A DNA stretch of 64,000 nt, from contig NZ_JAKMCR010000001.1 in NCBI RefSeq assembly GCF_022662175.1, forward strand, positions 1,426,001-1,490,000, read 5' to 3'. Under the pieces are notes generated by a model. It was not told the DNA's origin. It saw only the letters and a list, made by a program, of their open reading frames with translations, and made no database searches. Positions 1 through 64,000 of this stretch are shown in pieces; position 1 is the stretch's first letter; each line of letters begins with the position of its first letter. The position numbers were made by a program, and so were the translations under genes. The stretch comes from Aestuariivivens marinum. Its GTDB lineage: Bacteria > Bacteroidota > Bacteroidia > Flavobacteriales > Flavobacteriaceae.

Positions 1-282
1 AACAATTTTGGCCATGCTTTCATTTAAGAATTCATGGTAAGAAAGCCAAGGGTTTTTTGCATGAACATGACCTTCAACACCCAAATTAGCCCAGTCCTGT
101 AGCTCTTGATCAACGTATGTTTTAGTTTGTTTAGGCTGAAGTCCAAGCGAGTTTCCAGTCATATAAATTACTTCCTTACCTTCAGGGTTTTTAGGAATGT
201 GAAACTGTTTTTTATAGGATTTTAATTCGTCATTTTGATCTTGTTGTAAAGCAAAATCAAGACCTAATTTATAACTGGACAA
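1..282 (-). CDS. kynU: kynureninase, N-terminal part (cut by window edge)
   Basis: Kynureninase is a PLP enzyme that splits kynurenine to anthranilate and alanine (or 3-hydroxykynurenine to 3-hydroxyanthranilate) in tryptophan breakdown. The minus strand reads 94 codons in frame to the window edge and contains [13 protein letters not shown] and [18 protein letters not shown], both characteristic of the kynureninase N-terminus. No ATG lies between the in-frame stop (TAA just upstream, near 338) and the conserved region. The family's usual N-terminus ([12 protein letters not shown]) begins right after a TTG at 280-282, so I chose TTG as start. An upstream start at another TTG is possible. The rest of the gene lies outside the window. 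Confidence 0.85.
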
Positions 283-395
283 TTTGGAATGTTTTTCGGT
301 TTCTAACAAAAATAAGAATTCTAACTCAAGTTAAGACGATCAAAAATTGCTAATTTCAAGAGGACTTTTTTGTATATTTAATTAAACTTTATGCT

Positions 396-815
396 ATGGG
401 TGTTAAACGAAAATATACAAATGGTGAAGTTACTGTAGTTTGGGAAGCTGAAAAGTGTGTGCATTCGGGAATTTGCGCCAAAGGCCTTCCGCAGGTATTT
501 AGACCCAGTTTGAGGCCTTGGGTAAGAATAGATGCTGCCGATACTGATACAATAATAAACCAGGTTAAGCAATGCCCATCAGGAGCCTTAAGTTGTTATT
601 TGAATAACAAACCTAAAGAGCCTATAAATAAGGTAGGTGTTAAAGTTGAGGTTATGGCAAATGGACCGTTATTGGTTCATGGGAACTTAGAGGTAACTTA
701 TAAAGATGGTACAAAGGAGGAAAAACGTAAAATTACTGCATTTTGTAGGTGCGGACATTCCAATAACAAACCATTTTGCGATGGCTCGCATTCAAGAAAT
801 GGTTTTGTAGGTTAA
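396..815 (+). CDS. Fer4_19/CDGSH-type Fe-S cluster fusion protein
   Basis: A 139-residue cytoplasmic protein with two iron-sulfur modules. Residues 1-70 match the divergent mono-cluster 4Fe-4S family seen in YjdI (Fer4_19), with cysteines at EKCVHSGICAKG and KQCPSGAL. Residues about 85-139 carry a CDGSH (mitoNEET-like) site, CRCGHSNNKPFCDGSH, with the expected three Cys and one His for a 2Fe-2S cluster. Both parts are intact. A role in electron transfer or redox sensing is inference from the families. It is a single gene, convergent with the esterase that follows, with a palindromic terminator between them. Confidence 0.85.
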   Translation: MGVKRKYTNGEVTVVWEAEKCVHSGICAKGLPQVFRPSLRPWVRIDAADTDTIINQVKQCPSGALSCYLNNKPKEPINKVGVKVEVMANGPLLVHGNLEVTYKDGTKEEKRKITAFCRCGHSNNKPFCDGSHSRNGFVG

Positions 816-836
816 AAAATACCTTTAATTAAAGGT
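813..836 (-). terminator. palindromic terminator of the esterase gene
   Basis: A perfect 16-base palindrome (ACCTTTAATTAAAGGT, 821-836) is followed in the minus direction by a run of T. It overlaps the stop codon of the minus-strand esterase. In the plus direction there is no U tract, so it mainly serves the minus-strand gene. Confidence 0.55.
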
Positions 837-1695
837 GGGTTTGGGTGAAGTTTTTTATTTTGTTCCAGGTATCCAATAGTAAAGCCAATTCTTCTTCATT
901 ATCACCCCAACCATGTCCAGCTTCAGGATATAAAGTAAACTCATTAACGACATTCAAAATATTTAATTTATCTCTCAGATCGGTACCTTGAGTAGTTGGA
1001 ATTAAGGGGTCTTGTCCGCCGTAAAATAAAATTGTAGGTGGTGACGTTTCTGTGGCTTGATGTAATGGACTTACTTCTTTTAAGTAATCTATGGAAGGAT
1101 TGTTGCCATAGGTTGCCAAAAGTTCCTGTAGTTGGGGATTGGTACTATTTAGGTAAGCCGAATCGGTAAAATTGGTTGGTCCAACAATGCTGCAAACCAT
1201 ATTTACGTTATTTTGACTGTCAAAAGCATAACTCCATAGAAGTGATAAATGCCCTCCTGCACTTACGCCTATAAACCCATAATTTTCTGAGATGACATAC
1301 TCGTTTTTTTTATTTTTTAACTGATTGATGATTAAAGTAATATCATTGATTTGCATGGGATAGGGGGGATTATTTTCGTCCGAAAGCCTATAATTAATAT
1401 TCACCAATGCCAAATCTGGAAAATTGGCACGATATAATTCAATAAGATAATTCATGCTACTTTTATCCCCTGAAGTCCAACCGCCTCCATGAACCAGAAT
1501 CATTAGTTTAGTATTTGTGGTTCGTCCTTCTGGTAGATAGATGTCATAAATTTGGTTACTATCAGTGCCATAAGAGATGTTAGTTATTGCTTGAAATTCC
1601 AGTTTTTGCGGTTCAGGGCCTTCACCATTACTAGAACAAGAGAAGTATTGTAGAGCAATAGCTATTAATACAATGAATAATTTTATCCGTTTCAT
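829..1695 (-). CDS. alpha/beta-hydrolase lipoprotein (esterase/lipase)
   Basis: A 288-residue secreted esterase of the alpha/beta hydrolase fold, in the BD-FAE/HSL-like group. The N-terminus is a lipoprotein signal ending in QYFSC20. The oxyanion motif HGGGW is at residues 69-73. The nucleophile elbow GVSAGG places the catalytic Ser at 145. The acid is probably the Asp of GGQDPLIP and the His that of GHGWGD. Substrate is unknown; small acyl or acetyl esters are typical of the family. It stands alone between two terminators, close to the galactose module, so carbohydrate de-esterification is possible but not shown. Confidence 0.85.
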   Translation of the reverse strand: MKRIKLFIVLIAIALQYFSCSSNGEGPEPQKLEFQAITNISYGTDSNQIYDIYLPEGRTTNTKLMILVHGGGWTSGDKSSMNYLIELYRANFPDLALVNINYRLSDENNPPYPMQINDITLIINQLKNKKNEYVISENYGFIGVSAGGHLSLLWSYAFDSQNNVNMVCSIVGPTNFTDSAYLNSTNPQLQELLATYGNNPSIDYLKEVSPLHQATETSPPTILFYGGQDPLIPTTQGTDLRDKLNILNVVNEFTLYPEAGHGWGDNEEELALLLDTWNKIKNFTQTHL

Positions 1696-1750
1696 TTTTT
1701 TATAACTATAAAGCCAGCAATTTATTGTTATTTGATTATATGGTAATTGA

Positions 1751-1784
1751 TAAAAAATAGCCTTATAAAAGGATTATAAGGCTA
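1751..1784 (-). terminator. terminator of the Na+/galactose symporter
   Basis: An 11-bp perfect stem (TAGCCTTATAA, loop 1769-1773, and its complement 1774-1784) is followed on the minus strand by a T tract (1752-1757). It lies 27 bases past the stop of the symporter gene. A classic intrinsic terminator shape. Confidence 0.8.
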
Positions 1785-1810
1785 AAGGTTATTTTTGAGA
1801 GGGTTTAATT

Positions 1811-3460
1811 TTACCAGAACATAGCGTATAATACAGTTAGTATAAGCATAACAACAAATGAGCCTATATTAAACAAAGGTGATGTTTTGAACAGGGCTTT
1901 TGTAATCGGAATGCCTTTGGTATCATCAGCACCTTTATGTTGTACATAGCTGTAAATGGCAATTACCAACATGGTCAACAATAAAGTATATCCCATTTGG
2001 TCCATAAACGGAACGTCAACAAAGAACGGTGACGAAGACCAGCCTTTAGGAGCAACCTTAAAGTACATGGCAATAGGTATTGAGGATAGGGCACCAACAA
2101 TAGCGGCTTTGTTCGTGGTCTTTTTCCAGAACAGACCTAATAGGAAGACTGCCAAAATACCAGGGCTTACCACCCCTGTATATTCCTGTATGAATTGGAA
2201 TGCCTGATCTAGATTGCCCAAAAGAGGTGCCATGATACAGGCAATGACCAGGGCAATGAAAGCAGAAATCCGTCCGGTGTTTACCGTAGCTTTGTCACTG
2301 GCGTTTTTGTTGATGTACTGTTTGTAGATATCCATTGTAAAAATGGTGGATGTAGAGTTTAACATCGATGCCAAAGATGATACTATGGCAGCGGCCAATG
2401 CGGCAAAAGCCACGCCTTTAAGTCCGGTTGGTAAAAACTGCAATAACCAAGGGTATGCTTTGTCCGCCTGTTCCAACGATGGGATGTTTCTTGTTGCAAT
2501 TTCCCCAAGGCTTGCCATTAATTCAGGATCGTTAATAATAACATAAGCGGCAATTCCAGGGATAACAACAATTAAAGGTATGATAAGCTTCAAAAATGCG
2601 GCCAGCAATATACCCTTTTGGGCCTCTCTTAAGGACTTGGCAGCTAAAGTTCTTTGAATGATATACTGATTGAACCCCCAATAATATAAATTGGCAACCC
2701 ACATGCCGCCTACCAACACACCTAAGCCTGGTAAGTTCTTGTATTCTGGATTAGATTTATCAAGTATCATTTCAAATCTTTCAGGAACTGCCTCAAAAAC
2801 GGAATTTAATCCAGCTAAAACACCTTCGCCCCCAGACACTGTGTTTAATGCTAGGTAAGTGGTTACAAGTCCACCTAAAACCAAAAATACCACTTGTATA
2901 ACATCAGTCCAGGCCACTGCCGAAAGACCACCATAAAGGGAATAAGCGGCTGCAAATAAAGCCAAACCAATAACGCCATAGATTAGAGGGACACCTATAA
3001 TGGTCTCAAGGGCAAGAGACCCTAGGTAAAGCACTGTTGTGAGGTTAACAAATACGTATAATGCAATCCAAAAAACAGCTAAAATGGTTTTTAGGTTTGT
3101 GGAAAAGCGTTTTTCAACAAATTCAGGGATAGTGTATAGGCCCTTTTCGATAAAGATTGGCAAAAAGTATTTACCGACTATAATAAGGGTAATGGCAGCC
3201 ATCCATTCATAGGATGCTATGGCCAAGCCCGAGGCAAAACCAGAACCGGACATGCCAATAAACTGTTCGGCAGATATGTTGGCGGCAATGAGGGATGCTC
3301 CAATGGCCCACCAGGGTAAAGATTTACTTGCCAAAAAATAATCTTCAGCATTTTTTTGGTGCCCTTTCTTGTCTCTGGATACCCATAGGCCTACACCTAA
3401 AATTAGAATGGCGTAAGCGATGAAGACTATATAATCCCATGTGTGAAATCCGGTTGTCAT
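1811..3460 (-). CDS. Na+/galactose symporter, vSGLT-like (SSS family)
   Basis: A 549-residue sodium:solute symporter of the SSS/SGLT family, very close throughout to Vibrio vSGLT as I recall that sequence, including GASLIAANISAEQFIGMSG and VANLYYWGFNQYIIQRTLAAK. With an offset of three it keeps the sugar-contacting residues of vSGLT: Asn61, Gln66 and Glu85 (vSGLT 64, 69, 88) and the gate Tyr in NLYYWGFN. Hydrophobic segments fit about 14 transmembrane helices. It imports galactose or glucose into the cytoplasm with Na+. It is divergent from the GntR regulator and Leloir operon, with a shared 144-bp control region, which supports galactose as substrate. Confidence 0.92.
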   Translation of the reverse strand: MTTGFHTWDYIVFIAYAILILGVGLWVSRDKKGHQKNAEDYFLASKSLPWWAIGASLIAANISAEQFIGMSGSGFASGLAIASYEWMAAITLIIVGKYFLPIFIEKGLYTIPEFVEKRFSTNLKTILAVFWIALYVFVNLTTVLYLGSLALETIIGVPLIYGVIGLALFAAAYSLYGGLSAVAWTDVIQVVFLVLGGLVTTYLALNTVSGGEGVLAGLNSVFEAVPERFEMILDKSNPEYKNLPGLGVLVGGMWVANLYYWGFNQYIIQRTLAAKSLREAQKGILLAAFLKLIIPLIVVIPGIAAYVIINDPELMASLGEIATRNIPSLEQADKAYPWLLQFLPTGLKGVAFAALAAAIVSSLASMLNSTSTIFTMDIYKQYINKNASDKATVNTGRISAFIALVIACIMAPLLGNLDQAFQFIQEYTGVVSPGILAVFLLGLFWKKTTNKAAIVGALSSIPIAMYFKVAPKGWSSSPFFVDVPFMDQMGYTLLLTMLVIAIYSYVQHKGADDTKGIPITKALFKTSPLFNIGSFVVMLILTVLYAMFW

Positions 3461-3550
3461 AGTTTTTAGTGGTGTTTAGTTTGATAAACTTTAATGGTTT
3501 TATAAATAAAGTATTTTTTAAAATCAGTCATGAAAAATGAATCCGAAAGC

Positions 3551-3580
3551 CAAATATATAAATTAAAATTGAAATTTCAA
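3551..3580 (-). promoter_or_regulatory. promoter of the symporter gene
   Basis: On the minus strand, TTG (3580-3578) is separated by 19 bases from TATATTTG (3558-3551), matching the Bacteroidota sigma-A pattern TTG-N17-23-TAnnTTTG. It points to the symporter start at 3460 and gives a leader of about 80 bases. Confidence 0.6.
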
Positions 3581-3595
3581 TGAAAAAAAACATAC

Positions 3596-3613
3596 TGGTA
3601 GGTAGTGGTAGGT
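3596..3613. promoter_or_regulatory. candidate operator: tandem TGGTAGGT repeat
   Basis: Two identical TGGTAGGT octamers lie at 3596-3603 and 3606-3613, a 10-bp period that places them on the same face of the helix. They sit just upstream of the symporter promoter and in the -33 region of the divergent regulator promoter. I infer a binding site for the adjacent GntR protein; no experiment or homologous site is known to me. Confidence 0.4.
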
Positions 3614-3628
3614 TTTTTAAAAAATATG

Positions 3629-3636
3629 TATATTTG
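3629..3636 (+). promoter_or_regulatory. promoter -7 element of the galactose operon
   Basis: TATATTTG fits TAnnTTTG and lies 10 bases before the chosen ATG at 3647. Transcription from it would give an almost leaderless mRNA. No TTG sits at the right distance upstream, where the TGGTAGGT repeats lie instead, so activator dependence or weak basal activity is possible. Confidence 0.45.
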
Positions 3637-3646
3637 TCTAATTAAT

Positions 3647-4639
3647 ATGATATCTGTTAAGAATAATATCGGTAAAGCAAAATACAAGCAAATTGTTGAT
3701 TCAATTGAAGATGCTATAGCTACGGGTGTTCTTAAAAAAGGGGATAAAATCCCTTCGATAAATGAAGTAAAAGCAAAGCACTCATTGTCAAGGGATACGG
3801 TTTTAATGGCGTTTAATGAATTAAAAAACCGGGGTATTATTCAGTCTATTGTTGGGAAGGGCTATTATGTGTTAAGCGAAGACATAGAAGTGCAACAAAA
3901 AATATTTTTGTTATTTGACGAGTTGAATTCTTTTAAGGAAGACTTGTACAATTCATTTTTGGAGCACTTAACCGATAATATTCATGTCGATATATTTTTT
4001 CATCATTTTAACAAATCAATTTTCGACAAACTTATTTACGATAATTTAGGAGCGTATAGTTATTATGTAATTATGCCTGCTAATTTGCCTAATACTAATA
4101 GGGTTATTAAAATTTTGCCAGCCGATAGAGTGTATATTTTAGATCAGGTGCATGATGATTTAACAGAATATGCTGCCATATACCAAAATTTTGAAGAAGC
4201 AATTTATAAGAACCTTAAAGAGGCGTCCCAACTTATAGAAAAATATGAAAAGTTAGTATTGGTATTTCCACAAGATAAACAGCCTGTAGGCATGTTAAAG
4301 GGATTTCAGCGTTTTTGTGATGACCACAACTTTTCAAATGTAGTAATTAAATCAGTTAAAAATTATATTCCAAAATTTGGTGATGTATATATTATCCCGG
4401 ACGATAAAAGTTTGTTGTATATCATTAAAGCCTTAAAAAAGGAGAAGCTATCTTTGGCTGAGGATGTAGGGGTTATATCTTACAATGACACCTTACTAAA
4501 GGAAATCGTTGAAGGAGGTATTACTACCATATCTACAGATTTTAATGCTATGGGAAAACGACTTGCGGAAATGATACTTAATAAAGAACAAGTGCGAATT
4601 GAAAACCCCCATAGTTTAATTATTAGAAATTCATTATAA
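3647..4639 (+). CDS. GntR-family regulator of the galactose operon
   Basis: A 330-residue transcription factor. Residues about 5-75 form a GntR winged helix (YKQIVDSIEDAIATG, KIPSINEVKAKHSLSRDTV, NELKNRGI, GKGYYV). The remainder looks like the LacI/periplasmic-binding-protein sensor domain of GntR proteins common in Bacteroidota (VGVISYNDTLLKEIVEGGITTISTDF-like end). The reading frame opens further upstream at 3605, but the ATG at 3647 follows a -7 element and starts at the usual family N-terminus. First gene of regulator-galM-galK-galT (gap 9 bp to galM). It probably senses galactose or a derivative and controls both its operon and the divergent symporter; ligand is inference. Confidence 0.85.
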   Translation: MISVKNNIGKAKYKQIVDSIEDAIATGVLKKGDKIPSINEVKAKHSLSRDTVLMAFNELKNRGIIQSIVGKGYYVLSEDIEVQQKIFLLFDELNSFKEDLYNSFLEHLTDNIHVDIFFHHFNKSIFDKLIYDNLGAYSYYVIMPANLPNTNRVIKILPADRVYILDQVHDDLTEYAAIYQNFEEAIYKNLKEASQLIEKYEKLVLVFPQDKQPVGMLKGFQRFCDDHNFSNVVIKSVKNYIPKFGDVYIIPDDKSLLYIIKALKKEKLSLAEDVGVISYNDTLLKEIVEGGITTISTDFNAMGKRLAEMILNKEQVRIENPHSLIIRNSL

Positions 4640-4648
4640 CTTTTTTAA

Positions 4649-5533
4649 ATGTACCAGATAAATTATAATAAAGTATCACATTTTATAGAGGTAGAAAATA
4701 CCAAAAATGGGTTATATGCTAAAATATATCTAAATCAAGGGGCAAGCCTTCAAGAATTGACACTCAACGGACATGCTATTATTCGGGATTTATCACCATT
4801 AACATATGATGACACTTACGCATCATCCATTTTGTTCCCTTTTGCCAATAGGGTTAAGGATGGGGAATATATGTTTAAAGGAAAGCTTTTTAAGTTAGAA
4901 ACTAATCAGAAAGAAGAAAATAATGCGCTGCATGGATTGGTATACAATAAATCTTTTGAAATCGTTGAATCAAAAACTGAAGCAGACTGTGTATCGATAA
5001 TACTTCAATATAATGAAATCAATGAAACTAAAGGCTTTCCTTATACATTTAATATTCAAATAAAATATGAGTTCAGAAAAGATACGTTAGCTTTAAAAGT
5101 AACGGTTAAAAATACTAGTGCAAAAGCGTTTCCGTTTACACTTGGCTGGCATCCTTATTTTCATAGTGAGAATCTTTATGAGAGTGAAATACTTATGGAT
5201 AGTACATGTAAAATTATTTTGGGAGACCGTAACATCACCACAGGTACGACTAAAACCAGTACTGAACTACCGATAAAAATTGAAAACAAGCAGTTGGATG
5301 ATTGCTGGGCTTTGAACTCTGATAAAGTATTATTTAAAACCCCTAAATATGACCTGCAGTTTAACGCATCGGGGAATAACAATTTTTTACAAGTATATAC
5401 GCCTCCAAAAGCCAATACCATTGCTATTGAGCCTACTACCGGTGTATCAGACAGTTATAACAATAAATTGGGCTTAGAGGTTTTAAAACCTAATGAAGTT
5501 TATACTATTGAATGGCTTATAAAAATAATATAA
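4649..5533 (+). CDS. galM: aldose 1-epimerase (mutarotase)
   Basis: A 294-residue galactose mutarotase-like protein that converts beta-galactose to the alpha anomer needed by galactokinase. Family landmarks are NALHGLVYN (substrate-binding His), GWHPYFHS (catalytic acid His) and AIEPTTGVSD (catalytic base Glu). No signal peptide, so it is cytoplasmic. Second gene of the galactose operon, 9 bp after the regulator and 19 bp before galK. It belongs to the shorter LacX/YeaD-like branch, so other aldoses may be accepted, but operon context favours galactose. Confidence 0.88.
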   Translation: MYQINYNKVSHFIEVENTKNGLYAKIYLNQGASLQELTLNGHAIIRDLSPLTYDDTYASSILFPFANRVKDGEYMFKGKLFKLETNQKEENNALHGLVYNKSFEIVESKTEADCVSIILQYNEINETKGFPYTFNIQIKYEFRKDTLALKVTVKNTSAKAFPFTLGWHPYFHSENLYESEILMDSTCKIILGDRNITTGTTKTSTELPIKIENKQLDDCWALNSDKVLFKTPKYDLQFNASGNNNFLQVYTPPKANTIAIEPTTGVSDSYNNKLGLEVLKPNEVYTIEWLIKII

Positions 5534-5552
5534 CAAACAAAATCAAACTAAA

Positions 5553-6701
5553 ATGAAGGAGCAGTTAATTAATGATGTAAAAGAAAATTATTTAAAAAAC
5601 TTTGGTATAGAACCATTACTTGTTTTTTCACCTGGAAGGATTAATATTATTGGAGAACATACAGATTATAATGAAGGCTTTGTTTTTCCGGCAGCAGTGG
5701 ATAAGGGTATTGCAGCTGCTATTCAAAAAAGCGAATCAGGGTATTCTTCTGCACATGCATTGGATATGGATGGCCATATTGAATTTGAATTGGATAAGTT
5801 AAAACCTCAGGCAGAAGGTAGTTGGGAAAATTATGTTCTGGGTGTTGTTGCTGAAATTCAAAACAGGAATAAGGTTGTAGGTAATTTCAATATCGTTTTT
5901 AAGGGAGATATACCAAGTGGTGCAGGAATGTCGTCATCGGCAGCACTAGAAAATAGTGTAGTGTTTGGACTTAATGAGCTTTTTGGTTTGAATTTGACCA
6001 AAGAGGAAATGATTTTAATTTCTCAAAAGGCGGAGCATAATTATGTAGGTGTTAAGTGTGGTATTATGGATCAATATGCCAGCATGTTTGGTAAGAAAGA
6101 CCATGCTTTATTATTGGATTGCAGAACAGTACAATCTAAGCCTTATGAAATTAATTTTAAGGATCACCAGTTAATGCTAATAAACACTAATGTAAAACAT
6201 AGTTTATCTGATAGTGCCTATAACGATAGACGTTCGGCCTGTGAAAGTATTGCCCAATTATTAGGTGTTAAGGCCTTAAGGGATGCAACAGTAATTGATT
6301 TAGAAACAGTTAAGGACAAGGTAACGCCGGAAAACTATCAAAAAGCTTTATATGTTATTCAAGAAAATAATAGAGCTATCATGGCGTCTAAAGCTTTAGA
6401 AGATAACGATTTAGAGACACTTGGTAGTTTAATTTATGGATCTCACGAAGGATTATCAAAGCAATATAAAGTAAGTTGTGATGAGCTTGATTTTTTAGTA
6501 GAACAGGCAAAATTAAATAAAAGTGTTCTGGGTGCTAGAATGATGGGTGGCGGTTTTGGTGGATGTACTATTAATCTAGTTGAGAAAACCAAGGCTAGGG
6601 CATTTGCAGATGTGGTATCTAAAGCTTATGAAAAAGAGTTCGATAAAGCATGTTCGGTTTACTTTATAGAATTATCTGAAGGGACACATATTGTAAAGTA
6701 G
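5553..6701 (+). CDS. galK: galactokinase
   Basis: A 382-residue GHMP-family kinase that phosphorylates alpha-D-galactose to galactose-1-phosphate with ATP. The galactokinase signature SPGRINIIGEHTDYNEG is at residues 26-42, the GHMP ATP-binding loop PSGAGMSSSAA at 121-131, the catalytic-base Asp in CGIMDQYASMFGK at 173, and the C-terminal GHMP motif MMGGGFGGC near 337. Full length for the family. Third gene in the operon with 19-bp gaps on both sides, consistent with co-transcription. Confidence 0.96.
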   Translation: MKEQLINDVKENYLKNFGIEPLLVFSPGRINIIGEHTDYNEGFVFPAAVDKGIAAAIQKSESGYSSAHALDMDGHIEFELDKLKPQAEGSWENYVLGVVAEIQNRNKVVGNFNIVFKGDIPSGAGMSSSAALENSVVFGLNELFGLNLTKEEMILISQKAEHNYVGVKCGIMDQYASMFGKKDHALLLDCRTVQSKPYEINFKDHQLMLINTNVKHSLSDSAYNDRRSACESIAQLLGVKALRDATVIDLETVKDKVTPENYQKALYVIQENNRAIMASKALEDNDLETLGSLIYGSHEGLSKQYKVSCDELDFLVEQAKLNKSVLGARMMGGGFGGCTINLVEKTKARAFADVVSKAYEKEFDKACSVYFIELSEGTHIVK

Positions 6702-6720
6702 TCTGCAAAATATTAATAAA

Positions 6721-7752
6721 ATGAAAAATACAGATTTACAGGATTATTCACATAAGCGATTCAATATTTTAACGGGGGAGTGGGTTTTAGTTTCACCTCA
6801 CAGGGCTAAACGTCCATGGCAAGGTCAGAATGAGGCTATATCAAATGAAAAACGACCAACCTATGATGAAACGTGTTATTTATGTGCCGGAAATATAAGG
6901 GTTAATGGTGAAGTGAACCCTAATTATAAAGACGTTTTTATTTTCACCAACGATTTTGCGGCTTTACAAAGTGATTCACCTTCATTTTCTGTTGAAGACG
7001 GGTTATTAATGGCAAGAAGTGAGAAAGGTATATGTAAAGTGGTTTGCTTTAGTCCAGATCATTCCAAGAGTTTGGCTGATATGACACCAAGTGAAATTCA
7101 GAAAGTGGTTTTTGCGTGGCAAAGGGAATATAAAGCGCTGGGTGAAAATAATTTAATTAACTACGTTCAAATATTTGAAAATAAGGGAGCTGTAATGGGA
7201 TGTAGTAACCCGCACCCACACGGACAAATCTGGAGTCAGTCTACATTGCCTAATGAAGTCGACAAAAAAAATACCCAACAACTATACTATTATAAAAAAA
7301 ACAATAGCAGTTTGTTAGGAGATTATTTGAAGCAGGAATTAGAAAAAAATGAACGCATCATTTACCAAAACGATGCTTTTGTGGTGTTAGTTCCATTTTG
7401 GGCGGTATGGCCGTTTGAGGCTATGATTGTACCTAAAACCCGTCAATCGAGTATCTTGGATATGAATGATGAAGAAGCTCTACTTTATGCTGATGCCATT
7501 TCGGTTTTAACTAAGGCTTATGATAAATTGTTTAATACTTCGTTTCCGTATTCAAGTGGTATACATCAAGCCCCAACAAATAGAGAAGACCAAAGTCATT
7601 GGCATTGGCACATGAGTTTTTATCCACCATTGTTGCGTAGTGCTACTGTAAAAAAATTCATGGTGGGTTATGAAATGTTTGGATCCCCACAAAGGGATAT
7701 TACAGCTGAAACTGCAGCACAAAGAATAAAAGACCTAATAAAAATGTGTTAA
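6721..7752 (+). CDS. galT: galactose-1-phosphate uridylyltransferase
   Basis: A 343-residue Leloir enzyme that exchanges UMP between UDP-glucose and galactose-1-phosphate. The active site SNPHPHGQIWSQ places the uridylylated His at 167. Zinc ligands seen in other GalTs are present as Cys52, Cys55, His114 and His165. The C-terminal HWHWHMSFYPPLLR segment is intact. Last gene of the operon. The partner epimerase GalE is not in the window and must be encoded elsewhere. A 200-base AT-rich gap follows with no clear hairpin. Confidence 0.96.
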   Translation: MKNTDLQDYSHKRFNILTGEWVLVSPHRAKRPWQGQNEAISNEKRPTYDETCYLCAGNIRVNGEVNPNYKDVFIFTNDFAALQSDSPSFSVEDGLLMARSEKGICKVVCFSPDHSKSLADMTPSEIQKVVFAWQREYKALGENNLINYVQIFENKGAVMGCSNPHPHGQIWSQSTLPNEVDKKNTQQLYYYKKNNSSLLGDYLKQELEKNERIIYQNDAFVVLVPFWAVWPFEAMIVPKTRQSSILDMNDEEALLYADAISVLTKAYDKLFNTSFPYSSGIHQAPTNREDQSHWHWHMSFYPPLLRSATVKKFMVGYEMFGSPQRDITAETAAQRIKDLIKMC

Positions 7753-7954
7753 ATAAAGTCAACTTGCATTGACATTAATCATGTTTCTTGAGATTCCTAT
7801 AATTTTTTTATTGCTTTTTAGATGTATTAAAACAATAAGTTAAGAGGTTTATAAATGGTTTTGTATAAGGTAAGTTTTAAAAAATAAACTCTTTACAAGA
7901 AAGGGGTTAGTATTTTTTGTAATTTAGTTAACTTAACACTAAAATCACTTAACT

Positions 7955-8497
7955 ATGAAAACAGTTTTTTCTTTTTTATGTATTGCATTACTTTTTGTAT
8001 CATGTGAAGAAAAGGTCGACAATTCAGCTCAAATTAAATTTGAAGAAAACTCCAAAACCGTATTGGCTAACCTGCAACAATGGCAAGATGAAAATTTAGA
8101 TTATTCGGTTTATGCCGATGATTTTATCATGTTAGAGACTATGTTTGGATCTAAAAAAGACACCATTACTCTTGAGGAATTGAAAGCGTCTGATAAAAGG
8201 TCATGGGAGTATTTCGATTTTAAAATGCTTAATGAACCAGTATTATTGCCAGGTGTAAATCCAGACACTAAAAAGCCAGATGGTTCGGTAAGGCATTATA
8301 GTACTTGGGAAGTAACATTACCCGCAACTGATTCTACTGAAGCCAGATCAGGAGTTATTAAACTCTACGAATCGTTTGATTTTAATGATGAAGGAAAAAT
8401 TTTGTTACAGCAAATTTACGGTGATTTTTCAGGGCTTTTAGCTCATTTAATGCAAAAGGATGAAGTCCTGGAAGAAGAGACAATGACAGAAGAATAA
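7955..8497 (+). CDS. lipoprotein, possibly NTF2/SnoaL-like
   Basis: A 180-residue protein with a lipoprotein signal (ALLFVSC17). Its spacing of aromatic and acidic residues (NLDYSVYADDFIMLETMFG, WEYFDFKM, YSTWEVTL, IKLYESFDFNDEGKI) looks like the cone-shaped NTF2/SnoaL fold, a call I hold loosely. Such lipoproteins are common in Flavobacteriia and have no agreed function. Single gene with its own strong terminator, so probably not part of the galactose operon or the utilization locus that follows. Confidence 0.65.
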   Translation: MKTVFSFLCIALLFVSCEEKVDNSAQIKFEENSKTVLANLQQWQDENLDYSVYADDFIMLETMFGSKKDTITLEELKASDKRSWEYFDFKMLNEPVLLPGVNPDTKKPDGSVRHYSTWEVTLPATDSTEARSGVIKLYESFDFNDEGKILLQQIYGDFSGLLAHLMQKDEVLEEETMTEE

Positions 8498-8515
8498 ATT
8501 TCATTTCAATAAAGT

Positions 8516-8556
8516 AAAACCTCCTTAAGCTGTAAAAGTTTAAGGAGGTTTTTTTT
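8516..8556 (+). terminator. intrinsic terminator
   Basis: Stem CCTCCTTAA (8520-8528), loop 8529-8539, stem TTAAGGAGG (8540-8548), then eight T. Flanking A and T runs extend the stem. A strong terminator separating the lipoprotein gene from the sigma factor. Confidence 0.9.
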
Positions 8557-8603
8557 ACAAATGTTATTTAAGTCAAAATATCTAAGTAAAGACAAACTCT
8601 AAA

Positions 8604-8628
8604 TATCTTTGATTTTTTTATAGATTTG
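8604..8628 (+). promoter_or_regulatory. candidate promoter(s) of the sigma factor gene
   Basis: Two TAnnTTTG elements, TATCTTTG (8604-8611) and TAGATTTG (8621-8628), precede the sigma gene by 30-46 bases. Neither has a well-placed TTG at -33, so only one or neither may be real. Confidence 0.35.
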
Positions 8629-8657
8629 TTCAATCTAAAAAATGGTTTTTTTATTTA

Positions 8658-9212
8658 ATGAATCTTATTCTCGAACAAATAAGTAAACAAAACCAACAGG
8701 TATTTAGAACCTTCTTTAATAAGCATTATGAAGAATTGGTTCGATATGCTAATGGTTATCTATTCGATAAGGATTCTAGCGAAGACATTATTCAAGAGGT
8801 GTTTATTTATATATGGGAAAATGCTTCAGAGTTGAAAATCAAGGCTTCTTTAAAAGGTTATATATATACTATGGTGAGAAATAGATGTTTGAATTACTTA
8901 AAGTCTATTAAGATTACCGATGATATTGAATTTTTAGAATTCAATATCAATCTCATTACAGAGCATGTTTTTGATAGTGTTGATGATGAAGATAAGAAAA
9001 TTGTTTATCATCAAATATTAAAGATTGTTGATTCGTTACCGGAAAAGATGCAACAAATTGTTAGGTTAAAATTTTTGCACAATTATAAATATAAAGAAAT
9101 TGCGGATGAAATGGGAGTTTCTGTAAACACCGTAAAGACACAATTAAAAAGAGCAAAATTGAAGATTACTGAGTTGGTAACTTCCATTTTAATTTTGCTA
9201 CAAATGCACTAG
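8658..9212 (+). CDS. ECF RNA polymerase sigma factor, FecI/RpoE-like
   Basis: A 184-residue sigma-70 family factor. Region 2 (residues about 20-90) includes HYEELVRYANGYLFDKDSSEDIIQEVFIYIWE and the core-binding and -10 helices. Region 4 (about 125-175) includes LPEKMQQIVRLKFLHNYKYKEIADEMGVSVNTVKTQLKRAK. It belongs to the Bacteroidota group that pairs with FecR and a SusC-type transducer. Directly upstream of the FecR gene (133-bp gap). It should direct transcription of the downstream susC operon when the polysaccharide ligand is bound. Confidence 0.92.
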   Translation: MNLILEQISKQNQQVFRTFFNKHYEELVRYANGYLFDKDSSEDIIQEVFIYIWENASELKIKASLKGYIYTMVRNRCLNYLKSIKITDDIEFLEFNINLITEHVFDSVDDEDKKIVYHQILKIVDSLPEKMQQIVRLKFLHNYKYKEIADEMGVSVNTVKTQLKRAKLKITELVTSILILLQMH

Positions 9213-9345
9213 TAACAGTCTTTGATTTTAAGAAATTTGCTATATTTTTTAAAAAACTTTTCTTTTTTGTCACCCATTTTTAAAATTCATTTGTCTTAGT
9301 TAAGAGAAAGATAATCAAATCTTAATCCAACGATAAAGAAAGAGA

Positions 9346-10479
9346 ATGGAATTTAAGTTAATTATTAAAAAAATTAACGGAACACTTACCTCTGAAGAAA
9401 AGCAAGTGTTCAAAAAATGGTACGAAGAGTCTCAGAGACATAGAGACTATTTTAATTTAGTAAAAAACAACTATAACAAGGAGTTGGATTTTATTGATGT
9501 TGAAAAGGGATGGCTTGAAATTCAAACCAAACTAAAATTAAATAAATCCAAAAAGCATTATTGGAAGTATGCCGTTGCTGCTTCAGTTGCTATTTTAATC
9601 ACGTTCGGTTTGTTCTTCCAAAAGGAAAAATTTTTCCCTCCAAATCAACCACAGGTTGTTATTGAAAACAATCCCATTTCCATAGGTACAGACAAGGCGA
9701 CTTTAACTTTAAGCGACGGCTCAGTAGTTGCCTTAGAAAAGGGTAAAAATTTTCAGGTCGAAAATTTAAGTAGTAATGGTGAAAAATTGATTTATACTAC
9801 TGATCGAAATATAAAATCTGAAATAAAATATAATTATTTAACTATACCAAGGGGCGGACAATTTCAAATAGCTTTAGCAGATGGTACGCAAGTATGGTTA
9901 AATTCAGAATCACAGCTTAAATACCCAGAGGCTTTTGTAGAAGGAGAAACTCGTGAAGTAGAATTGGTTTATGGAGAAGCCTATTTTGATGTCTCTTCAA
10001 GTGCAAAACATAACGGTTCTAAATTTATAGTATTGAACCAAAACCAAAGAGTTGAAGTATTGGGAACAGAGTTTAATATTAAGGCCTATAAAGAAGAAAA
10101 TAATATCTACACAACATTGGTGGAAGGAAAGGTGAATGTTGATAATGGAATAGAATCTCAAATATTAAAACCAAACGAGCAATCAGTTATTAGCATAGGA
10201 AATGAAAATATTGCTGTTAATGTAGTAGATGTATATAGTGAAACAGCTTGGAGAAAAGGACTTTTCAGTTTTAAGGGCAAACCTTTAAAAGAGATTATGG
10301 TTGTACTATCTCGATGGTATGATGTAGAAGTTAAATTTATTAAAGAAGATTTAAAAGAAGTAAGGTTTAACGGCGTGTTGAGTAAAAAGGATAGTATAAG
10401 AGAGATTTTAGATGCAATAAAAACCCCAAAATTTATAAATGCCTATGAGATAAAAGACAAACGGATTACTATAGAGTAA
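9346..10479 (+). CDS. FecR-family anti-sigma factor
   Basis: A 377-residue inner-membrane anti-sigma/sigma-regulator. The cytoplasmic N-terminus (1-70) should bind the sigma factor, a single membrane span is at about 73-92 (YAVAASVAILITFGLFF), the periplasmic FecR domain runs about 110-285 (TIPRGGQFQIALADGTQVWLN, VELVYGEAYFDV, VLGTEFNIKAY), and a C-terminal DUF4974 domain (WRKGLFSFKGKPLKEIMVVL) would contact the STN domain of SusC. It stands between the sigma gene and susC, the standard order. Confidence 0.93.
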   Translation: MEFKLIIKKINGTLTSEEKQVFKKWYEESQRHRDYFNLVKNNYNKELDFIDVEKGWLEIQTKLKLNKSKKHYWKYAVAASVAILITFGLFFQKEKFFPPNQPQVVIENNPISIGTDKATLTLSDGSVVALEKGKNFQVENLSSNGEKLIYTTDRNIKSEIKYNYLTIPRGGQFQIALADGTQVWLNSESQLKYPEAFVEGETREVELVYGEAYFDVSSSAKHNGSKFIVLNQNQRVEVLGTEFNIKAYKEENNIYTTLVEGKVNVDNGIESQILKPNEQSVISIGNENIAVNVVDVYSETAWRKGLFSFKGKPLKEIMVVLSRWYDVEVKFIKEDLKEVRFNGVLSKKDSIREILDAIKTPKFINAYEIKDKRITIE

Positions 10480-10485
10480 AAAAAG

Positions 10486-10534
10486 AAAGGGAACAAAGTA
10501 CATATACCTGGACAGTAGCTGCTTTATCCCCTTT
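10486..10534 (+). promoter_or_regulatory. imperfect hairpin between fecR and susC
   Basis: AAAGGG with an A-rich follow-on (10486-10500) can pair with a TGCTTTATCCCCTTT segment (10520-10534), leaving a loop of about 19 bases. There is no T tract after it, so it is not a normal terminator. It may set mRNA stability or SusC level; function is inference. Confidence 0.35.
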
Positions 10535-10587
10535 GAAATCATTAATTAAAAAAACAAAAATGTTTAATCAACTAACACCACAAATTT

Positions 10588-13500
10588 ATGGAAATTAAAT
10601 TGACTAACCGTTTTTTCTTGCTAAAGAAAAAAATGTTACACATTATTATGAGAACCTTAATACTCTTATTTTGTACAACTGTTTTTAGTTTTTCTACAGG
10701 TGATATTTTTTCACAGAATACTAAAATAGTCATCGATGAAGATAAGACATTAACCATTGATGAGGTTTTCGATTTGTTAAGAGAGCAAACGGACTACACG
10801 TTTATTTATCAGGAAGATCTTTTTAAAAGCACTCCAAAAGTGCATCTTAAAAAAGGTGTGATAAAAGCCAATAAATTATTGAAGGAAACCCTTTCGGGCG
10901 ACAATTTCAATTTCAGTATTACTGAAAATAATAAAATAATAGTAGCGAAAAAGCCTGAATCGATTGCTGGTAAGCAACAAAAGATACAGATTGCTGGGAC
11001 GATAACAGATACTGGAGGACAACCTTTACCTGGAGCAAACATTGTTGAGAAGGGAACCACTAATGGTACGCAAACCGATTTTGACGGCAAGTTTACATTA
11101 GATGTAACAGACCAAAGCGCAGTATTGGTGATATCTTTTGTTGGTTTTGCAACGAAAGAAGTAGTAGTTGGAATGGAAACAACCATGTCAATTACGCTGT
11201 TAGAAGATGCTGCAAGCCTAGATGAGGTTGTGGTGGTGGGGTATGCTACGCAAAAAAAAGCTAATTTAACAGGCGCAGTATCATCAATTAAAGGTGATGA
11301 GTTATCTATTAAACCACTGACCGATGCCAGACAAGCATTACAAGGTGTTGCAACTGGTTTAACTATTGTAGACCGTGGAGGAGCACCAGGTGAAGAAACA
11401 TTAGGATTCAAAATTAGAGGTATAGGCTCAGTGTCCGCAGGTACAGATCCATTAGTTTTAATAGATGGGATCGAATCCCCAATTAGTGAAATAAATATGC
11501 AAGATATAGAGAGCATATCTGTATTAAAAGATGCTGCCTCTTCATCTATATATGGTTCAAGGGCTGCTAATGGTGTGGTCTTGATCACTACGAAAAGAGG
11601 AAAAGAAGGGAAGCTTAGTATTAATCTTAATAGTTATACTGGGTGGCAAACAACAGCTACTTTACCAGAACTGGTTGGAGCAGAGGATTATTTGAATTTG
11701 GTGAACGAGGCTTTGGTAAATGCGGGACTTCCAGAAAAATACTCAGATGATTATATACAAAATACAGTTTCTGGTAACGACCCTATTGCCTATCCCTATA
11801 CCGATATGTTTGATGAACTATTTAAATCGGCTCCAGTTCAAAATCATTCGATTAGTATAAGGGGTGGATCAGAAATGGCTAGAGTAGCATTATCTGTAAA
11901 TTATTTAGATCAAGATGGCCTATTGTACAATACAGGTAGCGAAAGAATAGGCACTAGATTAAATACCGATTTTAAATTAAGTGAATCTTTTAATCTAAGA
12001 GGGAATATTTATTTTAATAGTAGGGAGTCCAGAAAACCAAATCGTTTTGAAGAAGCCATTACAGCTATGGTTGGAAGTTCTCCTGTTAATGTATTACAAT
12101 ACCCTAACGGTGCCTATGGTTTAAACAAGGACAATACCAATGCTCTGGCTGCCTTAAAGGAGAGTGGAACAGATCTAAGGGTGTCTGAAGTTTTAAGTAT
12201 GAATTTAGGACTGGATTGGAATATACTCAAGGGTTTAAAACTGATAACCGATTATACCTATTTAAGGACAAATATCAGAAATAAGGATTTTCAGGCCAGT
12301 TTCGATTTTAAAGACCCTAATGACTTAACCAATGTGGTACACCAATGGACACCAAGTGAATTGTTGGAAAGTCGATGGGATGAGACTAGGCATAAATTAA
12401 AAAGTATATTAAATTATGGGGTAACCTTAGGTGATGATCACGCTATTAACCTACTTGGAGGTATAGAGCGTATAGAGAACTCTGCCAATAGCTTATGGGC
12501 AAGCCGACAAAATATCTATAATGAAGATTCACCTGAATTGAATACAGGCGATGTTGTTTCAAAAGATAATGGAGGATTTAGTGAAGCCTGGGCATTATTA
12601 TCTTATTTGGGGCGTATCAACTACTCTTTTAAAGATAGATATTTGTTAGAAGCCAACATACGCCATGACGGGTCATCGAGGTTTGCCAAAGGACACAAGT
12701 GGGGTACTTTTCCATCGTTTTCTGCTGGATGGGTCATTTCAAATGAAGATTTTATGGGTAATATTGACGCCATACACCATTTGAAGTTTAGAGGGTCTTG
12801 GGGGCAATTGGGAAATCAAAATATAGGATTATATAGATTTTCATCTAATATCAATACAAACTACAGCTATAGTTTTAACGATGTTCAAGTAAACGGCTAT
12901 TCCCAAAGTACATATGCTAATGAAGATATAACCTGGGAAACGTCAGAACAGACTAATATAGGAATTGATTTTTCATTGCTAAAAGGAAAATTGGGAGTAA
13001 CAGCAGATTGGTTCCATAAAAAGACTAAAGACATGTTGTTGAACTTACCTATATCGCCCTTGGTAGGGTTGGAATCTTCCGAGATAAATATTGGTAGCGT
13101 TAGTAATAAAGGTTGGGAGCTTTCTTTAAATTACAGAAATAGAGATCGTGAATTTAAATATGCTGTTGGCTTTAATATTACCGATATTAAAAATGAATTG
13201 ACCGATTTTGGAGGATTACCACTTTCAATAAATGGCTGGACGGTTTTAAAAGAAGGAGAGCCCATTAATTCTTTTTATGGATATAAGTCTGATGGATTGT
13301 TCCAAACACAACAAGAAATAGATAATCATGCACCCCAACCTAATCAAAGTGAGTTAAAACCAGGGGATATCAAACTTGTTGATCTTAATGGTGATGGAGA
13401 GATTAATGATGATGATAGGACTATAATTGGCAACCCAAACCCAAGGTATGAATACAGTTTAAATTTTTCTGCAGATTACAAAGGGTTTGATTTGAACTTC

Positions 13501-13914
13501 TTCTTGCAAGGTGTGGCAAAGGCAGAAAACTATTTTTACGGCGCTACAAACGAAGGGCCAGCATATGAGATATTCACTACAACTAGAGTATTGGACAGAT
13601 GGACTCCAGATAATCCAAATGCATCCTTCCCAAGAATAGAAGCTGCTTCAAATAAAAATAATTTTTTATATAATGACTTTTGGATAAGGGATGCATCTTA
13701 CTTGAGGCTTAAAAATATTCAAATTGGTTATTCTTTTGATCAAAAAGTACTGGATAAATTCAATTTATCAAAAATTAGAATTTACACAGGAGCCACAAAC
13801 CTGTTTACCATTACTGATGTAGAATCAGGCTTAGATCCAGAGACTTATGATGGTAGGGTAAGGTATTATCCACCTACATCAACCTATACTATTGGTGTGC
13901 AATTGGCATTTTAA
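10588..13914 (+). CDS. SusC-like TonB-dependent receptor with STN domain
   Basis: A 1108-residue outer-membrane oligosaccharide transporter of the SusC/RagA family. A signal peptide ends near FSQ (residue about 45). An STN signalling domain follows (about 47-125), then a CarboxypepD_reg-like domain (about 132-210, IAGTITDTGGQPLPGANIVEKG), the SusC signature DEVVVVGYATQKKANLTGAV, the plug and a beta barrel ending in an aromatic-terminated strand (IGVQLAF). The STN domain marks it as a transducer that signals to FecR. SusD follows with 25 bp between. Ligand is inferred to be an alpha-galactosidic glycan from neighbours, not from its own sequence. Confidence 0.95.
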   Translation: MEIKLTNRFFLLKKKMLHIIMRTLILLFCTTVFSFSTGDIFSQNTKIVIDEDKTLTIDEVFDLLREQTDYTFIYQEDLFKSTPKVHLKKGVIKANKLLKETLSGDNFNFSITENNKIIVAKKPESIAGKQQKIQIAGTITDTGGQPLPGANIVEKGTTNGTQTDFDGKFTLDVTDQSAVLVISFVGFATKEVVVGMETTMSITLLEDAASLDEVVVVGYATQKKANLTGAVSSIKGDELSIKPLTDARQALQGVATGLTIVDRGGAPGEETLGFKIRGIGSVSAGTDPLVLIDGIESPISEINMQDIESISVLKDAASSSIYGSRAANGVVLITTKRGKEGKLSINLNSYTGWQTTATLPELVGAEDYLNLVNEALVNAGLPEKYSDDYIQNTVSGNDPIAYPYTDMFDELFKSAPVQNHSISIRGGSEMARVALSVNYLDQDGLLYNTGSERIGTRLNTDFKLSESFNLRGNIYFNSRESRKPNRFEEAITAMVGSSPVNVLQYPNGAYGLNKDNTNALAALKESGTDLRVSEVLSMNLGLDWNILKGLKLITDYTYLRTNIRNKDFQASFDFKDPNDLTNVVHQWTPSELLESRWDETRHKLKSILNYGVTLGDDHAINLLGGIERIENSANSLWASRQNIYNEDSPELNTGDVVSKDNGGFSEAWALLSYLGRINYSFKDRYLLEANIRHDGSSRFAKGHKWGTFPSFSAGWVISNEDFMGNIDAIHHLKFRGSWGQLGNQNIGLYRFSSNINTNYSYSFNDVQVNGYSQSTYANEDITWETSEQTNIGIDFSLLKGKLGVTADWFHKKTKDMLLNLPISPLVGLESSEINIGSVSNKGWELSLNYRNRDREFKYAVGFNITDIKNELTDFGGLPLSINGWTVLKEGEPINSFYGYKSDGLFQTQQEIDNHAPQPNQSELKPGDIKLVDLNGDGEINDDDRTIIGNPNPRYEYSLNFSADYKGFDLNFFLQGVAKAENYFYGATNEGPAYEIFTTTRVLDRWTPDNPNASFPRIEAASNKNNFLYNDFWIRDASYLRLKNIQIGYSFDQKVLDKFNLSKIRIYTGATNLFTITDVESGLDPETYDGRVRYYPPTSTYTIGVQLAF

Positions 13915-13939
13915 TTATCTAAAATTTAAATTACTAAAG

Positions 13940-15610
13940 ATGAAACAATATAAATATATTTTTACTTTACTAACGCTTATTAGCATTGTAAGCTGTGATG
14001 ATTCTTTTTTGGAAAAATCTCCTAGTGATGCTATTTCCACAACGACATTTTTTACTCAAGAGAAAGATTTGGTTTTTGCAGTAAATGCAGTATATAATGT
14101 ACTTGGGTTTAACGATTGGGGTGAATTTGGTCGGGGGACCGATATGTTACGTTTGGATATTGTAACCGACGATGCTATAGATCATCATTCTTGGGATCCG
14201 GCATACCGATTGGCAGATGGTACAGCTGGGGCCAATGAAAGTTATTCAACAGCACGTTGGAGAGAACGTTACAAAGGGATACAAAGGGTCAACAGGATTT
14301 TAGAAGGAGTAGATGGTATAGCTGAAATTGATCCCGATTACAAAAACCGTCTTTTAGCAGAGGCCAAGGTGTTACGAGCGTATTTCTATTTTGATTTAAC
14401 ATACTTATTTGGTGATGTTCCTTTTTTAACTGCAAGCATTTCGCCAGAGGAACTAACCCCTACTATTAATGAAGATGGTAGTTTAACACCTGCAGCTGGG
14501 GCAACGAGAACAGATAAGAACGTTATTTTGGATGCTTTGGTAGATGAACTTGATGCAGTAAAAATGGATTTGCCTTTAACCTATGGAGGAAGCGACAAAG
14601 GTCGTGTAACAAGGGGGACAGCATTATTTTTAAAGGCCAAAATACTATTGATGCAAGAGAAATGGACGGAATCCGCAGCAGCATCTAAAGAGCTTATGGA
14701 TTTAGGAGTATATAGTTTATACCCTAGCTATAAAGATCTTTTTACCTATGCAGGAATTGGAAACAATGAAGTGATCTTGGATGTTCAGGTAAAGCAAGAC
14801 GTTGATGAAGGTGAATTTTACTGGTTAAATTTTGGACCGAACTCCGTAGGAGGATGGAGCGTGTCTTGCCCCTTGCAAACTTTGGTAGATACTTATGAAT
14901 TAACTGATGGGATGACCATCGAGGATTCTCCTTTATACGATCCTGCAAATCCGTATGATAATAGGGATCCAAGATTTGGATATTCTATACTATACCCTGG
15001 GGCCGATTGGCAAGGTGGTGTTTATAACACTATACCAGGAGCAACTTACCCTGGACGAACCATAATTCCTGGAGACGATTTAACAGACGGTACGGGAGGT
15101 CAATGGAACAAAACGGCTACAGGTTATAACTGGTTAAAATATATGTCTCAAGAAGATATAGATGAATCTAATGTTTGGGACGGTGGTGTACATTATGTTT
15201 TAATGCGCTATGCAGATGCCTTATTGATGTATGCTGAAGCAAAAATAGAAGCCAACGCTATTGATGCTTCTGTTTACGATGCGATCAATCAGGTGAGGCA
15301 AAGACCGGATGTTATGATGCCTGAAATTCCTGCTGGGCTTACCCAATCAGAGCTTAGGGAAATTGTGAGGCGTGAAAGACGTGTAGAGTTTGCTTTTGAA
15401 GGACAGCGTTTATTTGATATCAGACGGTGGGATATAGCTAAAGATGTGATGCCTGGAGTACCTAAAGGATTAACATATAAAGATGCCAACGGTAATGATG
15501 TTACATTATCATGGGGTGAACGTATATTCGACCCAGCAAAGCATGGTTTGTGGCCAATCCCTCAATCGGAAATTGATGTGACGGGCATGGAACAAAACCC
15601 AGGCTGGTGA
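13940..15610 (+). CDS. SusD/RagB-like glycan-binding lipoprotein
   Basis: A 556-residue surface lipoprotein that caps the SusC barrel. The signal ends at LISIVSC, and the first residues DDSFLEKSPSDAISTTTFF are typical SusD. TPR-like helices follow, and the C-terminal SusD motif VRQRPDVMMPEI...RRERRVEFAFEGQRLFDIRRW is present. The frame is open further upstream into the end of susC (from 13892), but the ATG at 13940 starts a proper lipoprotein signal. Co-transcribed with susC. Confidence 0.95.
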   Translation: MKQYKYIFTLLTLISIVSCDDSFLEKSPSDAISTTTFFTQEKDLVFAVNAVYNVLGFNDWGEFGRGTDMLRLDIVTDDAIDHHSWDPAYRLADGTAGANESYSTARWRERYKGIQRVNRILEGVDGIAEIDPDYKNRLLAEAKVLRAYFYFDLTYLFGDVPFLTASISPEELTPTINEDGSLTPAAGATRTDKNVILDALVDELDAVKMDLPLTYGGSDKGRVTRGTALFLKAKILLMQEKWTESAAASKELMDLGVYSLYPSYKDLFTYAGIGNNEVILDVQVKQDVDEGEFYWLNFGPNSVGGWSVSCPLQTLVDTYELTDGMTIEDSPLYDPANPYDNRDPRFGYSILYPGADWQGGVYNTIPGATYPGRTIIPGDDLTDGTGGQWNKTATGYNWLKYMSQEDIDESNVWDGGVHYVLMRYADALLMYAEAKIEANAIDASVYDAINQVRQRPDVMMPEIPAGLTQSELREIVRRERRVEFAFEGQRLFDIRRWDIAKDVMPGVPKGLTYKDANGNDVTLSWGERIFDPAKHGLWPIPQSEIDVTGMEQNPGW

Positions 15611-15650
15611 AAAATTGAGTTAGTTATAACCAAGATTGGTTAGTCTTAAA

Positions 15651-15686
15651 TTGGATGCTCTACCCCTTAGCGGGGTAGAGGTTCAA
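15651..15686 (+). terminator. GC-rich stem-loop after susD
   Basis: A perfect 9-bp stem CTCTACCCC/GGGGTAGAG (15658-15666, 15672-15680) with a 5-base loop, extended by TTGGA/TTCAA after a small internal loop. No U tract follows. In utilization loci such a hairpin can protect the susCD message and lower read-through to the enzymes; here I infer an attenuator or stabiliser rather than a full terminator. Confidence 0.55.
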
Positions 15687-15770
15687 TGGTAATTTAAGAG
15701 GGTTCTTAGAATATGAATACCTCAATAGGACAACACTTGTCTCCAAAATTTTTAAAACACTTGTTTTTAT

Positions 15771-15859
15771 GAAATGCCAATTAACAAAAGTTGCAAACTA
15801 ACCGATATGATAATTTGGGCATTACATCTGACCACTAAAAAATAAATATTAACAGATGA
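15771..15859 (+). repeat. intergenic hairpin repeat, copy A
   Basis: About 55 bases (15771-15825) nearly identical to copy B before the GH97 gene. Ends AATGCC-AATTA and TAATT-TG-GGCATT can pair around a conserved loop containing AACAAAAGTTGCAAAC. After a short variable part, the last 20 bases before the ATG (AATAAATATTAACAG) are also shared with copy B. Likely a duplicated leader element. Confidence 0.6.
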
Positions 15860-18249
15860 AAAACTCAAAAAACCTTTTGCTAATATTTAGCATCTTGGCG
15901 GGAATTCAAATTTTTTATTCCCAAGAAAAGGTTTATCCAGGAGCTGATGAAAAGACACCTTCGAGAGCACAATATTTTTCTTGGATAAATAATACCAATG
16001 AAGGTGCTACGGAAGCACATACCCAAATTAATTTGGACTTCTTTAATTGGTTGAAGCTGGAATACGGCATGCAATTGGATATTTATGCTTTTGATGCTGG
16101 TGCCATAGATGGCAAACGTTTTTACGGAAGTATAACGTCCGATCGCTTTAAGAATCAATTTCCTTACGGGTTGGACTCCATTTATAAGAAGGCTACAGAT
16201 ATTGGTATTCGTCTTGGTGTATGGGGTGGTCCTGATGGTTTTGGGGATACTCCTCAAGAGGAAAAGGCACGTATAGATCAAATGGTAGGTCTTTGCCGTG
16301 ATTACCATTTCGCTTTGTTCAAGTTCGATGCGGTTTGTGGGCCATTACGTCCAGAAAAGGAGGATGCATTTATACATATGATGCAGGAGAGCAGAAAATA
16401 TAGCCCAGATTTAATTTTGTTAAATCATAGGTTAGGGTTAAATAAAGGAAAACCCTACGCTACAACATTTTTATTTGGAGGAGCAGAAACCTATATAGAT
16501 GTTTTTATGACCAACGACGTAACAGCTCCACATCATAGAGCGGGTGCTATTTCAAGAGGTTTGGTGCCTGGCTTGCAGCGTTTAACTGAGGACCATGGTG
16601 TCTGTCTATCATCGTGTCTGGATTATTGGGAAGACGATTTGATTTTACAGGCTTTCAACAGAAGCCTCATTCTAGCACCAGAAATTTATGGAAATCCTTG
16701 GCTTTTACGGGATGATGAATTTGCAAAATTGGCCAGAATCTATAATGTACATCGAAAATACAAATATATTCTTGCAAACGGAATGGTATTGCCTGAATCA
16801 CAATATGGACCTAATGCGGTAGCCCGTGGTGATGAAAAAACAAGAATTATTACACTCAGAAATTTAACTTGGTCACCACTAGAATACCAGTTGATATTAA
16901 ATAGCGATATAGGATTGTCAAACGCATCAAATGTTAAACTAATTCAGGTACACCCTAACGAAAGATATATTGGAACATTTAACTACAATGCCAAAATTCC
17001 TGTAAAAGTTGAGCCTTTTCGTTCAGCCATGTATTTGGTTACTTCAGATTTATATACTGATCCTTTGATAAAAGGAGCAGAATTCAATGTGGTTAGGCAT
17101 GTAAAAGACAAATCGGTGTTGATCGATGTTATTGGTAACCCTGGTACCGAAACTTTTGTAAGTCTAGATAAGTATGAAGATTACAAATCAGCCCTAATTA
17201 ATGGTGAAGACAATAAAAAATTAATTCAAGGAAAACAGGTTAAACTAAAGTTTGGAGGAGAAAAGCTAAAAGATGAAGCTAATAGAAAATTAACTGGGTT
17301 TAATGAAATTGTTATTCCCGAAGATGCTGAATCTCTTTACGAGGCAACTGTGTTTGCGGCCGATAATAATGCTTTGGAAGTCCGTTCGTTGTACCGCTCG
17401 GGAGAAACAGATATTCCAGAAGTTAGGAAAGCTAGAGACGCTTTTTTTGAACAGCCTGCTTTTGTAGATAGGGGTATTTGGGATAAGAATTTGTTTGATG
17501 GTGATATGACGACTGGTTTTTGGCCTTCCAAAAAATATGATATAGACCTTCGTGTAAAAAAAGGAACTTTTAGACTTGATTTAGGAGAGGTTGTTGCTGT
17601 CGATGAATTAATTGTCCATGTTCCCGATTATTTCTCCTTACATCCACTGTTGCGTGAAGAGGGTAATTACGTTGAAGTATCTACAGATTTAAAACAGTGG
17701 GAAACCATTACCTATTTGGCCGACTTGAAATCAATTATCGATATTCATAAAGAAATAAGATACCTTAGGTTTAGAAGTCAGCCGCAACATATTGTAGAGA
17801 TAGAAGGGTTTAAAAATGGAAAACCCTTAGATCGTGAAAAATGGCGAGCTTCCAATTTATTTGCGCATCCAAAAGCAATGCCTGCTGTTAAAAGCTGGAA
17901 ATCGGAATTTATTCTAAATGAAATTCCAAATGGAAGCTATTTAAGTGTTGCGCTTAATGGTAAGCATGGTGTGGAAGGAGCCTATGTGGCAGCAAAAATA
18001 GGAGGTAAGCTTGTTGGTGCTCCAGATCGGGCAGCCTCATATCCATCCAATACTTGGGAGTATGTAAACGCCAAGAGAGATAGTAATTATACGTATTACA
18101 TACCATTAGATCCTTCTTACAAGGATAAGCGTATCGAAATATTTATTATGGGATACGATGAAGAAAACATAGACTTTAAACCAGAAGTATGGTTGTCATC
18201 AAACGATACTGCAAAAGAAAAAATAAGAATAGAATTATTTACTGAATAA
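15856..18249 (+). CDS. GH-D-clan-like glycosidase, putative alpha-galactosidase
   Basis: A 797-residue secreted protein (signal peptide to about residue 22). Residues 40-400 look like a TIM barrel distantly related to GH27/GH36. LRLGVWGGPDGFGDTP-type strands are followed by LFKFDAVCG with Asp158 in the place of the clan's nucleophile, and LSSCLDYWEDD with Asp256, Asp260 and Asp261 as acid/base candidates. A beta-sandwich follows, then a region at about 530-660 that resembles an F5/8 type C carbohydrate-binding domain (DNLFDGD-like start, TGFWPS, GTFRLDLGEVVAVDELIVHV). Placed between susD and GH97. I infer removal of alpha-galactosyl units. I cannot assign a CAZy family. Confidence 0.65.
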   Translation: MKNSKNLLLIFSILAGIQIFYSQEKVYPGADEKTPSRAQYFSWINNTNEGATEAHTQINLDFFNWLKLEYGMQLDIYAFDAGAIDGKRFYGSITSDRFKNQFPYGLDSIYKKATDIGIRLGVWGGPDGFGDTPQEEKARIDQMVGLCRDYHFALFKFDAVCGPLRPEKEDAFIHMMQESRKYSPDLILLNHRLGLNKGKPYATTFLFGGAETYIDVFMTNDVTAPHHRAGAISRGLVPGLQRLTEDHGVCLSSCLDYWEDDLILQAFNRSLILAPEIYGNPWLLRDDEFAKLARIYNVHRKYKYILANGMVLPESQYGPNAVARGDEKTRIITLRNLTWSPLEYQLILNSDIGLSNASNVKLIQVHPNERYIGTFNYNAKIPVKVEPFRSAMYLVTSDLYTDPLIKGAEFNVVRHVKDKSVLIDVIGNPGTETFVSLDKYEDYKSALINGEDNKKLIQGKQVKLKFGGEKLKDEANRKLTGFNEIVIPEDAESLYEATVFAADNNALEVRSLYRSGETDIPEVRKARDAFFEQPAFVDRGIWDKNLFDGDMTTGFWPSKKYDIDLRVKKGTFRLDLGEVVAVDELIVHVPDYFSLHPLLREEGNYVEVSTDLKQWETITYLADLKSIIDIHKEIRYLRFRSQPQHIVEIEGFKNGKPLDREKWRASNLFAHPKAMPAVKSWKSEFILNEIPNGSYLSVALNGKHGVEGAYVAAKIGGKLVGAPDRAASYPSNTWEYVNAKRDSNYTYYIPLDPSYKDKRIEIFIMGYDEENIDFKPEVWLSSNDTAKEKIRIELFTE

Positions 18250-18252
18250 TAT

Positions 18253-18391
18253 GAAATGCTCATTAACAAAAGTTGCAAACCAACCAATAATGATAATTAG
18301 GGCATTCCATTCCTGCACTGAGCTTAGTCGTGGTTACTGAGCCATGTCGAAGTGAAGTGTAACATTTAAAACAAATAAATATTAACAGATG
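18253..18391 (+). repeat. intergenic hairpin repeat, copy B, with inserted REP-like unit
   Basis: 18253-18310 repeats copy A (15771-15825) with few changes. The stem is preserved although one base differs (T pairs with G instead of C with G). Unlike copy A, it is followed by a 40-base REP-like unit (18316-18354). The closing AATAAATATTAACAG just before the GH97 ATG is again shared with copy A. Confidence 0.6.
18316..18354. repeat. REP-like palindromic unit
   Basis: CACTGAGC at the left and GTCGAAGTG at the right end, with an internal ACTGAGCCATGTCGAAG. This resembles the short intergenic palindromes (CACTGAGnnnnGTCGAAGTG type) scattered in Flavobacteriaceae genomes. A related unit is at 26924-26948. 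Confidence 0.45.
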
Positions 18392-20374
18392 AAAACTACA
18401 ATCTTCAAAATAGGGCTTTGCTTTTTAGTGTTCTTAATATTTAATGCTGTATCTGCAAAGGACAAAAACTTAAGACTTAATTCTCCAGATGGTACCATAG
18501 TAGTCGAAGTTAATGTTGGGGAGGTGATTTCATATTCTATTTTTGTAGATGAAGAACAAATTATAGATGGGGCTACTTTGGTGTTAACCGTTAATGAAGA
18601 TAACTTATTGGGGGTTAATCCAAAACTTTTAAAAAAACAATCGAGACAAGTAGATAACATACTTTACCCCGAGTTAAAAGTAAGGAGTGCCGAAATTAGG
18701 AATAATTTTAATGAGCTATCACTTACATTCAAAAACAATTACAAAGTAGTTTTTAGGGCATTCGATAATGGAGTGGCCTATAGATTTGAAACACGTTTTA
18801 AAGATGATATAATTGTTACTTCTGAAACGGCCAAATTCAATTTTACCAATAATAATCAAGTTTATTTTCCTAGAGAAGATGAATTTCAATCCCATAACGA
18901 ACGCCTATATGAGCGTTTAGTATTGGATAGTCTTTCAAATAATGACCTTTGTAGCCTTCCCGTATTAATTGAAAATTCAGAAAAAACCAAATTTCTGATT
19001 ACAGAAACGGGGCTTTTAGACTATCCGGGCATGTGGCTTACTGGAGCAGAAGGTAAAAGTTTGCAAGCTGTTTTTCCGCCAGTAGCACTCGAAGAAAAGG
19101 TGGATAATACACGATGGACGGACGATAGGACCATTCGAGTTTCCAAAAAAGCCAATTATATAGCAAAAACCAAGGGAACACGGGTTTTTCCTTGGCGCAT
19201 CATGGCCCTCTCCAAAACAGATGCAGACCTGCTTACAAATCAATTATCCTATCAGTTGGCCGAACCATCAAGAATAAAGGATTGTTCATGGATAAAGCCT
19301 GGAAAAGTGGCTTGGGATTGGTGGAATTATAATAATATTTATGGCGTGGATTTTAAGGCAGGTGTTAATACCGAAACCTATAAATATTTTATCGATTTTG
19401 CATCACAATATGGTTTGGAATACATTATTCTAGATGAAGGTTGGTACCCATTAGGAAATGTATTGGGCGTTGTTCCAGAAATAGACATGGAAGCTTTACT
19501 AGCTTATGGAAAGGAAAAAAATGTAGGGCTTATACTTTGGGTTACCTGGAGTTCACTAGATCAAAAATTAGAAGCTGCTTTAGATACATTCCAAGAGTGG
19601 GGTGTAAAAGGATTGAAGATAGATTTTATGCAACGTGACGATCAATGGATGGTTAATTATTATGAACGTATAGCCAAGGCCTGTGCGGAGCATGAATTGT
19701 TGGTCGATTTTCATGGATCTTATAAACCGTCGGGATTAAGACGAACTTATCCTAACGTGTTAACACGAGAAGGTGTAAAGGGTAACGAAAATAACAAATG
19801 GGCCAATTATATTACCCCAGAACATAATGTTACCTTACCCTTCATAAGAATGGTGGCTGGTCCTATGGATTATACACCAGGAGCCATGATTAATACACAA
19901 GAAGAAAACTTTGGTGTGGCATGGAACAAGCCTATGGCTTTGGGTACGCGTTGTCACCAATTGGCCATGTATGTTTGTTTTGAGAGTCCGTTACAAATGT
20001 TATGTGACAGCCCTAGTAATTATTATAAAGAACCCGAAAGTATGTCTTTTTTATCAGCTATTCCAGCAGTTTGGGATGAGACCATCGTTTTAGATGCTAA
20101 GGTTTCAGATTATATTTTGTTGGCCAGAAGAAATGGCGATAACTGGTATGTTGGTGGGATGACCGACTGGGATGAAAGGGACTTATCATTGAATCTGTCT
20201 TTTCTTCCAAAAGAGATGAAATATGAAATGACATTATTCCAAGATGGAGTGAATGCCAATAGAATAGCTATTGATTTTAAGCAATCTAAAATAATAGTTG
20301 ACCATACCTACAACAATCAAATTCATCTAGCAAAAGGGGGTGGATTGGCAGTGATGTTAAAACCAGTACAATAA
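18389..20374 (+). CDS. GH97 glycoside hydrolase, probable retaining alpha-galactosidase
   Basis: A 661-residue secreted enzyme (signal peptide to about residue 23, AVSA). It has the three GH97 parts: N-terminal beta-sandwich (LRLNSPDGTIVVEVNVGE onward), TIM barrel (about 275-560), and a C-terminal all-beta domain. KIDFMQRDDQ carries Asp412 and TREGVKGNENNKW carries Glu461 and Glu467. As I recall, the retaining Bacteroides GH97 alpha-galactosidase uses Asp415 and Glu470, an offset of exactly three, whereas inverting SusB-type alpha-glucosidases use two Glu bases instead. This and the galactose genes nearby favour alpha-galactosidase. Six bases separate it from the next gene. Confidence 0.85.
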   Translation: MKTTIFKIGLCFLVFLIFNAVSAKDKNLRLNSPDGTIVVEVNVGEVISYSIFVDEEQIIDGATLVLTVNEDNLLGVNPKLLKKQSRQVDNILYPELKVRSAEIRNNFNELSLTFKNNYKVVFRAFDNGVAYRFETRFKDDIIVTSETAKFNFTNNNQVYFPREDEFQSHNERLYERLVLDSLSNNDLCSLPVLIENSEKTKFLITETGLLDYPGMWLTGAEGKSLQAVFPPVALEEKVDNTRWTDDRTIRVSKKANYIAKTKGTRVFPWRIMALSKTDADLLTNQLSYQLAEPSRIKDCSWIKPGKVAWDWWNYNNIYGVDFKAGVNTETYKYFIDFASQYGLEYIILDEGWYPLGNVLGVVPEIDMEALLAYGKEKNVGLILWVTWSSLDQKLEAALDTFQEWGVKGLKIDFMQRDDQWMVNYYERIAKACAEHELLVDFHGSYKPSGLRRTYPNVLTREGVKGNENNKWANYITPEHNVTLPFIRMVAGPMDYTPGAMINTQEENFGVAWNKPMALGTRCHQLAMYVCFESPLQMLCDSPSNYYKEPESMSFLSAIPAVWDETIVLDAKVSDYILLARRNGDNWYVGGMTDWDERDLSLNLSFLPKEMKYEMTLFQDGVNANRIAIDFKQSKIIVDHTYNNQIHLAKGGGLAVMLKPVQ

Positions 20375-20380
20375 GAAAAT

Positions 20381-23300
20381 ATGGAGCTACAGTATAAAAT
20401 ATTCATAAAGCATAGTATTACATTTTTATGTTCCTTTTTATTGCTAGTAACAAGTGTTTCTTGTAAAGATGAAAAGCAAGATTCTAATGCTATATCTGAA
20501 ACTAGGAAAGGAGCTTTATTTACCATTCTTTCTCCAGAAGAGACACATATTTCCTTCAAAAATGAATTGACTGAAACGGTGTTTAAAAATGGACTATTTT
20601 ACGAGTATTATTATAATGGGGCTGGGGTTGCAGTTGGAGATTTAAATGCTGATGGATTATGTGATGTTTACTTTTTGTCAAATTTAAAGACTAACAAGTT
20701 ATATTTAAATCAGGGCAACATGGTTTTTGAAGAACGGACAAAGGAGGCAAATTTGGAAGGACATTATGGGTTTCCGACTGGAGTTACCATGGTGGATATT
20801 AATGCCGATGGTCGTTTGGACATTTATATATGCAAATCTGGAAAAATCGATGACCCTAATTTAAGAAGGAATGAGTTGTATGTTAATCTAGGAAATAATT
20901 CTGAAGGTATCCCGATATTTGAAGAGCAGGCTAAACAGTATGGTTTGGATTTGCCACATTTTTCAACACAAGCTTCTTTTTTTGATTACGATAAAGATGG
21001 CGATTTGGATATGTTTTTAATCAATCATGGTATTGAGATATATCCCGATGATGCTATAGAGAAAAGTCTCAATGTAGCTTCAAAATATAGAGGAGAACGT
21101 TTATATAGAAATGATGGTGGAGTGTTCATGGATGTTACACAAGAAGCACATATTATTAACAATCTAATAGGTTTTGGTTTAGGTGTGGCCATTGGAGATT
21201 TAAATAATGATGGCTGGCCAGATATACTTGTAGGGAACGATTTTTCTGAAAAGGACCACATGTATCTTAATCAGAAGGACGGGACGTTCAAAGAAATTAT
21301 TAATATGGCAACGGGGCATATCTCTAATTTTTCCATGGGAAATGATATTGCAGATATCAATAATGATGGGTTGGTTGACTTTATTTCTGTGGATATGATG
21401 TCCGAGCATAATTTCGACATTAAAACGAGTATGAGTGGGATGAATCCAGAACGTTTTTACAAACACGTCAATTTAGGATTGCACCATCAGTATATGTACA
21501 ATACATTACAACTTAATGGAGGGGTACATAAGGGATTGCCTAGGTTTTCAGATATAGCACAGTTGGCAGGAGTTTCCAGTACCGACTGGAGTTGGGCGCC
21601 ATTATTTTTTGACATGGATAACGATGGGTTAAAGGATATCTTTATTTCTAACGGGATTAAAAGGGATTTCAGAAATAACGATTTTGTAAACTATAGAAAA
21701 GAGCAACAACAAAAACTAGTTGAGTTAAAGGAAGCAGGTCAAAATATTGATTTGAAAGCATATGTTAAGGATATTATGGATCATATGCCACAACGTAAAA
21801 AGGAAAACTGTTTTTATAAAAATAAGGGAGATTTAACGTTTGAAGCTATTGAATTAGAAGTAAGAGATCGAATTTTAACAAGCTCAAATGGAGCTGCTTA
21901 TGCCGATTTTGATAATGACGGCGATATGGATATTGTGGTTAATAATTCAGATGATTTTTCCTTTATATATAGAAATAATGCCTCAGAGAATAAAAGGGGT
22001 TATTTTTTGGATGTTAAATTAAAAGGATCGAGTATGAATCCTTATGGTGTAGGTGCCAAATTGATTCTCAAACAAAAAGGGCGAGAGCAAATTTTAGAGC
22101 AGTACCTAACCCGTGGATTTCAGTCCTCTGTGAGTGAAGTTTTGCATTTTGGTCTAGGAAGTAGAGATGAAATAGAAGCGTTGAAAATTATTTGGCCAGA
22201 TGGAAAGCAAGAGGTATTGTATGATTTTAAGGGTAATCAGGTAATAACGTTAAATCACGAGAATGCTAAAGAAACACATTCCGTGATTGAAGTAGATAGT
22301 TCTTTTTTTAAAGATGTAACCAGTTTAACAAAATTGAATCACAGACACATTGAAAATAAATTTGATGATTTTGAGCAGGAAAGTTTACTGCCGCACAAAA
22401 TGTCAAATTTTGGCCCTGCATTGGCAGTAGGAGATGTTAATAGAGATGGTAAGGATGATTTTTATGTTGGTGGGGCAAAAGATTTTAGTGGCGGATTATA
22501 TTTACAAACAACAGAAGGTACTTTTAAAGAAACAAATAATAAACTATGGTTATTAGATAAAACCAGTGAAGACATAGGAGCCGAATTGTTTGATGTTGAT
22601 AGCGATGGGGATTTGGATCTCTATGTTGTAAGTGGAGGAAATGAGTACAATGATGATTCTAGAGCATTACAAGATAGACTTTACTTAAATAATGGTTTTG
22701 GGCACTTTACAAAAGCTCTTGGAGCACTGCCTAAAATGATAACAAGTGGATCGGTTGTAAAGCCCTGTGATTTTGATAATGATGGGGATTTGGATGTGTT
22801 TGTTGGAGGACGTTTGGTCCCAGGAAAGTATCCTTTTCCAGCGAGAAGTTATCTCTTAAGGAATGATTTTAAAAATGGAGAGGTTTCGTTTACTGATGTT
22901 ACCGATGAAATGCTTCCAGAATTAAAAGAAATGGGTTTAATAACCGATGCCGAATGGGTAGATGTTACTGGAGACAAAACTAAAGATTTGATTGTGGTAG
23001 GGGAATGGACGCCTGTGAACGTTTTTAAAAATCAAGGAGACATGTTTTTAGATATAACAGTGAAAACAGGGTTGAAAGATAAAACTGGATGGTGGTTCAG
23101 TCTGGCATCAGCCGATATGGATAATGATGGGGATATGGATTTAGTTCTTGGTAATTTGGGAAAAAACTATAAATATAAAGCGAGTTACGAAGAACCCTTT
23201 GGAGTACATACTGCCGATTTTGATGACAATGGTAGTTTAGATATTGTTTTGAGTTACTACGATATGGGTAAAAAATACCCTTTAAGAGGGCGGTCTTGTA

Positions 23301-23791
23301 GTTCCCAGCAAATGCCATTCATTAAAAAGAAATTTCCAACATACAATGCCTTTGGCCAGGCGACATTAAAAGACATATATGGTGAAACCTTAGAGCAATC
23401 TTTATCTTATAGAGCCAATACTTTTGCAACTTCATACGTAGAGAATTTAGGAGAAGGTGTCTTTAAAATGGTAGAGTTACCTAACGAAGTGCAATTTTCG
23501 TCTGTTAATGATATGTTATTGGAAGATGTTAATGACGATGGAAAGAGAGACATCATTACTATTGGTAACTTATATGCTTCAGAAATTGAAACACCAAGAA
23601 ACGATGCGAGTCATGGTTTGGTATTGCTGGGTGATGGAAAAGGTGGGTTTACCACGGTAGCTTCAAATAAAAGCGGTTTGTTTATCGATGGTGATTCAAA
23701 ACATATAAAAAAAATAAAAATCAATGGTCACGAGAATACTTTTTTAATAGCAAAGAATAATGACTTAATGCAAATAGTGACCCTAAAGTAA
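20381..23791 (+). CDS. FG-GAP/VCBS-repeat lipoprotein with ASPIC/UnbV domain
   Basis: A 1136-residue surface lipoprotein (signal ends at LLVTSVSC). It contains at least eight calcium-type loops in beta-propeller repeats (DINADGRLDIY, DYDKDGDLDMF, DLNNDGWPDIL, DMDNDGLKDIF, DFDNDGDMDIV, DVDSDGDLDLY, DFDNDGDLDVF, DMDNDGDMDLV). A central ASPIC/UnbV segment (about 547-625; NPYGVGAKLILKQ, FGLGSRDEIEALKIIWPDG) separates two propeller blocks. No catalytic motif is visible. As the last gene of the locus, 6 bp behind GH97, it may be a surface glycan-binding protein; that role is inference from position. Confidence 0.88.
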   Translation: MELQYKIFIKHSITFLCSFLLLVTSVSCKDEKQDSNAISETRKGALFTILSPEETHISFKNELTETVFKNGLFYEYYYNGAGVAVGDLNADGLCDVYFLSNLKTNKLYLNQGNMVFEERTKEANLEGHYGFPTGVTMVDINADGRLDIYICKSGKIDDPNLRRNELYVNLGNNSEGIPIFEEQAKQYGLDLPHFSTQASFFDYDKDGDLDMFLINHGIEIYPDDAIEKSLNVASKYRGERLYRNDGGVFMDVTQEAHIINNLIGFGLGVAIGDLNNDGWPDILVGNDFSEKDHMYLNQKDGTFKEIINMATGHISNFSMGNDIADINNDGLVDFISVDMMSEHNFDIKTSMSGMNPERFYKHVNLGLHHQYMYNTLQLNGGVHKGLPRFSDIAQLAGVSSTDWSWAPLFFDMDNDGLKDIFISNGIKRDFRNNDFVNYRKEQQQKLVELKEAGQNIDLKAYVKDIMDHMPQRKKENCFYKNKGDLTFEAIELEVRDRILTSSNGAAYADFDNDGDMDIVVNNSDDFSFIYRNNASENKRGYFLDVKLKGSSMNPYGVGAKLILKQKGREQILEQYLTRGFQSSVSEVLHFGLGSRDEIEALKIIWPDGKQEVLYDFKGNQVITLNHENAKETHSVIEVDSSFFKDVTSLTKLNHRHIENKFDDFEQESLLPHKMSNFGPALAVGDVNRDGKDDFYVGGAKDFSGGLYLQTTEGTFKETNNKLWLLDKTSEDIGAELFDVDSDGDLDLYVVSGGNEYNDDSRALQDRLYLNNGFGHFTKALGALPKMITSGSVVKPCDFDNDGDLDVFVGGRLVPGKYPFPARSYLLRNDFKNGEVSFTDVTDEMLPELKEMGLITDAEWVDVTGDKTKDLIVVGEWTPVNVFKNQGDMFLDITVKTGLKDKTGWWFSLASADMDNDGDMDLVLGNLGKNYKYKASYEEPFGVHTADFDDNGSLDIVLSYYDMGKKYPLRGRSCSSQQMPFIKKKFPTYNAFGQATLKDIYGETLEQSLSYRANTFATSYVENLGEGVFKMVELPNEVQFSSVNDMLLEDVNDDGKRDIITIGNLYASEIETPRNDASHGLVLLGDGKGGFTTVASNKSGLFIDGDSKHIKKIKINGHENTFLIAKNNDLMQIVTLK

Positions 23792-23964
23792 AAAATGAAT
23801 CACGGTCTAAAAAATCGAATAATTAAGTTTTTCATTCTACGGTTTTTGCATTTAATAGATTAAATATAGTGTTTTTATTATACTTCCCTAAAATATAAAT
23901 TAGTAATATTCATCTTAGTTAATAATTCGTAAATTGTGGGATAAATATTAAATAACATATTATT

Positions 23965-24202
23965 ATGAGTGATAATAATCAACCAAGAATGACACCTAAA
24001 AAAAAAATTTGAGGAAACCTACAAGGATTTTGATGAAAGTCAAATTTTAAAAGAAAATCTTTTTGCGCAACAATTACAGATAGAAAAGTTAGAATTAATT
24101 AGGGGTAACACCTCGAAATTAGTTTGGTGGCTTGTGGCAATCCCTATAATAGTATTTTTAATTGTTGCTTTTATAAGTGGTGTAAGTGGGAAATTATTTT
24201 AA
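23965..24202 (+). pseudogene. small membrane protein interrupted at a ten-A tract
   Basis: The ATG at 23965 opens MSDNNQPRMTPKKK, then meets a stop because of ten consecutive A (23998-24007). With nine A the frame continues as KFEETYKDFDESQILKENL, a short helical stretch, and a C-terminal membrane span (LVWWLVAIPIIVFLIVAFISG) to a stop at 24200-24202, 78 residues in all. The intact downstream frame suggests a recent or reversible change: sequencing error, phase variation, or transcriptional slippage. I do not recognise the protein. Confidence 0.5.
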
Positions 24203-24722
24203 ATATACATAACTGCGAAAATACTTTTAGATAAATATTTACATTTAATGTTTTGTCTTACTTAACTTCAAAAAAAATCATCTTATACGGGGTGATATGT
24301 TTTAATTAATTAAAGTATATTAAATTTAGATGAACCTTAATACTTTGTTTTAGGTGAAAGAGTGTTTTTAGACTCCATAAAAGGTATGTTTACATATCGA
24401 TACCCCTAATTAATGGATAATGTATTTAAAAAATTTGCTTAACAAATTAATAATCATTATATTACAACTTCTTATCTTGTAAAATGTTTGATCTTCAATC
24501 TGCCTATTGGTACGTTTGTTTTAATTAATTATGTCCCCGTTCAATAAATTGGACTCTTGCCTTACCTTACCTTGTATGGTTTAATATATTATGTTGGTTG
24601 ATAATCCGGATAAACGAAATAATACAATTTACCTATCGCTACTAACATATTATTAGTCGTTTTGTCCTTTTGAATAATTAAAGGAATTTACTACGTATAA
24701 AACTAAACTAAAAATCAAACCA
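24203..24722. other. 520-base AT-rich non-coding stretch
   Basis: No reading frame of note on either strand. Apart from the promoter near 24487-24518 it holds only AT-rich sequence; the last 200 bases are the probable 5' leader of the beta-helix lipoprotein gene. I see no convincing riboswitch or hairpin. Confidence 0.5.
24487..24518 (+). promoter_or_regulatory. promoter of the beta-helix lipoprotein gene
   Basis: TTTG (24487-24490), 20-base spacer, TACGTTTG (24511-24518): a full match to the Bacteroidota TTTG/TAnnTTTG arrangement. Transcription would start near 24524 and leave a leader of about 200 bases, longer than usual for this genome. Confidence 0.5.
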
Positions 24723-26210
24723 ATGAAAAAAATTATGACAAGTTTGTTTATTGCTATTTTAATTTTTGGATGTAGCAAAGACAATTTCCAAGGACCAACA
24801 ATGTCAAAAATTGACGACGAACCACTTCTGATGAATAAAATTCGTCAGATTGAAAAACATGCTATGAATGCAATGACCAATGAAGAAATTAACATACCAG
24901 AACTTAGTAAGAGTGAGTTGGAGAAGTACAATAGCATTCGTGGGAAATACAAAGTTGTATTTGAAAATCATACTATGCTTAAAAATAAATTAGAAAAAGA
25001 TAATTATGTTGTTCAGGAACTTTATCCAACCGGTGTTTTTCCTGATGACTATATTAACATTGAAGCAATAATGGATGAGGCAGAAAACCAAGGGGTTGAT
25101 TTGGAATTGAGACTTAAATCAACTAATGTTCAAGGTGTTCCAACTTCCTTTAATTTTGGTCAATTTTATTTATGGATTGGTGGTAAAACTCAAGGTTATT
25201 ATGGAAAAATCAAATTTATTGGAGAAAAAGATAATGGAAATATGACTACTTTCACAGGTGCTTATGATTATTTAAGATTTGGTATTTTAGAAAGTAGACA
25301 GGTTTTAATATGGGATAGAGAACTTATACATTTTGAAAATATTAGATTTGATGGAGGTCATATTGCCAGTGTTGGAGGTGGTTCTTTACCAGAACCTGAA
25401 GAAATTATTATTAAGGATTGTCATTTTATAAATAATAGTAAAGGTGTTTATGCAGCCATTACGACTTTTGGAACTGAAGAAAAACTTTTAATAGAAGATT
25501 GTAAATTCGAAAACAATCACTTGGGTATTTGGGCTTTGAATTACCATGACGCAATTATACAAGATAATGAGTTTGTTAATTCAACAGGTGGAATAAGCAT
25601 TGGTAATAATGCATCTGGAAATTATATTGTCAGGGATAATAATCTTTCAATTACACCAGTGTTATCTGGAGATTTTGCCATATGGGAAAGTGGAATTTTT
25701 ATTAGGATTGTACAAGATACAAGCATTGATGTTTATGATAACAACATAGACATAAATGGGACATCTAAATTTCCAATATTTGTTTATGGGGCTCCGGGTA
25801 AATCTGGTAACATTGACCCGATATCGGGCATCAATATTTATGATAACAATATTAATGTTGACTCGGATTATTTTGGTGCTATTGAAATAGTTGCAGATTA
25901 TGTTTCTATAAGTAATGTTTGTGTTTCTGAAAATAAAATTTCTGGAATTGCTGGAGTAGCCTATAGTTCCCTTAGTTTTACGGATAAGGAAGTATCCAAT
26001 GTCACATACTCAAACAATGACATAGAAAATTTTAGTTCATCTTGCATGTTTGAGGATGAAACAGGAAGCCCGAGAGGTTGTGCGGTCATTTACTTTGGAG
26101 AAAATACAAATTCTATGCAATACTGTGGAGATACAGACATAATAATTATCAACCAAGGAACAAACAACACCTTTACTAATGAGGATGAATGTACTGGATG
26201 TAACATTTAA
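24723..26210 (+). CDS. lipoprotein with right-handed parallel beta-helix
   Basis: A 495-residue lipoprotein (ILIFGC17 lipobox). Residues about 35-110 are charged and helical. From about 180 onward, repeated units of about 22 residues with Asn/Asp turns (IIIKDCHFINNSKGVYA, LLIEDCKFENNHLGIWAL, AIIQDNEFVNSTGGISIGN, INIYDNNINV) form a parallel beta-helix of the PbH1/NosD kind. That fold occurs in polysaccharide lyases and surface adhesins. No lyase active site is evident, so function is unknown. Stand-alone gene with its own promoter and terminator. Confidence 0.75.
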   Translation: MKKIMTSLFIAILIFGCSKDNFQGPTMSKIDDEPLLMNKIRQIEKHAMNAMTNEEINIPELSKSELEKYNSIRGKYKVVFENHTMLKNKLEKDNYVVQELYPTGVFPDDYINIEAIMDEAENQGVDLELRLKSTNVQGVPTSFNFGQFYLWIGGKTQGYYGKIKFIGEKDNGNMTTFTGAYDYLRFGILESRQVLIWDRELIHFENIRFDGGHIASVGGGSLPEPEEIIIKDCHFINNSKGVYAAITTFGTEEKLLIEDCKFENNHLGIWALNYHDAIIQDNEFVNSTGGISIGNNASGNYIVRDNNLSITPVLSGDFAIWESGIFIRIVQDTSIDVYDNNIDINGTSKFPIFVYGAPGKSGNIDPISGINIYDNNINVDSDYFGAIEIVADYVSISNVCVSENKISGIAGVAYSSLSFTDKEVSNVTYSNNDIENFSSSCMFEDETGSPRGCAVIYFGENTNSMQYCGDTDIIIINQGTNNTFTNEDECTGCNI

Positions 26211-26266
26211 AAGAACACTTTAAATTAATTTTTAAATGTTACAATTCATGTTGAGGATTAGACGAA

Positions 26267-26305
26267 AAAGCCTTTAGATTAATTCTACTAAAGGCTTTAT
26301 TTTTT
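26267..26305 (+). terminator. terminator of the beta-helix gene
   Basis: Stem AAAGCCTTTAG (26267-26277), 10-base loop, CTAAAGGCTTT (26288-26298), followed by A and a T tract. Intrinsic terminator. Confidence 0.85.
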
Positions 26306-26422
26306 ATTTAATTTAAATTACAATCTAATGTTGATTTAATCCATGGATTAAATTGTTTTTAGGAAACCATAAAAAGGAGAAAAAACAATCTTTTTGGAGT
26401 TGGTTGTCTAATAGTTGTCTAG

Positions 26423-26466
26423 AAAAAACCTCAACTATTTGATTAACAAATAATTGAGGTTTTAAA
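26423..26466 (-). terminator. terminator of the tmRNA gene (possibly two-way)
   Basis: A 14-bp stem with one mismatch (ACCTCAACTATTTG with CAAATAATTGAGGT, loop ATTAA) lies just past the tmRNA 3' end. A runs on the left give a T tract in the minus direction, and TTT on the right may allow plus-strand stopping too. Confidence 0.8.
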
Positions 26467-26469
26467 AAG

Positions 26470-26865
26470 TGGAGTCGGAGAGAATCGAACTCTCGTCCAA
26501 ACAAGTTACCAAAAGGCTTTCTACACGTTTAGTTTTTATTTGGTTTTCGACTAAAAGCCGACTAAAAACCATCTACTTTTAGCTTATCATCTTAAAATGT
26601 CGAGGTATTATCGATGCACTAATACCTCTAGGTTTACTTTTACGATGCCTCTATATAGAACGCCATAAACCAAGGCTTTCAAGAGACATTTAGCTTTCCC
26701 GCCTTGCGGGACAAAGGCTTGAACCTACTATAATTCGGTTATTAAGCAGCTAAAGCGTAGTTATTCTCGCCGTTTAAAATTTGGTCTAGCCTTTTACGTG
26801 TTTCAAAACCCTTACACGACGTGCTTACCATTCAATACATCTCGCTGTCAAAACCAGTCGACCCC
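26470..26865 (-). ncRNA. ssrA: transfer-messenger RNA (tmRNA)
   Basis: Rescues ribosomes stalled on broken mRNAs and tags the products. Read on the minus strand, the 5' end GGGGTCGACTGG and 3' end CGACTCCA form a 7-bp acceptor stem. A T-arm with TTCGATTC closes the tRNA-like domain. The internal reading frame (26742-26771) encodes GENNYALAA followed by TAATAA, the tag expected in Bacteroidota. Length about 396 nt. The terminal CCA is not clearly encoded. Both ends are placed from the acceptor stem and may be off by one to three bases. Confidence 0.95.
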
Positions 26866-26891
26866 AGTTTCATGCAAAAGCAGGATTCTTC

Positions 26892-26918
26892 TTGATTTAA
26901 GGTAATGTATTATATTTG
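26892..26918 (+). promoter_or_regulatory. candidate promoter upstream of the dehydrogenase gene
   Basis: TTG (26892-26894) and TATATTTG (26911-26918), spacer 16 bases, a little short. It points to the gene starting at 27038. Confidence 0.3.
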
Positions 26919-26923
26919 ATTTT

Positions 26924-26948
26924 GGAGGCTGAGGTTCTCGAAGCCACC
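26924..26948. repeat. REP-like palindrome
   Basis: GGAGGCT (26924-26930) pairs with AGCCACC (26942-26948). The core GGCTGAGGTTCTCGAAGCC resembles the CTGAG...TCGAAG intergenic palindromes of Flavobacteriaceae and the unit at 18316-18354. Confidence 0.45.
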
Positions 26949-27037
26949 AAATCTTAATGTATCAGCAAAGTTACCAAAAACTTTGTAATTCATTATAAAT
27001 CCGAGTATTTTAGTGCAAAAATTATTCCAAATAATAC

Positions 27038-28243
27038 ATGAAGTTTGCCATAATAAAAGAACGCAAAAGCCCACCAGATCGTAGGGTAGTGTTTTCTCCA
27101 TCAAAACTAAAAGATGTCAAAACACAATTTCCCAACGCCACTTTTAAAGTAGAACCATCAGATATTAGAATTTTTACAGATCAACAATATGAAGAGGCAG
27201 GTTTTGAAGTAACCGATTATATAACCGATTGTGATGTTATGATAGGTGTTAAGGAAGTTCCTATTGAAGCTTTAATTCCTAATAAAAAATATTTTTTCTT
27301 TTCACATACCATAAAAAAGCAACCTTACAATAGAAAACTACTACAAGCCATATTGGAAAAGAACATAGAGCTTTACGACCATGAGGCTATTGTTGACGAT
27401 AGAGGGTTTAGATTAATAGGTTTTGGACGTTATGCGGGATTAGTGGGAACATACAATGGACTAAGGGCTTTAGGTTTGAGGGATAAACTCTATAGCTTGC
27501 CCAAGGTGGAATCTTTGGCCGATTTAGATGTTTTAAAGGCCGAATTGGATAAAATAAAACTTCCCAACATTAAAATTTTACTTTCCGGTACGGGCAAAGT
27601 AGCACGTGGTGCTCAGGAAATTCTAGACCATTTAGGGGTTAAGGAGGTAAGCGATGCCTTGTATTTAACATCACAATTTACCGAACCAGTATATTGTAAG
27701 GTAGATGTTATGGAATATAGTAAACGTAAAGATGGTAAGGTTGGTAATACACAGGAATTTTATATTGATCCCAGTGGTTATGTGAGCAATTTTATGCCTT
27801 ATGCCAAGCAAACAGATTTCTTTATAGCTGGTCATTTTTATGGTGATGGAGCTCCTTTTTTATTTACAAGGGAAGATGCTAAACACCCCGATTTTAACAT
27901 CAATTTGGTAGCTGATATTAGTTGTGATGTTGATGGACCAGTAGCCAGCACCTTAAGGCCTTCAACCATTGCCGATCCGTTTTATGGTTATGATCCGAAA
28001 ACTGAAAGCGAAGTGGCTTTCGATGCCAAAAATGCCATTACAGTTATGGCTGTTGATAATCTACCATGCGAATTGCCAAAGGATGCAAGTGAAGGTTTTG
28101 GGGATATGTTTTTTGAACATGTTATACCAGCTTTTTACAATAATGATAAAGATGAGGTATTGCAACGGGCCAAGATTACAGATAAAGGAAAGCTTACAGA
28201 ACGGTTTGCCTATCTACAAGACTATGTAGACGAAAAAGAGTAG
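27038..28243 (+). CDS. alanine/saccharopine dehydrogenase-like NAD(P) oxidoreductase
   Basis: A 401-residue cytoplasmic protein of the AlaDH/PNT-saccharopine dehydrogenase (LYS1-like) superfamily. The N-terminal substrate domain starts with FAIIKERKSPPDRRVVFSP, where alanine and lysine-forming saccharopine dehydrogenases have their conserved KE...RV residues. The central nucleotide-binding region contains ILLSGTGKVARGAQEILDHLG, and DISCDVDGP is typical of the saccharopine dehydrogenase branch. Which amino acid it uses cannot be decided here. Followed 28 bp later by an SDR gene, so the two may be co-transcribed. Confidence 0.75.
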   Translation: MKFAIIKERKSPPDRRVVFSPSKLKDVKTQFPNATFKVEPSDIRIFTDQQYEEAGFEVTDYITDCDVMIGVKEVPIEALIPNKKYFFFSHTIKKQPYNRKLLQAILEKNIELYDHEAIVDDRGFRLIGFGRYAGLVGTYNGLRALGLRDKLYSLPKVESLADLDVLKAELDKIKLPNIKILLSGTGKVARGAQEILDHLGVKEVSDALYLTSQFTEPVYCKVDVMEYSKRKDGKVGNTQEFYIDPSGYVSNFMPYAKQTDFFIAGHFYGDGAPFLFTREDAKHPDFNINLVADISCDVDGPVASTLRPSTIADPFYGYDPKTESEVAFDAKNAITVMAVDNLPCELPKDASEGFGDMFFEHVIPAFYNNDKDEVLQRAKITDKGKLTERFAYLQDYVDEKE

Positions 28244-28271
28244 ACCGATCCTATTTTTCTAATTTAATTTT

Positions 28272-29051
28272 ATGACTAAAACAGCATTAATAACAGGAGC
28301 AGCTTCTGGATTGGGCTATGAATTATCATTGCTGTTGGCTAATGATGAATATAATCTAATTTTAATAGATGTTGATTCAGGAAAACTGAATGAAGTCAGG
28401 ACAGAAATTACAAAATCCTATAGTTGCAAGGTTGATGTTATGGTTAAAGATTTGAGTAAACCAAATGTTGCCAATGAAATTATAGAAGCAATTGATGTTA
28501 TTATTGATGTTTTAGTAAATAATGCCGGTTTTGGATTGTTTGGAACGTTTGCCAATACAGAATGGCAAAGAGAATTGGATATGTTGTATGTGCACGTTAT
28601 TACTAGTACGCATTTAACAAAATTAGTATTGGGGGGAATGGTAAAACGAGGATCTGGTAGAATTCTTAATATATCGTCTCTTGCCGCATTTCAACCTGGT
28701 CCACTCATGTCAATTTATTATGCTTCAAAATCGTATTTATTGTCATTTTCTGAAGCTATAGCTAATGAAGTTAAGGGGACTGGAGTAACGGTAACAGTAT
28801 TATGTCCAGGTCCTACAAAAACGGCCTTTCAGGGTGTGGTTTCAGAAAAAACTACAGAAAATAAAATTAGTTTTAACATGGCTTGCCCATCGGATGTTGC
28901 CCAATATGGTTATAAAGCTATGCAAAAAGGAAAAACAGTAGCTATCCCTGGATTAATCAATAAGTTCCTTGCAACTATAAATCGCTTTGTTTCAAGAGGT
29001 ATGGCCACAAAAATTGTTAGAAACCTTCAGGAAAAAAACAGAAAAGAATAA
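28272..29051 (+). CDS. short-chain dehydrogenase/reductase
   Basis: A 259-residue classical SDR. Cofactor loop TGAASGLGYE at 8-17, NNAGFG, the catalytic Ser in ILNISSLAAFQPG, and the YYASK active-site Tyr and Lys. The sequence CPGPTKTAF after the active site is seen in YqjQ/DltE-like SDRs. Substrate unknown. It starts 28 bp after the dehydrogenase gene. Confidence 0.88.
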   Translation: MTKTALITGAASGLGYELSLLLANDEYNLILIDVDSGKLNEVRTEITKSYSCKVDVMVKDLSKPNVANEIIEAIDVIIDVLVNNAGFGLFGTFANTEWQRELDMLYVHVITSTHLTKLVLGGMVKRGSGRILNISSLAAFQPGPLMSIYYASKSYLLSFSEAIANEVKGTGVTVTVLCPGPTKTAFQGVVSEKTTENKISFNMACPSDVAQYGYKAMQKGKTVAIPGLINKFLATINRFVSRGMATKIVRNLQEKNRKE

Positions 29052-29178
29052 TCACATATAAACAATAGGATAGAAATACATAAGCTCAAGATTAATTTAA
29101 TGAATATCCTTTTATAGTTGGTGAAAAAACATTACCTTATAGGGTAATAAACTGTTTGTTAACTCTAAAAAATGTGTT

Positions 29179-29925
29179 ATGAATCCTCCTTTATTGTTTA
29201 TGGTTTTTCTTGTTGTATTTCTGTTTTCAGGTATACGTATAATTTTTGAATACAAACGCGCTTTAAAATTCAGGTTTGGTAAATATGTTAAAACCTTACA
29301 GCCTGGATTTAGATGGATTATTCCTTTAGTTGAGACAATTCAAGTAGTAGATATTAGGGTCATTACTATAAACGTGGTTTCACAGGAAGTAATGACTGAA
29401 GATAACGTACCATGCAGTATAGATGGCGTGGTGTTTTTTAAAGTCATAGATCCAGAAATGGCTGTTTTGGAAGTTGAAGAATACAAGTTTGCCATTACAC
29501 AGTTATCTCAGGCTGCTTTACGGGATGTTTGTGGTAAAGTTGAATTGGATACCATTTTGTCCAAGCGGGAAGAAATGGGTAAAAACATTAAGAATATTGT
29601 TGAGGTTGAAACCAAGGAATGGGGTATTGAGATTATAGATGTTAAAATAAAAGACATCCAATTACCAGAAAACATGAAACGCATGATGGCTAATCAGGCA
29701 GAAGCCGAACGTTCTAGAAGGGCACGCATTATTTTAGCTTTGGCTGAAGAGCAAGCTGCTGGTAAGTTATTAGAAGCTGGTAAATTGATAGATCAATCCC
29801 CATCGGCCATTAAATTAAGATTGTATCAGACCTTATCTAATATTGCATCAGAGAAAAATTCAACCATACTGTTCCCATTCCCTGAAGAAGTATTACCGAG
29901 GCAAACAAAGCAAGAAGTCGACTAA
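29179..29925 (+). CDS. slipin (stomatin/SPFH family membrane protein)
   Basis: A 248-residue SPFH protein. Residues 3-20 form a membrane anchor. The SPFH domain follows (FEYKRALKFRFGKYVKTLQPGFRWIIP, VDIRVITINVVSQEVMTEDNVP, ALRDVCGKVELDTILSKREEMGKNI), then a coiled-coil with AEAERSRRARIILALAEEQAAGKL. Slipins oligomerise at membranes and often work with NfeD-type proteases, but no nfeD gene is adjacent. Confidence 0.93.
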   Translation: MNPPLLFMVFLVVFLFSGIRIIFEYKRALKFRFGKYVKTLQPGFRWIIPLVETIQVVDIRVITINVVSQEVMTEDNVPCSIDGVVFFKVIDPEMAVLEVEEYKFAITQLSQAALRDVCGKVELDTILSKREEMGKNIKNIVEVETKEWGIEIIDVKIKDIQLPENMKRMMANQAEAERSRRARIILALAEEQAAGKLLEAGKLIDQSPSAIKLRLYQTLSNIASEKNSTILFPFPEEVLPRQTKQEVD

Positions 29926-30018
29926 CTAATGAATCATTATTTATTCGAAATAACCTTATAAACTCTTTATGTATTTGTACAAGTTTACTGAAGATTTTAG
30001 CAAAATATTCAATGAATA

Positions 30019-30396
30019 ATGAAACCCGTAGACCAATATTTTTTTAATCAAAAAGAACCCTATCAATCTATTATGCTCTATGTTAGGAGTGTTATTTTGA
30101 ATACGCTTCCCGATGTGGTTGAACGTTACAGTTACAAGATTCCGTTTTATAACATTGGAAAAAAGCCCATGCTGTACTTAAATATTTTGAAGGGTAAGGA
30201 CTATGTGGATGTGGCTTTTGTGCAGGGTATTTTATTAGAAAATGAGTATCCTGTATTAAAAGATGACAATAATCGAAAGCAAGTGCGCTCTATTCAATTA
30301 AGATCAATAGAAGATTTAGATCACGAGCAGTTTCAAGAGTTGTTGCATGCCGCGGCAGAGCGCATACGAAACAGTAATAAGGCTTGGTTTATTTAG
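30019..30396 (+). CDS. DUF1801 (YdhG-like) protein
   Basis: A 125-residue cytoplasmic protein with the DUF1801 pattern: a helix (PYQSIMLYVRSVILNTLPDVVERYSYKIPFYNIGKKPMLYLN) followed by a small beta-sheet (KDYVDVAFVQG). Family function is unknown; a frataxin-like fold has been noted for relatives. Single gene. Confidence 0.8.
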   Translation: MKPVDQYFFNQKEPYQSIMLYVRSVILNTLPDVVERYSYKIPFYNIGKKPMLYLNILKGKDYVDVAFVQGILLENEYPVLKDDNNRKQVRSIQLRSIEDLDHEQFQELLHAAAERIRNSNKAWFI

Positions 30397-30448
30397 GTTA
30401 AAGGTTTCTGGCTTTTAAGTTTGAGATTTGAATTTAATTACCCGTCAC

Positions 30449-30483
30449 TATTAACCTGTTTCGTCTTTGGTTATTATTTTTTT
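30449..30483 (+). terminator. weak terminator after the DUF1801 gene
   Basis: TATTAACC (30449-30456) and GGTTATTA (30469-30476) can pair with one mismatch around a 12-base loop, followed by seven T. It lies about 50 bases past the stop codon. Confidence 0.4.
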
Positions 30484-30554
30484 CTCTGCAAGATGTAAAG
30501 GCGCGTAAGGTTTAAAATTGTAAACAGCGACTGCAACTACCTAATGAATGCTAC

Positions 30555-31376
30555 TTACTGAAGACTATTAACTGTTTTTCTAATAGCTACAAGGTTGGTT
30601 AGCAGTTTTTCCAAATTATCCAAATGTAACATATTGGCACCATCACTTTTAGCATTGGCAGGATCAAAATGGGTTTCAATAAAGAGCCCATCTACATTGT
30701 TTACTACCCCGGCACGTGCAATGGTTTCAATCATATCTGGTCTGCCCCCTGTTACACCAATGGTTTGGTTAGGTTGTTGAAGTGAATGGGTAACATCTAA
30801 AATAGTTGGAGCATATTGACGCATGGTAGGAATGCCTCTAAAGTCCACTACCATATCTTGATAACCAAACATGGTGCCTCTATCGGTTATCCATGCGTTT
30901 TCATTTCCAGCATCTTTTACCTTTTGCACAGCATGTTTCATGGCTTCAGGACTCATAAACTGACCTTTTTTTAGATTCACCACCTTGCCAGTTTCGGCTG
31001 CTGCGACAACCAGGTCAGTTTGACGAACCAAAAAGGCAGGGATTTGCAATACATCAACATATTGCGCTGCAAATGCAGCATCAGAAACTTCATGGATATC
31101 TGTTACGGTAGGTACATCAAAGGTTTCTGAAACTTTCTTTAAAATGTTTAATGCTTTTTCGTCACCAATTCCAGTAAAACTATCAATCCTACTTCTATTA
31201 GCTTTTTTAAAGCTCCCTTTAAACACATAGGGTATTTCAAGTTTATTAGTTATGGTAATCACTTTTTCGGCTATACGTAAGGCCATATCTTCGCTTTCGA
31301 TAGCACATGGACCAGCCAATAAGAAAAAATTATCAGAATTAATATGTTTTAGTTTTGGAATATCTTGAAGGTTCAT
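30555..31376 (-). CDS. kdsA: 3-deoxy-8-phosphooctulonate synthase
   Basis: A 273-residue enzyme that condenses phosphoenolpyruvate with arabinose-5-phosphate to make KDO-8-phosphate for lipid A core synthesis. Markers: FLLAGPCAIESEDMA, GSFKKANRSR, LQIPAFLVRQTDL, VNLKKGQFMSP, FGYQDMVVDFRG, THSLQQPN and VDGLFIETHFDP. Full length. Divergent from typA. Confidence 0.96.
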   Translation of the reverse strand: MNLQDIPKLKHINSDNFFLLAGPCAIESEDMALRIAEKVITITNKLEIPYVFKGSFKKANRSRIDSFTGIGDEKALNILKKVSETFDVPTVTDIHEVSDAAFAAQYVDVLQIPAFLVRQTDLVVAAAETGKVVNLKKGQFMSPEAMKHAVQKVKDAGNENAWITDRGTMFGYQDMVVDFRGIPTMRQYAPTILDVTHSLQQPNQTIGVTGGRPDMIETIARAGVVNNVDGLFIETHFDPANAKSDGANMLHLDNLEKLLTNLVAIRKTVNSLQ

Positions 31377-31409
31377 TGATATAATTAATGTGTTTTACAA
31401 AGTTTGTTG

Positions 31410-31417
31410 CAAAGATA
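31410..31417 (-). promoter_or_regulatory. kdsA promoter -7 element
   Basis: TATCTTTG on the minus strand, 34 bases before the kdsA ATG. A matching TTG at -33 is not clear. Confidence 0.4.
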
Positions 31418-31453
31418 GTTTAATTATCCATAGAAATATTGACATTTAATAGC

Positions 31454-31481
31454 TTGCATGTTAAAATATAGCGTACCTTTG
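31454..31481 (+). promoter_or_regulatory. typA promoter
   Basis: TTG (31454-31456), 17-base spacer, TACCTTTG (31474-31481) followed by CACGC: a strong housekeeping-type Bacteroidota promoter, 26 bases before the typA ATG. Confidence 0.65.
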
Positions 31482-31506
31482 CACGCTTAAATTAAGGCAT
31501 GTAGTT

Positions 31507-33306
31507 ATGGCTAATATTAAAAATATTGCAATTATTGCGCATGTAGACCATGGAAAGACGACCTTGGTAGACAAAATTATGTACCATTGCCAATTGTTCC
31601 GTGAGAACGAAAACACAGGCGATTTAATTCTCGATAATAACGACTTGGAGCGTGAGCGTGGTATAACCATTACCTCAAAAAACGTTTCGGTAACTTATAA
31701 AGACACAAAAATTAATATTATAGATACACCAGGCCACGCCGATTTTGGTGGTGAGGTAGAGCGTGTACTCAATATGGCTGATGGAGTACTGCTATTGGTT
31801 GATGCCTTTGAAGGCCCCATGCCACAAACCCGTTTTGTATTACAGAAGGCTATTGATTTGGGCCTTAAACCGTGTGTGGTTATCAATAAAGTGGATAAAG
31901 AAAACTGTACTCCAGATGAGGTACACGAAAAGGTATTCGATTTAATGTTTGAATTGGGTGCTGAAGAATGGCAGTTGGATTTTCCAACCGTTTATGGTTC
32001 GGCAAAAAATAACTGGATGAGTACCGATTGGCAAAAGCAAACCAAAAATATTGAGCCGTTATTAGATATGGTTATTGAACATATTCCATCGCCTAGAATT
32101 GAAACGGGAACAACGCAAATGCTTATTACCTCGCTTGATTATTCGTCTTTTACAGGGCGAATTGCTATTGGGCGTTTAACGCGAGGAGAGCTAAAAGTTA
32201 ATCAGAATATCTCCTTAGTAAAAAGAAATGGTAGTATAGTAAAATCTAAAATTAAAGAACTGCATACCTTTGAAGGTTTGGGACGTAAAAAAGTAGATGA
32301 GGTTTTTGCTGGCGATATTTGTGCGATTGTAGGTTTGGAAGGTTTTGAGATTGGTGATACTGTTGCCGATTGGGAAACCCCTGAAGGTTTAAAAACCATT
32401 GCTATAGATGAACCAACTATGAGTATGCTATTTACCATTAACGATTCCCCTTTTTTTGGTAAGGACGGTAAGTATGTTACTTCTCGTCATATAAAAGAGC
32501 GATTAACCAAAGAGTTGGAGAAAAACTTGGCCTTAAGGGTGGAAGAAACCAATAGCGCCGATAAGTTTATGGTGTTTGGTCGTGGTGTACTGCATTTATC
32601 GGTATTGATTGAAACCATGCGACGTGAGGGATATGAATTGCAGATAGGGCAACCTCAGGTAATTATAAAAGAAATTGATGGTGTAAAATGTGAGCCTGTT
32701 GAAGAAATGACTATAGATTTACCTGAAGAAGTTTCGGGTAAAGCTATAGAAATGGTAACTATGAGGAAAGGGGAAATGATAAGTATGGAAGCCAAAGGTG
32801 ATCGTATGGTATGTGAGTTTGTTGTGCCATCACGAGGCATTATTGGATTAAGGAATCAATTGCTTACTGCTACTGCAGGAGAAGCTATTATGGCTCATCG
32901 CTTTAAGGAATATCAACCATTAAAAGGTGGCATTCCTGAACGTCAGAACGGTAGTTTAGTGTCTATGGAAAATGGACAAGCTATTCCTTATTCTATAGAT
33001 AAGTTACAGGAACGCGGGAAGTTTTTTATCGATCCGGGAGAAGATATTTACGAAGGCCAGGTAATTGGTGAAAATTCACGAGGGGATGATATGGTGGTAA
33101 ATGTGACAAAAACAAAAAAACTAAGTAACGTACGTTCTGCTGGTGCAGATGATAAAGCTAGAATAGTACCAGCAATTAAATTTTCTTTAGAGGAAGCATT
33201 GGAGTATATCCAAAAAGATGAATATGTTGAAGTAACCCCAAACCATCTGCGATTACGTAAAATATTATTGACCGAAGTAGAGCGCAAGCGAAGTAAAGCC
33301 ATTTAA
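31507..33306 (+). CDS. typA: ribosome-binding GTPase TypA/BipA
   Basis: A 599-residue translational GTPase involved in 50S assembly and stress responses. G1 AHVDHGKTTLVDK, G2 in RERGITITSKNV, G3 DTPGHADFGGEVER and G4 NKVDKE are all intact. EF-G-like domains follow, and the C-terminal BipA-specific segment includes VPSRGIIGLRNQLLT and ECVEVTP-like EYVEVTPNHLRLRK. Full length, well-placed promoter. Confidence 0.97.
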   Translation: MANIKNIAIIAHVDHGKTTLVDKIMYHCQLFRENENTGDLILDNNDLERERGITITSKNVSVTYKDTKINIIDTPGHADFGGEVERVLNMADGVLLLVDAFEGPMPQTRFVLQKAIDLGLKPCVVINKVDKENCTPDEVHEKVFDLMFELGAEEWQLDFPTVYGSAKNNWMSTDWQKQTKNIEPLLDMVIEHIPSPRIETGTTQMLITSLDYSSFTGRIAIGRLTRGELKVNQNISLVKRNGSIVKSKIKELHTFEGLGRKKVDEVFAGDICAIVGLEGFEIGDTVADWETPEGLKTIAIDEPTMSMLFTINDSPFFGKDGKYVTSRHIKERLTKELEKNLALRVEETNSADKFMVFGRGVLHLSVLIETMRREGYELQIGQPQVIIKEIDGVKCEPVEEMTIDLPEEVSGKAIEMVTMRKGEMISMEAKGDRMVCEFVVPSRGIIGLRNQLLTATAGEAIMAHRFKEYQPLKGGIPERQNGSLVSMENGQAIPYSIDKLQERGKFFIDPGEDIYEGQVIGENSRGDDMVVNVTKTKKLSNVRSAGADDKARIVPAIKFSLEEALEYIQKDEYVEVTPNHLRLRKILLTEVERKRSKAI

Positions 33307-33378
33307 AAAGTGATTGTTAATTATAAAGTAAAAAGGGGGAAGCTGTTAAAGGTTTCCCTTTTTTTATTAATATTGTTT

Positions 33379-33630
33379 ATGGAGTTATTTGGAATTACTG
33401 TATTGGAATACGTAGGGTATTTAGCATCCTTAATGGTACTGCTTTCTTTTACAATGAAAGGCATTAAAAAGTTACGTCTTGTGAATATGATTGGGTGTAT
33501 TCTATTTATTTTGTATGGTTTTTTAATGCCTTCATTGCGAATAGGTTTACCTATAATAATTGCCAATGTGGCAATTTTTTCAGTTAATTTTTATTATCTG
33601 TTGCAAAAGCCAGCTCCTAAAAACAATTAA
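33379..33630 (+). CDS. small YgjV-like membrane protein
   Basis: An 83-residue inner-membrane protein with three hydrophobic helices (VGYLASLMVLLSF, LVNMIGCILFILYGFLMPS, IIIANVAIFSVNFYYLLQ), matching the YgjV-type family. A GTG at 33310 would give 23 more residues, but the ATG at 33379 starts at the normal family N-terminus (MELFGITVLEYVGYLAS). Similar proteins are often mislabelled uroporphyrinogen decarboxylase, which the sequence does not support. Function unknown. Confidence 0.65.
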   Translation: MELFGITVLEYVGYLASLMVLLSFTMKGIKKLRLVNMIGCILFILYGFLMPSLRIGLPIIIANVAIFSVNFYYLLQKPAPKNN

Positions 33631-33752
33631 TTTTTTTTCAAACCTTTAGTTCCTTAAACGATTTGTATATTTGGTCAATAGAGAGTGGGATAAATTCTTT
33701 TATAGATTTTAAGGTTTTCGATTTGTTTATCAAAACAGCTAATTCAATATAA

Positions 33753-35054
33753 TTGAAGAGACTATTAGCGTATATAAATAGCAAAGTTTTAGTTAAAATA
33801 ACATCTTTAAAAATGGTTTCGGTTTTTGTAAAGATGTTATCGGGTATTTTAACTTCAAAGGCTATAGCATTGTTTATTGGAGCTGAAGGCCTTGCGCTTA
33901 TTGGTAATTTAAGAAATTTTACCAGCTCAGTTCAATCTGTTTCAACTGTTGGGGTATATAATGGGGCAGTGAAGTACATAGCAGATTTTAGGGAAGATAT
34001 GGTTAAGTTGAGTAAAACGATTTCAACTGTATTTTACTTGGGATTTGTGGTTACGATTTTACTATCTTTCCTTTGCTATTTTTTTGCTGAATCTATTAAC
34101 GACTTAATCTTTCCCGATTATAATAACTATGCCTATGTTATAAGGATCTTTGCGGTTGTGCTTCCTTTTTATGCATTAAACATGTTTTCTTTTTCTATAA
34201 TGAATGGGTTTGCCAAGTATAAAAATTTGATAGTAATAAATATCATTGGTCAAACGCTTGGGTTATCAATAGCTTTAATTTTAATTTATCAAAAACGAAT
34301 AGATGGTGCGTTAATTTCTGTTGCCATAGCCGAAGCCTTAATTTTTTTAATAACGTTGGTAGGAATTATTAACAGAAAGAGTTTATCAAATTTGATTCAG
34401 GTCAAAGAAATTAGCTTTTGGATTATTAAGAAATTAAGCCCTTATTCCATGATGGCTTTGTTTTCAGCAATAATTTTACCCTTGGTTTTAATTGCTATCA
34501 GATCTTACATTATAGAGTATGTAAGCTACAAGGATGCTGGGTTTTGGGAAGCCATGACACGTATTTCTAAGTATTATCTTATGTTTGTTACTGCGCTTAT
34601 GGCATTTTACATATTACCAAGATTTGCTGAAATAGACTCGGTAAAAGAATTTAGAAGGGAAGTGTTTAGTTTTTACAAAGCAGTGGTGCCCATGTTTGCA
34701 TTGGGACTAATTCTTATTTATTTGTTAAGATCTGTTATCGTTACTGTTGTTTTTTCAGAAGAATTTGAACCGGTCGAGGAGTTGTTTTTATGGCAGCTAT
34801 TGGGAGACTTTGTTAAGGTTTTGTCAACCGTTATTGCTTATCAATTTCTTGCTAAGAAGATGTTCTGGCATTACATTGTTACGGAAGCTTTTTTGGTAAT
34901 TATCCTATATGTAACCAGTATTTATTTTATAAAACTATTTGGAGTTGAAGGTGCCGTTATTGGTCATTTGGTAAGCTATACCATGTATTTTGGTGTGATA
35001 TTGCTTATCTTCGGAAGTTCTTTGTTTGGAGTGGATAATCAAAGGGTTGAGTAG
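33753..35054 (+). CDS. Wzx-type polysaccharide flippase (first copy)
   Basis: A 433-residue MOP-superfamily exporter that flips lipid-linked oligosaccharide across the inner membrane. About 12 hydrophobic segments are visible; landmarks are SGILTSKAIALFIGAEGLALIGNLRNF and FLWQLLGDFVKVLSTVIAYQFLAKKMF, as in WzxE-like proteins. The start is TTG. It is supported by the second flippase (40263), whose N-terminus aligns with it (KITSLKMVS against KITSVNAVV); the first ATG (33813) would remove this part. First gene of the glycan cluster. Confidence 0.88.
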   Translation: MKRLLAYINSKVLVKITSLKMVSVFVKMLSGILTSKAIALFIGAEGLALIGNLRNFTSSVQSVSTVGVYNGAVKYIADFREDMVKLSKTISTVFYLGFVVTILLSFLCYFFAESINDLIFPDYNNYAYVIRIFAVVLPFYALNMFSFSIMNGFAKYKNLIVINIIGQTLGLSIALILIYQKRIDGALISVAIAEALIFLITLVGIINRKSLSNLIQVKEISFWIIKKLSPYSMMALFSAIILPLVLIAIRSYIIEYVSYKDAGFWEAMTRISKYYLMFVTALMAFYILPRFAEIDSVKEFRREVFSFYKAVVPMFALGLILIYLLRSVIVTVVFSEEFEPVEELFLWQLLGDFVKVLSTVIAYQFLAKKMFWHYIVTEAFLVIILYVTSIYFIKLFGVEGAVIGHLVSYTMYFGVILLIFGSSLFGVDNQRVE

Positions 35055-35116
35055 TAATGTTTTTACGATTTTATAGAAAAAAGGTTATATTAATGATTAG
35101 TTGAAAATATTAAATT

Positions 35117-35317
35117 ATGTATTTTCTTTATTTTGATCCGGGTTTGGGTGCTATGATTGTTCAAGCTATTGTGGCAGCTGTAGCAGGAGTTTTGTTGTTT
35201 TCAAAAAATTTAGTTTATAAAATGAAGCTGTTTTTTGGTTTGGCTAAAGAGAAAAATGCGCTTAATGACATTGATGTTACAGATAGTGATATAGAAAAAA
35301 AGAGAAAGAGTGAATAA
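35117..35317 (+). CDS. 66-residue DPG-motif membrane protein
   Basis: A tiny protein starting MYFLYFDPGLGAMIVQ, with one membrane helix (IVQAIVAAVAGVLLFSKNLVY) and a charged C-terminal tail. Small proteins with a DPGTGS-like N-terminus are often encoded beside glycan methyltransferases and sulfatase-fold enzymes; their role is not known to me. Its stop overlaps the start of the methyltransferase by 8 bases, so translation is probably coupled. Confidence 0.7.
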   Translation: MYFLYFDPGLGAMIVQAIVAAVAGVLLFSKNLVYKMKLFFGLAKEKNALNDIDVTDSDIEKKRKSE

Positions 35318-36692
35318 TAGAAGTTTTCATTCAGCTTCATTTAGAGACCCGTCTGGTTATGTTTTTGTTGAAAATGGTCTTATAAAACGTTGTGTCAATC
35401 CAATTTACTTCAAACAGTACTTTACCTTTAAGGAACAGGGTTTTTATAATAATTTATTCTCTGCAGGACTTTTAATCAGACACGAGGAAATTACGGTTAC
35501 TGATACAGAAATAATAATTCAACCAGAACAAATTCCTTTTATTACTTATCATTACGAATGGAGTTTTAATCAATATAAGGAAGCAGCACTTTTAACATTA
35601 AAATTACAAAAATACTGTTTAGATCATAATTTTACGCTTAAAGATGCATCTGCATTTAATGTTACTTTTCATAAAGGTAAAGCGGTTTTTATAGATTCAT
35701 TGTCTTTCGATTTTTATCAGGAAAATCAACCTTGGAGAGCTTACAAGCAATTTATAATGCACTTTTTGGGACCTTTGGTTTTGGCAAAATATATTGGAGT
35801 TAAAGCTTTGGGTCTAATGGTGAATTTTATTGATGGTATACCCTTGGATATGTTATCTTCAATGCTGCCATTAAAAACGAAATTTAACCCTTTTTTATAT
35901 TCAAATATTCATTTATTGGCAAAGTTTGAAAGCAAACATAATGAAGATTACAAAGGTAATGTAAAAGAAGCCAAGCTCTCAAAAAAGGCCCAACTAAATA
36001 TCGTAAAAGGTTTATACGATTACATAAACAACTTTCAGATTGAGACAGCTAGTGAGTGGGGGAATTATTATTCTAAAACGAATTACTCTGAATCAAGTTT
36101 TATGCTAAAATCGAAGCTTGTAGATTCATGGATAAATAAGTTAGGGGCGGAAACTTTAGTTGATATAGGTGGCAATGATGGTACTTTTGTTCGTAGAATA
36201 AATAGAAAATTGAAAATGGCACTTGTTTGCGATATAGATAATAATGCGGTTGATTTAAATTTTAAATCGGTAAAAGCTAATCAAGAAAAACACATATTAC
36301 CCTTTGTTATAGATGTGTTAAATCCGTCTGCTTCTATAGGGTTTAATAATACCGAAAGAGCTTCTTTTTTAAAACGAATTAAGGCCTTTGGTCCTGATGC
36401 TACACTTGCTTTGGCCGTAATACATCATTTGACCCTGTCAGGAAATGTTCCTTTTCATGGGTCGGCCGAATTTTTTGCCTCTTTTTCGAAATATTTGATT
36501 ATAGAGTTTCCAAAGCGTGAAGATTCTTGGGTGCAGCGCCTATTAAAAACAAAAGGGGAATTTGAAGATTATTTTGATTTTTATAATATTGATGTTTTTG
36601 AAAAAAGTTATACTATTTATTTCAATATTTTGGAGAAAGAACTTATTGTTGATTCCAATCGCATCATGTATTTACTTAAAAGAAAAGAATGA
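35310..36692 (+). CDS. class I SAM-dependent methyltransferase, NoeA-like
   Basis: A 460-residue protein. The N-terminal half (1-240) is a helical domain of unknown role found in NoeA-type proteins (HSASFRDPSGYVF, TLKDASAFNVTFHKGKAVFIDSLSF). The C-terminal half has a Rossmann methyltransferase with the SAM motif LVDIGGNDGTFVRR (about 285-300), the acidic end of strand 2 (CDIDNNAVDLN), and LALAVIHHL near motif IV. Start codon is GTG overlapping the previous gene; the next gene overlaps by 4 bases (ATGA). Likely modifies a cluster glycan; the acceptor is unknown. Confidence 0.8.
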   Translation: MNNRSFHSASFRDPSGYVFVENGLIKRCVNPIYFKQYFTFKEQGFYNNLFSAGLLIRHEEITVTDTEIIIQPEQIPFITYHYEWSFNQYKEAALLTLKLQKYCLDHNFTLKDASAFNVTFHKGKAVFIDSLSFDFYQENQPWRAYKQFIMHFLGPLVLAKYIGVKALGLMVNFIDGIPLDMLSSMLPLKTKFNPFLYSNIHLLAKFESKHNEDYKGNVKEAKLSKKAQLNIVKGLYDYINNFQIETASEWGNYYSKTNYSESSFMLKSKLVDSWINKLGAETLVDIGGNDGTFVRRINRKLKMALVCDIDNNAVDLNFKSVKANQEKHILPFVIDVLNPSASIGFNNTERASFLKRIKAFGPDATLALAVIHHLTLSGNVPFHGSAEFFASFSKYLIIEFPKREDSWVQRLLKTKGEFEDYFDFYNIDVFEKSYTIYFNILEKELIVDSNRIMYLLKRKE

Positions 36693-38176
36693 TAGGTAAA
36701 ACTAGAAAAAGAATCATTTATTTTTTTGAAAAGGAAAAACTAAACCCTACAATTTCTGCTGTATCAGCTGGACTTTATCCAATATTATATTATTACAATT
36801 CTAATTTTACGTTGGTAAATTCATGGGAGCAATTATTTATGTTTTTATTGACATTTATTTTAATACCAGTGGGAGTATTTAACCTTTTAGCTGGATTTAG
36901 TAAAAGGTATTTGTCTGTAAAACAATATGAATATATTGTTCCAATTTTAAATATCTGCCTTTTTATATTTTTAATCACTTTTAGTATATATGGCCTTAAA
37001 CGAAAAATTTTGCTAATCGCAATTATATTGGCTTTGTTTATTGCGATATTTATAAAGAAACATTTTGAAAAAATAGTAATGCTACAACTAATAATGGCAC
37101 TTATTGTTTTACCAATGTTGCTTCCAGATATAAATAAACAGTTCAATTGCAATAATGAATGGGCAATACAACCGGACTCAATTATTAACGTTGAATTTAA
37201 AAGAAAACCTAATATTTATATTATTCAGCCTGATGGTTACCCAAATTTTTCAGAGTTAGAAAGAGGTTATTATCAATATAACAATAGTGAATTTGAAGTC
37301 TTTTTAAAAGATAAAAAGTTTAAACTATATAACAATTTTAGAAGCAACTATTTTTCGACCTTATCTTCAAATAGCTCCATGTTTTGTATGAAGCATCATT
37401 ATTATAATAATACTAATAGTAGTTATAAAGAATTATATAATGCTAGAGATATTATTGTTGGCGAAAACCCTGTAGTAAAGGTTTTTAAGCAAAATGGCTA
37501 TAAAACCAATTTGTTGTTAGAAAAATCTTATTTATTACTTAACAGACCAGAAATGGGTTACGATTACTGCAATATAGAGTTAGGTGAAGTGTCCTTTTTA
37601 GGAAAGGGTTTTGAAATGAATAAAGATATTTTACGGGATTTTAAAGAAGCTATAATTAATAATAGTCGGCCAAATTTCTTTTTTATAGAAAAACTTCAGC
37701 CAGGTCATATAAGTACATATAAAAGCTATTCGAGTGGGAGAGATATAGAAAGAGTAAATTATCTTAATCAATTAGAAAAAAGTAATAGATGGTTAAAGGA
37801 AATAATTGAAGAAATAGAAGACCAAGATGAAAATGGAATTATAGTTATAATAGCAGACCATGGAGGATTTGTTGGTTTTGATTATACTATGGAGTGTAAA
37901 ATAAAACAAACGGACCGAGATTTAATTTATTCTATTTTCTCAACAGCTTTAGCAATAAAGTGGGGTAAAGAAACGCTTCAAAAGTATGACGATCAATTAA
38001 AAACAAATGTTAATTTATTTAGGGTCTTGTTTGCTTATCTAAGCGAGGATGACAAACTATTACATAATTTACAGTCCGATAAGAGTTTTACGGTTATAGA
38101 AAAAGGAGCGCCATCAGGTATTTATGAATATATAAATGAAAAGGGTGAAGTTGTATTTAACAAAGTTTCAAATTAA
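36689..38176 (+). CDS. membrane sulfatase-fold (alkaline phosphatase superfamily) enzyme
   Basis: A 495-residue protein with four or five N-terminal membrane helices (residues 20-150) and an outer domain of the sulfatase/phosphoglycerol-transferase type. NIYIIQPDGYPN (Asp182) and IVIIADHGGFVGFD are the two metal-binding corners. The expected nucleophile zone NYFSTLSSNSSMF (221-232) has Ser and Thr but no CxPxR, so a sulfatase with formylglycine is excluded. EptA/LtaS-like transfer of a phospho-substituent is possible. Four-base overlap with the methyltransferase gene. Confidence 0.7.
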   Translation: MIGKTRKRIIYFFEKEKLNPTISAVSAGLYPILYYYNSNFTLVNSWEQLFMFLLTFILIPVGVFNLLAGFSKRYLSVKQYEYIVPILNICLFIFLITFSIYGLKRKILLIAIILALFIAIFIKKHFEKIVMLQLIMALIVLPMLLPDINKQFNCNNEWAIQPDSIINVEFKRKPNIYIIQPDGYPNFSELERGYYQYNNSEFEVFLKDKKFKLYNNFRSNYFSTLSSNSSMFCMKHHYYNNTNSSYKELYNARDIIVGENPVVKVFKQNGYKTNLLLEKSYLLLNRPEMGYDYCNIELGEVSFLGKGFEMNKDILRDFKEAIINNSRPNFFFIEKLQPGHISTYKSYSSGRDIERVNYLNQLEKSNRWLKEIIEEIEDQDENGIIVIIADHGGFVGFDYTMECKIKQTDRDLIYSIFSTALAIKWGKETLQKYDDQLKTNVNLFRVLFAYLSEDDKLLHNLQSDKSFTVIEKGAPSGIYEYINEKGEVVFNKVSN

Positions 38177-38200
38177 CTTTATTCATCTATTAAAACCGTA

Positions 38201-39145
38201 GTGATTTTATCAATAAAAAGATATAAACCAGAATATAAGGCACAATGGGACCGTTTTGTTTCAAGTGCTAAGAATGCTACATTTCTTTTTTATAGGGATT
38301 TTATGGAATACCATGCGGATAGGTTTGAAGATTATTCGCTTTTGGTATACAAAAATGAGAAACTAGTAGCTCTAATGCCTGCCAATAAAGTAAGTAATTC
38401 AATTTATTCACATCAAGGTTTAACTTACGGCGGGTTAATATTGGAGAAAAAAACATCATTTCTAAAAATATCGGCCATTTTTGATTCAGTAATTAATTTT
38501 TTAAAACTTAAAGGATTTTCAAAGGTTTTTATAAAACAGATACCAGGATTTTACTGCTCGGAGCCGAGTTATGAATTGGGGTATTATTTGTCGAAAAAAC
38601 ACACTACATTTCATAGTGAAATGGTTTTTGCAATAGATTATAAGCTTCCTTTTAATATACATAAAACAAAATTGAAGCATTTTCGAAAAGCCAAAGTTTT
38701 TGGGTTTGAAATAAAAGAAAATGATGAACTTTCCATTTTCTGGGATAGAATACTCAAAAAAAGACTCCTTGAAAAACATAATACAAAGCCAGTACATACA
38801 TTGTTTGAAATAAATAACTTACAAAATGCTTTTCCCAATAATATTAAACAGTTTAATATCTATTTAGAAGGTGAAATATTGGCAGGTATAACTATTTTTG
38901 AAATGGGAGGTGTTGTCAAATCTCAATACGGCGCAACATCTTTAAAGGGTGAGAAATTTAGAGCATTGGATTATTTGTTTCTACATTTAATTTATAAGTA
39001 TAAAAAAGAAAATAAAGAATACTTTTCTATGGGGACTGTTGTTGAAAACAACGACATGGGTTTTAATGCGGGATTAGTTAAGCAAAAAGAAGAATTAGGA
39101 GCAAGAGTATATTTACAGCATTTTTTTAGTTTGGATTTAGAATGA
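38201..39145 (+). CDS. GNAT/FemAB-like acyltransferase
   Basis: A 314-residue protein with two GNAT-like halves, as in FemAB/BioF2-like acetyltransferases (FLFYRDFMEYHADRFEDYSLLVYKNEKLVALMPAN, then FNIYLEGEILAGITIFEMGGVVKSQYGATS and FRALDYLFLHLIYKY). The start is GTG. Its last 4 bases overlap fdtB. With the FdtA and FdtB homologues it could supply the N-acyl group on a 3-amino-3,6-dideoxyhexose, taking the place of FdtC; that is inference from position. Confidence 0.75.
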   Translation: MILSIKRYKPEYKAQWDRFVSSAKNATFLFYRDFMEYHADRFEDYSLLVYKNEKLVALMPANKVSNSIYSHQGLTYGGLILEKKTSFLKISAIFDSVINFLKLKGFSKVFIKQIPGFYCSEPSYELGYYLSKKHTTFHSEMVFAIDYKLPFNIHKTKLKHFRKAKVFGFEIKENDELSIFWDRILKKRLLEKHNTKPVHTLFEINNLQNAFPNNIKQFNIYLEGEILAGITIFEMGGVVKSQYGATSLKGEKFRALDYLFLHLIYKYKKENKEYFSMGTVVENNDMGFNAGLVKQKEELGARVYLQHFFSLDLE

Positions 39146-40242
39146 TTAAGTTTTTAGATTTACATAAAGTGAACATGAGGTTTCAAAAGGAGTTTATGGA
39201 CTCCTTTCAATCATTTTTAGATTCTGGAAACTATATTTTAGGAGATCAAGTAAACAAATTTGAACAAGATTATGCTATCTACTGTGGGGTAAAATATTGC
39301 ATTGGGGTAAGCAATGGGCTTGACGCTATAAAATTAATTTTAGAGGCCTATAAAGTGCTTGGTAAACTAAAAGAAGGGGATGAAATAATTGTTCCTGCTA
39401 ATACGTACATTGCTACAATTCTAGCGGTAAGTAATACTGGGTTAGTACCAATTCTGGTCGAGCCTAATTTAGAGACTTTTAATGTTAATCCTATCGAAAT
39501 TTTAAAAGTGATAACTCAAAAGACAAAGGCTGTTTTAGGAGTTCATTTATATGGAAGACTATATGATGTTGTGGCATTAGAAGAAATTTCAAAAGATTTT
39601 AACTTATTGTTAATTGAAGATGCGGCTCAAGCTCATGGAGCAATACATAAAGATGGTAGAAAGGCAGGTAATTTATCAAATGCTGCTGCGTTTAGTTTTT
39701 ATCCTACCAAAAATTTAGGAGCTTTAGGTGATGCGGGAGCTATAACAACAAATGATGATGATTTGGCAAACGTTTTACTTCGATTGAGAAATTATGGAAG
39801 GATATCAACTTATGAAAATGATATTAAAGGATATAATTGCAGATTGGATGAAATACAGGCATCTTTCCTAAAAATTAAGCTAAAGCATTTGGATTTAGAT
39901 AATGAAAGGAGGAGGGAAATTGCCAAAATGTATTGTACATCCATAAATAACGAAGCAATAATTTTTCCAACTTATAATGCTTCAAAAAACCATGTTTTTC
40001 ATCAATTTGTAGTTAGGCATAAAGAACGAGATAAGCTAAAAACTTATTTGATTGCTAATAGCGTTGAAACATTAATTCATTACCCAATTCCTCCTCATAA
40101 ACAGCAAGCGTATAGGGAGTTGGGTCATTTATTGTTACCCATAACAGAGAAAATCTATAATGAAGTTTTAAGTTTGCCAATTAGCCCTATGCTTACAGAT
40201 GAAGAGTTGTATGAGATTGTTTATGCTATTAATAATTTTTAA
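39142..40242 (+). CDS. fdtB: DegT/DnrJ-type sugar aminotransferase, FdtB/QdtB-like
   Basis: A 366-residue PLP aminotransferase that puts an amino group on a dTDP-keto-sugar. PLP-binding landmarks are VSNGLDAI (56-63), EDAAQAHGA (Asp160) and the Schiff-base lysine in SFYPTKNLGALGDAGA (Lys190). The substrate-loop sequence RNYGRISTYENDIKGYNCRLDEIQA is standard. Presence of an FdtA-like ketoisomerase 3 kb downstream makes dTDP-3-amino-3,6-dideoxy-galactose or -glucose the likely product. The symbol is by analogy; 3-amino position is inference. Confidence 0.85.
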   Translation: MIKFLDLHKVNMRFQKEFMDSFQSFLDSGNYILGDQVNKFEQDYAIYCGVKYCIGVSNGLDAIKLILEAYKVLGKLKEGDEIIVPANTYIATILAVSNTGLVPILVEPNLETFNVNPIEILKVITQKTKAVLGVHLYGRLYDVVALEEISKDFNLLLIEDAAQAHGAIHKDGRKAGNLSNAAAFSFYPTKNLGALGDAGAITTNDDDLANVLLRLRNYGRISTYENDIKGYNCRLDEIQASFLKIKLKHLDLDNERRREIAKMYCTSINNEAIIFPTYNASKNHVFHQFVVRHKERDKLKTYLIANSVETLIHYPIPPHKQQAYRELGHLLLPITEKIYNEVLSLPISPMLTDEELYEIVYAINNF

Positions 40243-40262
40243 TTATAGATTATTACATTTTG

Positions 40263-41555
40263 ATGCGTATCAAGAATATTATAGTCAATAATCTTCTGTT
40301 TAAAATTACCTCTGTAAATGCAGTTGTAATATCTACACGTTTGGTAATATCGATAATTGTCCAAAGGTTTTTGGCGGTTACTGTAGGAGAGGTTGGGATA
40401 GCTAAAATAGGCCAGATTAGAAATCTTATCCAAATTATTACTAGTACATCTTCCTTAGGAATATTCAATGGAATTGTAAAATACGTTGCTGAGTTCAAAA
40501 ATGATAATGAAGAGATAAGCAAATTATTTTCTACTGCATTTACTTTTGTTTTTATAGGTTCATTGCTTACCAGTTTGTGTTTGTTTTTTTTAGCCCCATG
40601 GTTAAATACCATACTATTTAAAGACCTAGATGTTGTTTGGTTAATTAGGGTTTTGGCTTTATTGCCTATTTTAATTGGTATTAATCGTGTCTTTCATGGA
40701 GTTATCAATGGTCTTTCAGAATATAAGAAATATGCAAAAATAGACTTATTTAGCTATTTGTTATCTGTTGTTGTTCTTTTAGTTAGCTTATATTCTTTTG
40801 ACTTAGAAGGTGTTTTGTTTTCAATTGTTATAACACCTATTATTCAATCTTTGGTTATAGTTTATATATTTGGTTCTGTCCTAAAGCGATTCATACAGAT
40901 TAAAACATTAAGTTTAAAATTGCCATTTGCCAAAGAGTTGTTGGCATTTACACTTATGTCTTTTGTCTCTACTGTTTTGTTAAATTATGTTGAGTTAGAT
41001 ATTAGGACTATGATAACCAATAGAATTGATATTAATGAAGCAGGGTATTGGACAGCCATGAACTTTATATCTAAGAATTACATGGCTTTTTCCTCAGCCA
41101 TTTTTACACTATATGTTATTCCCAAATTTTCGAGGATTTATGATAGAAATGGGTTTTTAAAAGAAGTAATAAATATTTATAAAACGTTACTACCATTATT
41201 CGGTCTTGGAATGTTGTTGATATACATTTTTAGAGATTTTATTATCAATATCATATATCCTAATTTCGTAGGATTGGAGCCGCTGTTTAAATGGCAGTTA
41301 ATGGGAGATTTTATTAGACTTGCCTCTCTAGTGATTGCTCATCAATTTTTAGCCAAGAAATTGGTTAAAAGCTTTATTTTTACGGAGTTGATTTCATTGG
41401 GCTTATTTTTTGTCTTTTCCAAGTATCTAGTAGATCTGTATGGAGCTACAGGGGTTGTGATGGCCCATTTTTATAGGTTCATTGTTTACCTCGTAGTTGT
41501 GATAATGGTAGTTTATGGTTATTTTTATAAACTAAACAAAAATAACAAGCCATAA
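40263..41555 (+). CDS. Wzx-type polysaccharide flippase (second copy)
   Basis: A 430-residue MOP-superfamily exporter, paralogous to the first flippase (shared KITS N-terminus, IRNLIQIITSTSSLGIFNGIVKYVAEF against LRNFTSSVQSVSTVGVYNGAVKYIADF, and FKWQLMGDFIRLASLVIAHQFLAKKLV against FLWQLLGDFVKVLSTVIAYQFLAKKMF). The frame begins with TTG at 40260 directly before ATG 40263; I took the ATG. About 12 membrane segments. Confidence 0.88.
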   Translation: MRIKNIIVNNLLFKITSVNAVVISTRLVISIIVQRFLAVTVGEVGIAKIGQIRNLIQIITSTSSLGIFNGIVKYVAEFKNDNEEISKLFSTAFTFVFIGSLLTSLCLFFLAPWLNTILFKDLDVVWLIRVLALLPILIGINRVFHGVINGLSEYKKYAKIDLFSYLLSVVVLLVSLYSFDLEGVLFSIVITPIIQSLVIVYIFGSVLKRFIQIKTLSLKLPFAKELLAFTLMSFVSTVLLNYVELDIRTMITNRIDINEAGYWTAMNFISKNYMAFSSAIFTLYVIPKFSRIYDRNGFLKEVINIYKTLLPLFGLGMLLIYIFRDFIINIIYPNFVGLEPLFKWQLMGDFIRLASLVIAHQFLAKKLVKSFIFTELISLGLFFVFSKYLVDLYGATGVVMAHFYRFIVYLVVVIMVVYGYFYKLNKNNKP

Positions 41556-41573
41556 ACTCTAAAGCCATTAGTT

Positions 41574-42710
41574 TTATTTCCACTTAGAGATATAGGTTTT
41601 TGCTATATTTATGTAATGGTGTTCTTTTTCAATAAATGCTCTGGCGTTTTTTGATATCTTTCTTATCTCTTTTGGATTTAATATTAACCACTCTAGCTTA
41701 TCAGCTATTTTCTGCTCATTGGGAAGAGCGTTTATAGCTACAGTATCTTCTTCAAGATTAAAATATTCCAACCATTCTTTCTCTGCACCTGTAAAAACCA
41801 CTTTTCCTTTAGCCATGGCTTCTAAGGCGTTATAGCCTTGGTCGTAAGCATAAACCTGATCTAGTAATATATGGCAGCGATTATAAAGTTTTATATACTC
41901 ATTATAAGGAATGTTTTCTATCCTAATAATTTCAACTTTGTCGGCATGGGTTTTTTGGATAAGTTCTAATGCTTTGTCAAAAAAGATATTTCCTTTCTTA
42001 ATATAATTCAATCTGTTGATACCATGAAAAATAACAATTTTAGAAGAATAGTCATTTGTAATATAAGATATTGAATCAGTATTTATAGGATTGGGTATGA
42101 GTCCCAAATATTTAGAATAATTAAGTAAGGGAATGTGATAATCTAAATCTGATGCTATAAGACCTTCTATTTGTTGGTATAGAAATCTATGAAGTTTATA
42201 ATATCGTTTTTTGATGTATTTTAACACATACACAAAGTGTTTCTTTAAATTAGGGTCTTCATGTAATGGTGTTAAAATGGAATATCTAAATTTCTTATCA
42301 AAGGCATATTTAACACTAATATAATCAGTGCCACAGGATAAAAGGAATATTTTTTTGTTTTGGAGGATAAGCTTTTTTAATAACCAAATCTCTAATTTTG
42401 GGTGAGTTCTAATACTGTTTTCATTAATTAATTGTACTATATCAAAGCCTTTAAGTTTTGGCAATATTTTATAAAATCTAAAAGCACATTCATACTGGGC
42501 TAAACTTATTTTAAATAGTTTATAGAAAATTTTTTCAAAAAAGAAGTAAAAAGGTTTTTCAATTAATACAGGTCGTATATTAATGTCAACAGGGAAATTT
42601 TTAAATCCATCACCTGAGCCTACCAACAAAACATCATGTCCATTTTTAATGAGGCCCTCTTTAAGTGAATTATGCAGCCTGCTGTATTCTCCAATTAATA
42701 AAATTTTCAT
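41574..42710 (-). CDS. glycosyltransferase family 4-like protein
   Basis: A 378-residue GT-B-fold glycosyltransferase. The N-terminal Rossmann domain starts MKILLIGEYSRLHNSLKEGLIKNGHDVLLVG. The C-terminal nucleotide-sugar site has YDQGYNALEAMAKGKVVFTGAEKEW, with the spaced Glu residues of GT4. Encoded opposite to its neighbours, convergent with flippase 2 (18-base gap) and divergent from the next GT2. Sugar specificity cannot be read. Confidence 0.85.
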   Translation of the reverse strand: MKILLIGEYSRLHNSLKEGLIKNGHDVLLVGSGDGFKNFPVDINIRPVLIEKPFYFFFEKIFYKLFKISLAQYECAFRFYKILPKLKGFDIVQLINENSIRTHPKLEIWLLKKLILQNKKIFLLSCGTDYISVKYAFDKKFRYSILTPLHEDPNLKKHFVYVLKYIKKRYYKLHRFLYQQIEGLIASDLDYHIPLLNYSKYLGLIPNPINTDSISYITNDYSSKIVIFHGINRLNYIKKGNIFFDKALELIQKTHADKVEIIRIENIPYNEYIKLYNRCHILLDQVYAYDQGYNALEAMAKGKVVFTGAEKEWLEYFNLEEDTVAINALPNEQKIADKLEWLILNPKEIRKISKNARAFIEKEHHYINIAKTYISKWK

Positions 42711-42720
42711 AGAGATTATC

Positions 42721-42739
42721 TATCTTTGTTGTAAAGATA
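42721..42739. promoter_or_regulatory. symmetrical divergent promoter element
   Basis: TATCTTT, five bases, AAAGATA form an inverted repeat in the 36-bp gap between two divergent glycosyltransferase genes. On the plus strand TATCTTTG (42721-42728) matches the -7 element for the gene at 42747; the mirror on the minus strand (TATCTTTA) may serve the GT4 gene. Confidence 0.4.
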
Positions 42740-42746
42740 AATTTTA

Positions 42747-43586
42747 ATGATAAAGGCAGAAAGAAAAGAGAACGATTTTGAAATCTTAATTTCTACCATG
42801 CAAAGAACCAACTTTTCTTTTCTTTCAAAGATGTTTCCCAGTTCCGATTTTTCTTCTTATAATATTTTGATAATCAATCAAACTGAAAAAGGAAAGGAAT
42901 TAATATCAACTTACAAAAATGTAAAGGTTGTTAATGCTTATGAAAAAGGTCTGTCATTAAGTAGAAATTTAGCAATCAAACATGCTACCGGAAGGATTTG
43001 TTTATTTGCGGATGATGATATTAAGTACAAAAATGATTTTAAAGAAATAATAATGGCATCGTTTGATAAAAAAAAGGATGCTGATATTATAACTTTTCAA
43101 ATGGAGGATGATAAAGGACAACTTTTCAAAGCTTATCCTAATATAGAGTGGCATAATCAAAAAACATTACTTACCGTAAATTCAGTTGTTATAGCTTTTA
43201 GGAGATCTCGAGTTCTAAGGTCAGGTATAAGATTTAATATTAATTTTGGTTTAGGAGCAATATTTCCAACTGCTGATGAATACATTTTTTTGAGAGATGC
43301 TTTAAAAGAAAATATTAAAATTTATTTTGAAAGAGCTGTTATTTTAACTCACAACTATTTTAGTTCAGGAAGAGTGATGGGAAGTGATCCTATGGTGTTT
43401 GCACGTAGTGCTTTAATTTATAAGTATTCTGGTAGTTTGACTTATTTAAAGCTAATCAAGTATCTATATCATGCATTTATGGCCCATGAAATAAAATTAA
43501 ATGAATTTGGATCTAAATATATGGTTGGGATAAAAGGAATTTATCATTACAAAGAATTAATAAAAAAAGGAATTGAGAAAAGATAA
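42747..43586 (+). CDS. glycosyltransferase family 2
   Basis: A 279-residue GT-A glycosyltransferase. It lacks the usual VIPxYN opening and starts with FEILISTMQRTNFSF, but has GLSLSRNLAIKHATGRICLFADDDIKY with the DxD-like ADDD metal site near residue 88. The C-terminal portion (YFERAVILTHNYFSSGR) continues to a soluble helix. Fifteen bases before fdtA. Acceptor unknown. Confidence 0.82.
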   Translation: MIKAERKENDFEILISTMQRTNFSFLSKMFPSSDFSSYNILIINQTEKGKELISTYKNVKVVNAYEKGLSLSRNLAIKHATGRICLFADDDIKYKNDFKEIIMASFDKKKDADIITFQMEDDKGQLFKAYPNIEWHNQKTLLTVNSVVIAFRRSRVLRSGIRFNINFGLGAIFPTADEYIFLRDALKENIKIYFERAVILTHNYFSSGRVMGSDPMVFARSALIYKYSGSLTYLKLIKYLYHAFMAHEIKLNEFGSKYMVGIKGIYHYKELIKKGIEKR

Positions 43587-43600
43587 TTTAATTAGATTTT

Positions 43601-44017
43601 ATGGGATTAAAAACAAGAAACACTCAAATTTTAGATATTCCAAAAATTATAGATAAAGAAGGTAGAGGGAATTTGTCTGTCATTGAAGAAAAGTGTATTC
43701 CTTTTAATATTGGGCGTGTTTATTATTTATATGATGTTCCTAGTGGAGCAACAAGGGGAGGGCATGCACACAAAGAACAATCAGAAGTCCTTATTGCATT
43801 GAGTGGAAGTTTTGATGTTGTTTTAGAAGACGGAAAAAATAAGGATCGAGTGATGCTTAATCAGCCCAGTAAGGGTTTGTTGATACCAACAATGATATGG
43901 AGGGAATTAGAAAATTTTTCTTCAGGAGCAATATGTTTGGTTATTGCCTCGGATATTTTTAAAGAAGAAGATTATATTCGTGATTATCGTCAATTTATGT
44001 TATCTGTAAGACGATAA
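43601..44017 (+). CDS. fdtA: dTDP-4-keto-6-deoxyhexose 3,4-ketoisomerase, FdtA/QdtA-like
   Basis: A 138-residue single-domain cupin that moves the keto group from C4 to C3 of dTDP-4-keto-6-deoxyglucose. Family landmarks: KIIDKEGRGNLSVIEE, GRVYYLYDVPSGATRGGHAHKEQSEVLIALSGSFDVVLEDG (metal/active His cluster) and ASDIFKEEDYIRDYRQF. Full length. Its last 18 bases overlap the convergent GT2 gene. Whether it makes the galacto or gluco 3-keto product cannot be told from sequence. Confidence 0.9.
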   Translation: MGLKTRNTQILDIPKIIDKEGRGNLSVIEEKCIPFNIGRVYYLYDVPSGATRGGHAHKEQSEVLIALSGSFDVVLEDGKNKDRVMLNQPSKGLLIPTMIWRELENFSSGAICLVIASDIFKEEDYIRDYRQFMLSVRR

Positions 44018-44935
44018 GTAGATCTCGTTTCGAATTAAGTAGTCTTGAATTTTTTTAGATAACCATAATATTTTTTTAGGTAATCGTATTAATATTTGTT
44101 GCTTGAAATTAAGGTTACTATAATTAATTTCTTTTTTTAACTTTTTAAAGAGAACTTTTTCATCATTCAATATGCACCTTATGGCTAAGGCATACCTATT
44201 TATATCTAGATATATTTTGAGCGATGGTAGAGTTTTTTCCTCTTCAATAAATTTATTGATTAAATCATATCTTTGGTTGTTATATTTACTATTCGAAAGA
44301 CTCAAGAGATCATAATTATTATAAAGGGTAGTCGTTTTTGGATTAAAAGCAACTTTGAATTTTAGAGCAAATCTAATCCATAAATCAATGTCTTGTCCGG
44401 TTAGTAAATTTATATCAAAACAACCAATTTCTTCAAAATCTTGTTTTTTAAAACCTACAGATGAGGTCCAAGCAACACAGTTAATAATGCTGGACTTGAA
44501 AAAATCATCTATAATTAAACATTTGTTATCAAATTTAAAATTGAACTTTGTAGGGGTAACAAAATCTTTATCTCGATTTACCTTATAATTATTACAGAAC
44601 AACCCCGCTTCCGGAAAAGTTTTAATTAGCTTTTTAAGCTCTTCTAAATGATTTTTATACCAGATGTCATCGGCATCAAGTAATGCGATAAAATCAGATT
44701 GACTTTGCTCTATCCCATAGTTCCTGGCAACAGAAACGCCTTGGTTTTCCTGATTAAAAATTTTAATTCGTTGATCTTTAAAACTAGAAGCCATTTCCAA
44801 ACTCCCATCTGTACTGCCATCATTAACAATAATCACTTCAAAGTCCTCAAATGTCTGGTTGAGCACACTGTTTAAGGTGTCTGCTATATAAGCTTCTTTG
44901 TTATAAAGCGGTATGACTACTGAAAAAAAAGGCAT
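44000..44935 (-). CDS. glycosyltransferase family 2
   Basis: A 311-residue GT-A enzyme with a canonical start (FFSVVIPLYNKEAYIADTLNSVLNQTFEDFEVIIVNDGSTDGS) and the metal-binding FIALLDADDIWYKNH near residue 91. Later GQDIDLWIRFALKF is the usual acceptor-side ED-like motif. Convergent with fdtA and the last gene of the glycan cluster. Confidence 0.92.
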   Translation of the reverse strand: MPFFSVVIPLYNKEAYIADTLNSVLNQTFEDFEVIIVNDGSTDGSLEMASSFKDQRIKIFNQENQGVSVARNYGIEQSQSDFIALLDADDIWYKNHLEELKKLIKTFPEAGLFCNNYKVNRDKDFVTPTKFNFKFDNKCLIIDDFFKSSIINCVAWTSSVGFKKQDFEEIGCFDINLLTGQDIDLWIRFALKFKVAFNPKTTTLYNNYDLLSLSNSKYNNQRYDLINKFIEEEKTLPSLKIYLDINRYALAIRCILNDEKVLFKKLKKEINYSNLNFKQQILIRLPKKILWLSKKIQDYLIRNEIYLSSYR

Positions 44936-44954
44936 GGGTATACGACTTATCTAG

Positions 44955-44962
44955 CAAAAATA
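44955..44962 (-). promoter_or_regulatory. promoter -7 element of the GT2 gene
   Basis: On the minus strand TATTTTTG, 20 bases before the ATG at 44935. No clear TTG at -33. Confidence 0.4.
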
Positions 44963-45011
44963 ATGTTTTCAGCTTGTTGGAATAATTTTTGATTAACTTT
45001 ATAAAAAAAAG

Positions 45012-45536
45012 ATGAATATATTGCGATTTCTAGTGTTATTATTGTGTGTTGCGTCTTGTGCACCAATTTACGTTAATTACGATTTCGAAAAAGATACTAA
45101 TTTTTCCCAATACAAAACCTATAACTACTATAGCGATATGCAAACAGGTTTGAGTGAACTGGATACCAAGCGGTTATTGGATGCTCTTGATTTACATATG
45201 AAAGCACATGGATTCTCATTATCCGAAACACCAGATTTTTTCATCGATATTAAAAGCAACGAATTCCAGCAGGCACAAAGAAGCACCGTAGGTGTAGGCC
45301 TTGGCGGTGGTGGTCGAAATGTAGGCGGTGGTATCTCCATAGGTTTGCCTGTAGGACAGGCCAATATTAACCGACAGATTACATTCGATTTTGTTGATGA
45401 AAAGAACGGTAAAGGTCTTTTTTGGCAAGCAGTAAGTGAATCTAGCTTTAATCCAAATGCCACAGCAGAAAAAAGGGAAGTCCACCTCAATAACATTGTA
45501 AAAAAAGTGTTAAGCAAATACCCGCCAAAGTCTTAA
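45012..45536 (+). CDS. DUF4136 lipoprotein
   Basis: A 174-residue lipoprotein (LLCVASC16). The DUF4136 pattern is clear: VNYDFEKDTNFSQYKTYNYY, then LDTKRLLDALDLHMKAHGFSLSETPDFFIDI, a Gly-rich loop (VGVGLGGGGRNVGGGISIG) and ITFDFVDEKNGKGLFWQAVSE. Envelope-associated; function unknown. First gene outside the glycan cluster. Confidence 0.9.
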   Translation: MNILRFLVLLLCVASCAPIYVNYDFEKDTNFSQYKTYNYYSDMQTGLSELDTKRLLDALDLHMKAHGFSLSETPDFFIDIKSNEFQQAQRSTVGVGLGGGGRNVGGGISIGLPVGQANINRQITFDFVDEKNGKGLFWQAVSESSFNPNATAEKREVHLNNIVKKVLSKYPPKS

Positions 45537-45580
45537 AACTTCAACTTCATTTTTCGTAGCTTTACCAAAAGCATAATCCA

Positions 45581-46306
45581 ATGAAATCATTACAAAATAA
45601 AGTAGCTCTTATTACTGGAGGATCAAAAGGAATAGGGTTTGGCATAGCTCAGGCCTTATTGGAACAAGGCATTAAGGTAGCGGTTACTAGTAGAAGCGAA
45701 GCATCTGCTATAGAAGCTGCTCAACAGTTGAATGCTAATAATAGTTGTGAGGCAACTGCCATGGGAATTCAAGCTGATGTGAGAAATTTTGAAAGTCAGC
45801 AGGAAGCGGTGAAATTGGTTTTAGAAACATTTGGTCAACTGGATTTTGTTATTGCCAATGCTGGGTTAGGGTATTTTGCGAGTATTGAGGATTTAACACC
45901 ACAACAATGGCAAGACACCATCGATACCAATTTAACAGGTGTGTTTTATACCATAAAAGCTTCGGTTAATGCCTTAAAACAGTCTAAAGGCTATTTTATT
46001 ACCATTTCCAGTTTAGCGGGCACTAATTTTTTTGCAAAGGGATCGGCCTATAATGCCAGTAAATTTGGACTCACTGGTTTTACCCAAGCGGTGATGTTGG
46101 ATTTGAGACAACATGATATAAAAGTGAGTACCATCATGCCAGGCTCGGTTTCAACACATTTTAACGGTAATACTCCAGACGATTCCGATGCTTGGAAAAT
46201 CCAAATAGAGGATATAGGCGAATTGGTTGTCGATTTGATTAAAATGAATCCAAGAACTTTACCGAGTAAAATAGAAGTGCGTCCAAGCAAACCACCAACA
46301 AAATAA
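45581..46306 (+). CDS. short-chain dehydrogenase, FabG-like
   Basis: A 241-residue SDR with cofactor loop TGGSKGIGFGIA (13-24), the ANAGLGYFA motif, catalytic Ser in ITISSLAG, and YNASK. IMPGSVSTHF follows the active site. Substrate not known; 3-oxoacyl or similar ketone reduction is the family norm. 44 bp behind the DUF4136 gene. Confidence 0.88.
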   Translation: MKSLQNKVALITGGSKGIGFGIAQALLEQGIKVAVTSRSEASAIEAAQQLNANNSCEATAMGIQADVRNFESQQEAVKLVLETFGQLDFVIANAGLGYFASIEDLTPQQWQDTIDTNLTGVFYTIKASVNALKQSKGYFITISSLAGTNFFAKGSAYNASKFGLTGFTQAVMLDLRQHDIKVSTIMPGSVSTHFNGNTPDDSDAWKIQIEDIGELVVDLIKMNPRTLPSKIEVRPSKPPTK

Positions 46307-46308
46307 TT

Positions 46309-46452
46309 TTATTCTACAGTTATACGTGTGCCTTCACTATGACTACTAAACTCGGGAACATATATGCTTTAAATGGTGGTAAAGCCATTGCTCATATTAC
46401 CGGCATAGTTAACCCGTAAATTATATCCAAGAACATAATAAATACCTAATAA
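46309..46452 (-). pseudogene. remnant of a protein C-terminus
   Basis: In one minus-strand frame this gap reads YYVLGYNLRVNYAGNMSNGF, then TTI, a stop (46369-46371), and SIYVPEFSSHSEGTRITVE with a normal stop at 46309. The protein-like composition on both sides of a single stop, with no start, suggests a decayed gene end. I do not recognise the family. Confidence 0.35.
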
Positions 46453-46502
46453 TTACTATTGGTTGAGTAAAGTTGGCCATTTTTTAAGTCAAGTAGAAAG
46501 AT

Positions 46503-46510
46503 TAACTTTG
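46503..46510 (+). promoter_or_regulatory. promoter -7 element of the TPR gene
   Basis: TAACTTTG, 19 bases before the ATG at 46530. Fits TAnnTTTG; the TTG at -33 is too far. Confidence 0.45.
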
Positions 46511-46529
46511 CTTTTTCGACCTATATGCT

Positions 46530-47480
46530 ATGAATAAATTTTTAGTTTTTCTTCTTTTTCCTATCCTTATGTTTGGGCAATTGGATATTGAAAATATTAC
46601 TACCCTTTTTAAGGGTCAACAATATCTCCAGGCAGAAAAAGTAATCATAGATTTTTTGACAAACCACCCTAACCATTTAAAAGCTATTGAGTTATTGGGA
46701 GATGCGTATGGGCACCAAAAGAAATGGGACCAAGCTATTGTTCAGTACAAAAGGTTGTTGGAGGTCAATGACTTAGAGGCCAATTACCATTATAAATACG
46801 GTGGTGTTTTGGGGATGAAGGCCTTGGAAAACAAGCTAAAATCTTTGGGTTTTATAGGAGATATTAAGGCATCATTTTTAAGGGCGGCCGAGTTGGATCC
46901 CAACCATATTGAAGTCCGTTGGGCTTTAGTAGAATTGTACATGCAATTGCCCGGCATCTTAGGGGGTAGTAAAAGTAAATCCTTAACATTTGCTGAGGAA
47001 TTGGAAAACCTTTCAACTGTAGATGGGTATCTGGCCAAGGGCTATATTTATGAGTATGACGATGAACCCGAATTGGCTGAAAAATATTATAGATTAGCCA
47101 TTAATGTTGGAGGTTCACTAACCTGTTTTTCTAAACTTACCTCGTTTTACGAAAGTACAGACAAACCAGAAAAGGCCATTAAAACTGTTGAAGATGCCCA
47201 ACAAAAACACAATCGTAATGCCTTACATTACCAAATTGGTAAAATTGCGGCCGAATATAATGTACAGCTTCAAAAAGGCGAGCAATGCTTAAAGACTTTT
47301 ATCGAAAATTATTCGATACAAGACGGTGTGCCAAAGGCTTGGGCACATTACCGTTTAGCACAGATCCATATGCACAAAAAGAATAAACAGGAAGCTCTTA
47401 AATATATAGATTTAGCTTTGGCCGAACTTCCAAAAATAAAACCCTTTAAAGTATATCGGGAAAAAATTTTGCAGCTTTAG
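46530..47480 (+). CDS. periplasmic/secreted TPR protein
   Basis: A 316-residue protein with a signal peptide (to FGQ, residue 17) and several tetratricopeptide helices: LKAIELLGDAYGHQKKWDQAIVQYKRLLEVN, YHYKYGGVLGMKALEN, IKASFLRAAELDPNHIEVRWALVELYMQLPG and AHYRLAQIHMHKKNKQEALKYIDLALAELP. Likely a protein-interaction scaffold in the envelope; partner unknown. Confidence 0.88.
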   Translation: MNKFLVFLLFPILMFGQLDIENITTLFKGQQYLQAEKVIIDFLTNHPNHLKAIELLGDAYGHQKKWDQAIVQYKRLLEVNDLEANYHYKYGGVLGMKALENKLKSLGFIGDIKASFLRAAELDPNHIEVRWALVELYMQLPGILGGSKSKSLTFAEELENLSTVDGYLAKGYIYEYDDEPELAEKYYRLAINVGGSLTCFSKLTSFYESTDKPEKAIKTVEDAQQKHNRNALHYQIGKIAAEYNVQLQKGEQCLKTFIENYSIQDGVPKAWAHYRLAQIHMHKKNKQEALKYIDLALAELPKIKPFKVYREKILQL

Positions 47481-47586
47481 TTGTAGTCTTGAACATATAT
47501 TTAGGTCATCAAAACACATGATATAATAATGCAAAGGGTAGTTGGGGTTTCTATAAATCCCAGTGAAATAACTTCTATACAAATAA

Positions 47587-47618
47587 TTTGGAATTTGATA
47601 TTTGGAATTTGATATTTG
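47587..47618. repeat. tandem 14-bp repeat upstream of mpl
   Basis: TTTGGAATTTGATA occurs twice in tandem (47587-47600 and 47601-47614), followed by a third TTTG. It ends 5 bases before the mpl ATG, so changes in copy number would alter the leader. Confidence 0.75.
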
Positions 47619-47622
47619 CTTT

Positions 47623-48978
47623 ATGAACGTACATTTTATTGCCATAGGTGGTGCGGCTATGCACAACTTGGCATTGGCCCTACACAATAAAGGATATCGA
47701 GTTACAGGAAGTGACGATACTATTTTCGAGCCTTCTAAATCCAGATTGGAAGCCAAAGGGTTATTACCTGATACGTTTGGGTGGTTTCCGGAAAAAATCA
47801 CTAAAGAGCTTGATGCCGTTGTTTTGGGAATGCATGCCAAAGCCGATAATCTAGAATTGTTAAAGGCTCAAGAATTGGGTTTAAAAGTGTATAGTTACCC
47901 TGAATTTTTATACGAGCAATCCAAGAACAAAACCCGTGTGGTTATAGCCGGTAGCCATGGTAAAACAACTATAACCTCAATGATTTTACATGTTATGCAG
48001 TATCATGATCGTGATGTAGATTATATGGTTGGTGCCCAATTGGAAGGCTTCGATGTTATGGTCAAACTTACTGAAGATGCTGATTTTATGGTCTTGGAAG
48101 GCGACGAATATTTAAGTTCCCCGATAGATAGACGCCCCAAGATTCATTTATACAAACCTAATATAGCATTGTTGAGTGGTATTGCTTGGGATCATATTAA
48201 TGTGTTTCCAACGTTCGAAAATTATATAGAGCAGTTTAAAATATTTGTAGATTCCATAGTTAGTGGAGGCAGTATTAATTACAATGAAGAAGACCCTGAG
48301 GTAAAGCATGTGGTAGAAGCAAGTGATAATACTATTCGAAAGATTCCATACCATACTCCGGAATATACTGTTGAAAACGGACAAACTTTGTTGGCGACCC
48401 CTGAAGGTGATCTGCCCATTGAAATTTTTGGTAAACATAACCTAAATAACCTTGCAGGTGCCAAATGGATTTGTCAGCATATGGGTGTAGATGAAGATGA
48501 TTTTTACGAAGCTATTGCCACTTTTAAAGGAGCCAGTAAACGCTTGGAAAAGATAGCGGAAAGTAAAACAAGTGTAGTCTTTAAGGATTTTGCACATTCT
48601 CCTAGTAAAGTGCAGGCCACTACCCAAGCCGTAAAGGAACAATACCAAAATAGGACTTTAGTGGCTTGTTTGGAATTGCATACCTATAGCAGCCTGAATG
48701 CCGAATTTTTAAAGGAATATAAAGGTGCTTTAGATGCTGCCGATATGGCTGTGGTATTTTATTCGCCCCATGCCGTTGAAATTAAAAAACTGGAGGAAGT
48801 GACCCACGAGCAAATTGCCGAGGCGTTCCAACGGGACGATTTAATAATTTACACAAACCCAGAAGATTTTAAAAACTTTTTGTTTTCTCAAAATTTTAGT
48901 GATAAGGTACTGCTTTTAATGAGTTCGGGAAATTATGGTGGATTGGATTTTGAGGTGGTAAAAAGACTGATCAAATAA
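47623..48978 (+). CDS. mpl: UDP-MurNAc:L-Ala-gamma-D-Glu-meso-DAP ligase
   Basis: A 451-residue Mur-ligase-family enzyme that recycles the tripeptide from old peptidoglycan. FIAIGGAAMHNLALALHNKGYRVTGSDD forms the N-terminal Rossmann part, GSHGKTTITSMI is the ATP loop, EGDEYLSSPIDRRPK and ALLSGIAWDHINVFPTFENY are Mpl/MurC markers, and FKDFAHSPSKVQATTQAV starts the C-terminal domain. I start at the ATG at 47623; an in-frame TTG at 47602 lies within the tandem repeat. Confidence 0.93.
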   Translation: MNVHFIAIGGAAMHNLALALHNKGYRVTGSDDTIFEPSKSRLEAKGLLPDTFGWFPEKITKELDAVVLGMHAKADNLELLKAQELGLKVYSYPEFLYEQSKNKTRVVIAGSHGKTTITSMILHVMQYHDRDVDYMVGAQLEGFDVMVKLTEDADFMVLEGDEYLSSPIDRRPKIHLYKPNIALLSGIAWDHINVFPTFENYIEQFKIFVDSIVSGGSINYNEEDPEVKHVVEASDNTIRKIPYHTPEYTVENGQTLLATPEGDLPIEIFGKHNLNNLAGAKWICQHMGVDEDDFYEAIATFKGASKRLEKIAESKTSVVFKDFAHSPSKVQATTQAVKEQYQNRTLVACLELHTYSSLNAEFLKEYKGALDAADMAVVFYSPHAVEIKKLEEVTHEQIAEAFQRDDLIIYTNPEDFKNFLFSQNFSDKVLLLMSSGNYGGLDFEVVKRLIK

Positions 48979-49113
48979 TATGGTATTTATTATATTAAAG
49001 CTATCTGTTATTGTATAGGGTACTAAATAATAAATCTTTAAAAAAATATGGATTCCTGTTTTCACTGGAATGATGTTTTTTTCTTAAAAACCAAAATTAA
49101 ATCAAAGGATTTA

Positions 49114-50715
49114 TTAGATATTATCATTAATAAATTCTACCTGTTTCCACTCAAAATCAATAGCATCGTTTTTTTGTGGGGTACCAGGTGTACTTCTACC
49201 TTCGGTAATATATTTTGCGAGCAATACTTTTAATTCTTCAGCTTTTTCTTTGTTTGTTACTATTAAATTTTGAGTTTCACTAGGGTCTGATTTTAAATTA
49301 TATAACTGATTTTCAGGTAAGGAATCTATAGCTGCTTTGTCTGAAGGTCTAGGAAAACTCCATCCTCCAGATCCAGGACACATAATAAGCTTCCAATCGC
49401 CTTTTCTTATAGCAAAACTACCGTTAATGGAATGGTGTACTGTAGCTTCCCTAAAAGGGGTTTTAAGGTTTTTATCTTTAAATAGGGATAGCATACTATA
49501 ACTATCCTCGGCTTCATTGTCTTTCAATGTATAACCAGTTAGTTCGGCACAGGTCGCCATAAAATCGGTGGTGCAAATGGTTTCGGTTGATGTAGACCCT
49601 TTATTGATACCTTTTGGCCATTTCATTATAAAAGGTACGCGGTGTCCACCTTCAAAAATATCAGCCTTATGACCTCTGTAAATAGAACTAGGATTATGTC
49701 CCTTTTCTTTTAAAACAACATAATCGGCTTGTGGCGAACAGCCATTGTCACTAGTAAATATAACAAGCGTATTATCCTCAATACCATTTTGCTTTAAGGT
49801 TTCTGTTAGTTGGCCCATAAAGGCGTCGACCATCATAACAAAATCAGCATAAGGATTTACCCCACTTTTATTTTTCCATGCTTCAGTTGGAAGTATAGGG
49901 GTATGTGGTGAAGGTAATGCTAAGTATAGGAAAAAGGGTTGCTTTTCTTCGGATCTTTCAGCAATGTATTTGAAGGATTTCCTAAAAAAGTTAGGGGTCA
50001 CATCATCATGAATAAAGTCTTTTGATGTTGGACCTTTACGCCACCACGAATATTTTCCCGTGTTTTTGGTAACCGAATCTGGAATCATGGTCGCTTTTCC
50101 ATTTTCAACATAAACATAAGGTGCCATATCTAAAGATCCTGAATGGCCATAGGCATAATCGAAGCCCAAATCGTTTGGGCTATTGGTAATAGGTTTGGAA
50201 AAATCGATATTATTAAAATCGACAGGATTCCAGCCCTCTCCAGAGGTATTGTCTTCATCTTTTAAGGCCCAATCCCAACCTAAATGCCATTTTCCAATAA
50301 ATGCAGTATGGTAGCCTTGGGTTTTTAGCATTGAGGCAACTGTACTCCTAGAATTTGGTATTAAGGCTTTAGACTTACCTGTTAAAACACCACTTTTAAG
50401 TCTGCTTCTCCAATTATAGCGTCCCGTTAAAATGCCGTAACGTGTTGGCGTACAAACAGCCGACGAAGTATGGGCATCTATGAATCTCATTCCCTCACTG
50501 GCAATTTTATCGATATTTGAGGTGTTAATTTTACTATCTGGATTGAAACTTGAAATATCGCCATAGCCCAGATCGTCTGCCAATACATAGATAATGTTTG
50601 GCTTTTTTACCTCTTTTTTAATAGGTTTAGAGCAGTTCAAACAAATTAATATAAATAATGAAGACCAAACAATTAGGCTGTATATATGTTTCTTAAAGTT
50701 GGTTATGAATTTCAT
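49114..50715 (-). CDS. S1-family sulfatase lipoprotein
   Basis: A 533-residue sulfatase with N-terminal lipoprotein signal (ICLNC28). The catalytic Cys for formylglycine is in CTPTRYGILTGRY (Cys88-X-P-X-Arg92). Metal-binding ADDLGYGD (Asp47, Asp48) and FTSDNGCSP are intact. It probably removes sulfate from a polysaccharide at the cell surface; formylglycine maturation needs an SUMF/anSME enzyme not present here. Single gene, not adjacent to a SusCD pair. Confidence 0.93.
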   Translation of the reverse strand: MKFITNFKKHIYSLIVWSSLFILICLNCSKPIKKEVKKPNIIYVLADDLGYGDISSFNPDSKINTSNIDKIASEGMRFIDAHTSSAVCTPTRYGILTGRYNWRSRLKSGVLTGKSKALIPNSRSTVASMLKTQGYHTAFIGKWHLGWDWALKDEDNTSGEGWNPVDFNNIDFSKPITNSPNDLGFDYAYGHSGSLDMAPYVYVENGKATMIPDSVTKNTGKYSWWRKGPTSKDFIHDDVTPNFFRKSFKYIAERSEEKQPFFLYLALPSPHTPILPTEAWKNKSGVNPYADFVMMVDAFMGQLTETLKQNGIEDNTLVIFTSDNGCSPQADYVVLKEKGHNPSSIYRGHKADIFEGGHRVPFIMKWPKGINKGSTSTETICTTDFMATCAELTGYTLKDNEAEDSYSMLSLFKDKNLKTPFREATVHHSINGSFAIRKGDWKLIMCPGSGGWSFPRPSDKAAIDSLPENQLYNLKSDPSETQNLIVTNKEKAEELKVLLAKYITEGRSTPGTPQKNDAIDFEWKQVEFINDNI

Positions 50716-50781
50716 TATAAAACGATAATTTAAACAATCTGTTTTTTTGATTTATAAAACTACAATATTTATATTTATAAA

Positions 50782-51480
50782 ATGTCTGAAAGAAAACCCT
50801 CTTTTTCCATAAAACACTGGTCGCAAGATGATCAGCCCAGGGAAAAATTACTTAACAAAGGAAAAGCTGCTCTAAGTGATGCCGAGTTGGTAGCTATTTT
50901 AATTGGTTCTGGTAATAAAGATGAAAGTGCAGTAGATTTATGTAAACGTATTTTAGCCAGTGTTGACAATAATTTGAGTGAGCTAGGTAAGTTATCACTA
51001 AAGCAGCTTATGGTATTTAAGGGTATTGGTGAAGCTAAAGCCATAACTATAGCAGCTGCATTGGAATTAGGAAGAAGAAGAAGGGGAGAGGAAGCGCTTC
51101 AAAAGCAGAAAATTAATTCTAGCAAATCGGTCTTCGAATTGATGCAACCTGTAATCGGGGAGTTGGTGCATGAAGAATTTTGGATCATTTATTTAAACAA
51201 TTCCAATAAAGTTATTCATAAACACCAATTAAGTAAAGGCGGGATTACAGGAACCTTGGTCGATGTACGCTTGGTACTTAAAAATGCTCTTGAAGTTGGG
51301 GCAACAGGATTAATATTAGCTCATAACCATCCGTCTGGAACCTTAAGACCTAGTGAAGCCGATAAACAAATTACAAAAAAACTTAAGACAGCTGCACAAA
51401 GTTTAGATATAAACGTGTTGGATCACCTAATTATAACCGAAAAAGCATACTTTAGTTTTGCTGATGAGACCCTCTTGTAA
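50782..51480 (+). CDS. radC: RadC-family JAB-domain protein
   Basis: A 232-residue protein. Helix-hairpin-helix region (about 60-85, LMVFKGIGEAKAITIAAALELGRRR) then an MPN+/JAB domain with the metal motif LAHNHPSGTLRPSEADKQIT. Full chromosomal form; the DNA-repair label is historical and the reaction is unknown. Confidence 0.93.
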   Translation: MSERKPSFSIKHWSQDDQPREKLLNKGKAALSDAELVAILIGSGNKDESAVDLCKRILASVDNNLSELGKLSLKQLMVFKGIGEAKAITIAAALELGRRRRGEEALQKQKINSSKSVFELMQPVIGELVHEEFWIIYLNNSNKVIHKHQLSKGGITGTLVDVRLVLKNALEVGATGLILAHNHPSGTLRPSEADKQITKKLKTAAQSLDINVLDHLIITEKAYFSFADETLL

Positions 51481-51564
51481 ATATGATATTATGGTATATA
51501 GCATTAAATTAGTAAAGTAATGGAGTTTGGAATTTAAAAATAAAAATTTGTTTATGTTTAACAG

Positions 51565-52869
51565 ATGCTTTTAGTTTATACACATAGCATATCACCAAGA
51601 TTAAAATATGTTTTTAAACATATCTGTACACGAATTTTAGGAATTGAGGTGGCATTTACCACAAAAATAGAAGATTTTATTGCCCATGATAATGCAAAAA
51701 TGTCTTATACCAGACAACAATTGGGGAATGAGTTTTTTATAAAAAGTCACGATATACTATTTGAGCAAGGTATTACAGATATAGAAATTAATGTACACGA
51801 TTGGGAAAACACCAAGTGCTTTTTTTATAATGGTGACAAAAGTGCAATGCCATTCGATATTTTTGCTGCAGCATTTTATCTTTTATCACGGTATGAAGAA
51901 TATTTACCACAGGTTCGGGATGATTATGGTCGTTTTTTAGCTACTGAAAGTATTGCTTTTAAATATGGGTTTTTGCATCAACCAGTAGTAGATATTTGGG
52001 CTTATAAATTCAAGGCTCAGATACAAAAACAATATCCAGATTTTAAATTCCCAAAAAAAAAGTATGGCATAAAACCAATAATAGATATACCCAGTGCCTA
52101 TAATTTTAGGCTAAAAGGTGTTATGCGCACCATAGGAGGTATTATAAAGGATGTTTTTAGTTTAAAGCTTAAAACGCTTTATAACAGGTTTATGGTTCTT
52201 TTTGGTTTTAAACATGATCCCTTTGATAACTACAAATACATTATTAACAAGCAAAAACAGACTAAATTTAAATTTCTGTTTTTCTTTTTGGTTGGTGGTT
52301 ATTCTACATACGATAAAGGAACCAATCCTAACAATAAGGAGTTTAAATCTTTAATAAAGCATATTGCAGACTATTGTCATGTAGGATTAAAAGCATCGTA
52401 TTTTGCTATCGAAAATAGTGCAATTTTAAAGAAAGAAAAACTACAAATGGAATCTATAATAAATGCCTCATTGGTCGCATCACGTCAATCGTATTCCAAA
52501 CTTAATTTCCCCGAATCCTATAGAAATTTGGTAGAATTAGAAATAAAAGAAGACTATACCATGGGATATGTTAACCAAGTAGGATTTAGGGCAGGTTCTT
52601 GTACGCCATTTTTGTTTTATGATTTGGATTATGAAACACAAACACCTCTTAAGATAAACTCCTACCATATTATGGATTATGCCCTTTTAAAACACAAATC
52701 CTTATTGGATAAGAAAAAAGTTTTAAATGAGATTATTACTGAAATAAAACAGGTTGATGGTGAATTTGTACCCGTTTTCCATAATTATACATTTAGCAGT
52801 GTGTCCAGATGGAATGGGTTTAAGGAACTGTTTAATAATATTCTAGATTCTGCAGATGGAAAAGCTTAA
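51565..52869 (+). CDS. polysaccharide-deacetylase-like protein with N-terminal DUF7033-type domain
   Basis: A 434-residue protein common in Flavobacteriia. The N-terminal 200 residues (YTHSISPRLKYVFKHICTRILGIEV, FDIFAAAFYLLSRYEEYLP) form a domain of unknown function. The C-terminal part (DIPSAYNFRLKG; FLVGGYSTYD; HVGLKASYFA; MGYVNQVGFRAGSCTPFLFYDLDYE) aligns with the polysaccharide deacetylase barrel but the usual DD...HxxxH metal site is not obvious, so activity is doubtful. Overlaps the next gene by 14 bases. Confidence 0.72.
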   Translation: MLLVYTHSISPRLKYVFKHICTRILGIEVAFTTKIEDFIAHDNAKMSYTRQQLGNEFFIKSHDILFEQGITDIEINVHDWENTKCFFYNGDKSAMPFDIFAAAFYLLSRYEEYLPQVRDDYGRFLATESIAFKYGFLHQPVVDIWAYKFKAQIQKQYPDFKFPKKKYGIKPIIDIPSAYNFRLKGVMRTIGGIIKDVFSLKLKTLYNRFMVLFGFKHDPFDNYKYIINKQKQTKFKFLFFFLVGGYSTYDKGTNPNNKEFKSLIKHIADYCHVGLKASYFAIENSAILKKEKLQMESIINASLVASRQSYSKLNFPESYRNLVELEIKEDYTMGYVNQVGFRAGSCTPFLFYDLDYETQTPLKINSYHIMDYALLKHKSLLDKKKVLNEIITEIKQVDGEFVPVFHNYTFSSVSRWNGFKELFNNILDSADGKA

Positions 52870-53548
52870 AGGTATAACCGACGTTTTTTTTGATTTGGAT
52901 CACACCCTTTGGGATTTCGACAAGAATTCAGCCTTGACTTTCCATAAGATTTTTAAAATTAATAATATCAACATTGATTTAGGTACTTTTTTATCCTATT
53001 ACGAGCCCATAAATCTAAACTATTGGAAACTTTACCGAGAGGAGAAGGTTGATAAGGCAACATTGCGTTATAACAGATTAAGTGATGCTTTTGAAGCAGT
53101 AGGCTATAAAGTTACTAAGGGGACAATTAATAGCTTGTCTTCAGATTATATTACCCATTTAACTTCGTTCAATCATTTGTTTGAAAACACTTTTGAAATC
53201 TTAGACTATTTACAAAAAAGTTACAACTTACATATTATTACCAATGGCTTTGAAGAAGTCCAACAAGGCAAACTAACGAAGTCCAAAATTCATCATTATT
53301 TTAAAACAATTACAAACTCAGAAAATGTAGGGGTTAAAAAACCTAACCCTAAGATTTTTAAGCATGCTTTGAAGGTTGCAAAAGTAAGAGCAGACCAAGC
53401 AGTAATGATAGGTGATAACTACGAAGCAGATATTCTAGGAGCCATTGATATTGGAATGGGCGCTATTTTATTTGGAACATTTAATGGTAATCTAAATGGT
53501 GAGATTAAACAAGTTGATAAATTAATTCATCTAAAAAAGTTTTTGTAA
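52856..53548 (+). CDS. HAD hydrolase, YjjG-like nucleotidase
   Basis: A 230-residue HAD-superfamily phosphatase. DVFFDLDHTLWDFDKNSA holds the nucleophile Asp (13) and the acid Asp (15), the second motif Thr/Ser is in LHIITNGFEEVQQGKL, the Lys in NVGVKKPNPKIF, and the last acids in VMIGDNYEADILGA. DFDKNS is typical of YjjG, which removes phosphate from non-canonical pyrimidine nucleotides. Translationally coupled to the gene before it. Confidence 0.9.
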   Translation: MEKLKGITDVFFDLDHTLWDFDKNSALTFHKIFKINNINIDLGTFLSYYEPINLNYWKLYREEKVDKATLRYNRLSDAFEAVGYKVTKGTINSLSSDYITHLTSFNHLFENTFEILDYLQKSYNLHIITNGFEEVQQGKLTKSKIHHYFKTITNSENVGVKKPNPKIFKHALKVAKVRADQAVMIGDNYEADILGAIDIGMGAILFGTFNGNLNGEIKQVDKLIHLKKFL

Positions 53549-53587
53549 GAATACTAAGTTCATAAAGTTGTTCGTTTTACTAAAGCT

Positions 53588-54154
53588 ATGATAAAGAAAT
53601 TTTTAAAGTATACATTACCCTTAATTATTTTCTGTTTATTTATGTCATCCTGTACTAAACAGGTTGATTTTAATCAAGCAAACGACTTGGTTTTGGAGCC
53701 TATTGTGGCTTCCGATTTGATTTTTTTCAATGCTGATGCTACTGAGTTTTTTGTTGATAATACCGAATTGGTTACGGTTAGGGATTCCGTAATCATCGAT
53801 TTGTTTAACCGTGATTTTTTTGTGGACTATGTTGTAAAAGCTGAATTTGTTTTTAAGGTAATTAACTCCATAAATAGAAGCAGCAACGTAACCATCGAGT
53901 TTTTTGATATCAATAACCAAAAGCGACATGGATTTTCTTTAATGGCCTTAGCATCCCCTAACAATACTGATATTATTACTACACATACTGAAATTTTTGA
54001 AAACCAAGCACTTGACGACTTAAAGGCTTCTAATAAAGTGGTGTTAACCATGCAGGTACTTGCTGGTGGAGATCCCTTAAACGATAATACCCCAGGACGT
54101 GTTGAGCTTAAGTCTAAAGGGTTGTTTTATACATCAATAGACGTTTCAGAATGA
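53588..54154 (+). CDS. lipoprotein of unknown function
   Basis: A 188-residue lipoprotein (LFMSSC22). The rest is predicted beta-rich with alternating hydrophobic residues (VKAEFVFKVINSINRSSNVTIEFFDINNQ, KVVLTMQVL). I do not recognise a family. Its stop overlaps the start of the DUF5723 gene by 4 bases (ATGA), so it is the first of a coupled three-gene operon. Confidence 0.75.
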   Translation: MIKKFLKYTLPLIIFCLFMSSCTKQVDFNQANDLVLEPIVASDLIFFNADATEFFVDNTELVTVRDSVIIDLFNRDFFVDYVVKAEFVFKVINSINRSSNVTIEFFDINNQKRHGFSLMALASPNNTDIITTHTEIFENQALDDLKASNKVVLTMQVLAGGDPLNDNTPGRVELKSKGLFYTSIDVSE

Positions 54155-55557
54155 ATAAACTGAGCGCTTTATTAGCCCTTATCAGCTGTTTGTCGTTTTC
54201 CCAAAACAAACAAATACTTTATGGGTTTTCAGACATACCTCAATCCCTTATGTTAAATCCAGGAGGTAAAGTTAAAAACAAAGGGTATCTTGGATTTCCT
54301 TTATTATCTCACATCCATGCTAGTGCAGGAACATCAGGAACTACCGTTTACGACCTTTTTGCTGATGATGGCATCGACTTTAATGTAAAGCTCCAAAGAG
54401 CAGTGAACAGGATGAAACCAAATGATTTTTTCACGTTCACACAACAGCTTGAAGTGTTATCGGGAGGTTTTTCATTTGGTGATTTCAAGAGGAAAAATAA
54501 ATATTTAAGTTTTGGATTGTACCAAGAAACCGATTTTATTTCCTACTTTCCTAAAGATATAGCTGTATTGGCTCTGGAAGGTAATGCCAATAACATTGGG
54601 GAGTTCTTTCAATTGAATCATGTCAGCTTAAGAGGGGAAGCGCTTTCAGTATTTCATGTAGGTTATAATAAGAAAGTGAATAGGGAATTTACGTATGGTG
54701 TTCGAGGTAAAATATATTCCAGCATAGTTAACTTCCATTCAATTAAAAATGATGGTGGATTTGTAACCCGACAAGGCGTTAATAATTTTTATGCCCATAC
54801 TTTTAATCTTGATTTTGCGCTTCAAACTTCAGGAATAATTAGAGACGAGGATGAAGATTCTGATTTTTCAGAAAAAGATATTGTTAAAAGAACACTTCTT
54901 GGAGGTAATTTAGGCTTGGGGTTTGATGTTGGGGTTTCTTATAATATAACCAAGCAATGGACTTTTGATGTAAGTTTATTGGATATTGGTTTTGTAAGGC
55001 ATAGTAAGGACATAACGAATTATGAAATTAAGGGACAATACGTATTTGAAGGTATAAATCCTTTATTTCCAGAAGCAAATGAGGGTCAAACCGCAGAAGA
55101 TTATTGGAATGAAGTAAGAGAAGCTTTTGAAGATTTAGTAGATATTGATGAGACTACAACTAAATATACCACTTGGCGACCAATAAAGTTCAATGCCTCA
55201 TTAAATTATGTCTTTGGAAAACAAAAATATGAAGATTGCGATTGTACCAGGCATGATGACGAATATATGAATGCTGTTGGATTACAACTTTATGCAATCA
55301 ATAGGCCAAAGAGACCACAATCGGCATTAACGGCCTACTATTATCGACACTTTTTTAAAGGTTTACGAGCAAAAGTAACCTATACAGTAGATTCTTATTC
55401 TTTTAGTAACATAGGTTTAGGTGTGTCTGCTCATTTAGGAAGCTTAAATTTTTATGTTATGGCAGATAATTTTTTATCTTTAAAAAATATTTACAATACG
55501 CAAAGTGCCTCTGTACAATTAGGTTTTAACTATATATTTAATAAAAATGAAGACTAA
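54151..55557 (+). CDS. DUF5723 outer-membrane protein
   Basis: A 468-residue protein with a signal peptide (to FSQ, residue 17). Early residues QILYGFSDIPQSLMLNPGGKVKNKGYLGFPLLSHI and YDLFADDGIDFNVKL are the DUF5723 signature. The body is a series of amphipathic strands ending in an aromatic-rich last strand (VQLGFNYIFNK), as in an outer-membrane barrel. Function unknown. Overlaps its neighbours by 4 and 11 bases. Confidence 0.85.
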   Translation: MNKLSALLALISCLSFSQNKQILYGFSDIPQSLMLNPGGKVKNKGYLGFPLLSHIHASAGTSGTTVYDLFADDGIDFNVKLQRAVNRMKPNDFFTFTQQLEVLSGGFSFGDFKRKNKYLSFGLYQETDFISYFPKDIAVLALEGNANNIGEFFQLNHVSLRGEALSVFHVGYNKKVNREFTYGVRGKIYSSIVNFHSIKNDGGFVTRQGVNNFYAHTFNLDFALQTSGIIRDEDEDSDFSEKDIVKRTLLGGNLGLGFDVGVSYNITKQWTFDVSLLDIGFVRHSKDITNYEIKGQYVFEGINPLFPEANEGQTAEDYWNEVREAFEDLVDIDETTTKYTTWRPIKFNASLNYVFGKQKYEDCDCTRHDDEYMNAVGLQLYAINRPKRPQSALTAYYYRHFFKGLRAKVTYTVDSYSFSNIGLGVSAHLGSLNFYVMADNFLSLKNIYNTQSASVQLGFNYIFNKNED

Positions 55558-56410
55558 ACTAATATTTTATGTACTTATCTGTTTTTTTGTTAACAGTATA
55601 TTTTCCCAATCCAACTTAAACAATTATAAATATGTAATTGTTCCGAAAAAGTTCGATTTTTTAAAGGAGGAAAATCAATATCGATTAAATGGCTTAGCTA
55701 AATTTTTGTTTGAAAAATATGGTTTTGAATCAATAATGGAAGGTGAGGGGTATCCAGAAGATATGGTTGCTAATAGATGTTTGGCATTAAAGTCTGATGT
55801 AATAAAAGATTCTGGACTATTTAAAACAAAACTTAACATAGTACTTAAGGATTGTAACGATAGAGTGATTTACACTTCGCAAGTGGGTGAAAGTAGGGAA
55901 AAGGAATTTGCAAAGGCTTATAATGATGCTTTGAGAAATGCTTTTGAATCCTTTGAGAGTGTTAATTATAGCTATAGTCCTGATACATCTGTAGTCGCTA
56001 CCACTACATCTGTTGAACCTAAAGCTGAAACTAAAGCGGTTACTAAAGAAATTGAGGCGCTTAAAGCCGAAATTCAATCTTTGAAAGAAGAAAAGCAAGC
56101 TAAACCCACCGAAATTAAACAGGATGTACCTCAAGTTGTAGCAGTTAAAAAGCCTGTTGTAACAAAAAAACAGGTTGTAGAAGTTCAAGAAGCTCCCAAA
56201 AGTATGCTATATGCCCAAGCTATCGAAAATGGTTTTCAGTTAGTGGACAGTTCACCTAAAGTCATTTATAAAATTGTTGAAACAGGTGTAAACAACGTAT
56301 TTTTGGTAGAAGGCATTAGTGCGATTATTTACAAAGAAGGTAATGAATGGGTAATAGAACAATTGGCGGGAAGTACACCAATCAAGAAAACATTGGATAT
56401 AAAATTCTAA
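55547..56410 (+). CDS. secreted coiled-coil protein of unknown function
   Basis: A 287-residue protein with a signal peptide (to FSQ, residue 21). The first 140 residues form a compact domain (YVIVPKKFDFLKEENQYRLNGLAKFLFEKYGFESIM). A Lys/Glu-rich heptad stretch follows (about 162-185, KEIEALKAEIQSLKEEKQ), a Pro/Val/Lys linker, and a small C-terminal beta domain. Periplasmic envelope role is inferred from its coupling to the DUF5723 barrel gene. Confidence 0.75.
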   Translation: MKTKLIFYVLICFFVNSIFSQSNLNNYKYVIVPKKFDFLKEENQYRLNGLAKFLFEKYGFESIMEGEGYPEDMVANRCLALKSDVIKDSGLFKTKLNIVLKDCNDRVIYTSQVGESREKEFAKAYNDALRNAFESFESVNYSYSPDTSVVATTTSVEPKAETKAVTKEIEALKAEIQSLKEEKQAKPTEIKQDVPQVVAVKKPVVTKKQVVEVQEAPKSMLYAQAIENGFQLVDSSPKVIYKIVETGVNNVFLVEGISAIIYKEGNEWVIEQLAGSTPIKKTLDIKF

Positions 56411-56434
56411 AATTTAAACTACGGTCTAATATCT

Positions 56435-57718
56435 CTAATATCCATATTTGTCTTTCCAACGTTGTTTTAAAAACTCCCGTTGGGCATTTTCCCTAGCGTT
56501 CTTTCCTGGTTCGTACAATCTAGTGTTTTGTATTTGTTCAGGGAGAAATTCTTGGTTGGCAAAATTATTATCGTAGTTGTGGGCGTATTTGTAATTATCG
56601 CCATAGCCCAGTTCTTTCATGAGTTTGGTTGGTGCATTTCTAATCTCCAACGGAACACTTAAATCCCCAGTCTCCTTTACCAATTGTTGCGCCTTGCCTA
56701 TAGCTTGATAAGCAGCATTACTCTTTGGAGAGCAAGCTAGGTAAGTAGCGCATTGACTTAGTATTATTCTAGATTCTGGATAACCAATGGTTGAGACAGC
56801 CTGAAAGGTGCTATTTGCAATAACCAATGCTGTTGGATTGGCATTGCCTATATCCTCACTTGCCAATATTAGTAAACGCCGTGCAATAAATTTCACATCT
56901 TCACCACCTTCAATCATTCTGGCTAACCAATATACCGCTGCATTGGGATCGCTGCCTCTAATGGATTTAATAAATGCTGAAATAATATCATAATGTTGCT
57001 CGCCAGTTTTGTCATATCGTACCGTATTATTCTGAACTTTTTGTAGCACAATAGCATCGGTAATCTCTATGTTATTGGTCGTAAACGAACTCACAATAAG
57101 CTCAAAAATATTCAGTAGCTTCCTGGCATCACCTCCCGAAAGTCTTAAAAGCGCATTGGTTTCCTTAAGTGTAATGTTTTTCTTGGATATAAATTCATCT
57201 TGTTCAATGGCACGTTTTAAAAGTACTTCTAAATCGGTTTTATCAAAGGCATTTAGTATATATACCTGGCAACGCGATAAAAGCGCAGGGATGACTTCAA
57301 AACTCGGGTTTTCGGTGGTGGCACCAATAAGTGTAATCCAGCCTTTTTCAACAGCTTGTAATAAGGAGTCTTGTTGAGATTTACTAAACCTATGAATTTC
57401 GTCAATAAATAAAATGGGATTTTTAGTGGTGAACAAACCCCCACTTTGTTTGGCCTTGTCAATGACATCACGTATATCCTTAACTCCAGAATTTATGGCG
57501 CTTAGGGTGTAAAATGGCCGTCCAGATTCGTTTGCTATGATGTTTGCAAGTGTTGTTTTTCCTATGCCTGGTGGCCCCCAAAAAATCATGGATGGAATTA
57601 ATCCTTGATGTATTTGTTGCGTTAAACTGCCATTTGGGCCAACTAAATGGGCTTGGCTAACATAATCTGTCAAGGTCTTTGGTCGTAAACGTTCTGCTAA
57701 AGGTTCGTTGGCATTCAT
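56435..57718 (-). CDS. rarA: replication-associated AAA ATPase RarA/MgsA
   Basis: A 427-residue AAA+ clamp-loader-like ATPase acting at stalled replication forks. Walker A GPPGIGKTTLAN, Walker B FIDEIHRF, sensor 1 GATTENPSFEV, arginine finger LLSRCQVY, and the C-terminal tetramerisation segment GSDPNAAVYWLARMIEGGED are present. Full length. Convergent with the coiled-coil protein gene and divergent from the rhomboid gene. Confidence 0.96.
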   Translation of the reverse strand: MNANEPLAERLRPKTLTDYVSQAHLVGPNGSLTQQIHQGLIPSMIFWGPPGIGKTTLANIIANESGRPFYTLSAINSGVKDIRDVIDKAKQSGGLFTTKNPILFIDEIHRFSKSQQDSLLQAVEKGWITLIGATTENPSFEVIPALLSRCQVYILNAFDKTDLEVLLKRAIEQDEFISKKNITLKETNALLRLSGGDARKLLNIFELIVSSFTTNNIEITDAIVLQKVQNNTVRYDKTGEQHYDIISAFIKSIRGSDPNAAVYWLARMIEGGEDVKFIARRLLILASEDIGNANPTALVIANSTFQAVSTIGYPESRIILSQCATYLACSPKSNAAYQAIGKAQQLVKETGDLSVPLEIRNAPTKLMKELGYGDNYKYAHNYDNNFANQEFLPEQIQNTRLYEPGKNARENAQREFLKQRWKDKYGY

Positions 57719-57855
57719 AAATGTAAAATTAAAACAATTCCTTTGTAAAAAGGAATCTTATTTTGTACTAATTATTGCGATTGAACAACAGAATTGATTT
57801 CTGCCAATTTAGCATTAAAGTCAAAATTGGTTAACTATTTGTTATATTAGGTATT

Positions 57856-58581
57856 ATGAAAGTACAAAGCCAATTTAAATTTTCAACAGGTGTTATTGCC
57901 TATCCTGTTTTCTTTGTGCTTATCATATGGTTAGTATTTTGGTTCGAGGTTCGTTTTGGATTTAATTTTAGCAAATATGGAATTTATCCCCAAACTTTAA
58001 AAGGATTACGAGGTGTGTTACTTAGTCCGTTTATACATGGTAACATTCAACACCTTTACCATAACACTATTCCATTGTTTGTCTTGTCGGCTGCTATGTT
58101 TTATTTCTACAGGGCAATCACTTGGAAAGTAATATTATGGGGTATATTGTTTTCTGGACTATTAACATGGTACATTGGACGGCCATCTTACCATATAGGT
58201 GCTAGCGGGTTAATATATGTTTTAATCAGTTTTACGTTTTTTAAGGGGATTTTTGCAAAACACTTTAGGTTAATAGCATTATCTCTATTAATTGTTTTTT
58301 TATACGGAAGTATGATTTGGTATACCCTGCCCATTGAGGAAGGCATTTCTTGGGAAGGTCACTTGTCTGGGTTAATAGTTGGGTTGGCTTTTGCTTTGTT
58401 TTTTAGAAAAGAAATTGCAAAGCCTAAAAAATATATATGGGAACAAGAAAGTTACAATGAAGATGAGGATCCTTTTTTAAGGCATTTTGATGCAGAAGGC
58501 AACTTTATTGAAAACTTAGGACCTGAGTCTGACAACAATCAACCCAAAATAAATTATACCTATAAGGAGAAAAAAGAATAA
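57856..58581 (+). CDS. rhomboid intramembrane serine protease
   Basis: A 241-residue protein with six membrane helices and a soluble acidic C-tail. Catalytic Ser117 is in HIGASGLIYVL, catalytic His169 in EGHLSGLIVGL, and the oxyanion Asn70 in HLYHNTIPLF. It cleaves transmembrane substrates in the inner membrane; the target is unknown. The stop lies 3 bases from the convergent rlmB stop. Confidence 0.93.
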   Translation: MKVQSQFKFSTGVIAYPVFFVLIIWLVFWFEVRFGFNFSKYGIYPQTLKGLRGVLLSPFIHGNIQHLYHNTIPLFVLSAAMFYFYRAITWKVILWGILFSGLLTWYIGRPSYHIGASGLIYVLISFTFFKGIFAKHFRLIALSLLIVFLYGSMIWYTLPIEEGISWEGHLSGLIVGLAFALFFRKEIAKPKKYIWEQESYNEDEDPFLRHFDAEGNFIENLGPESDNNQPKINYTYKEKKE

Positions 58582-58584
58582 CTT

Positions 58585-59331
58585 TCAATCGTCAATAGAC
58601 AGTCTCTGCCTAACTGCCTCATATAAAAAAGCGCCACATGCTACAGAAACATTTAAGGATTCTATTTCGCCCAACAGTGGCAGTTTCGCTTTTGCATCAG
58701 CTACTTTTAAAATAGATGGGTTTATGCCTTTACCTTCAGAACCCATGATGATGGCACATGGTTCATTAAAAGAAATATCATAAAGTGTATTGTTGGTTTT
58801 TTCTGTAGCGGCGATCACTTTTATACCAGAAGATTGCATGTAAAATACGGCATCCTTAATGTGGTCTACTTTACAGATAGGTACTTTAAACACTGCTCCA
58901 GCACTGGTTTTAATCGTATCGCCGTTAACGGGAGCGCCTCCCTTTTTTTGTATGATAATGCCATCTACACCCGTGCATTCGGCAGTTCGAATAATGGCGC
59001 CAAAATTACGTACATCACTTAATTGGTCTAAAAGTAAAAAGAGTGGGATTTTTCCAGATTCAATAACATTTAAAACCAAATCTTCCAAATCGTGAAAAGC
59101 AATAGGGGATATTTGGGCGACCACCCCTTGATGGTTCTTTTTGGTCAATCGATTAAGCTTCTCGGCTGGGACATAAGACGAATTAATGGCCTGTTTTCTC
59201 AAAAGAGCCTCCAATTCACCAAATAGCTCGCCTCTTAAGCCTTTTTGTAAAAATACCTTGTCTATACTCTCACCAGCATTAATAGCTTCTATAACCGCTC
59301 GTATACCGAATATTTGCGTTTGGTTTTGCAT
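58585..59331 (-). CDS. rlmB: 23S rRNA Gm2251 methyltransferase
   Basis: A 248-residue SPOUT methyltransferase. The N-terminal substrate-binding domain starts QIFGIRAVIEAINAGESIDKVF. SPOUT motifs are LDQLSDVRNFGAIIRTAECTGVDG (motif 1), CAIIMGSEGKGI (motif 2) and ESLNVSVACGAFLYEAVRQR (motif 3). Full length. Confidence 0.94.
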   Translation of the reverse strand: MQNQTQIFGIRAVIEAINAGESIDKVFLQKGLRGELFGELEALLRKQAINSSYVPAEKLNRLTKKNHQGVVAQISPIAFHDLEDLVLNVIESGKIPLFLLLDQLSDVRNFGAIIRTAECTGVDGIIIQKKGGAPVNGDTIKTSAGAVFKVPICKVDHIKDAVFYMQSSGIKVIAATEKTNNTLYDISFNEPCAIIMGSEGKGINPSILKVADAKAKLPLLGEIESLNVSVACGAFLYEAVRQRLSIDD

Positions 59332-59350
59332 GGGGTAAAGGTATAAAATT

Positions 59351-59384
59351 AAAAGTCCTATTTTAAATTTAAAATAGGACTTTT
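59351..59384. terminator. 34-bp perfect palindrome, terminator
   Basis: AAAAGTCCTATTTTAAA and its exact complement (59368-59384) face each other with no loop bases. T-rich ends on both sides. It lies past the stop of the minus-strand gene at 59434, and before rlmB, so it probably ends that transcript. Confidence 0.75.
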
Positions 59385-59433
59385 ATATATTAATACATTA
59401 TCGAAAAAATGATGTATATAATTTAAGTTTTAT

Positions 59434-60171
59434 TTAAGGTAATGTAAAAGTATGACTAGTACCAGGTCCGTAGCCTCCGTCTGAAGAAAATACAACAGAA
59501 CCATCATAAGTAAGGCTAAATGGTCCTGCTCCATCACCATATTGGTCATAAATTTCAAAAGTATAGGAGCCATTAGCTAAACACATAGGTTTTGTTATTC
59601 CTCCGGATAAACCAGCATAGGCACCGTACGCTAAGTTAGCACTTGCAAACAATGTATTCCCACTACTATCTAATAATCTCCAGAAAATTTCTTCTGGCCA
59701 GGGGTCAAAAGTAATATCTAATATAAGCTCTGGGTTAGGACATACTTGTTTTAAATTCAAACTTATTGAACCACTAACAAATACATTATTATCATTTGAT
59801 GAAAAACCAATAGCTAAAATGTCATCACCACTAGGATCAATATATTCTCCAATAACCGCAATATTAAAAACACCTATATTTGAATTAGCAGGTACAGTAA
59901 CTGAGTTAGGTACTGAATATGCAGAAGCATCAGCAGTTGTTAAGTCAGAGTCCACAACAAGGTTAAAAGTTCGGTCACTTGTTGTTTTATTGGAAGTAGC
60001 AATTTTTATTTCTTGTTCCGCTGTTCCAGTTGGATCAACACCTAGTATAAAACCTGATTCAAAGCCCACGTAATCAATTTCTAAAACCTTAGGAGTAATT
60101 TCATTTTCTTCGCAATTGGTAAATACAACAAAGACGAGCATTATTGTAAATAAGGATAATATTTTTTTCAT
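59434..60171 (-). CDS. lipoprotein with Ig-like and C-terminal beta domain
   Basis: A 245-residue lipoprotein (LVFVVFTNC20). Residues 45-150 are a beta-sandwich resembling the DUF4843/DUF1735 type (SDRTFNLVVDSDLTTADASAYSVPNSVTVPANSN). The last 100 residues (PELILDITFDPWPEEIFWRLLDSSGNTLF, SYTFEIYDQYGDGAGPFSLTYDG) resemble a calcium- or ligand-binding beta domain with DQYGDGAG. 25 bases behind the subtilisin gene, probably co-transcribed. Confidence 0.7.
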   Translation of the reverse strand: MKKILSLFTIMLVFVVFTNCEENEITPKVLEIDYVGFESGFILGVDPTGTAEQEIKIATSNKTTSDRTFNLVVDSDLTTADASAYSVPNSVTVPANSNIGVFNIAVIGEYIDPSGDDILAIGFSSNDNNVFVSGSISLNLKQVCPNPELILDITFDPWPEEIFWRLLDSSGNTLFASANLAYGAYAGLSGGITKPMCLANGSYTFEIYDQYGDGAGPFSLTYDGSVVFSSDGGYGPGTSHTFTLP

Positions 60172-60196
60172 AATATTAGTTTTTTGAGTTAATCTT

Positions 60197-62143
60197 TTAT
60201 TTTATAATAATTTTTTGTTTTTGAGTATATAACCCATTAGAAATATTTAAAACATATATACCTGGATTATAATTCATTACATTAATGGTGTAATTATTTT
60301 GATTTTCTTTTAAGCCTATAACCTTCGAAAAAACTTTTCTACCTTGAATATCATTTAATTCGATTTTGCTGTTAGCACTCAATTTGGAAGAAAAGTTTAT
60401 ATGTAATCTATCTTTAACTGGGTTTGGCCATATGGAAACATTGGCTATTGATTTATTGGAGGTACTTAAAGTAAGGTTAGTTCCCGTTAAAATCAAGGAA
60501 AAGGCTTGCTGTCCATCAGTTAGTGTACCTTTGTGCGTTACTGTTAAAGTATAATTTCCAGCACTTCCAGAAGTAATATCAATGACTTCTATATTATCAA
60601 CATCATTGTCGCCTTTTATGGCATTGGCAGTAACATCTGTTTTGTCTAATTTCCAAGGGGTGTAAACTGTAGTGCTAGGATCGGTAATTCTTAAATCCAA
60701 ATCATTTACTAATCGCGGTGTCATTGAATTACCAGGACTACTGGAAACTGATCCCGGTGGATCCGTCCAACAAATGGTTGCTTTTATCGAACCCGGGGAA
60801 CTAACACTAAAATTGTAAGTGTAGGTTCCACCATTGTTTAAGCTTAATTCATTAATAGCAGCTAAACCATTAGAGTTATTGGTAATTATATTAGCAGCAG
60901 CTTCAACGTTCAAAACACCCCAACCCAACCAAGGGTCTGGTCCTGGTTTTAAATTATCATCTATAGCGGTGTGGCATACAAGACCCTTTAATGACGCAGC
61001 ACGCATAAAACTAGAATTAAGATTGTTATAATGCTGTTGTAATAAAATTAATGAACCAGCTACATTAGGCGAAGCCATTGATGTTCCACTTGTGGTGAAA
61101 TAATCATTATCTGCATCTACACCAGATGAATATACAGATTCACCTCTACCAGTTATGTCTGGTTTTATTCTAAAATCGTCTGTTGGTCCTTGACTACTAA
61201 AATTACTTCTTTGGAAAAAACTAATTTCTCCCGATCCATTTACAAAAATATTGGCACTGGCCACTACCAAATTGTTTTTGGCAGTTTTGTTACCATACAA
61301 TTTGTCATACCCTGTGCCTAAGCCTCCAGTATAAGAATCTTCACCATCATTTCCAGCAGAGTTAACGGCTAGGTAATAAGGAACCGTATAGGCAACATCA
61401 TCCCAAGTGTTAGCATCAGAATTATAAGCACCTATATTGGAGCTTGAAACCTGCAAATTAGGGGTTGGTATAGCATCATCAAAAATGGATACACCATAAG
61501 AATGATTTGAAACTAGCAACCCGTTTTGAGCTTCATCCAATGCTTCATCATCATCTAAATCCCAATCAAAGGATCTTAACAATGCTTTAGGGGCCATGCC
61601 TTTAGCATTTGTGACAGTACCATTGGCTATAAGTGTACCGGCAACATGTGTTGCATGATTACTGGCAGGTCGAGTCGTTCCTGCTAGTTCTGGAAAAGTA
61701 ACCCTAGATTCGGGCATGGGTTGATCATCCAAAAATTCTTGATGCGTGGCTCTAACATCTTCTTCATCCCATACCGCAATAATCATATTTTCACCATTCA
61801 AATCAAGCCCCAAACTACCACCGGACCATAGTCTGGCTGCTTTGGTTGCCTTGGCACTTGTTAAATTATGAGTGGTGAAATATATGGGTTTGCCATTCAC
61901 TATATCATGAATTTCATAGGTTTTGCCATTCTTACTAAATCTTTTTTTAAGTCCTTTATTTTCAAGGTATTTATTTATTCTTTCCTTTCTTTCAAGATTT
62001 TCTTTTTGTAACTTATGCTTTAACCGTTCAATTTTGGTCATATCATAGCTATCAGATATTTTTTTTCTTTCTGCCTCAGTCTGGGCATAAGAAATTATAT
62101 TAGATAGAATAAGTAATAAAAAAAAGAATACTCTAATTGTCAT
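60197..62143 (-). CDS. S8 subtilisin-like protease with T9SS type A sorting domain
   Basis: A 648-residue secreted protease. Signal peptide to about residue 20. Catalytic triad: Asp126 (IIAVWDEEDV), His163 (SNHATHVAGTL) and Ser355 (SGTSMASPNVAG), with oxyanion Asn265 (NSAGNDG). The region 20-100 is a helical pro-domain. A P-domain-like beta part follows, and the final 80 residues (SIWPNPVKDRLHINF, GIYVLNISNGLYTQKQKIIIK) are a type A T9SS sorting domain, so it is delivered to the surface or released. Confidence 0.92.
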   Translation of the reverse strand: MTIRVFFFLLLILSNIISYAQTEAERKKISDSYDMTKIERLKHKLQKENLERKERINKYLENKGLKKRFSKNGKTYEIHDIVNGKPIYFTTHNLTSAKATKAARLWSGGSLGLDLNGENMIIAVWDEEDVRATHQEFLDDQPMPESRVTFPELAGTTRPASNHATHVAGTLIANGTVTNAKGMAPKALLRSFDWDLDDDEALDEAQNGLLVSNHSYGVSIFDDAIPTPNLQVSSSNIGAYNSDANTWDDVAYTVPYYLAVNSAGNDGEDSYTGGLGTGYDKLYGNKTAKNNLVVASANIFVNGSGEISFFQRSNFSSQGPTDDFRIKPDITGRGESVYSSGVDADNDYFTTSGTSMASPNVAGSLILLQQHYNNLNSSFMRAASLKGLVCHTAIDDNLKPGPDPWLGWGVLNVEAAANIITNNSNGLAAINELSLNNGGTYTYNFSVSSPGSIKATICWTDPPGSVSSSPGNSMTPRLVNDLDLRITDPSTTVYTPWKLDKTDVTANAIKGDNDVDNIEVIDITSGSAGNYTLTVTHKGTLTDGQQAFSLILTGTNLTLSTSNKSIANVSIWPNPVKDRLHINFSSKLSANSKIELNDIQGRKVFSKVIGLKENQNNYTINVMNYNPGIYVLNISNGLYTQKQKIIIK

Positions 62144-62177
62144 TTCCAGATTTAGTGTAAAAGATAGAGATAATTAA

Positions 62178-62216
62178 TTCAAATGATAAATGGTAAAAAA
62201 CCATTTATCATTTGAA
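62178..62216 (-). terminator. hairpin after susD (second locus)
   Basis: A perfect 17-bp stem (TTCAAATGATAAATGGT, 62178-62194) with a 5-base loop, located just past the minus-strand susD stop and before the subtilisin gene. It has no long T tract, so it may be a partial terminator or stabiliser for the susCD message. Confidence 0.7.
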
Positions 62217-62231
62217 TCCTATAATGAAAAT

Positions 62232-63680
62232 TTATTCATTATTAATGCTGTCATCAATATTTGGATTGGCATCAATCTCTTTTTCAGGTATTTTGAGCCA
62301 CCATAATGGGCTGTCTGCAGGTACAGTAAGTACAACCCTGTGCACATCGTCCCTTACAATAGGTTTTTTGTATCTTTTTAAATCAAACCATTCAACACCA
62401 TTTTCACCGTACAATTCTTTACGTCTTTCCAGTAAAATTTCATCTAATAAGGCTTGCCCTGTATTTGAAGACTTTACAGCATTAGGATCTCTGTCTTTTT
62501 GTAATGCGTAGAGTAAATCATGTGCGGCACTTTCATTATTTAAATGGTATTGTGCTTCAGCATCTATAAGGACCATTTCAGATTTTCTCAGTATGGCAAA
62601 ATCTTCTTCTAATGTAAATGAGAATTTCGTGGTAATGAATTCTCTGTAAGGAGTAGAAGAGCCATATAAGTCGAAAAATAAATTTCTTTCATCTGTATCA
62701 GAGAAGGTATTCACAAAGTTTTTGTTAATATACGTGGCCTTATAAAAAGCAGGTGCTGAGATATGATCTGTAAAATTGGCAGGTGCACCATAGTAGTATG
62801 TCGATTCTACTTGGTCTTGGTACATGGCCCAAATCCATTCTGGATCACTCATATCTAGAAATCCTGTTCCATAACTCGTTGATGGTACAGCAGCAGCGGC
62901 ATCACCGCCATAAGCTTCTCTAGCTGAGGATGACGCTAAAGCCCAATCGTCTTGTGTTACTAATAAGACACGGGCTAAAATACCTTGGGCCACTGCTTTA
63001 TTGATATAGCTTTTCCCAAGTCTATTGGCAGATAAATCGGCAATAGCAGCTTTTAAATCTGAGATAATTAGGCTATAAACTTCACTTGTAGCACTTGTTG
63101 GATTACCTTCGGATTCCCCTGTTGCGGGCTCAGTATATATAGGTAATCTGGATATACTAGAGTTGGTAGTGTAGTTAGGAGTAAAATCTAATGCTAACTG
63201 AAAGTAATAAAACGCCCTAAGCGTTTTGCCTACTGCAATATATTCTTTTTTAGCAGCATCATCTAGCGTGGTACTATTGGTAACGCCTTGAATTAAGGTG
63301 TTGGCCTGATTAATAATTTCATAGCTAAAATCCCAATTAAAAACAGTACGCCTATAGTTTGGCTCTCTATTTTCATGACTATAATCGAATAGGTACCAGC
63401 TAGGTGCTTGAATTAAATCATTCCCTTTAATGGTCCTTGCAAAATAAATAGATTGAAGCCCAGCTGAATCAACTAGGTTATATTGACTTCTAAAATTCCT
63501 GAGAATACCAGTAATAAACGCTTCCACGGTAGAATTGTTGGAAAACACTACATCAGAAGTCACACCATCGGTGTTTTTTGGTTCATCTAAAAATTCTTTT
63601 GAGCAGCCCACTATTGTTAAAAAGGCAAACGATAAAAGAATGGTATATCTTTTTAAGTTAATAATTTTTTTCATTTTCAT
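62232..63680 (-). CDS. SusD/RagB-like nutrient-binding lipoprotein (second locus)
   Basis: A 482-residue SusD-family lipoprotein (LTIVGC26). SKEFLDEPKNTDGVTSDVVFSNNSTVEAFI is the usual N-terminus, TLRAFYYFQLALDF the family helix, and the C-terminal SusD motif ALLDEILLERRKELYGENGVEWFDLKRYKKP is present. It differs clearly from the SusD at 13940. It follows a SusC gene by 6 bases. Confidence 0.93.
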   Translation of the reverse strand: MKMKKIINLKRYTILLSFAFLTIVGCSKEFLDEPKNTDGVTSDVVFSNNSTVEAFITGILRNFRSQYNLVDSAGLQSIYFARTIKGNDLIQAPSWYLFDYSHENREPNYRRTVFNWDFSYEIINQANTLIQGVTNSTTLDDAAKKEYIAVGKTLRAFYYFQLALDFTPNYTTNSSISRLPIYTEPATGESEGNPTSATSEVYSLIISDLKAAIADLSANRLGKSYINKAVAQGILARVLLVTQDDWALASSSAREAYGGDAAAAVPSTSYGTGFLDMSDPEWIWAMYQDQVESTYYYGAPANFTDHISAPAFYKATYINKNFVNTFSDTDERNLFFDLYGSSTPYREFITTKFSFTLEEDFAILRKSEMVLIDAEAQYHLNNESAAHDLLYALQKDRDPNAVKSSNTGQALLDEILLERRKELYGENGVEWFDLKRYKKPIVRDDVHRVVLTVPADSPLWWLKIPEKEIDANPNIDDSINNE

Positions 63681-63686
63681 AATTTT

Positions 63687-64000
63687 TTAAAATTCTACAA
63701 TCACACCTGAAGTAATGGTTTTAGATAAAGGCGATCTGTTATTTGTTAAACCATTAAAAGATTGCTCTGGATCTATACCTTTATGGGATTGCCATGTTAG
63801 CATATTATCGGCTTGTAAGAATAAGCGTAATCTGCTAACGCCAAATCTATTTAATGTTGATTCTGGAAAATTATATCCAAAGGTTAAACTTTTTAAGCGC
63901 ACATAATCGTTATCGACTAGGAAACGACTAGACCTTCCAGCATGATCATTATTGCTGGCTAGTAGTAATGGTACATCTGTAATGTCTCCAGGGTTTTGCC
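63687..64000 (-). CDS. SusC-like TonB-dependent receptor, C-terminal end (cut by window edge)
   Basis: The minus strand reads in one frame from the window edge: NPGDITDVP, then HAGRSSRFLVDNDYVRLKSLTFGYNFP, LRLFLQADNMLTWQSHKGIDPEQS and a final IVEF. This is the standard ending of a SusC/RagA barrel. Only the last about 104 codons are in the window. It would form the pair with the SusD that follows. Confidence 0.9.
   Translation of the reverse strand, partial: QNPGDITDVPLLLASNNDHAGRSSRFLVDNDYVRLKSLTFGYNFPESTLNRFGVSRLRLFLQADNMLTWQSHKGIDPEQSFNGLTNNRSPLSKTITSGVIVEF

What the first reader, a model, noticed from the sequence alone, without database searches (positions are those of the whole stretch)
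35117..38176. Coupled trio: DPG micro-protein, NoeA-like methyltransferase, membrane sulfatase-fold enzyme
The three genes overlap by 8 and 4 bases, implying fixed stoichiometry. The 66-residue protein has a conserved-looking DPGxG start and one membrane helix. The enzyme at 36689 lacks the sulfatase Cys and has Ser/Thr candidates instead. Together they could be an undescribed system that adds a methylated or phospho-substituent to a lipid-linked or surface glycan, with the micro-protein as membrane anchor or subunit.
Basis: inference. Interest (0 to 1): 0.6.

Follow-up and report, generated by a model that had tools for sequence, protein, structure and literature searches.

The report
Three-gene glycan-modification module, NoeA/NoeB type
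Three neighbouring genes in a marine bacterium (a tiny membrane protein, a predicted kinase-methyltransferase and a membrane phosphotransferase-like enzyme) also sit together in distantly related bacteria, including the nodulation operon of the alfalfa symbiont, where the tiny gene lies unnamed between two known nodulation genes, and they probably put a phosphate-based mark on a cell-surface or secreted sugar chain.

Summary
In detail: three genes (66, 460, 495 aa) at 35117-38176, overlapping by 8 and 4 bases. The linkage is not random. In 80 loci found with the small protein, the methyltransferase (MT) gene follows directly in 78 and behind one inserted sulfatase-fold gene in 2. Of 299 family genomes, 43 have both, 3 have one, 253 neither.

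The middle protein is a full-length relative of Sinorhizobium NoeA. Besides the methyltransferase it carries a kinase-type residue set (R27, D112, N117, D129), as published for this family (PMC9758233). The third protein has the fold class of EptA/LtaS/PbgA and of NoeB, a conserved Thr/Ser224 and no sulfatase motif. Annotated S. meliloti operons read nodL - unnamed 71-aa DPG protein - noeA - noeB.

So it is partly known: a new member of the NoeA/NoeB kind, biochemistry unproven. Less recognised is the small protein as the MT's near-constant partner; the sulfatase-fold gene is more variable, and a few pairs stand without it. Best guess: phosphorylation and methylation of a lipid-linked or secreted glycan, the small protein acting as membrane adaptor. 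Fixed stoichiometry is not supported.

The parts
35117..35317 (+). DPG microprotein, 66 aa: short N-tail with YFDPGLG (35129-35149), one TM helix (residues 10-28, 35144-35200), basic then acidic C-tail
   Evidence: ORF; conservation; selection and hydropathy; neighbour surveys
35310..36692 (+). NoeA-type kinase-methyltransferase (MT), 460 aa
   Evidence: about 30% identity over 98% to S. meliloti NoeA; alignments A2, A4, A6; model mean pLDDT 88
35310..35939 (+). kinase-like N-terminal region (residues 1 to ~210): R27 (35388-35390), D112 (35643-35645), N117 (35658-35660), D129 (35694-35696) invariant
   Evidence: same assignment published for the family in PMC9758233; fold not confirmed independently here
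36045..36689 (+). class I SAM methyltransferase domain (residues 246-460, DIGGNDGTF motif)
   Evidence: VIA-align Z 15.6-17.0 for the 50 listed rows, all methyltransferases by title, top rows tied
36689..38176 (+). membrane sulfatase-fold (alkaline phosphatase superfamily) protein, 495 aa; six helices in residues 2-153, catalytic-type domain ~160-495; conserved D182 (37232-37234), T224 (37358-37360), H340 (37706-37708), D390-H391 (37856-37861)
   Evidence: PF00884 2.9e-9; model mean pLDDT 91.5; Z 22.0 to YejM, 21.4 to EptC, 19.4 to LtaS; column counts
38201..39145 (+). FemAB/GNAT-like protein that often follows the trio
   Evidence: weak family matches; synteny
39142..40242 (+). DegT/DnrJ-type sugar aminotransferase
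   Evidence: PF01041 6e-99; synteny
33753..35054 (+). WzxE-like flippase upstream of the trio
   Evidence: NF011679 3.6e-61, below the curated cut-off; PF13440
40260..41555 (+). second WzxE-like flippase
   Evidence: NF011679 2.2e-53, below the curated cut-off; PF13440
41574..43586 (.). two glycosyltransferases of the cluster (41574-42710 group 1 on -, 42747-43586 family 2 on +)

Best explanation
The trio is a NoeA/NoeB-type glycan-modification module, here inside a surface-polysaccharide cluster with WzxE-like flippases. Shown: the genes travel together and each family is conserved. Inferred: the cytosolic kinase-methyltransferase phosphorylates a sugar of a lipid-linked glycan and then methylates, most likely the new phosphate, as WbdD does for the O9a O antigen. 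The microprotein sits in the inner membrane with its YxDPG end outside and its basic tail inside; it holds the kinase-methyltransferase at the membrane and, where the third protein is present, couples it to that protein. The third protein is a Thr-nucleophile membrane enzyme of the EptA/LtaS type that transfers or removes a phospho-substituent on the same glycan in the periplasm. In S. meliloti the same genes would act on a secreted glycan such as the Nod factor.
For: Linkage: MT adjacent in 40 of 40 fetched family loci, a sulfatase-fold gene next in 37; MT within 2 kb in 80 of 80 loci of the GTDB scan, many of them the same organisms. In a 395-genome phylum sample 13 of 14 MT-bearing genomes have the microprotein at E<2e-9 and none of the other 381 does (partly circular, see Tried and rejected). 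Distance: the trio in Rhizobiales, Novosphingobium, Singulisphaera and Gemmatirosa, the pair in a deltaproteobacterium. Setting: 34 of 40 loci hold a relative of at least one other gene of the window's glycan cluster. Kinase residue set invariant down to 22% identity. Two micro-less relatives lie directly behind Wzm- and Wzt-like ABC exporter genes, the WbdD setting. The top VIA rows for the MT domain are BCDIN3D and MePCE, phosphate-methylating enzymes (BCDIN3D's activity recalled), tied with others. Position 224 of the third protein is Thr in 32 and Ser in 4 of 36 rows, and Thr in the 13 further proteins aligned, NoeB included. In several distant microproteins a signal peptide ending AHA or AYA directly precedes the Tyr, which puts the DPG end outside.
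Against: No activity is known for any member. The kinase fold was not confirmed here: hhalign against APH kinases gave probability 0.04%, Pfam finds no kinase family, and the fold lists are filled by the methyltransferase domain; WbdD appears in the Foldseek list (ranks 38 and 48) but the aligned length fits its methyltransferase domain. Tied MT-domain rows include enzymes that do not methylate phosphate. The best matches of the third protein (PbgA/YejM) are, from recall, regulators without known transferase activity. No contact between the three is shown. The pair can stand without the third gene: none found in L042, L070, L071 or L111; next to L042 and L070 lie genes such as yaaA-like and folC-like ones, not glycan genes, so a glycan target is not evident there.
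Confidence: 0.38

Rival explanations
1. The microprotein is the substrate or carrier rather than an adaptor: its exposed YxDPGxGS end is what the sulfatase-fold protein, or the kinase-methyltransferase before export, modifies.
For: The most conserved residues (Y5, D7, G9, Q16 invariant in 20 diverse rows) lie at the presumed outer end, away from the cytosolic enzyme; several relatives have a cleavable-looking signal peptide. The pair can lack glycan neighbours.
Against: No Ser/Thr is constant in that end (DPGLG in most Flavobacteriaceae, DAASAS in Novosphingobium); 34 of 40 loci hold other genes of the glycan cluster.
Confidence: 0.14
2. The third protein is a non-catalytic, PbgA-like regulator and the kinase-methyltransferase alone does the chemistry.
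For: Best VIA matches are PbgA/YejM; the sulfatase-fold gene is multiplied or missing in some loci.
Against: Putative metal ligands D182, D390 and H391 are 36 of 36 and position 224 is Thr or Ser in 36 of 36, as expected for an active enzyme.
Confidence: 0.16
3. The methyl group goes on a sugar hydroxyl and the kinase-like part is a pseudokinase scaffold.
For: R replaces the usual Lys and no ion-pair Glu was identified in the family (PMC9758233); E. coli O8 WbdD methylates without phosphorylation (PMC3482155 introduction).
Against: D112, N117 and D129 stay invariant across phyla, which a pseudokinase would not need.
Confidence: 0.2
4. The small ORF is only a translational-coupling leader for the downstream gene.
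For: It overlaps the MT gene in 36 of 40 loci.
Against: Protein-level purifying selection; conserved residues across phyla; it lies downstream of MT in Smac51 and is separated from MT by another gene in L135, L138 and L176.
Confidence: 0.04

Closest known systems
nodL-[71-aa ORF]-noeA-noeB operon of Sinorhizobium meliloti (pSymA)
   Same: Same order of small DPG protein, NoeA and sulfatase-fold NoeB; NoeA about 30% identical over 98%
   Different: Nodulation operon behind NodL; the window trio lies in a flavobacterial surface-glycan cluster with FemAB-like, DegT and WzxE-like genes
Lani_1194 kinase-methyltransferase family (PMC9758233)
   Same: Kinase-like domain plus methyltransferase; Arg in place of the catalytic Lys; neighbours Lani_1193 (65%) and Lani_1195 (38%) of 816 neighbourhoods, the latter predicted as alkaline-phosphatase fold
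   Different: Section 8 of that paper does not describe Lani_1193; whether it is the microprotein was not checked
WbdD of E. coli O9a (PMC3482155)
   Same: Kinase and methyltransferase in one protein; micro-less relatives L186 and L254 share the Wzm/Wzt setting
   Different: Methyltransferase is first in WbdD and last here; nothing follows it here, where WbdD has a coiled coil; the window has WzxE-like flippases beside it
EptA/EptC, LtaS and PbgA/YejM membrane proteins
   Same: N-terminal helices and alkaline-phosphatase-superfamily domain; Thr/Ser conserved at the presumed nucleophile place
   Different: 10-18% sequence identity in the structural alignments; donor and acceptor unknown

Membership tests
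NoeA (Lani_1194-type kinase-methyltransferase) | Full-length homology over both regions | tested here: met
   tblastn about 30% identity over query residues 8-460, E about 2e-46, to NoeA on S. meliloti plasmids; alignment A4
NoeA (Lani_1194-type kinase-methyltransferase) | R, D, N, D kinase residue set | tested here: met
   R27, D112, N117, D129 invariant in A2, A4 and A6
NoeA (Lani_1194-type kinase-methyltransferase) | Kinase fold of the N-terminal region | tested here: inconclusive
   hhalign to APH not significant; VIA list filled by the methyltransferase domain; the published model was seen only as text
NoeA/NoeB module | Sulfatase-fold membrane protein next door | tested here: met
   NoeB itself PF00884 2e-10
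NoeA/NoeB module | Direct sequence homology of the third protein to NoeB | tested here: inconclusive
   hhalign probability 1.4%; D, Thr and DHG blocks align in a multiple alignment
WbdD | Domain order methyltransferase, kinase, coiled coil | tested here: not met
   Methyltransferase domain at residues 246-460, the protein's end; kinase-type residues at 27-129
WbdD | Wzm/Wzt exporter genes beside it | tested here: not met
   Neighbours at 33753-43586 are flippases, FemAB-like, DegT and glycosyltransferase genes; the exporter setting was seen in relatives L186 and L254 (the L254 Wzt_C score is below cut-off)
WbdD | Phosphorylates, then methylates the phosphate of a glycan end | not testable with these tools
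   needs enzymology
EptA/LtaS-type phospho-alcohol transferases | Helical membrane part plus alkaline-phosphatase-superfamily domain | tested here: met
EptA/LtaS-type phospho-alcohol transferases | Thr nucleophile with metal-binding acidic residue and Asp-His | tested here: inconclusive
   T/S224, D182, D390, H391 conserved 36 of 36, but equivalence to EptA/LtaS residues rests on recall and motif order, not on a residue-level superposition
S1 sulfatases | C/S-x-P-x-R formylglycine motif | tested here: not met
   0 of 36 A3 rows, window included

The most novel reading that the evidence does not exclude
The DPG microprotein is an unrecognised, near-obligatory transmembrane subunit of the NoeA-type kinase-methyltransferase that tethers it to the membrane and couples it, where present, to a periplasmic LtaS-like enzyme. 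It defines a membrane-spanning glycan-capping system shared by marine flavobacteria, a planctomycete, a gemmatimonad and the nodulation operon of alfalfa symbionts, while ABC-exporter versions of the kinase-methyltransferase do without it.
Probability: 0.3. Interest if true: 0.75.

Novelty: new member of a known kind. Interest (0 to 1): 0.55.

Why it matters
noeA and noeB have been host-range nodulation genes without known chemistry since 1995 (known to me from citations and later passages). If a so far unnamed 71-aa gene in that operon is a required subunit, the question of what NoeA/NoeB do becomes directly testable: delete the small gene and look for loss of a phosphate or methyl-phosphate on the secreted glycan. 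The same test applies to surface glycans of many marine and soil bacteria. It would also tie WbdD-type capping to clusters with Wzx-type flippases.

Tried and rejected
Tried without result: sequence search of solved structures with the MT, the third protein and A3 gave no credible match. Pfam and NCBIfam gave no credible family for the microproteins tried and no kinase family among the 25 listed for the MT rows. hhalign of the N-terminal region against 15 of 30 fetched APH proteins aligned the two catalytic loops, but at probability 0.04%, so it counts for nothing; the C-terminal control scored 0.14%. VIA-align listed no kinase for the MT model, which is no evidence of absence. A3 against NoeB by hhalign was not significant. 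No MT relative in 50,697 phage records at E<=1e-3.

Rejected: true sulfatase (no motif); leader-peptide reading of the small ORF; random neighbourhoods.

Counts to read with care: A5 holds rows from 11 of the 13 genomes it then finds, so only 2 recoveries and the 381 negatives are independent of its making; the next hit is E 5e-5 inside a longer frame. Relatedness makes the Fisher values meaningless as probabilities. MT-only genomes of the family sample: G257 (micro-less, ABC type) and G293 (gene cut by a contig end, L255). The micro-only genome, G081, is a weak hit (E 0.008) in a 398-aa frame. In G161 both genes sit at the ends of different contigs, so adjacency is untested. Of the 44 microprotein-positive genomes I fetched wide stretches for 40, plus G052 later (L256); G000 is the window, G081 and G161 were not fetched. 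Plasmids: 65 MT records; 62 records match the microprotein by tblastn, compared by genus counts and not record by record; Singulisphaera and Gemmatirosa were found by profile, Novosphingobium by reading the annotation. 'No sulfatase-fold gene' in L042, L070, L071 and L111 means none at tblastn E<=1e-3 with the window protein; a divergent one can be missed, as the A3 profile missed that of L256, which Pfam found. For the micro-less loci 10 neighbour proteins were scanned by Pfam besides and none was a sulfatase, 3 of them matching nothing.

Literature: a search with 'noeA' inside words was swamped by 'apnoea'; 'DPGTGS' or 'DPGSGS' occurs in 4 papers, unrelated by title; the NoeA-family phrases searched occur only in PMC9758233. 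That the microprotein is undescribed rests on these searches of open papers alone; the supplements of PMC9758233 were not readable. Ardourel 1995 is not held.

Full report
Observation. The three ORFs and their overlaps are exactly as stated. They lie in a 3.2 Mb genome of 13 contigs (G000) whose relatives by name are Flavobacteriaceae. Upstream are Kdo-8-phosphate synthase and TypA genes; around them are two WzxE-like flippases, a FemAB/GNAT-like protein, a DegT aminotransferase and two glycosyltransferases.

Is the trio more than chance? The microprotein occurs in 44 of 299 family genomes at E<=0.01 and the MT in 45 of 299; 43 have both, 253 neither. Around 40 of the 44, MT is adjacent in 40 of 40 and a sulfatase-fold gene follows in 37; 22 loci have one such gene, 15 two to four, 3 none found. 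The GTDB contig scan found 153 relatives and kept the best 80: MT is directly downstream in 78 and, in L135 and L138, behind one inserted sulfatase-fold gene; a sulfatase-fold gene lies next in 76, is rearranged in L135 and L138, is cut off by a contig end in L099 and was not found in L111. TypA lies upstream in 77 of 80 and 37 of 40, so part of this linkage is plain vertical synteny.

Against a fixed trio. L042, L070 and L071 have the pair without a sulfatase-fold gene or any relative of the window's glycan genes in the fetched stretch; near L042 and L070 lie yaaA-like, TonB-like and folC-like genes instead (TonB-like is my reading). The core unit is thus microprotein plus MT; the third gene is a frequent companion.

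Beyond the family. In a 395-genome phylum sample 14 genomes have the MT. Around the 13 non-window places I found a small DPG- or DPA-type ORF within 1.7 kb of the MT in 12, ten by profile and two by reading. A profile of diverse microproteins hits 13 genomes at E<=2e-9, all MT-bearing, and none of the 381 MT-less genomes at that level; the next hit is E 5e-5 inside a longer frame (partly circular). On plasmids MT relatives occur in 65 records: Sinorhizobium 57, Rhizobium 3, and one each of Ensifer, Novosphingobium, Singulisphaera, Gemmatirosa and deltaproteobacterium Smac51; the microprotein is there too. In annotated S. meliloti and Ensifer canadensis records the order is nodL, hypothetical protein of 71 aa, noeA, noeB, the small gene overlapping noeA by 23 bases. 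Rhizobium T136 shows the same order, Novosphingobium PP1Y the trio without nodL. In Smac51 the small gene follows the MT.

The microprotein. One TM helix with K/R only after it, so N-out, C-in by the positive-inside rule (recalled). In 20 diverse rows Y5, D7, G9 and Q16 are invariant; three members outside that alignment break G9: L183 and L190 with DPAAGS and Novosphingobium with DAASAS. Several distant members carry a signal peptide ending AHA or AYA directly before the Tyr (read by eye), which puts the motif outside. Median dN/dS is 0.20.

The middle protein. The C-terminal half is a class I methyltransferase. The top VIA rows are BCDIN3D (Z 17.0, rmsd 3.1, 194 aligned) and the methylphosphate capping enzyme (Z 16.9, rmsd 3.2, 194 aligned), tied with NodS and others. 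In the N-terminal half R27, D112, N117 and D129 are invariant in the 30, 21 and 9 rows of three overlapping alignments, and the model's strands and helices run in kinase-like order (my reading). PMC9758233 (section 8 read) describes this for the NoeA/Lani_1194 family: Arg for the catalytic Lys, a methyltransferase domain in 94% of about two thousand kinase-domain homologues, neighbours Lani_1193 and Lani_1195 in 65% and 38% of 816 neighbourhoods, Lani_1195 and NoeB predicted as alkaline-phosphatase folds. My own fold test was inconclusive.

The third protein. Six helices in residues 2-153, then an alkaline-phosphatase-superfamily domain (mean pLDDT 91.5). VIA: YejM Z 22.0 (rmsd 3.5, 282 aligned), EptC 21.4 (4.3, 288), LtaS 19.4 (4.5, 287). 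D182, H340, D390 and H391 are 36 of 36; position 224 is Thr in 32 and Ser in 4. In 13 further proteins, NoeB among them, the residue aligned to 224 is Thr, though H340 does not line up there. None of 36 rows has the sulfatase motif. So it looks more like a phospho-transferase than a sulfatase; activity is inferred.

A telling contrast. Three divergent relatives, L186, L253 and L254, have no microprotein by profile and no sulfatase among the neighbours scanned, and fall on one side of a branch (99/98) from the 48 other rows (long branches, L254 6.3, so its place is unsure). L186 and L254 sit directly behind an ABC2_membrane gene and an ABC ATPase with a Wzt_C match, the latter below cut-off in L254. 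That is the setting in which E. coli WbdD caps O antigen with phosphate and methyl (PMC3482155, abstract and introduction). WbdD's own non-catalytic C-terminus recruits its mannosyltransferase to the membrane (same introduction). This suggests, without showing, that in flippase-type clusters the microprotein does the membrane-tethering job.

Mechanism and status. That microprotein and MT form a real conserved unit I put at about 0.95; that it modifies an exported glycan at about 0.75; the full chain of the best explanation at 0.38. [quoted passage not shown] truncatula genotypes (PMC4053727, passages); NoeA and NoeB are hypothesised to modify the Nod factor (PMC9048898, passage).

Verdict. Partly known: a new member of the NoeA/NoeB kind. 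The newer element is the microprotein as the MT's near-constant partner with a defined motif and topology, which none of my literature searches found described. Lani_1193 may be the same protein; I did not check.

Noticed in passing
L186 7157-9864; L254 4906-7520; L253 6171-7598: Micro-less NoeA relatives; two lie directly behind Wzm/Wzt-like ABC exporter genes as WbdD does, one behind a Wzx-type flippase.
   Followed up: partly
L042 8067-9636; L070 8622-10180; L071 8636-10194: Microprotein/MT pairs with no sulfatase-fold gene found; L042 and L070 have housekeeping-type neighbours, so their target is unclear.
   Followed up: partly
L191 2751-2966: Unnamed 71-aa DPG gene between nodL and noeA in S. 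meliloti plasmids, annotated only as hypothetical protein, overlapping noeA by 23 bases.
   Followed up: partly
L041, L044, L050, L051, L055: Runs of three or four sulfatase-fold genes behind the MT, 36-47% identical to the window's, perhaps for several acceptor positions.
   Followed up: no
L069 9826-10095: Microprotein of 90 aa that looks as if its TM and basic stretch were partly duplicated.
   Followed up: no
window 49114-50715: An ordinary-looking sulfatase (PF00884 4e-50) 11 kb away on the other strand; of 13 PF00884 matches in the genome the trio's is the weakest.
   Followed up: no
L257 5756-8928: Novosphingobium PP1Y plasmid trio with a degenerate motif (YLDAASAS) near a polysaccharide export gene.
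   Followed up: partly
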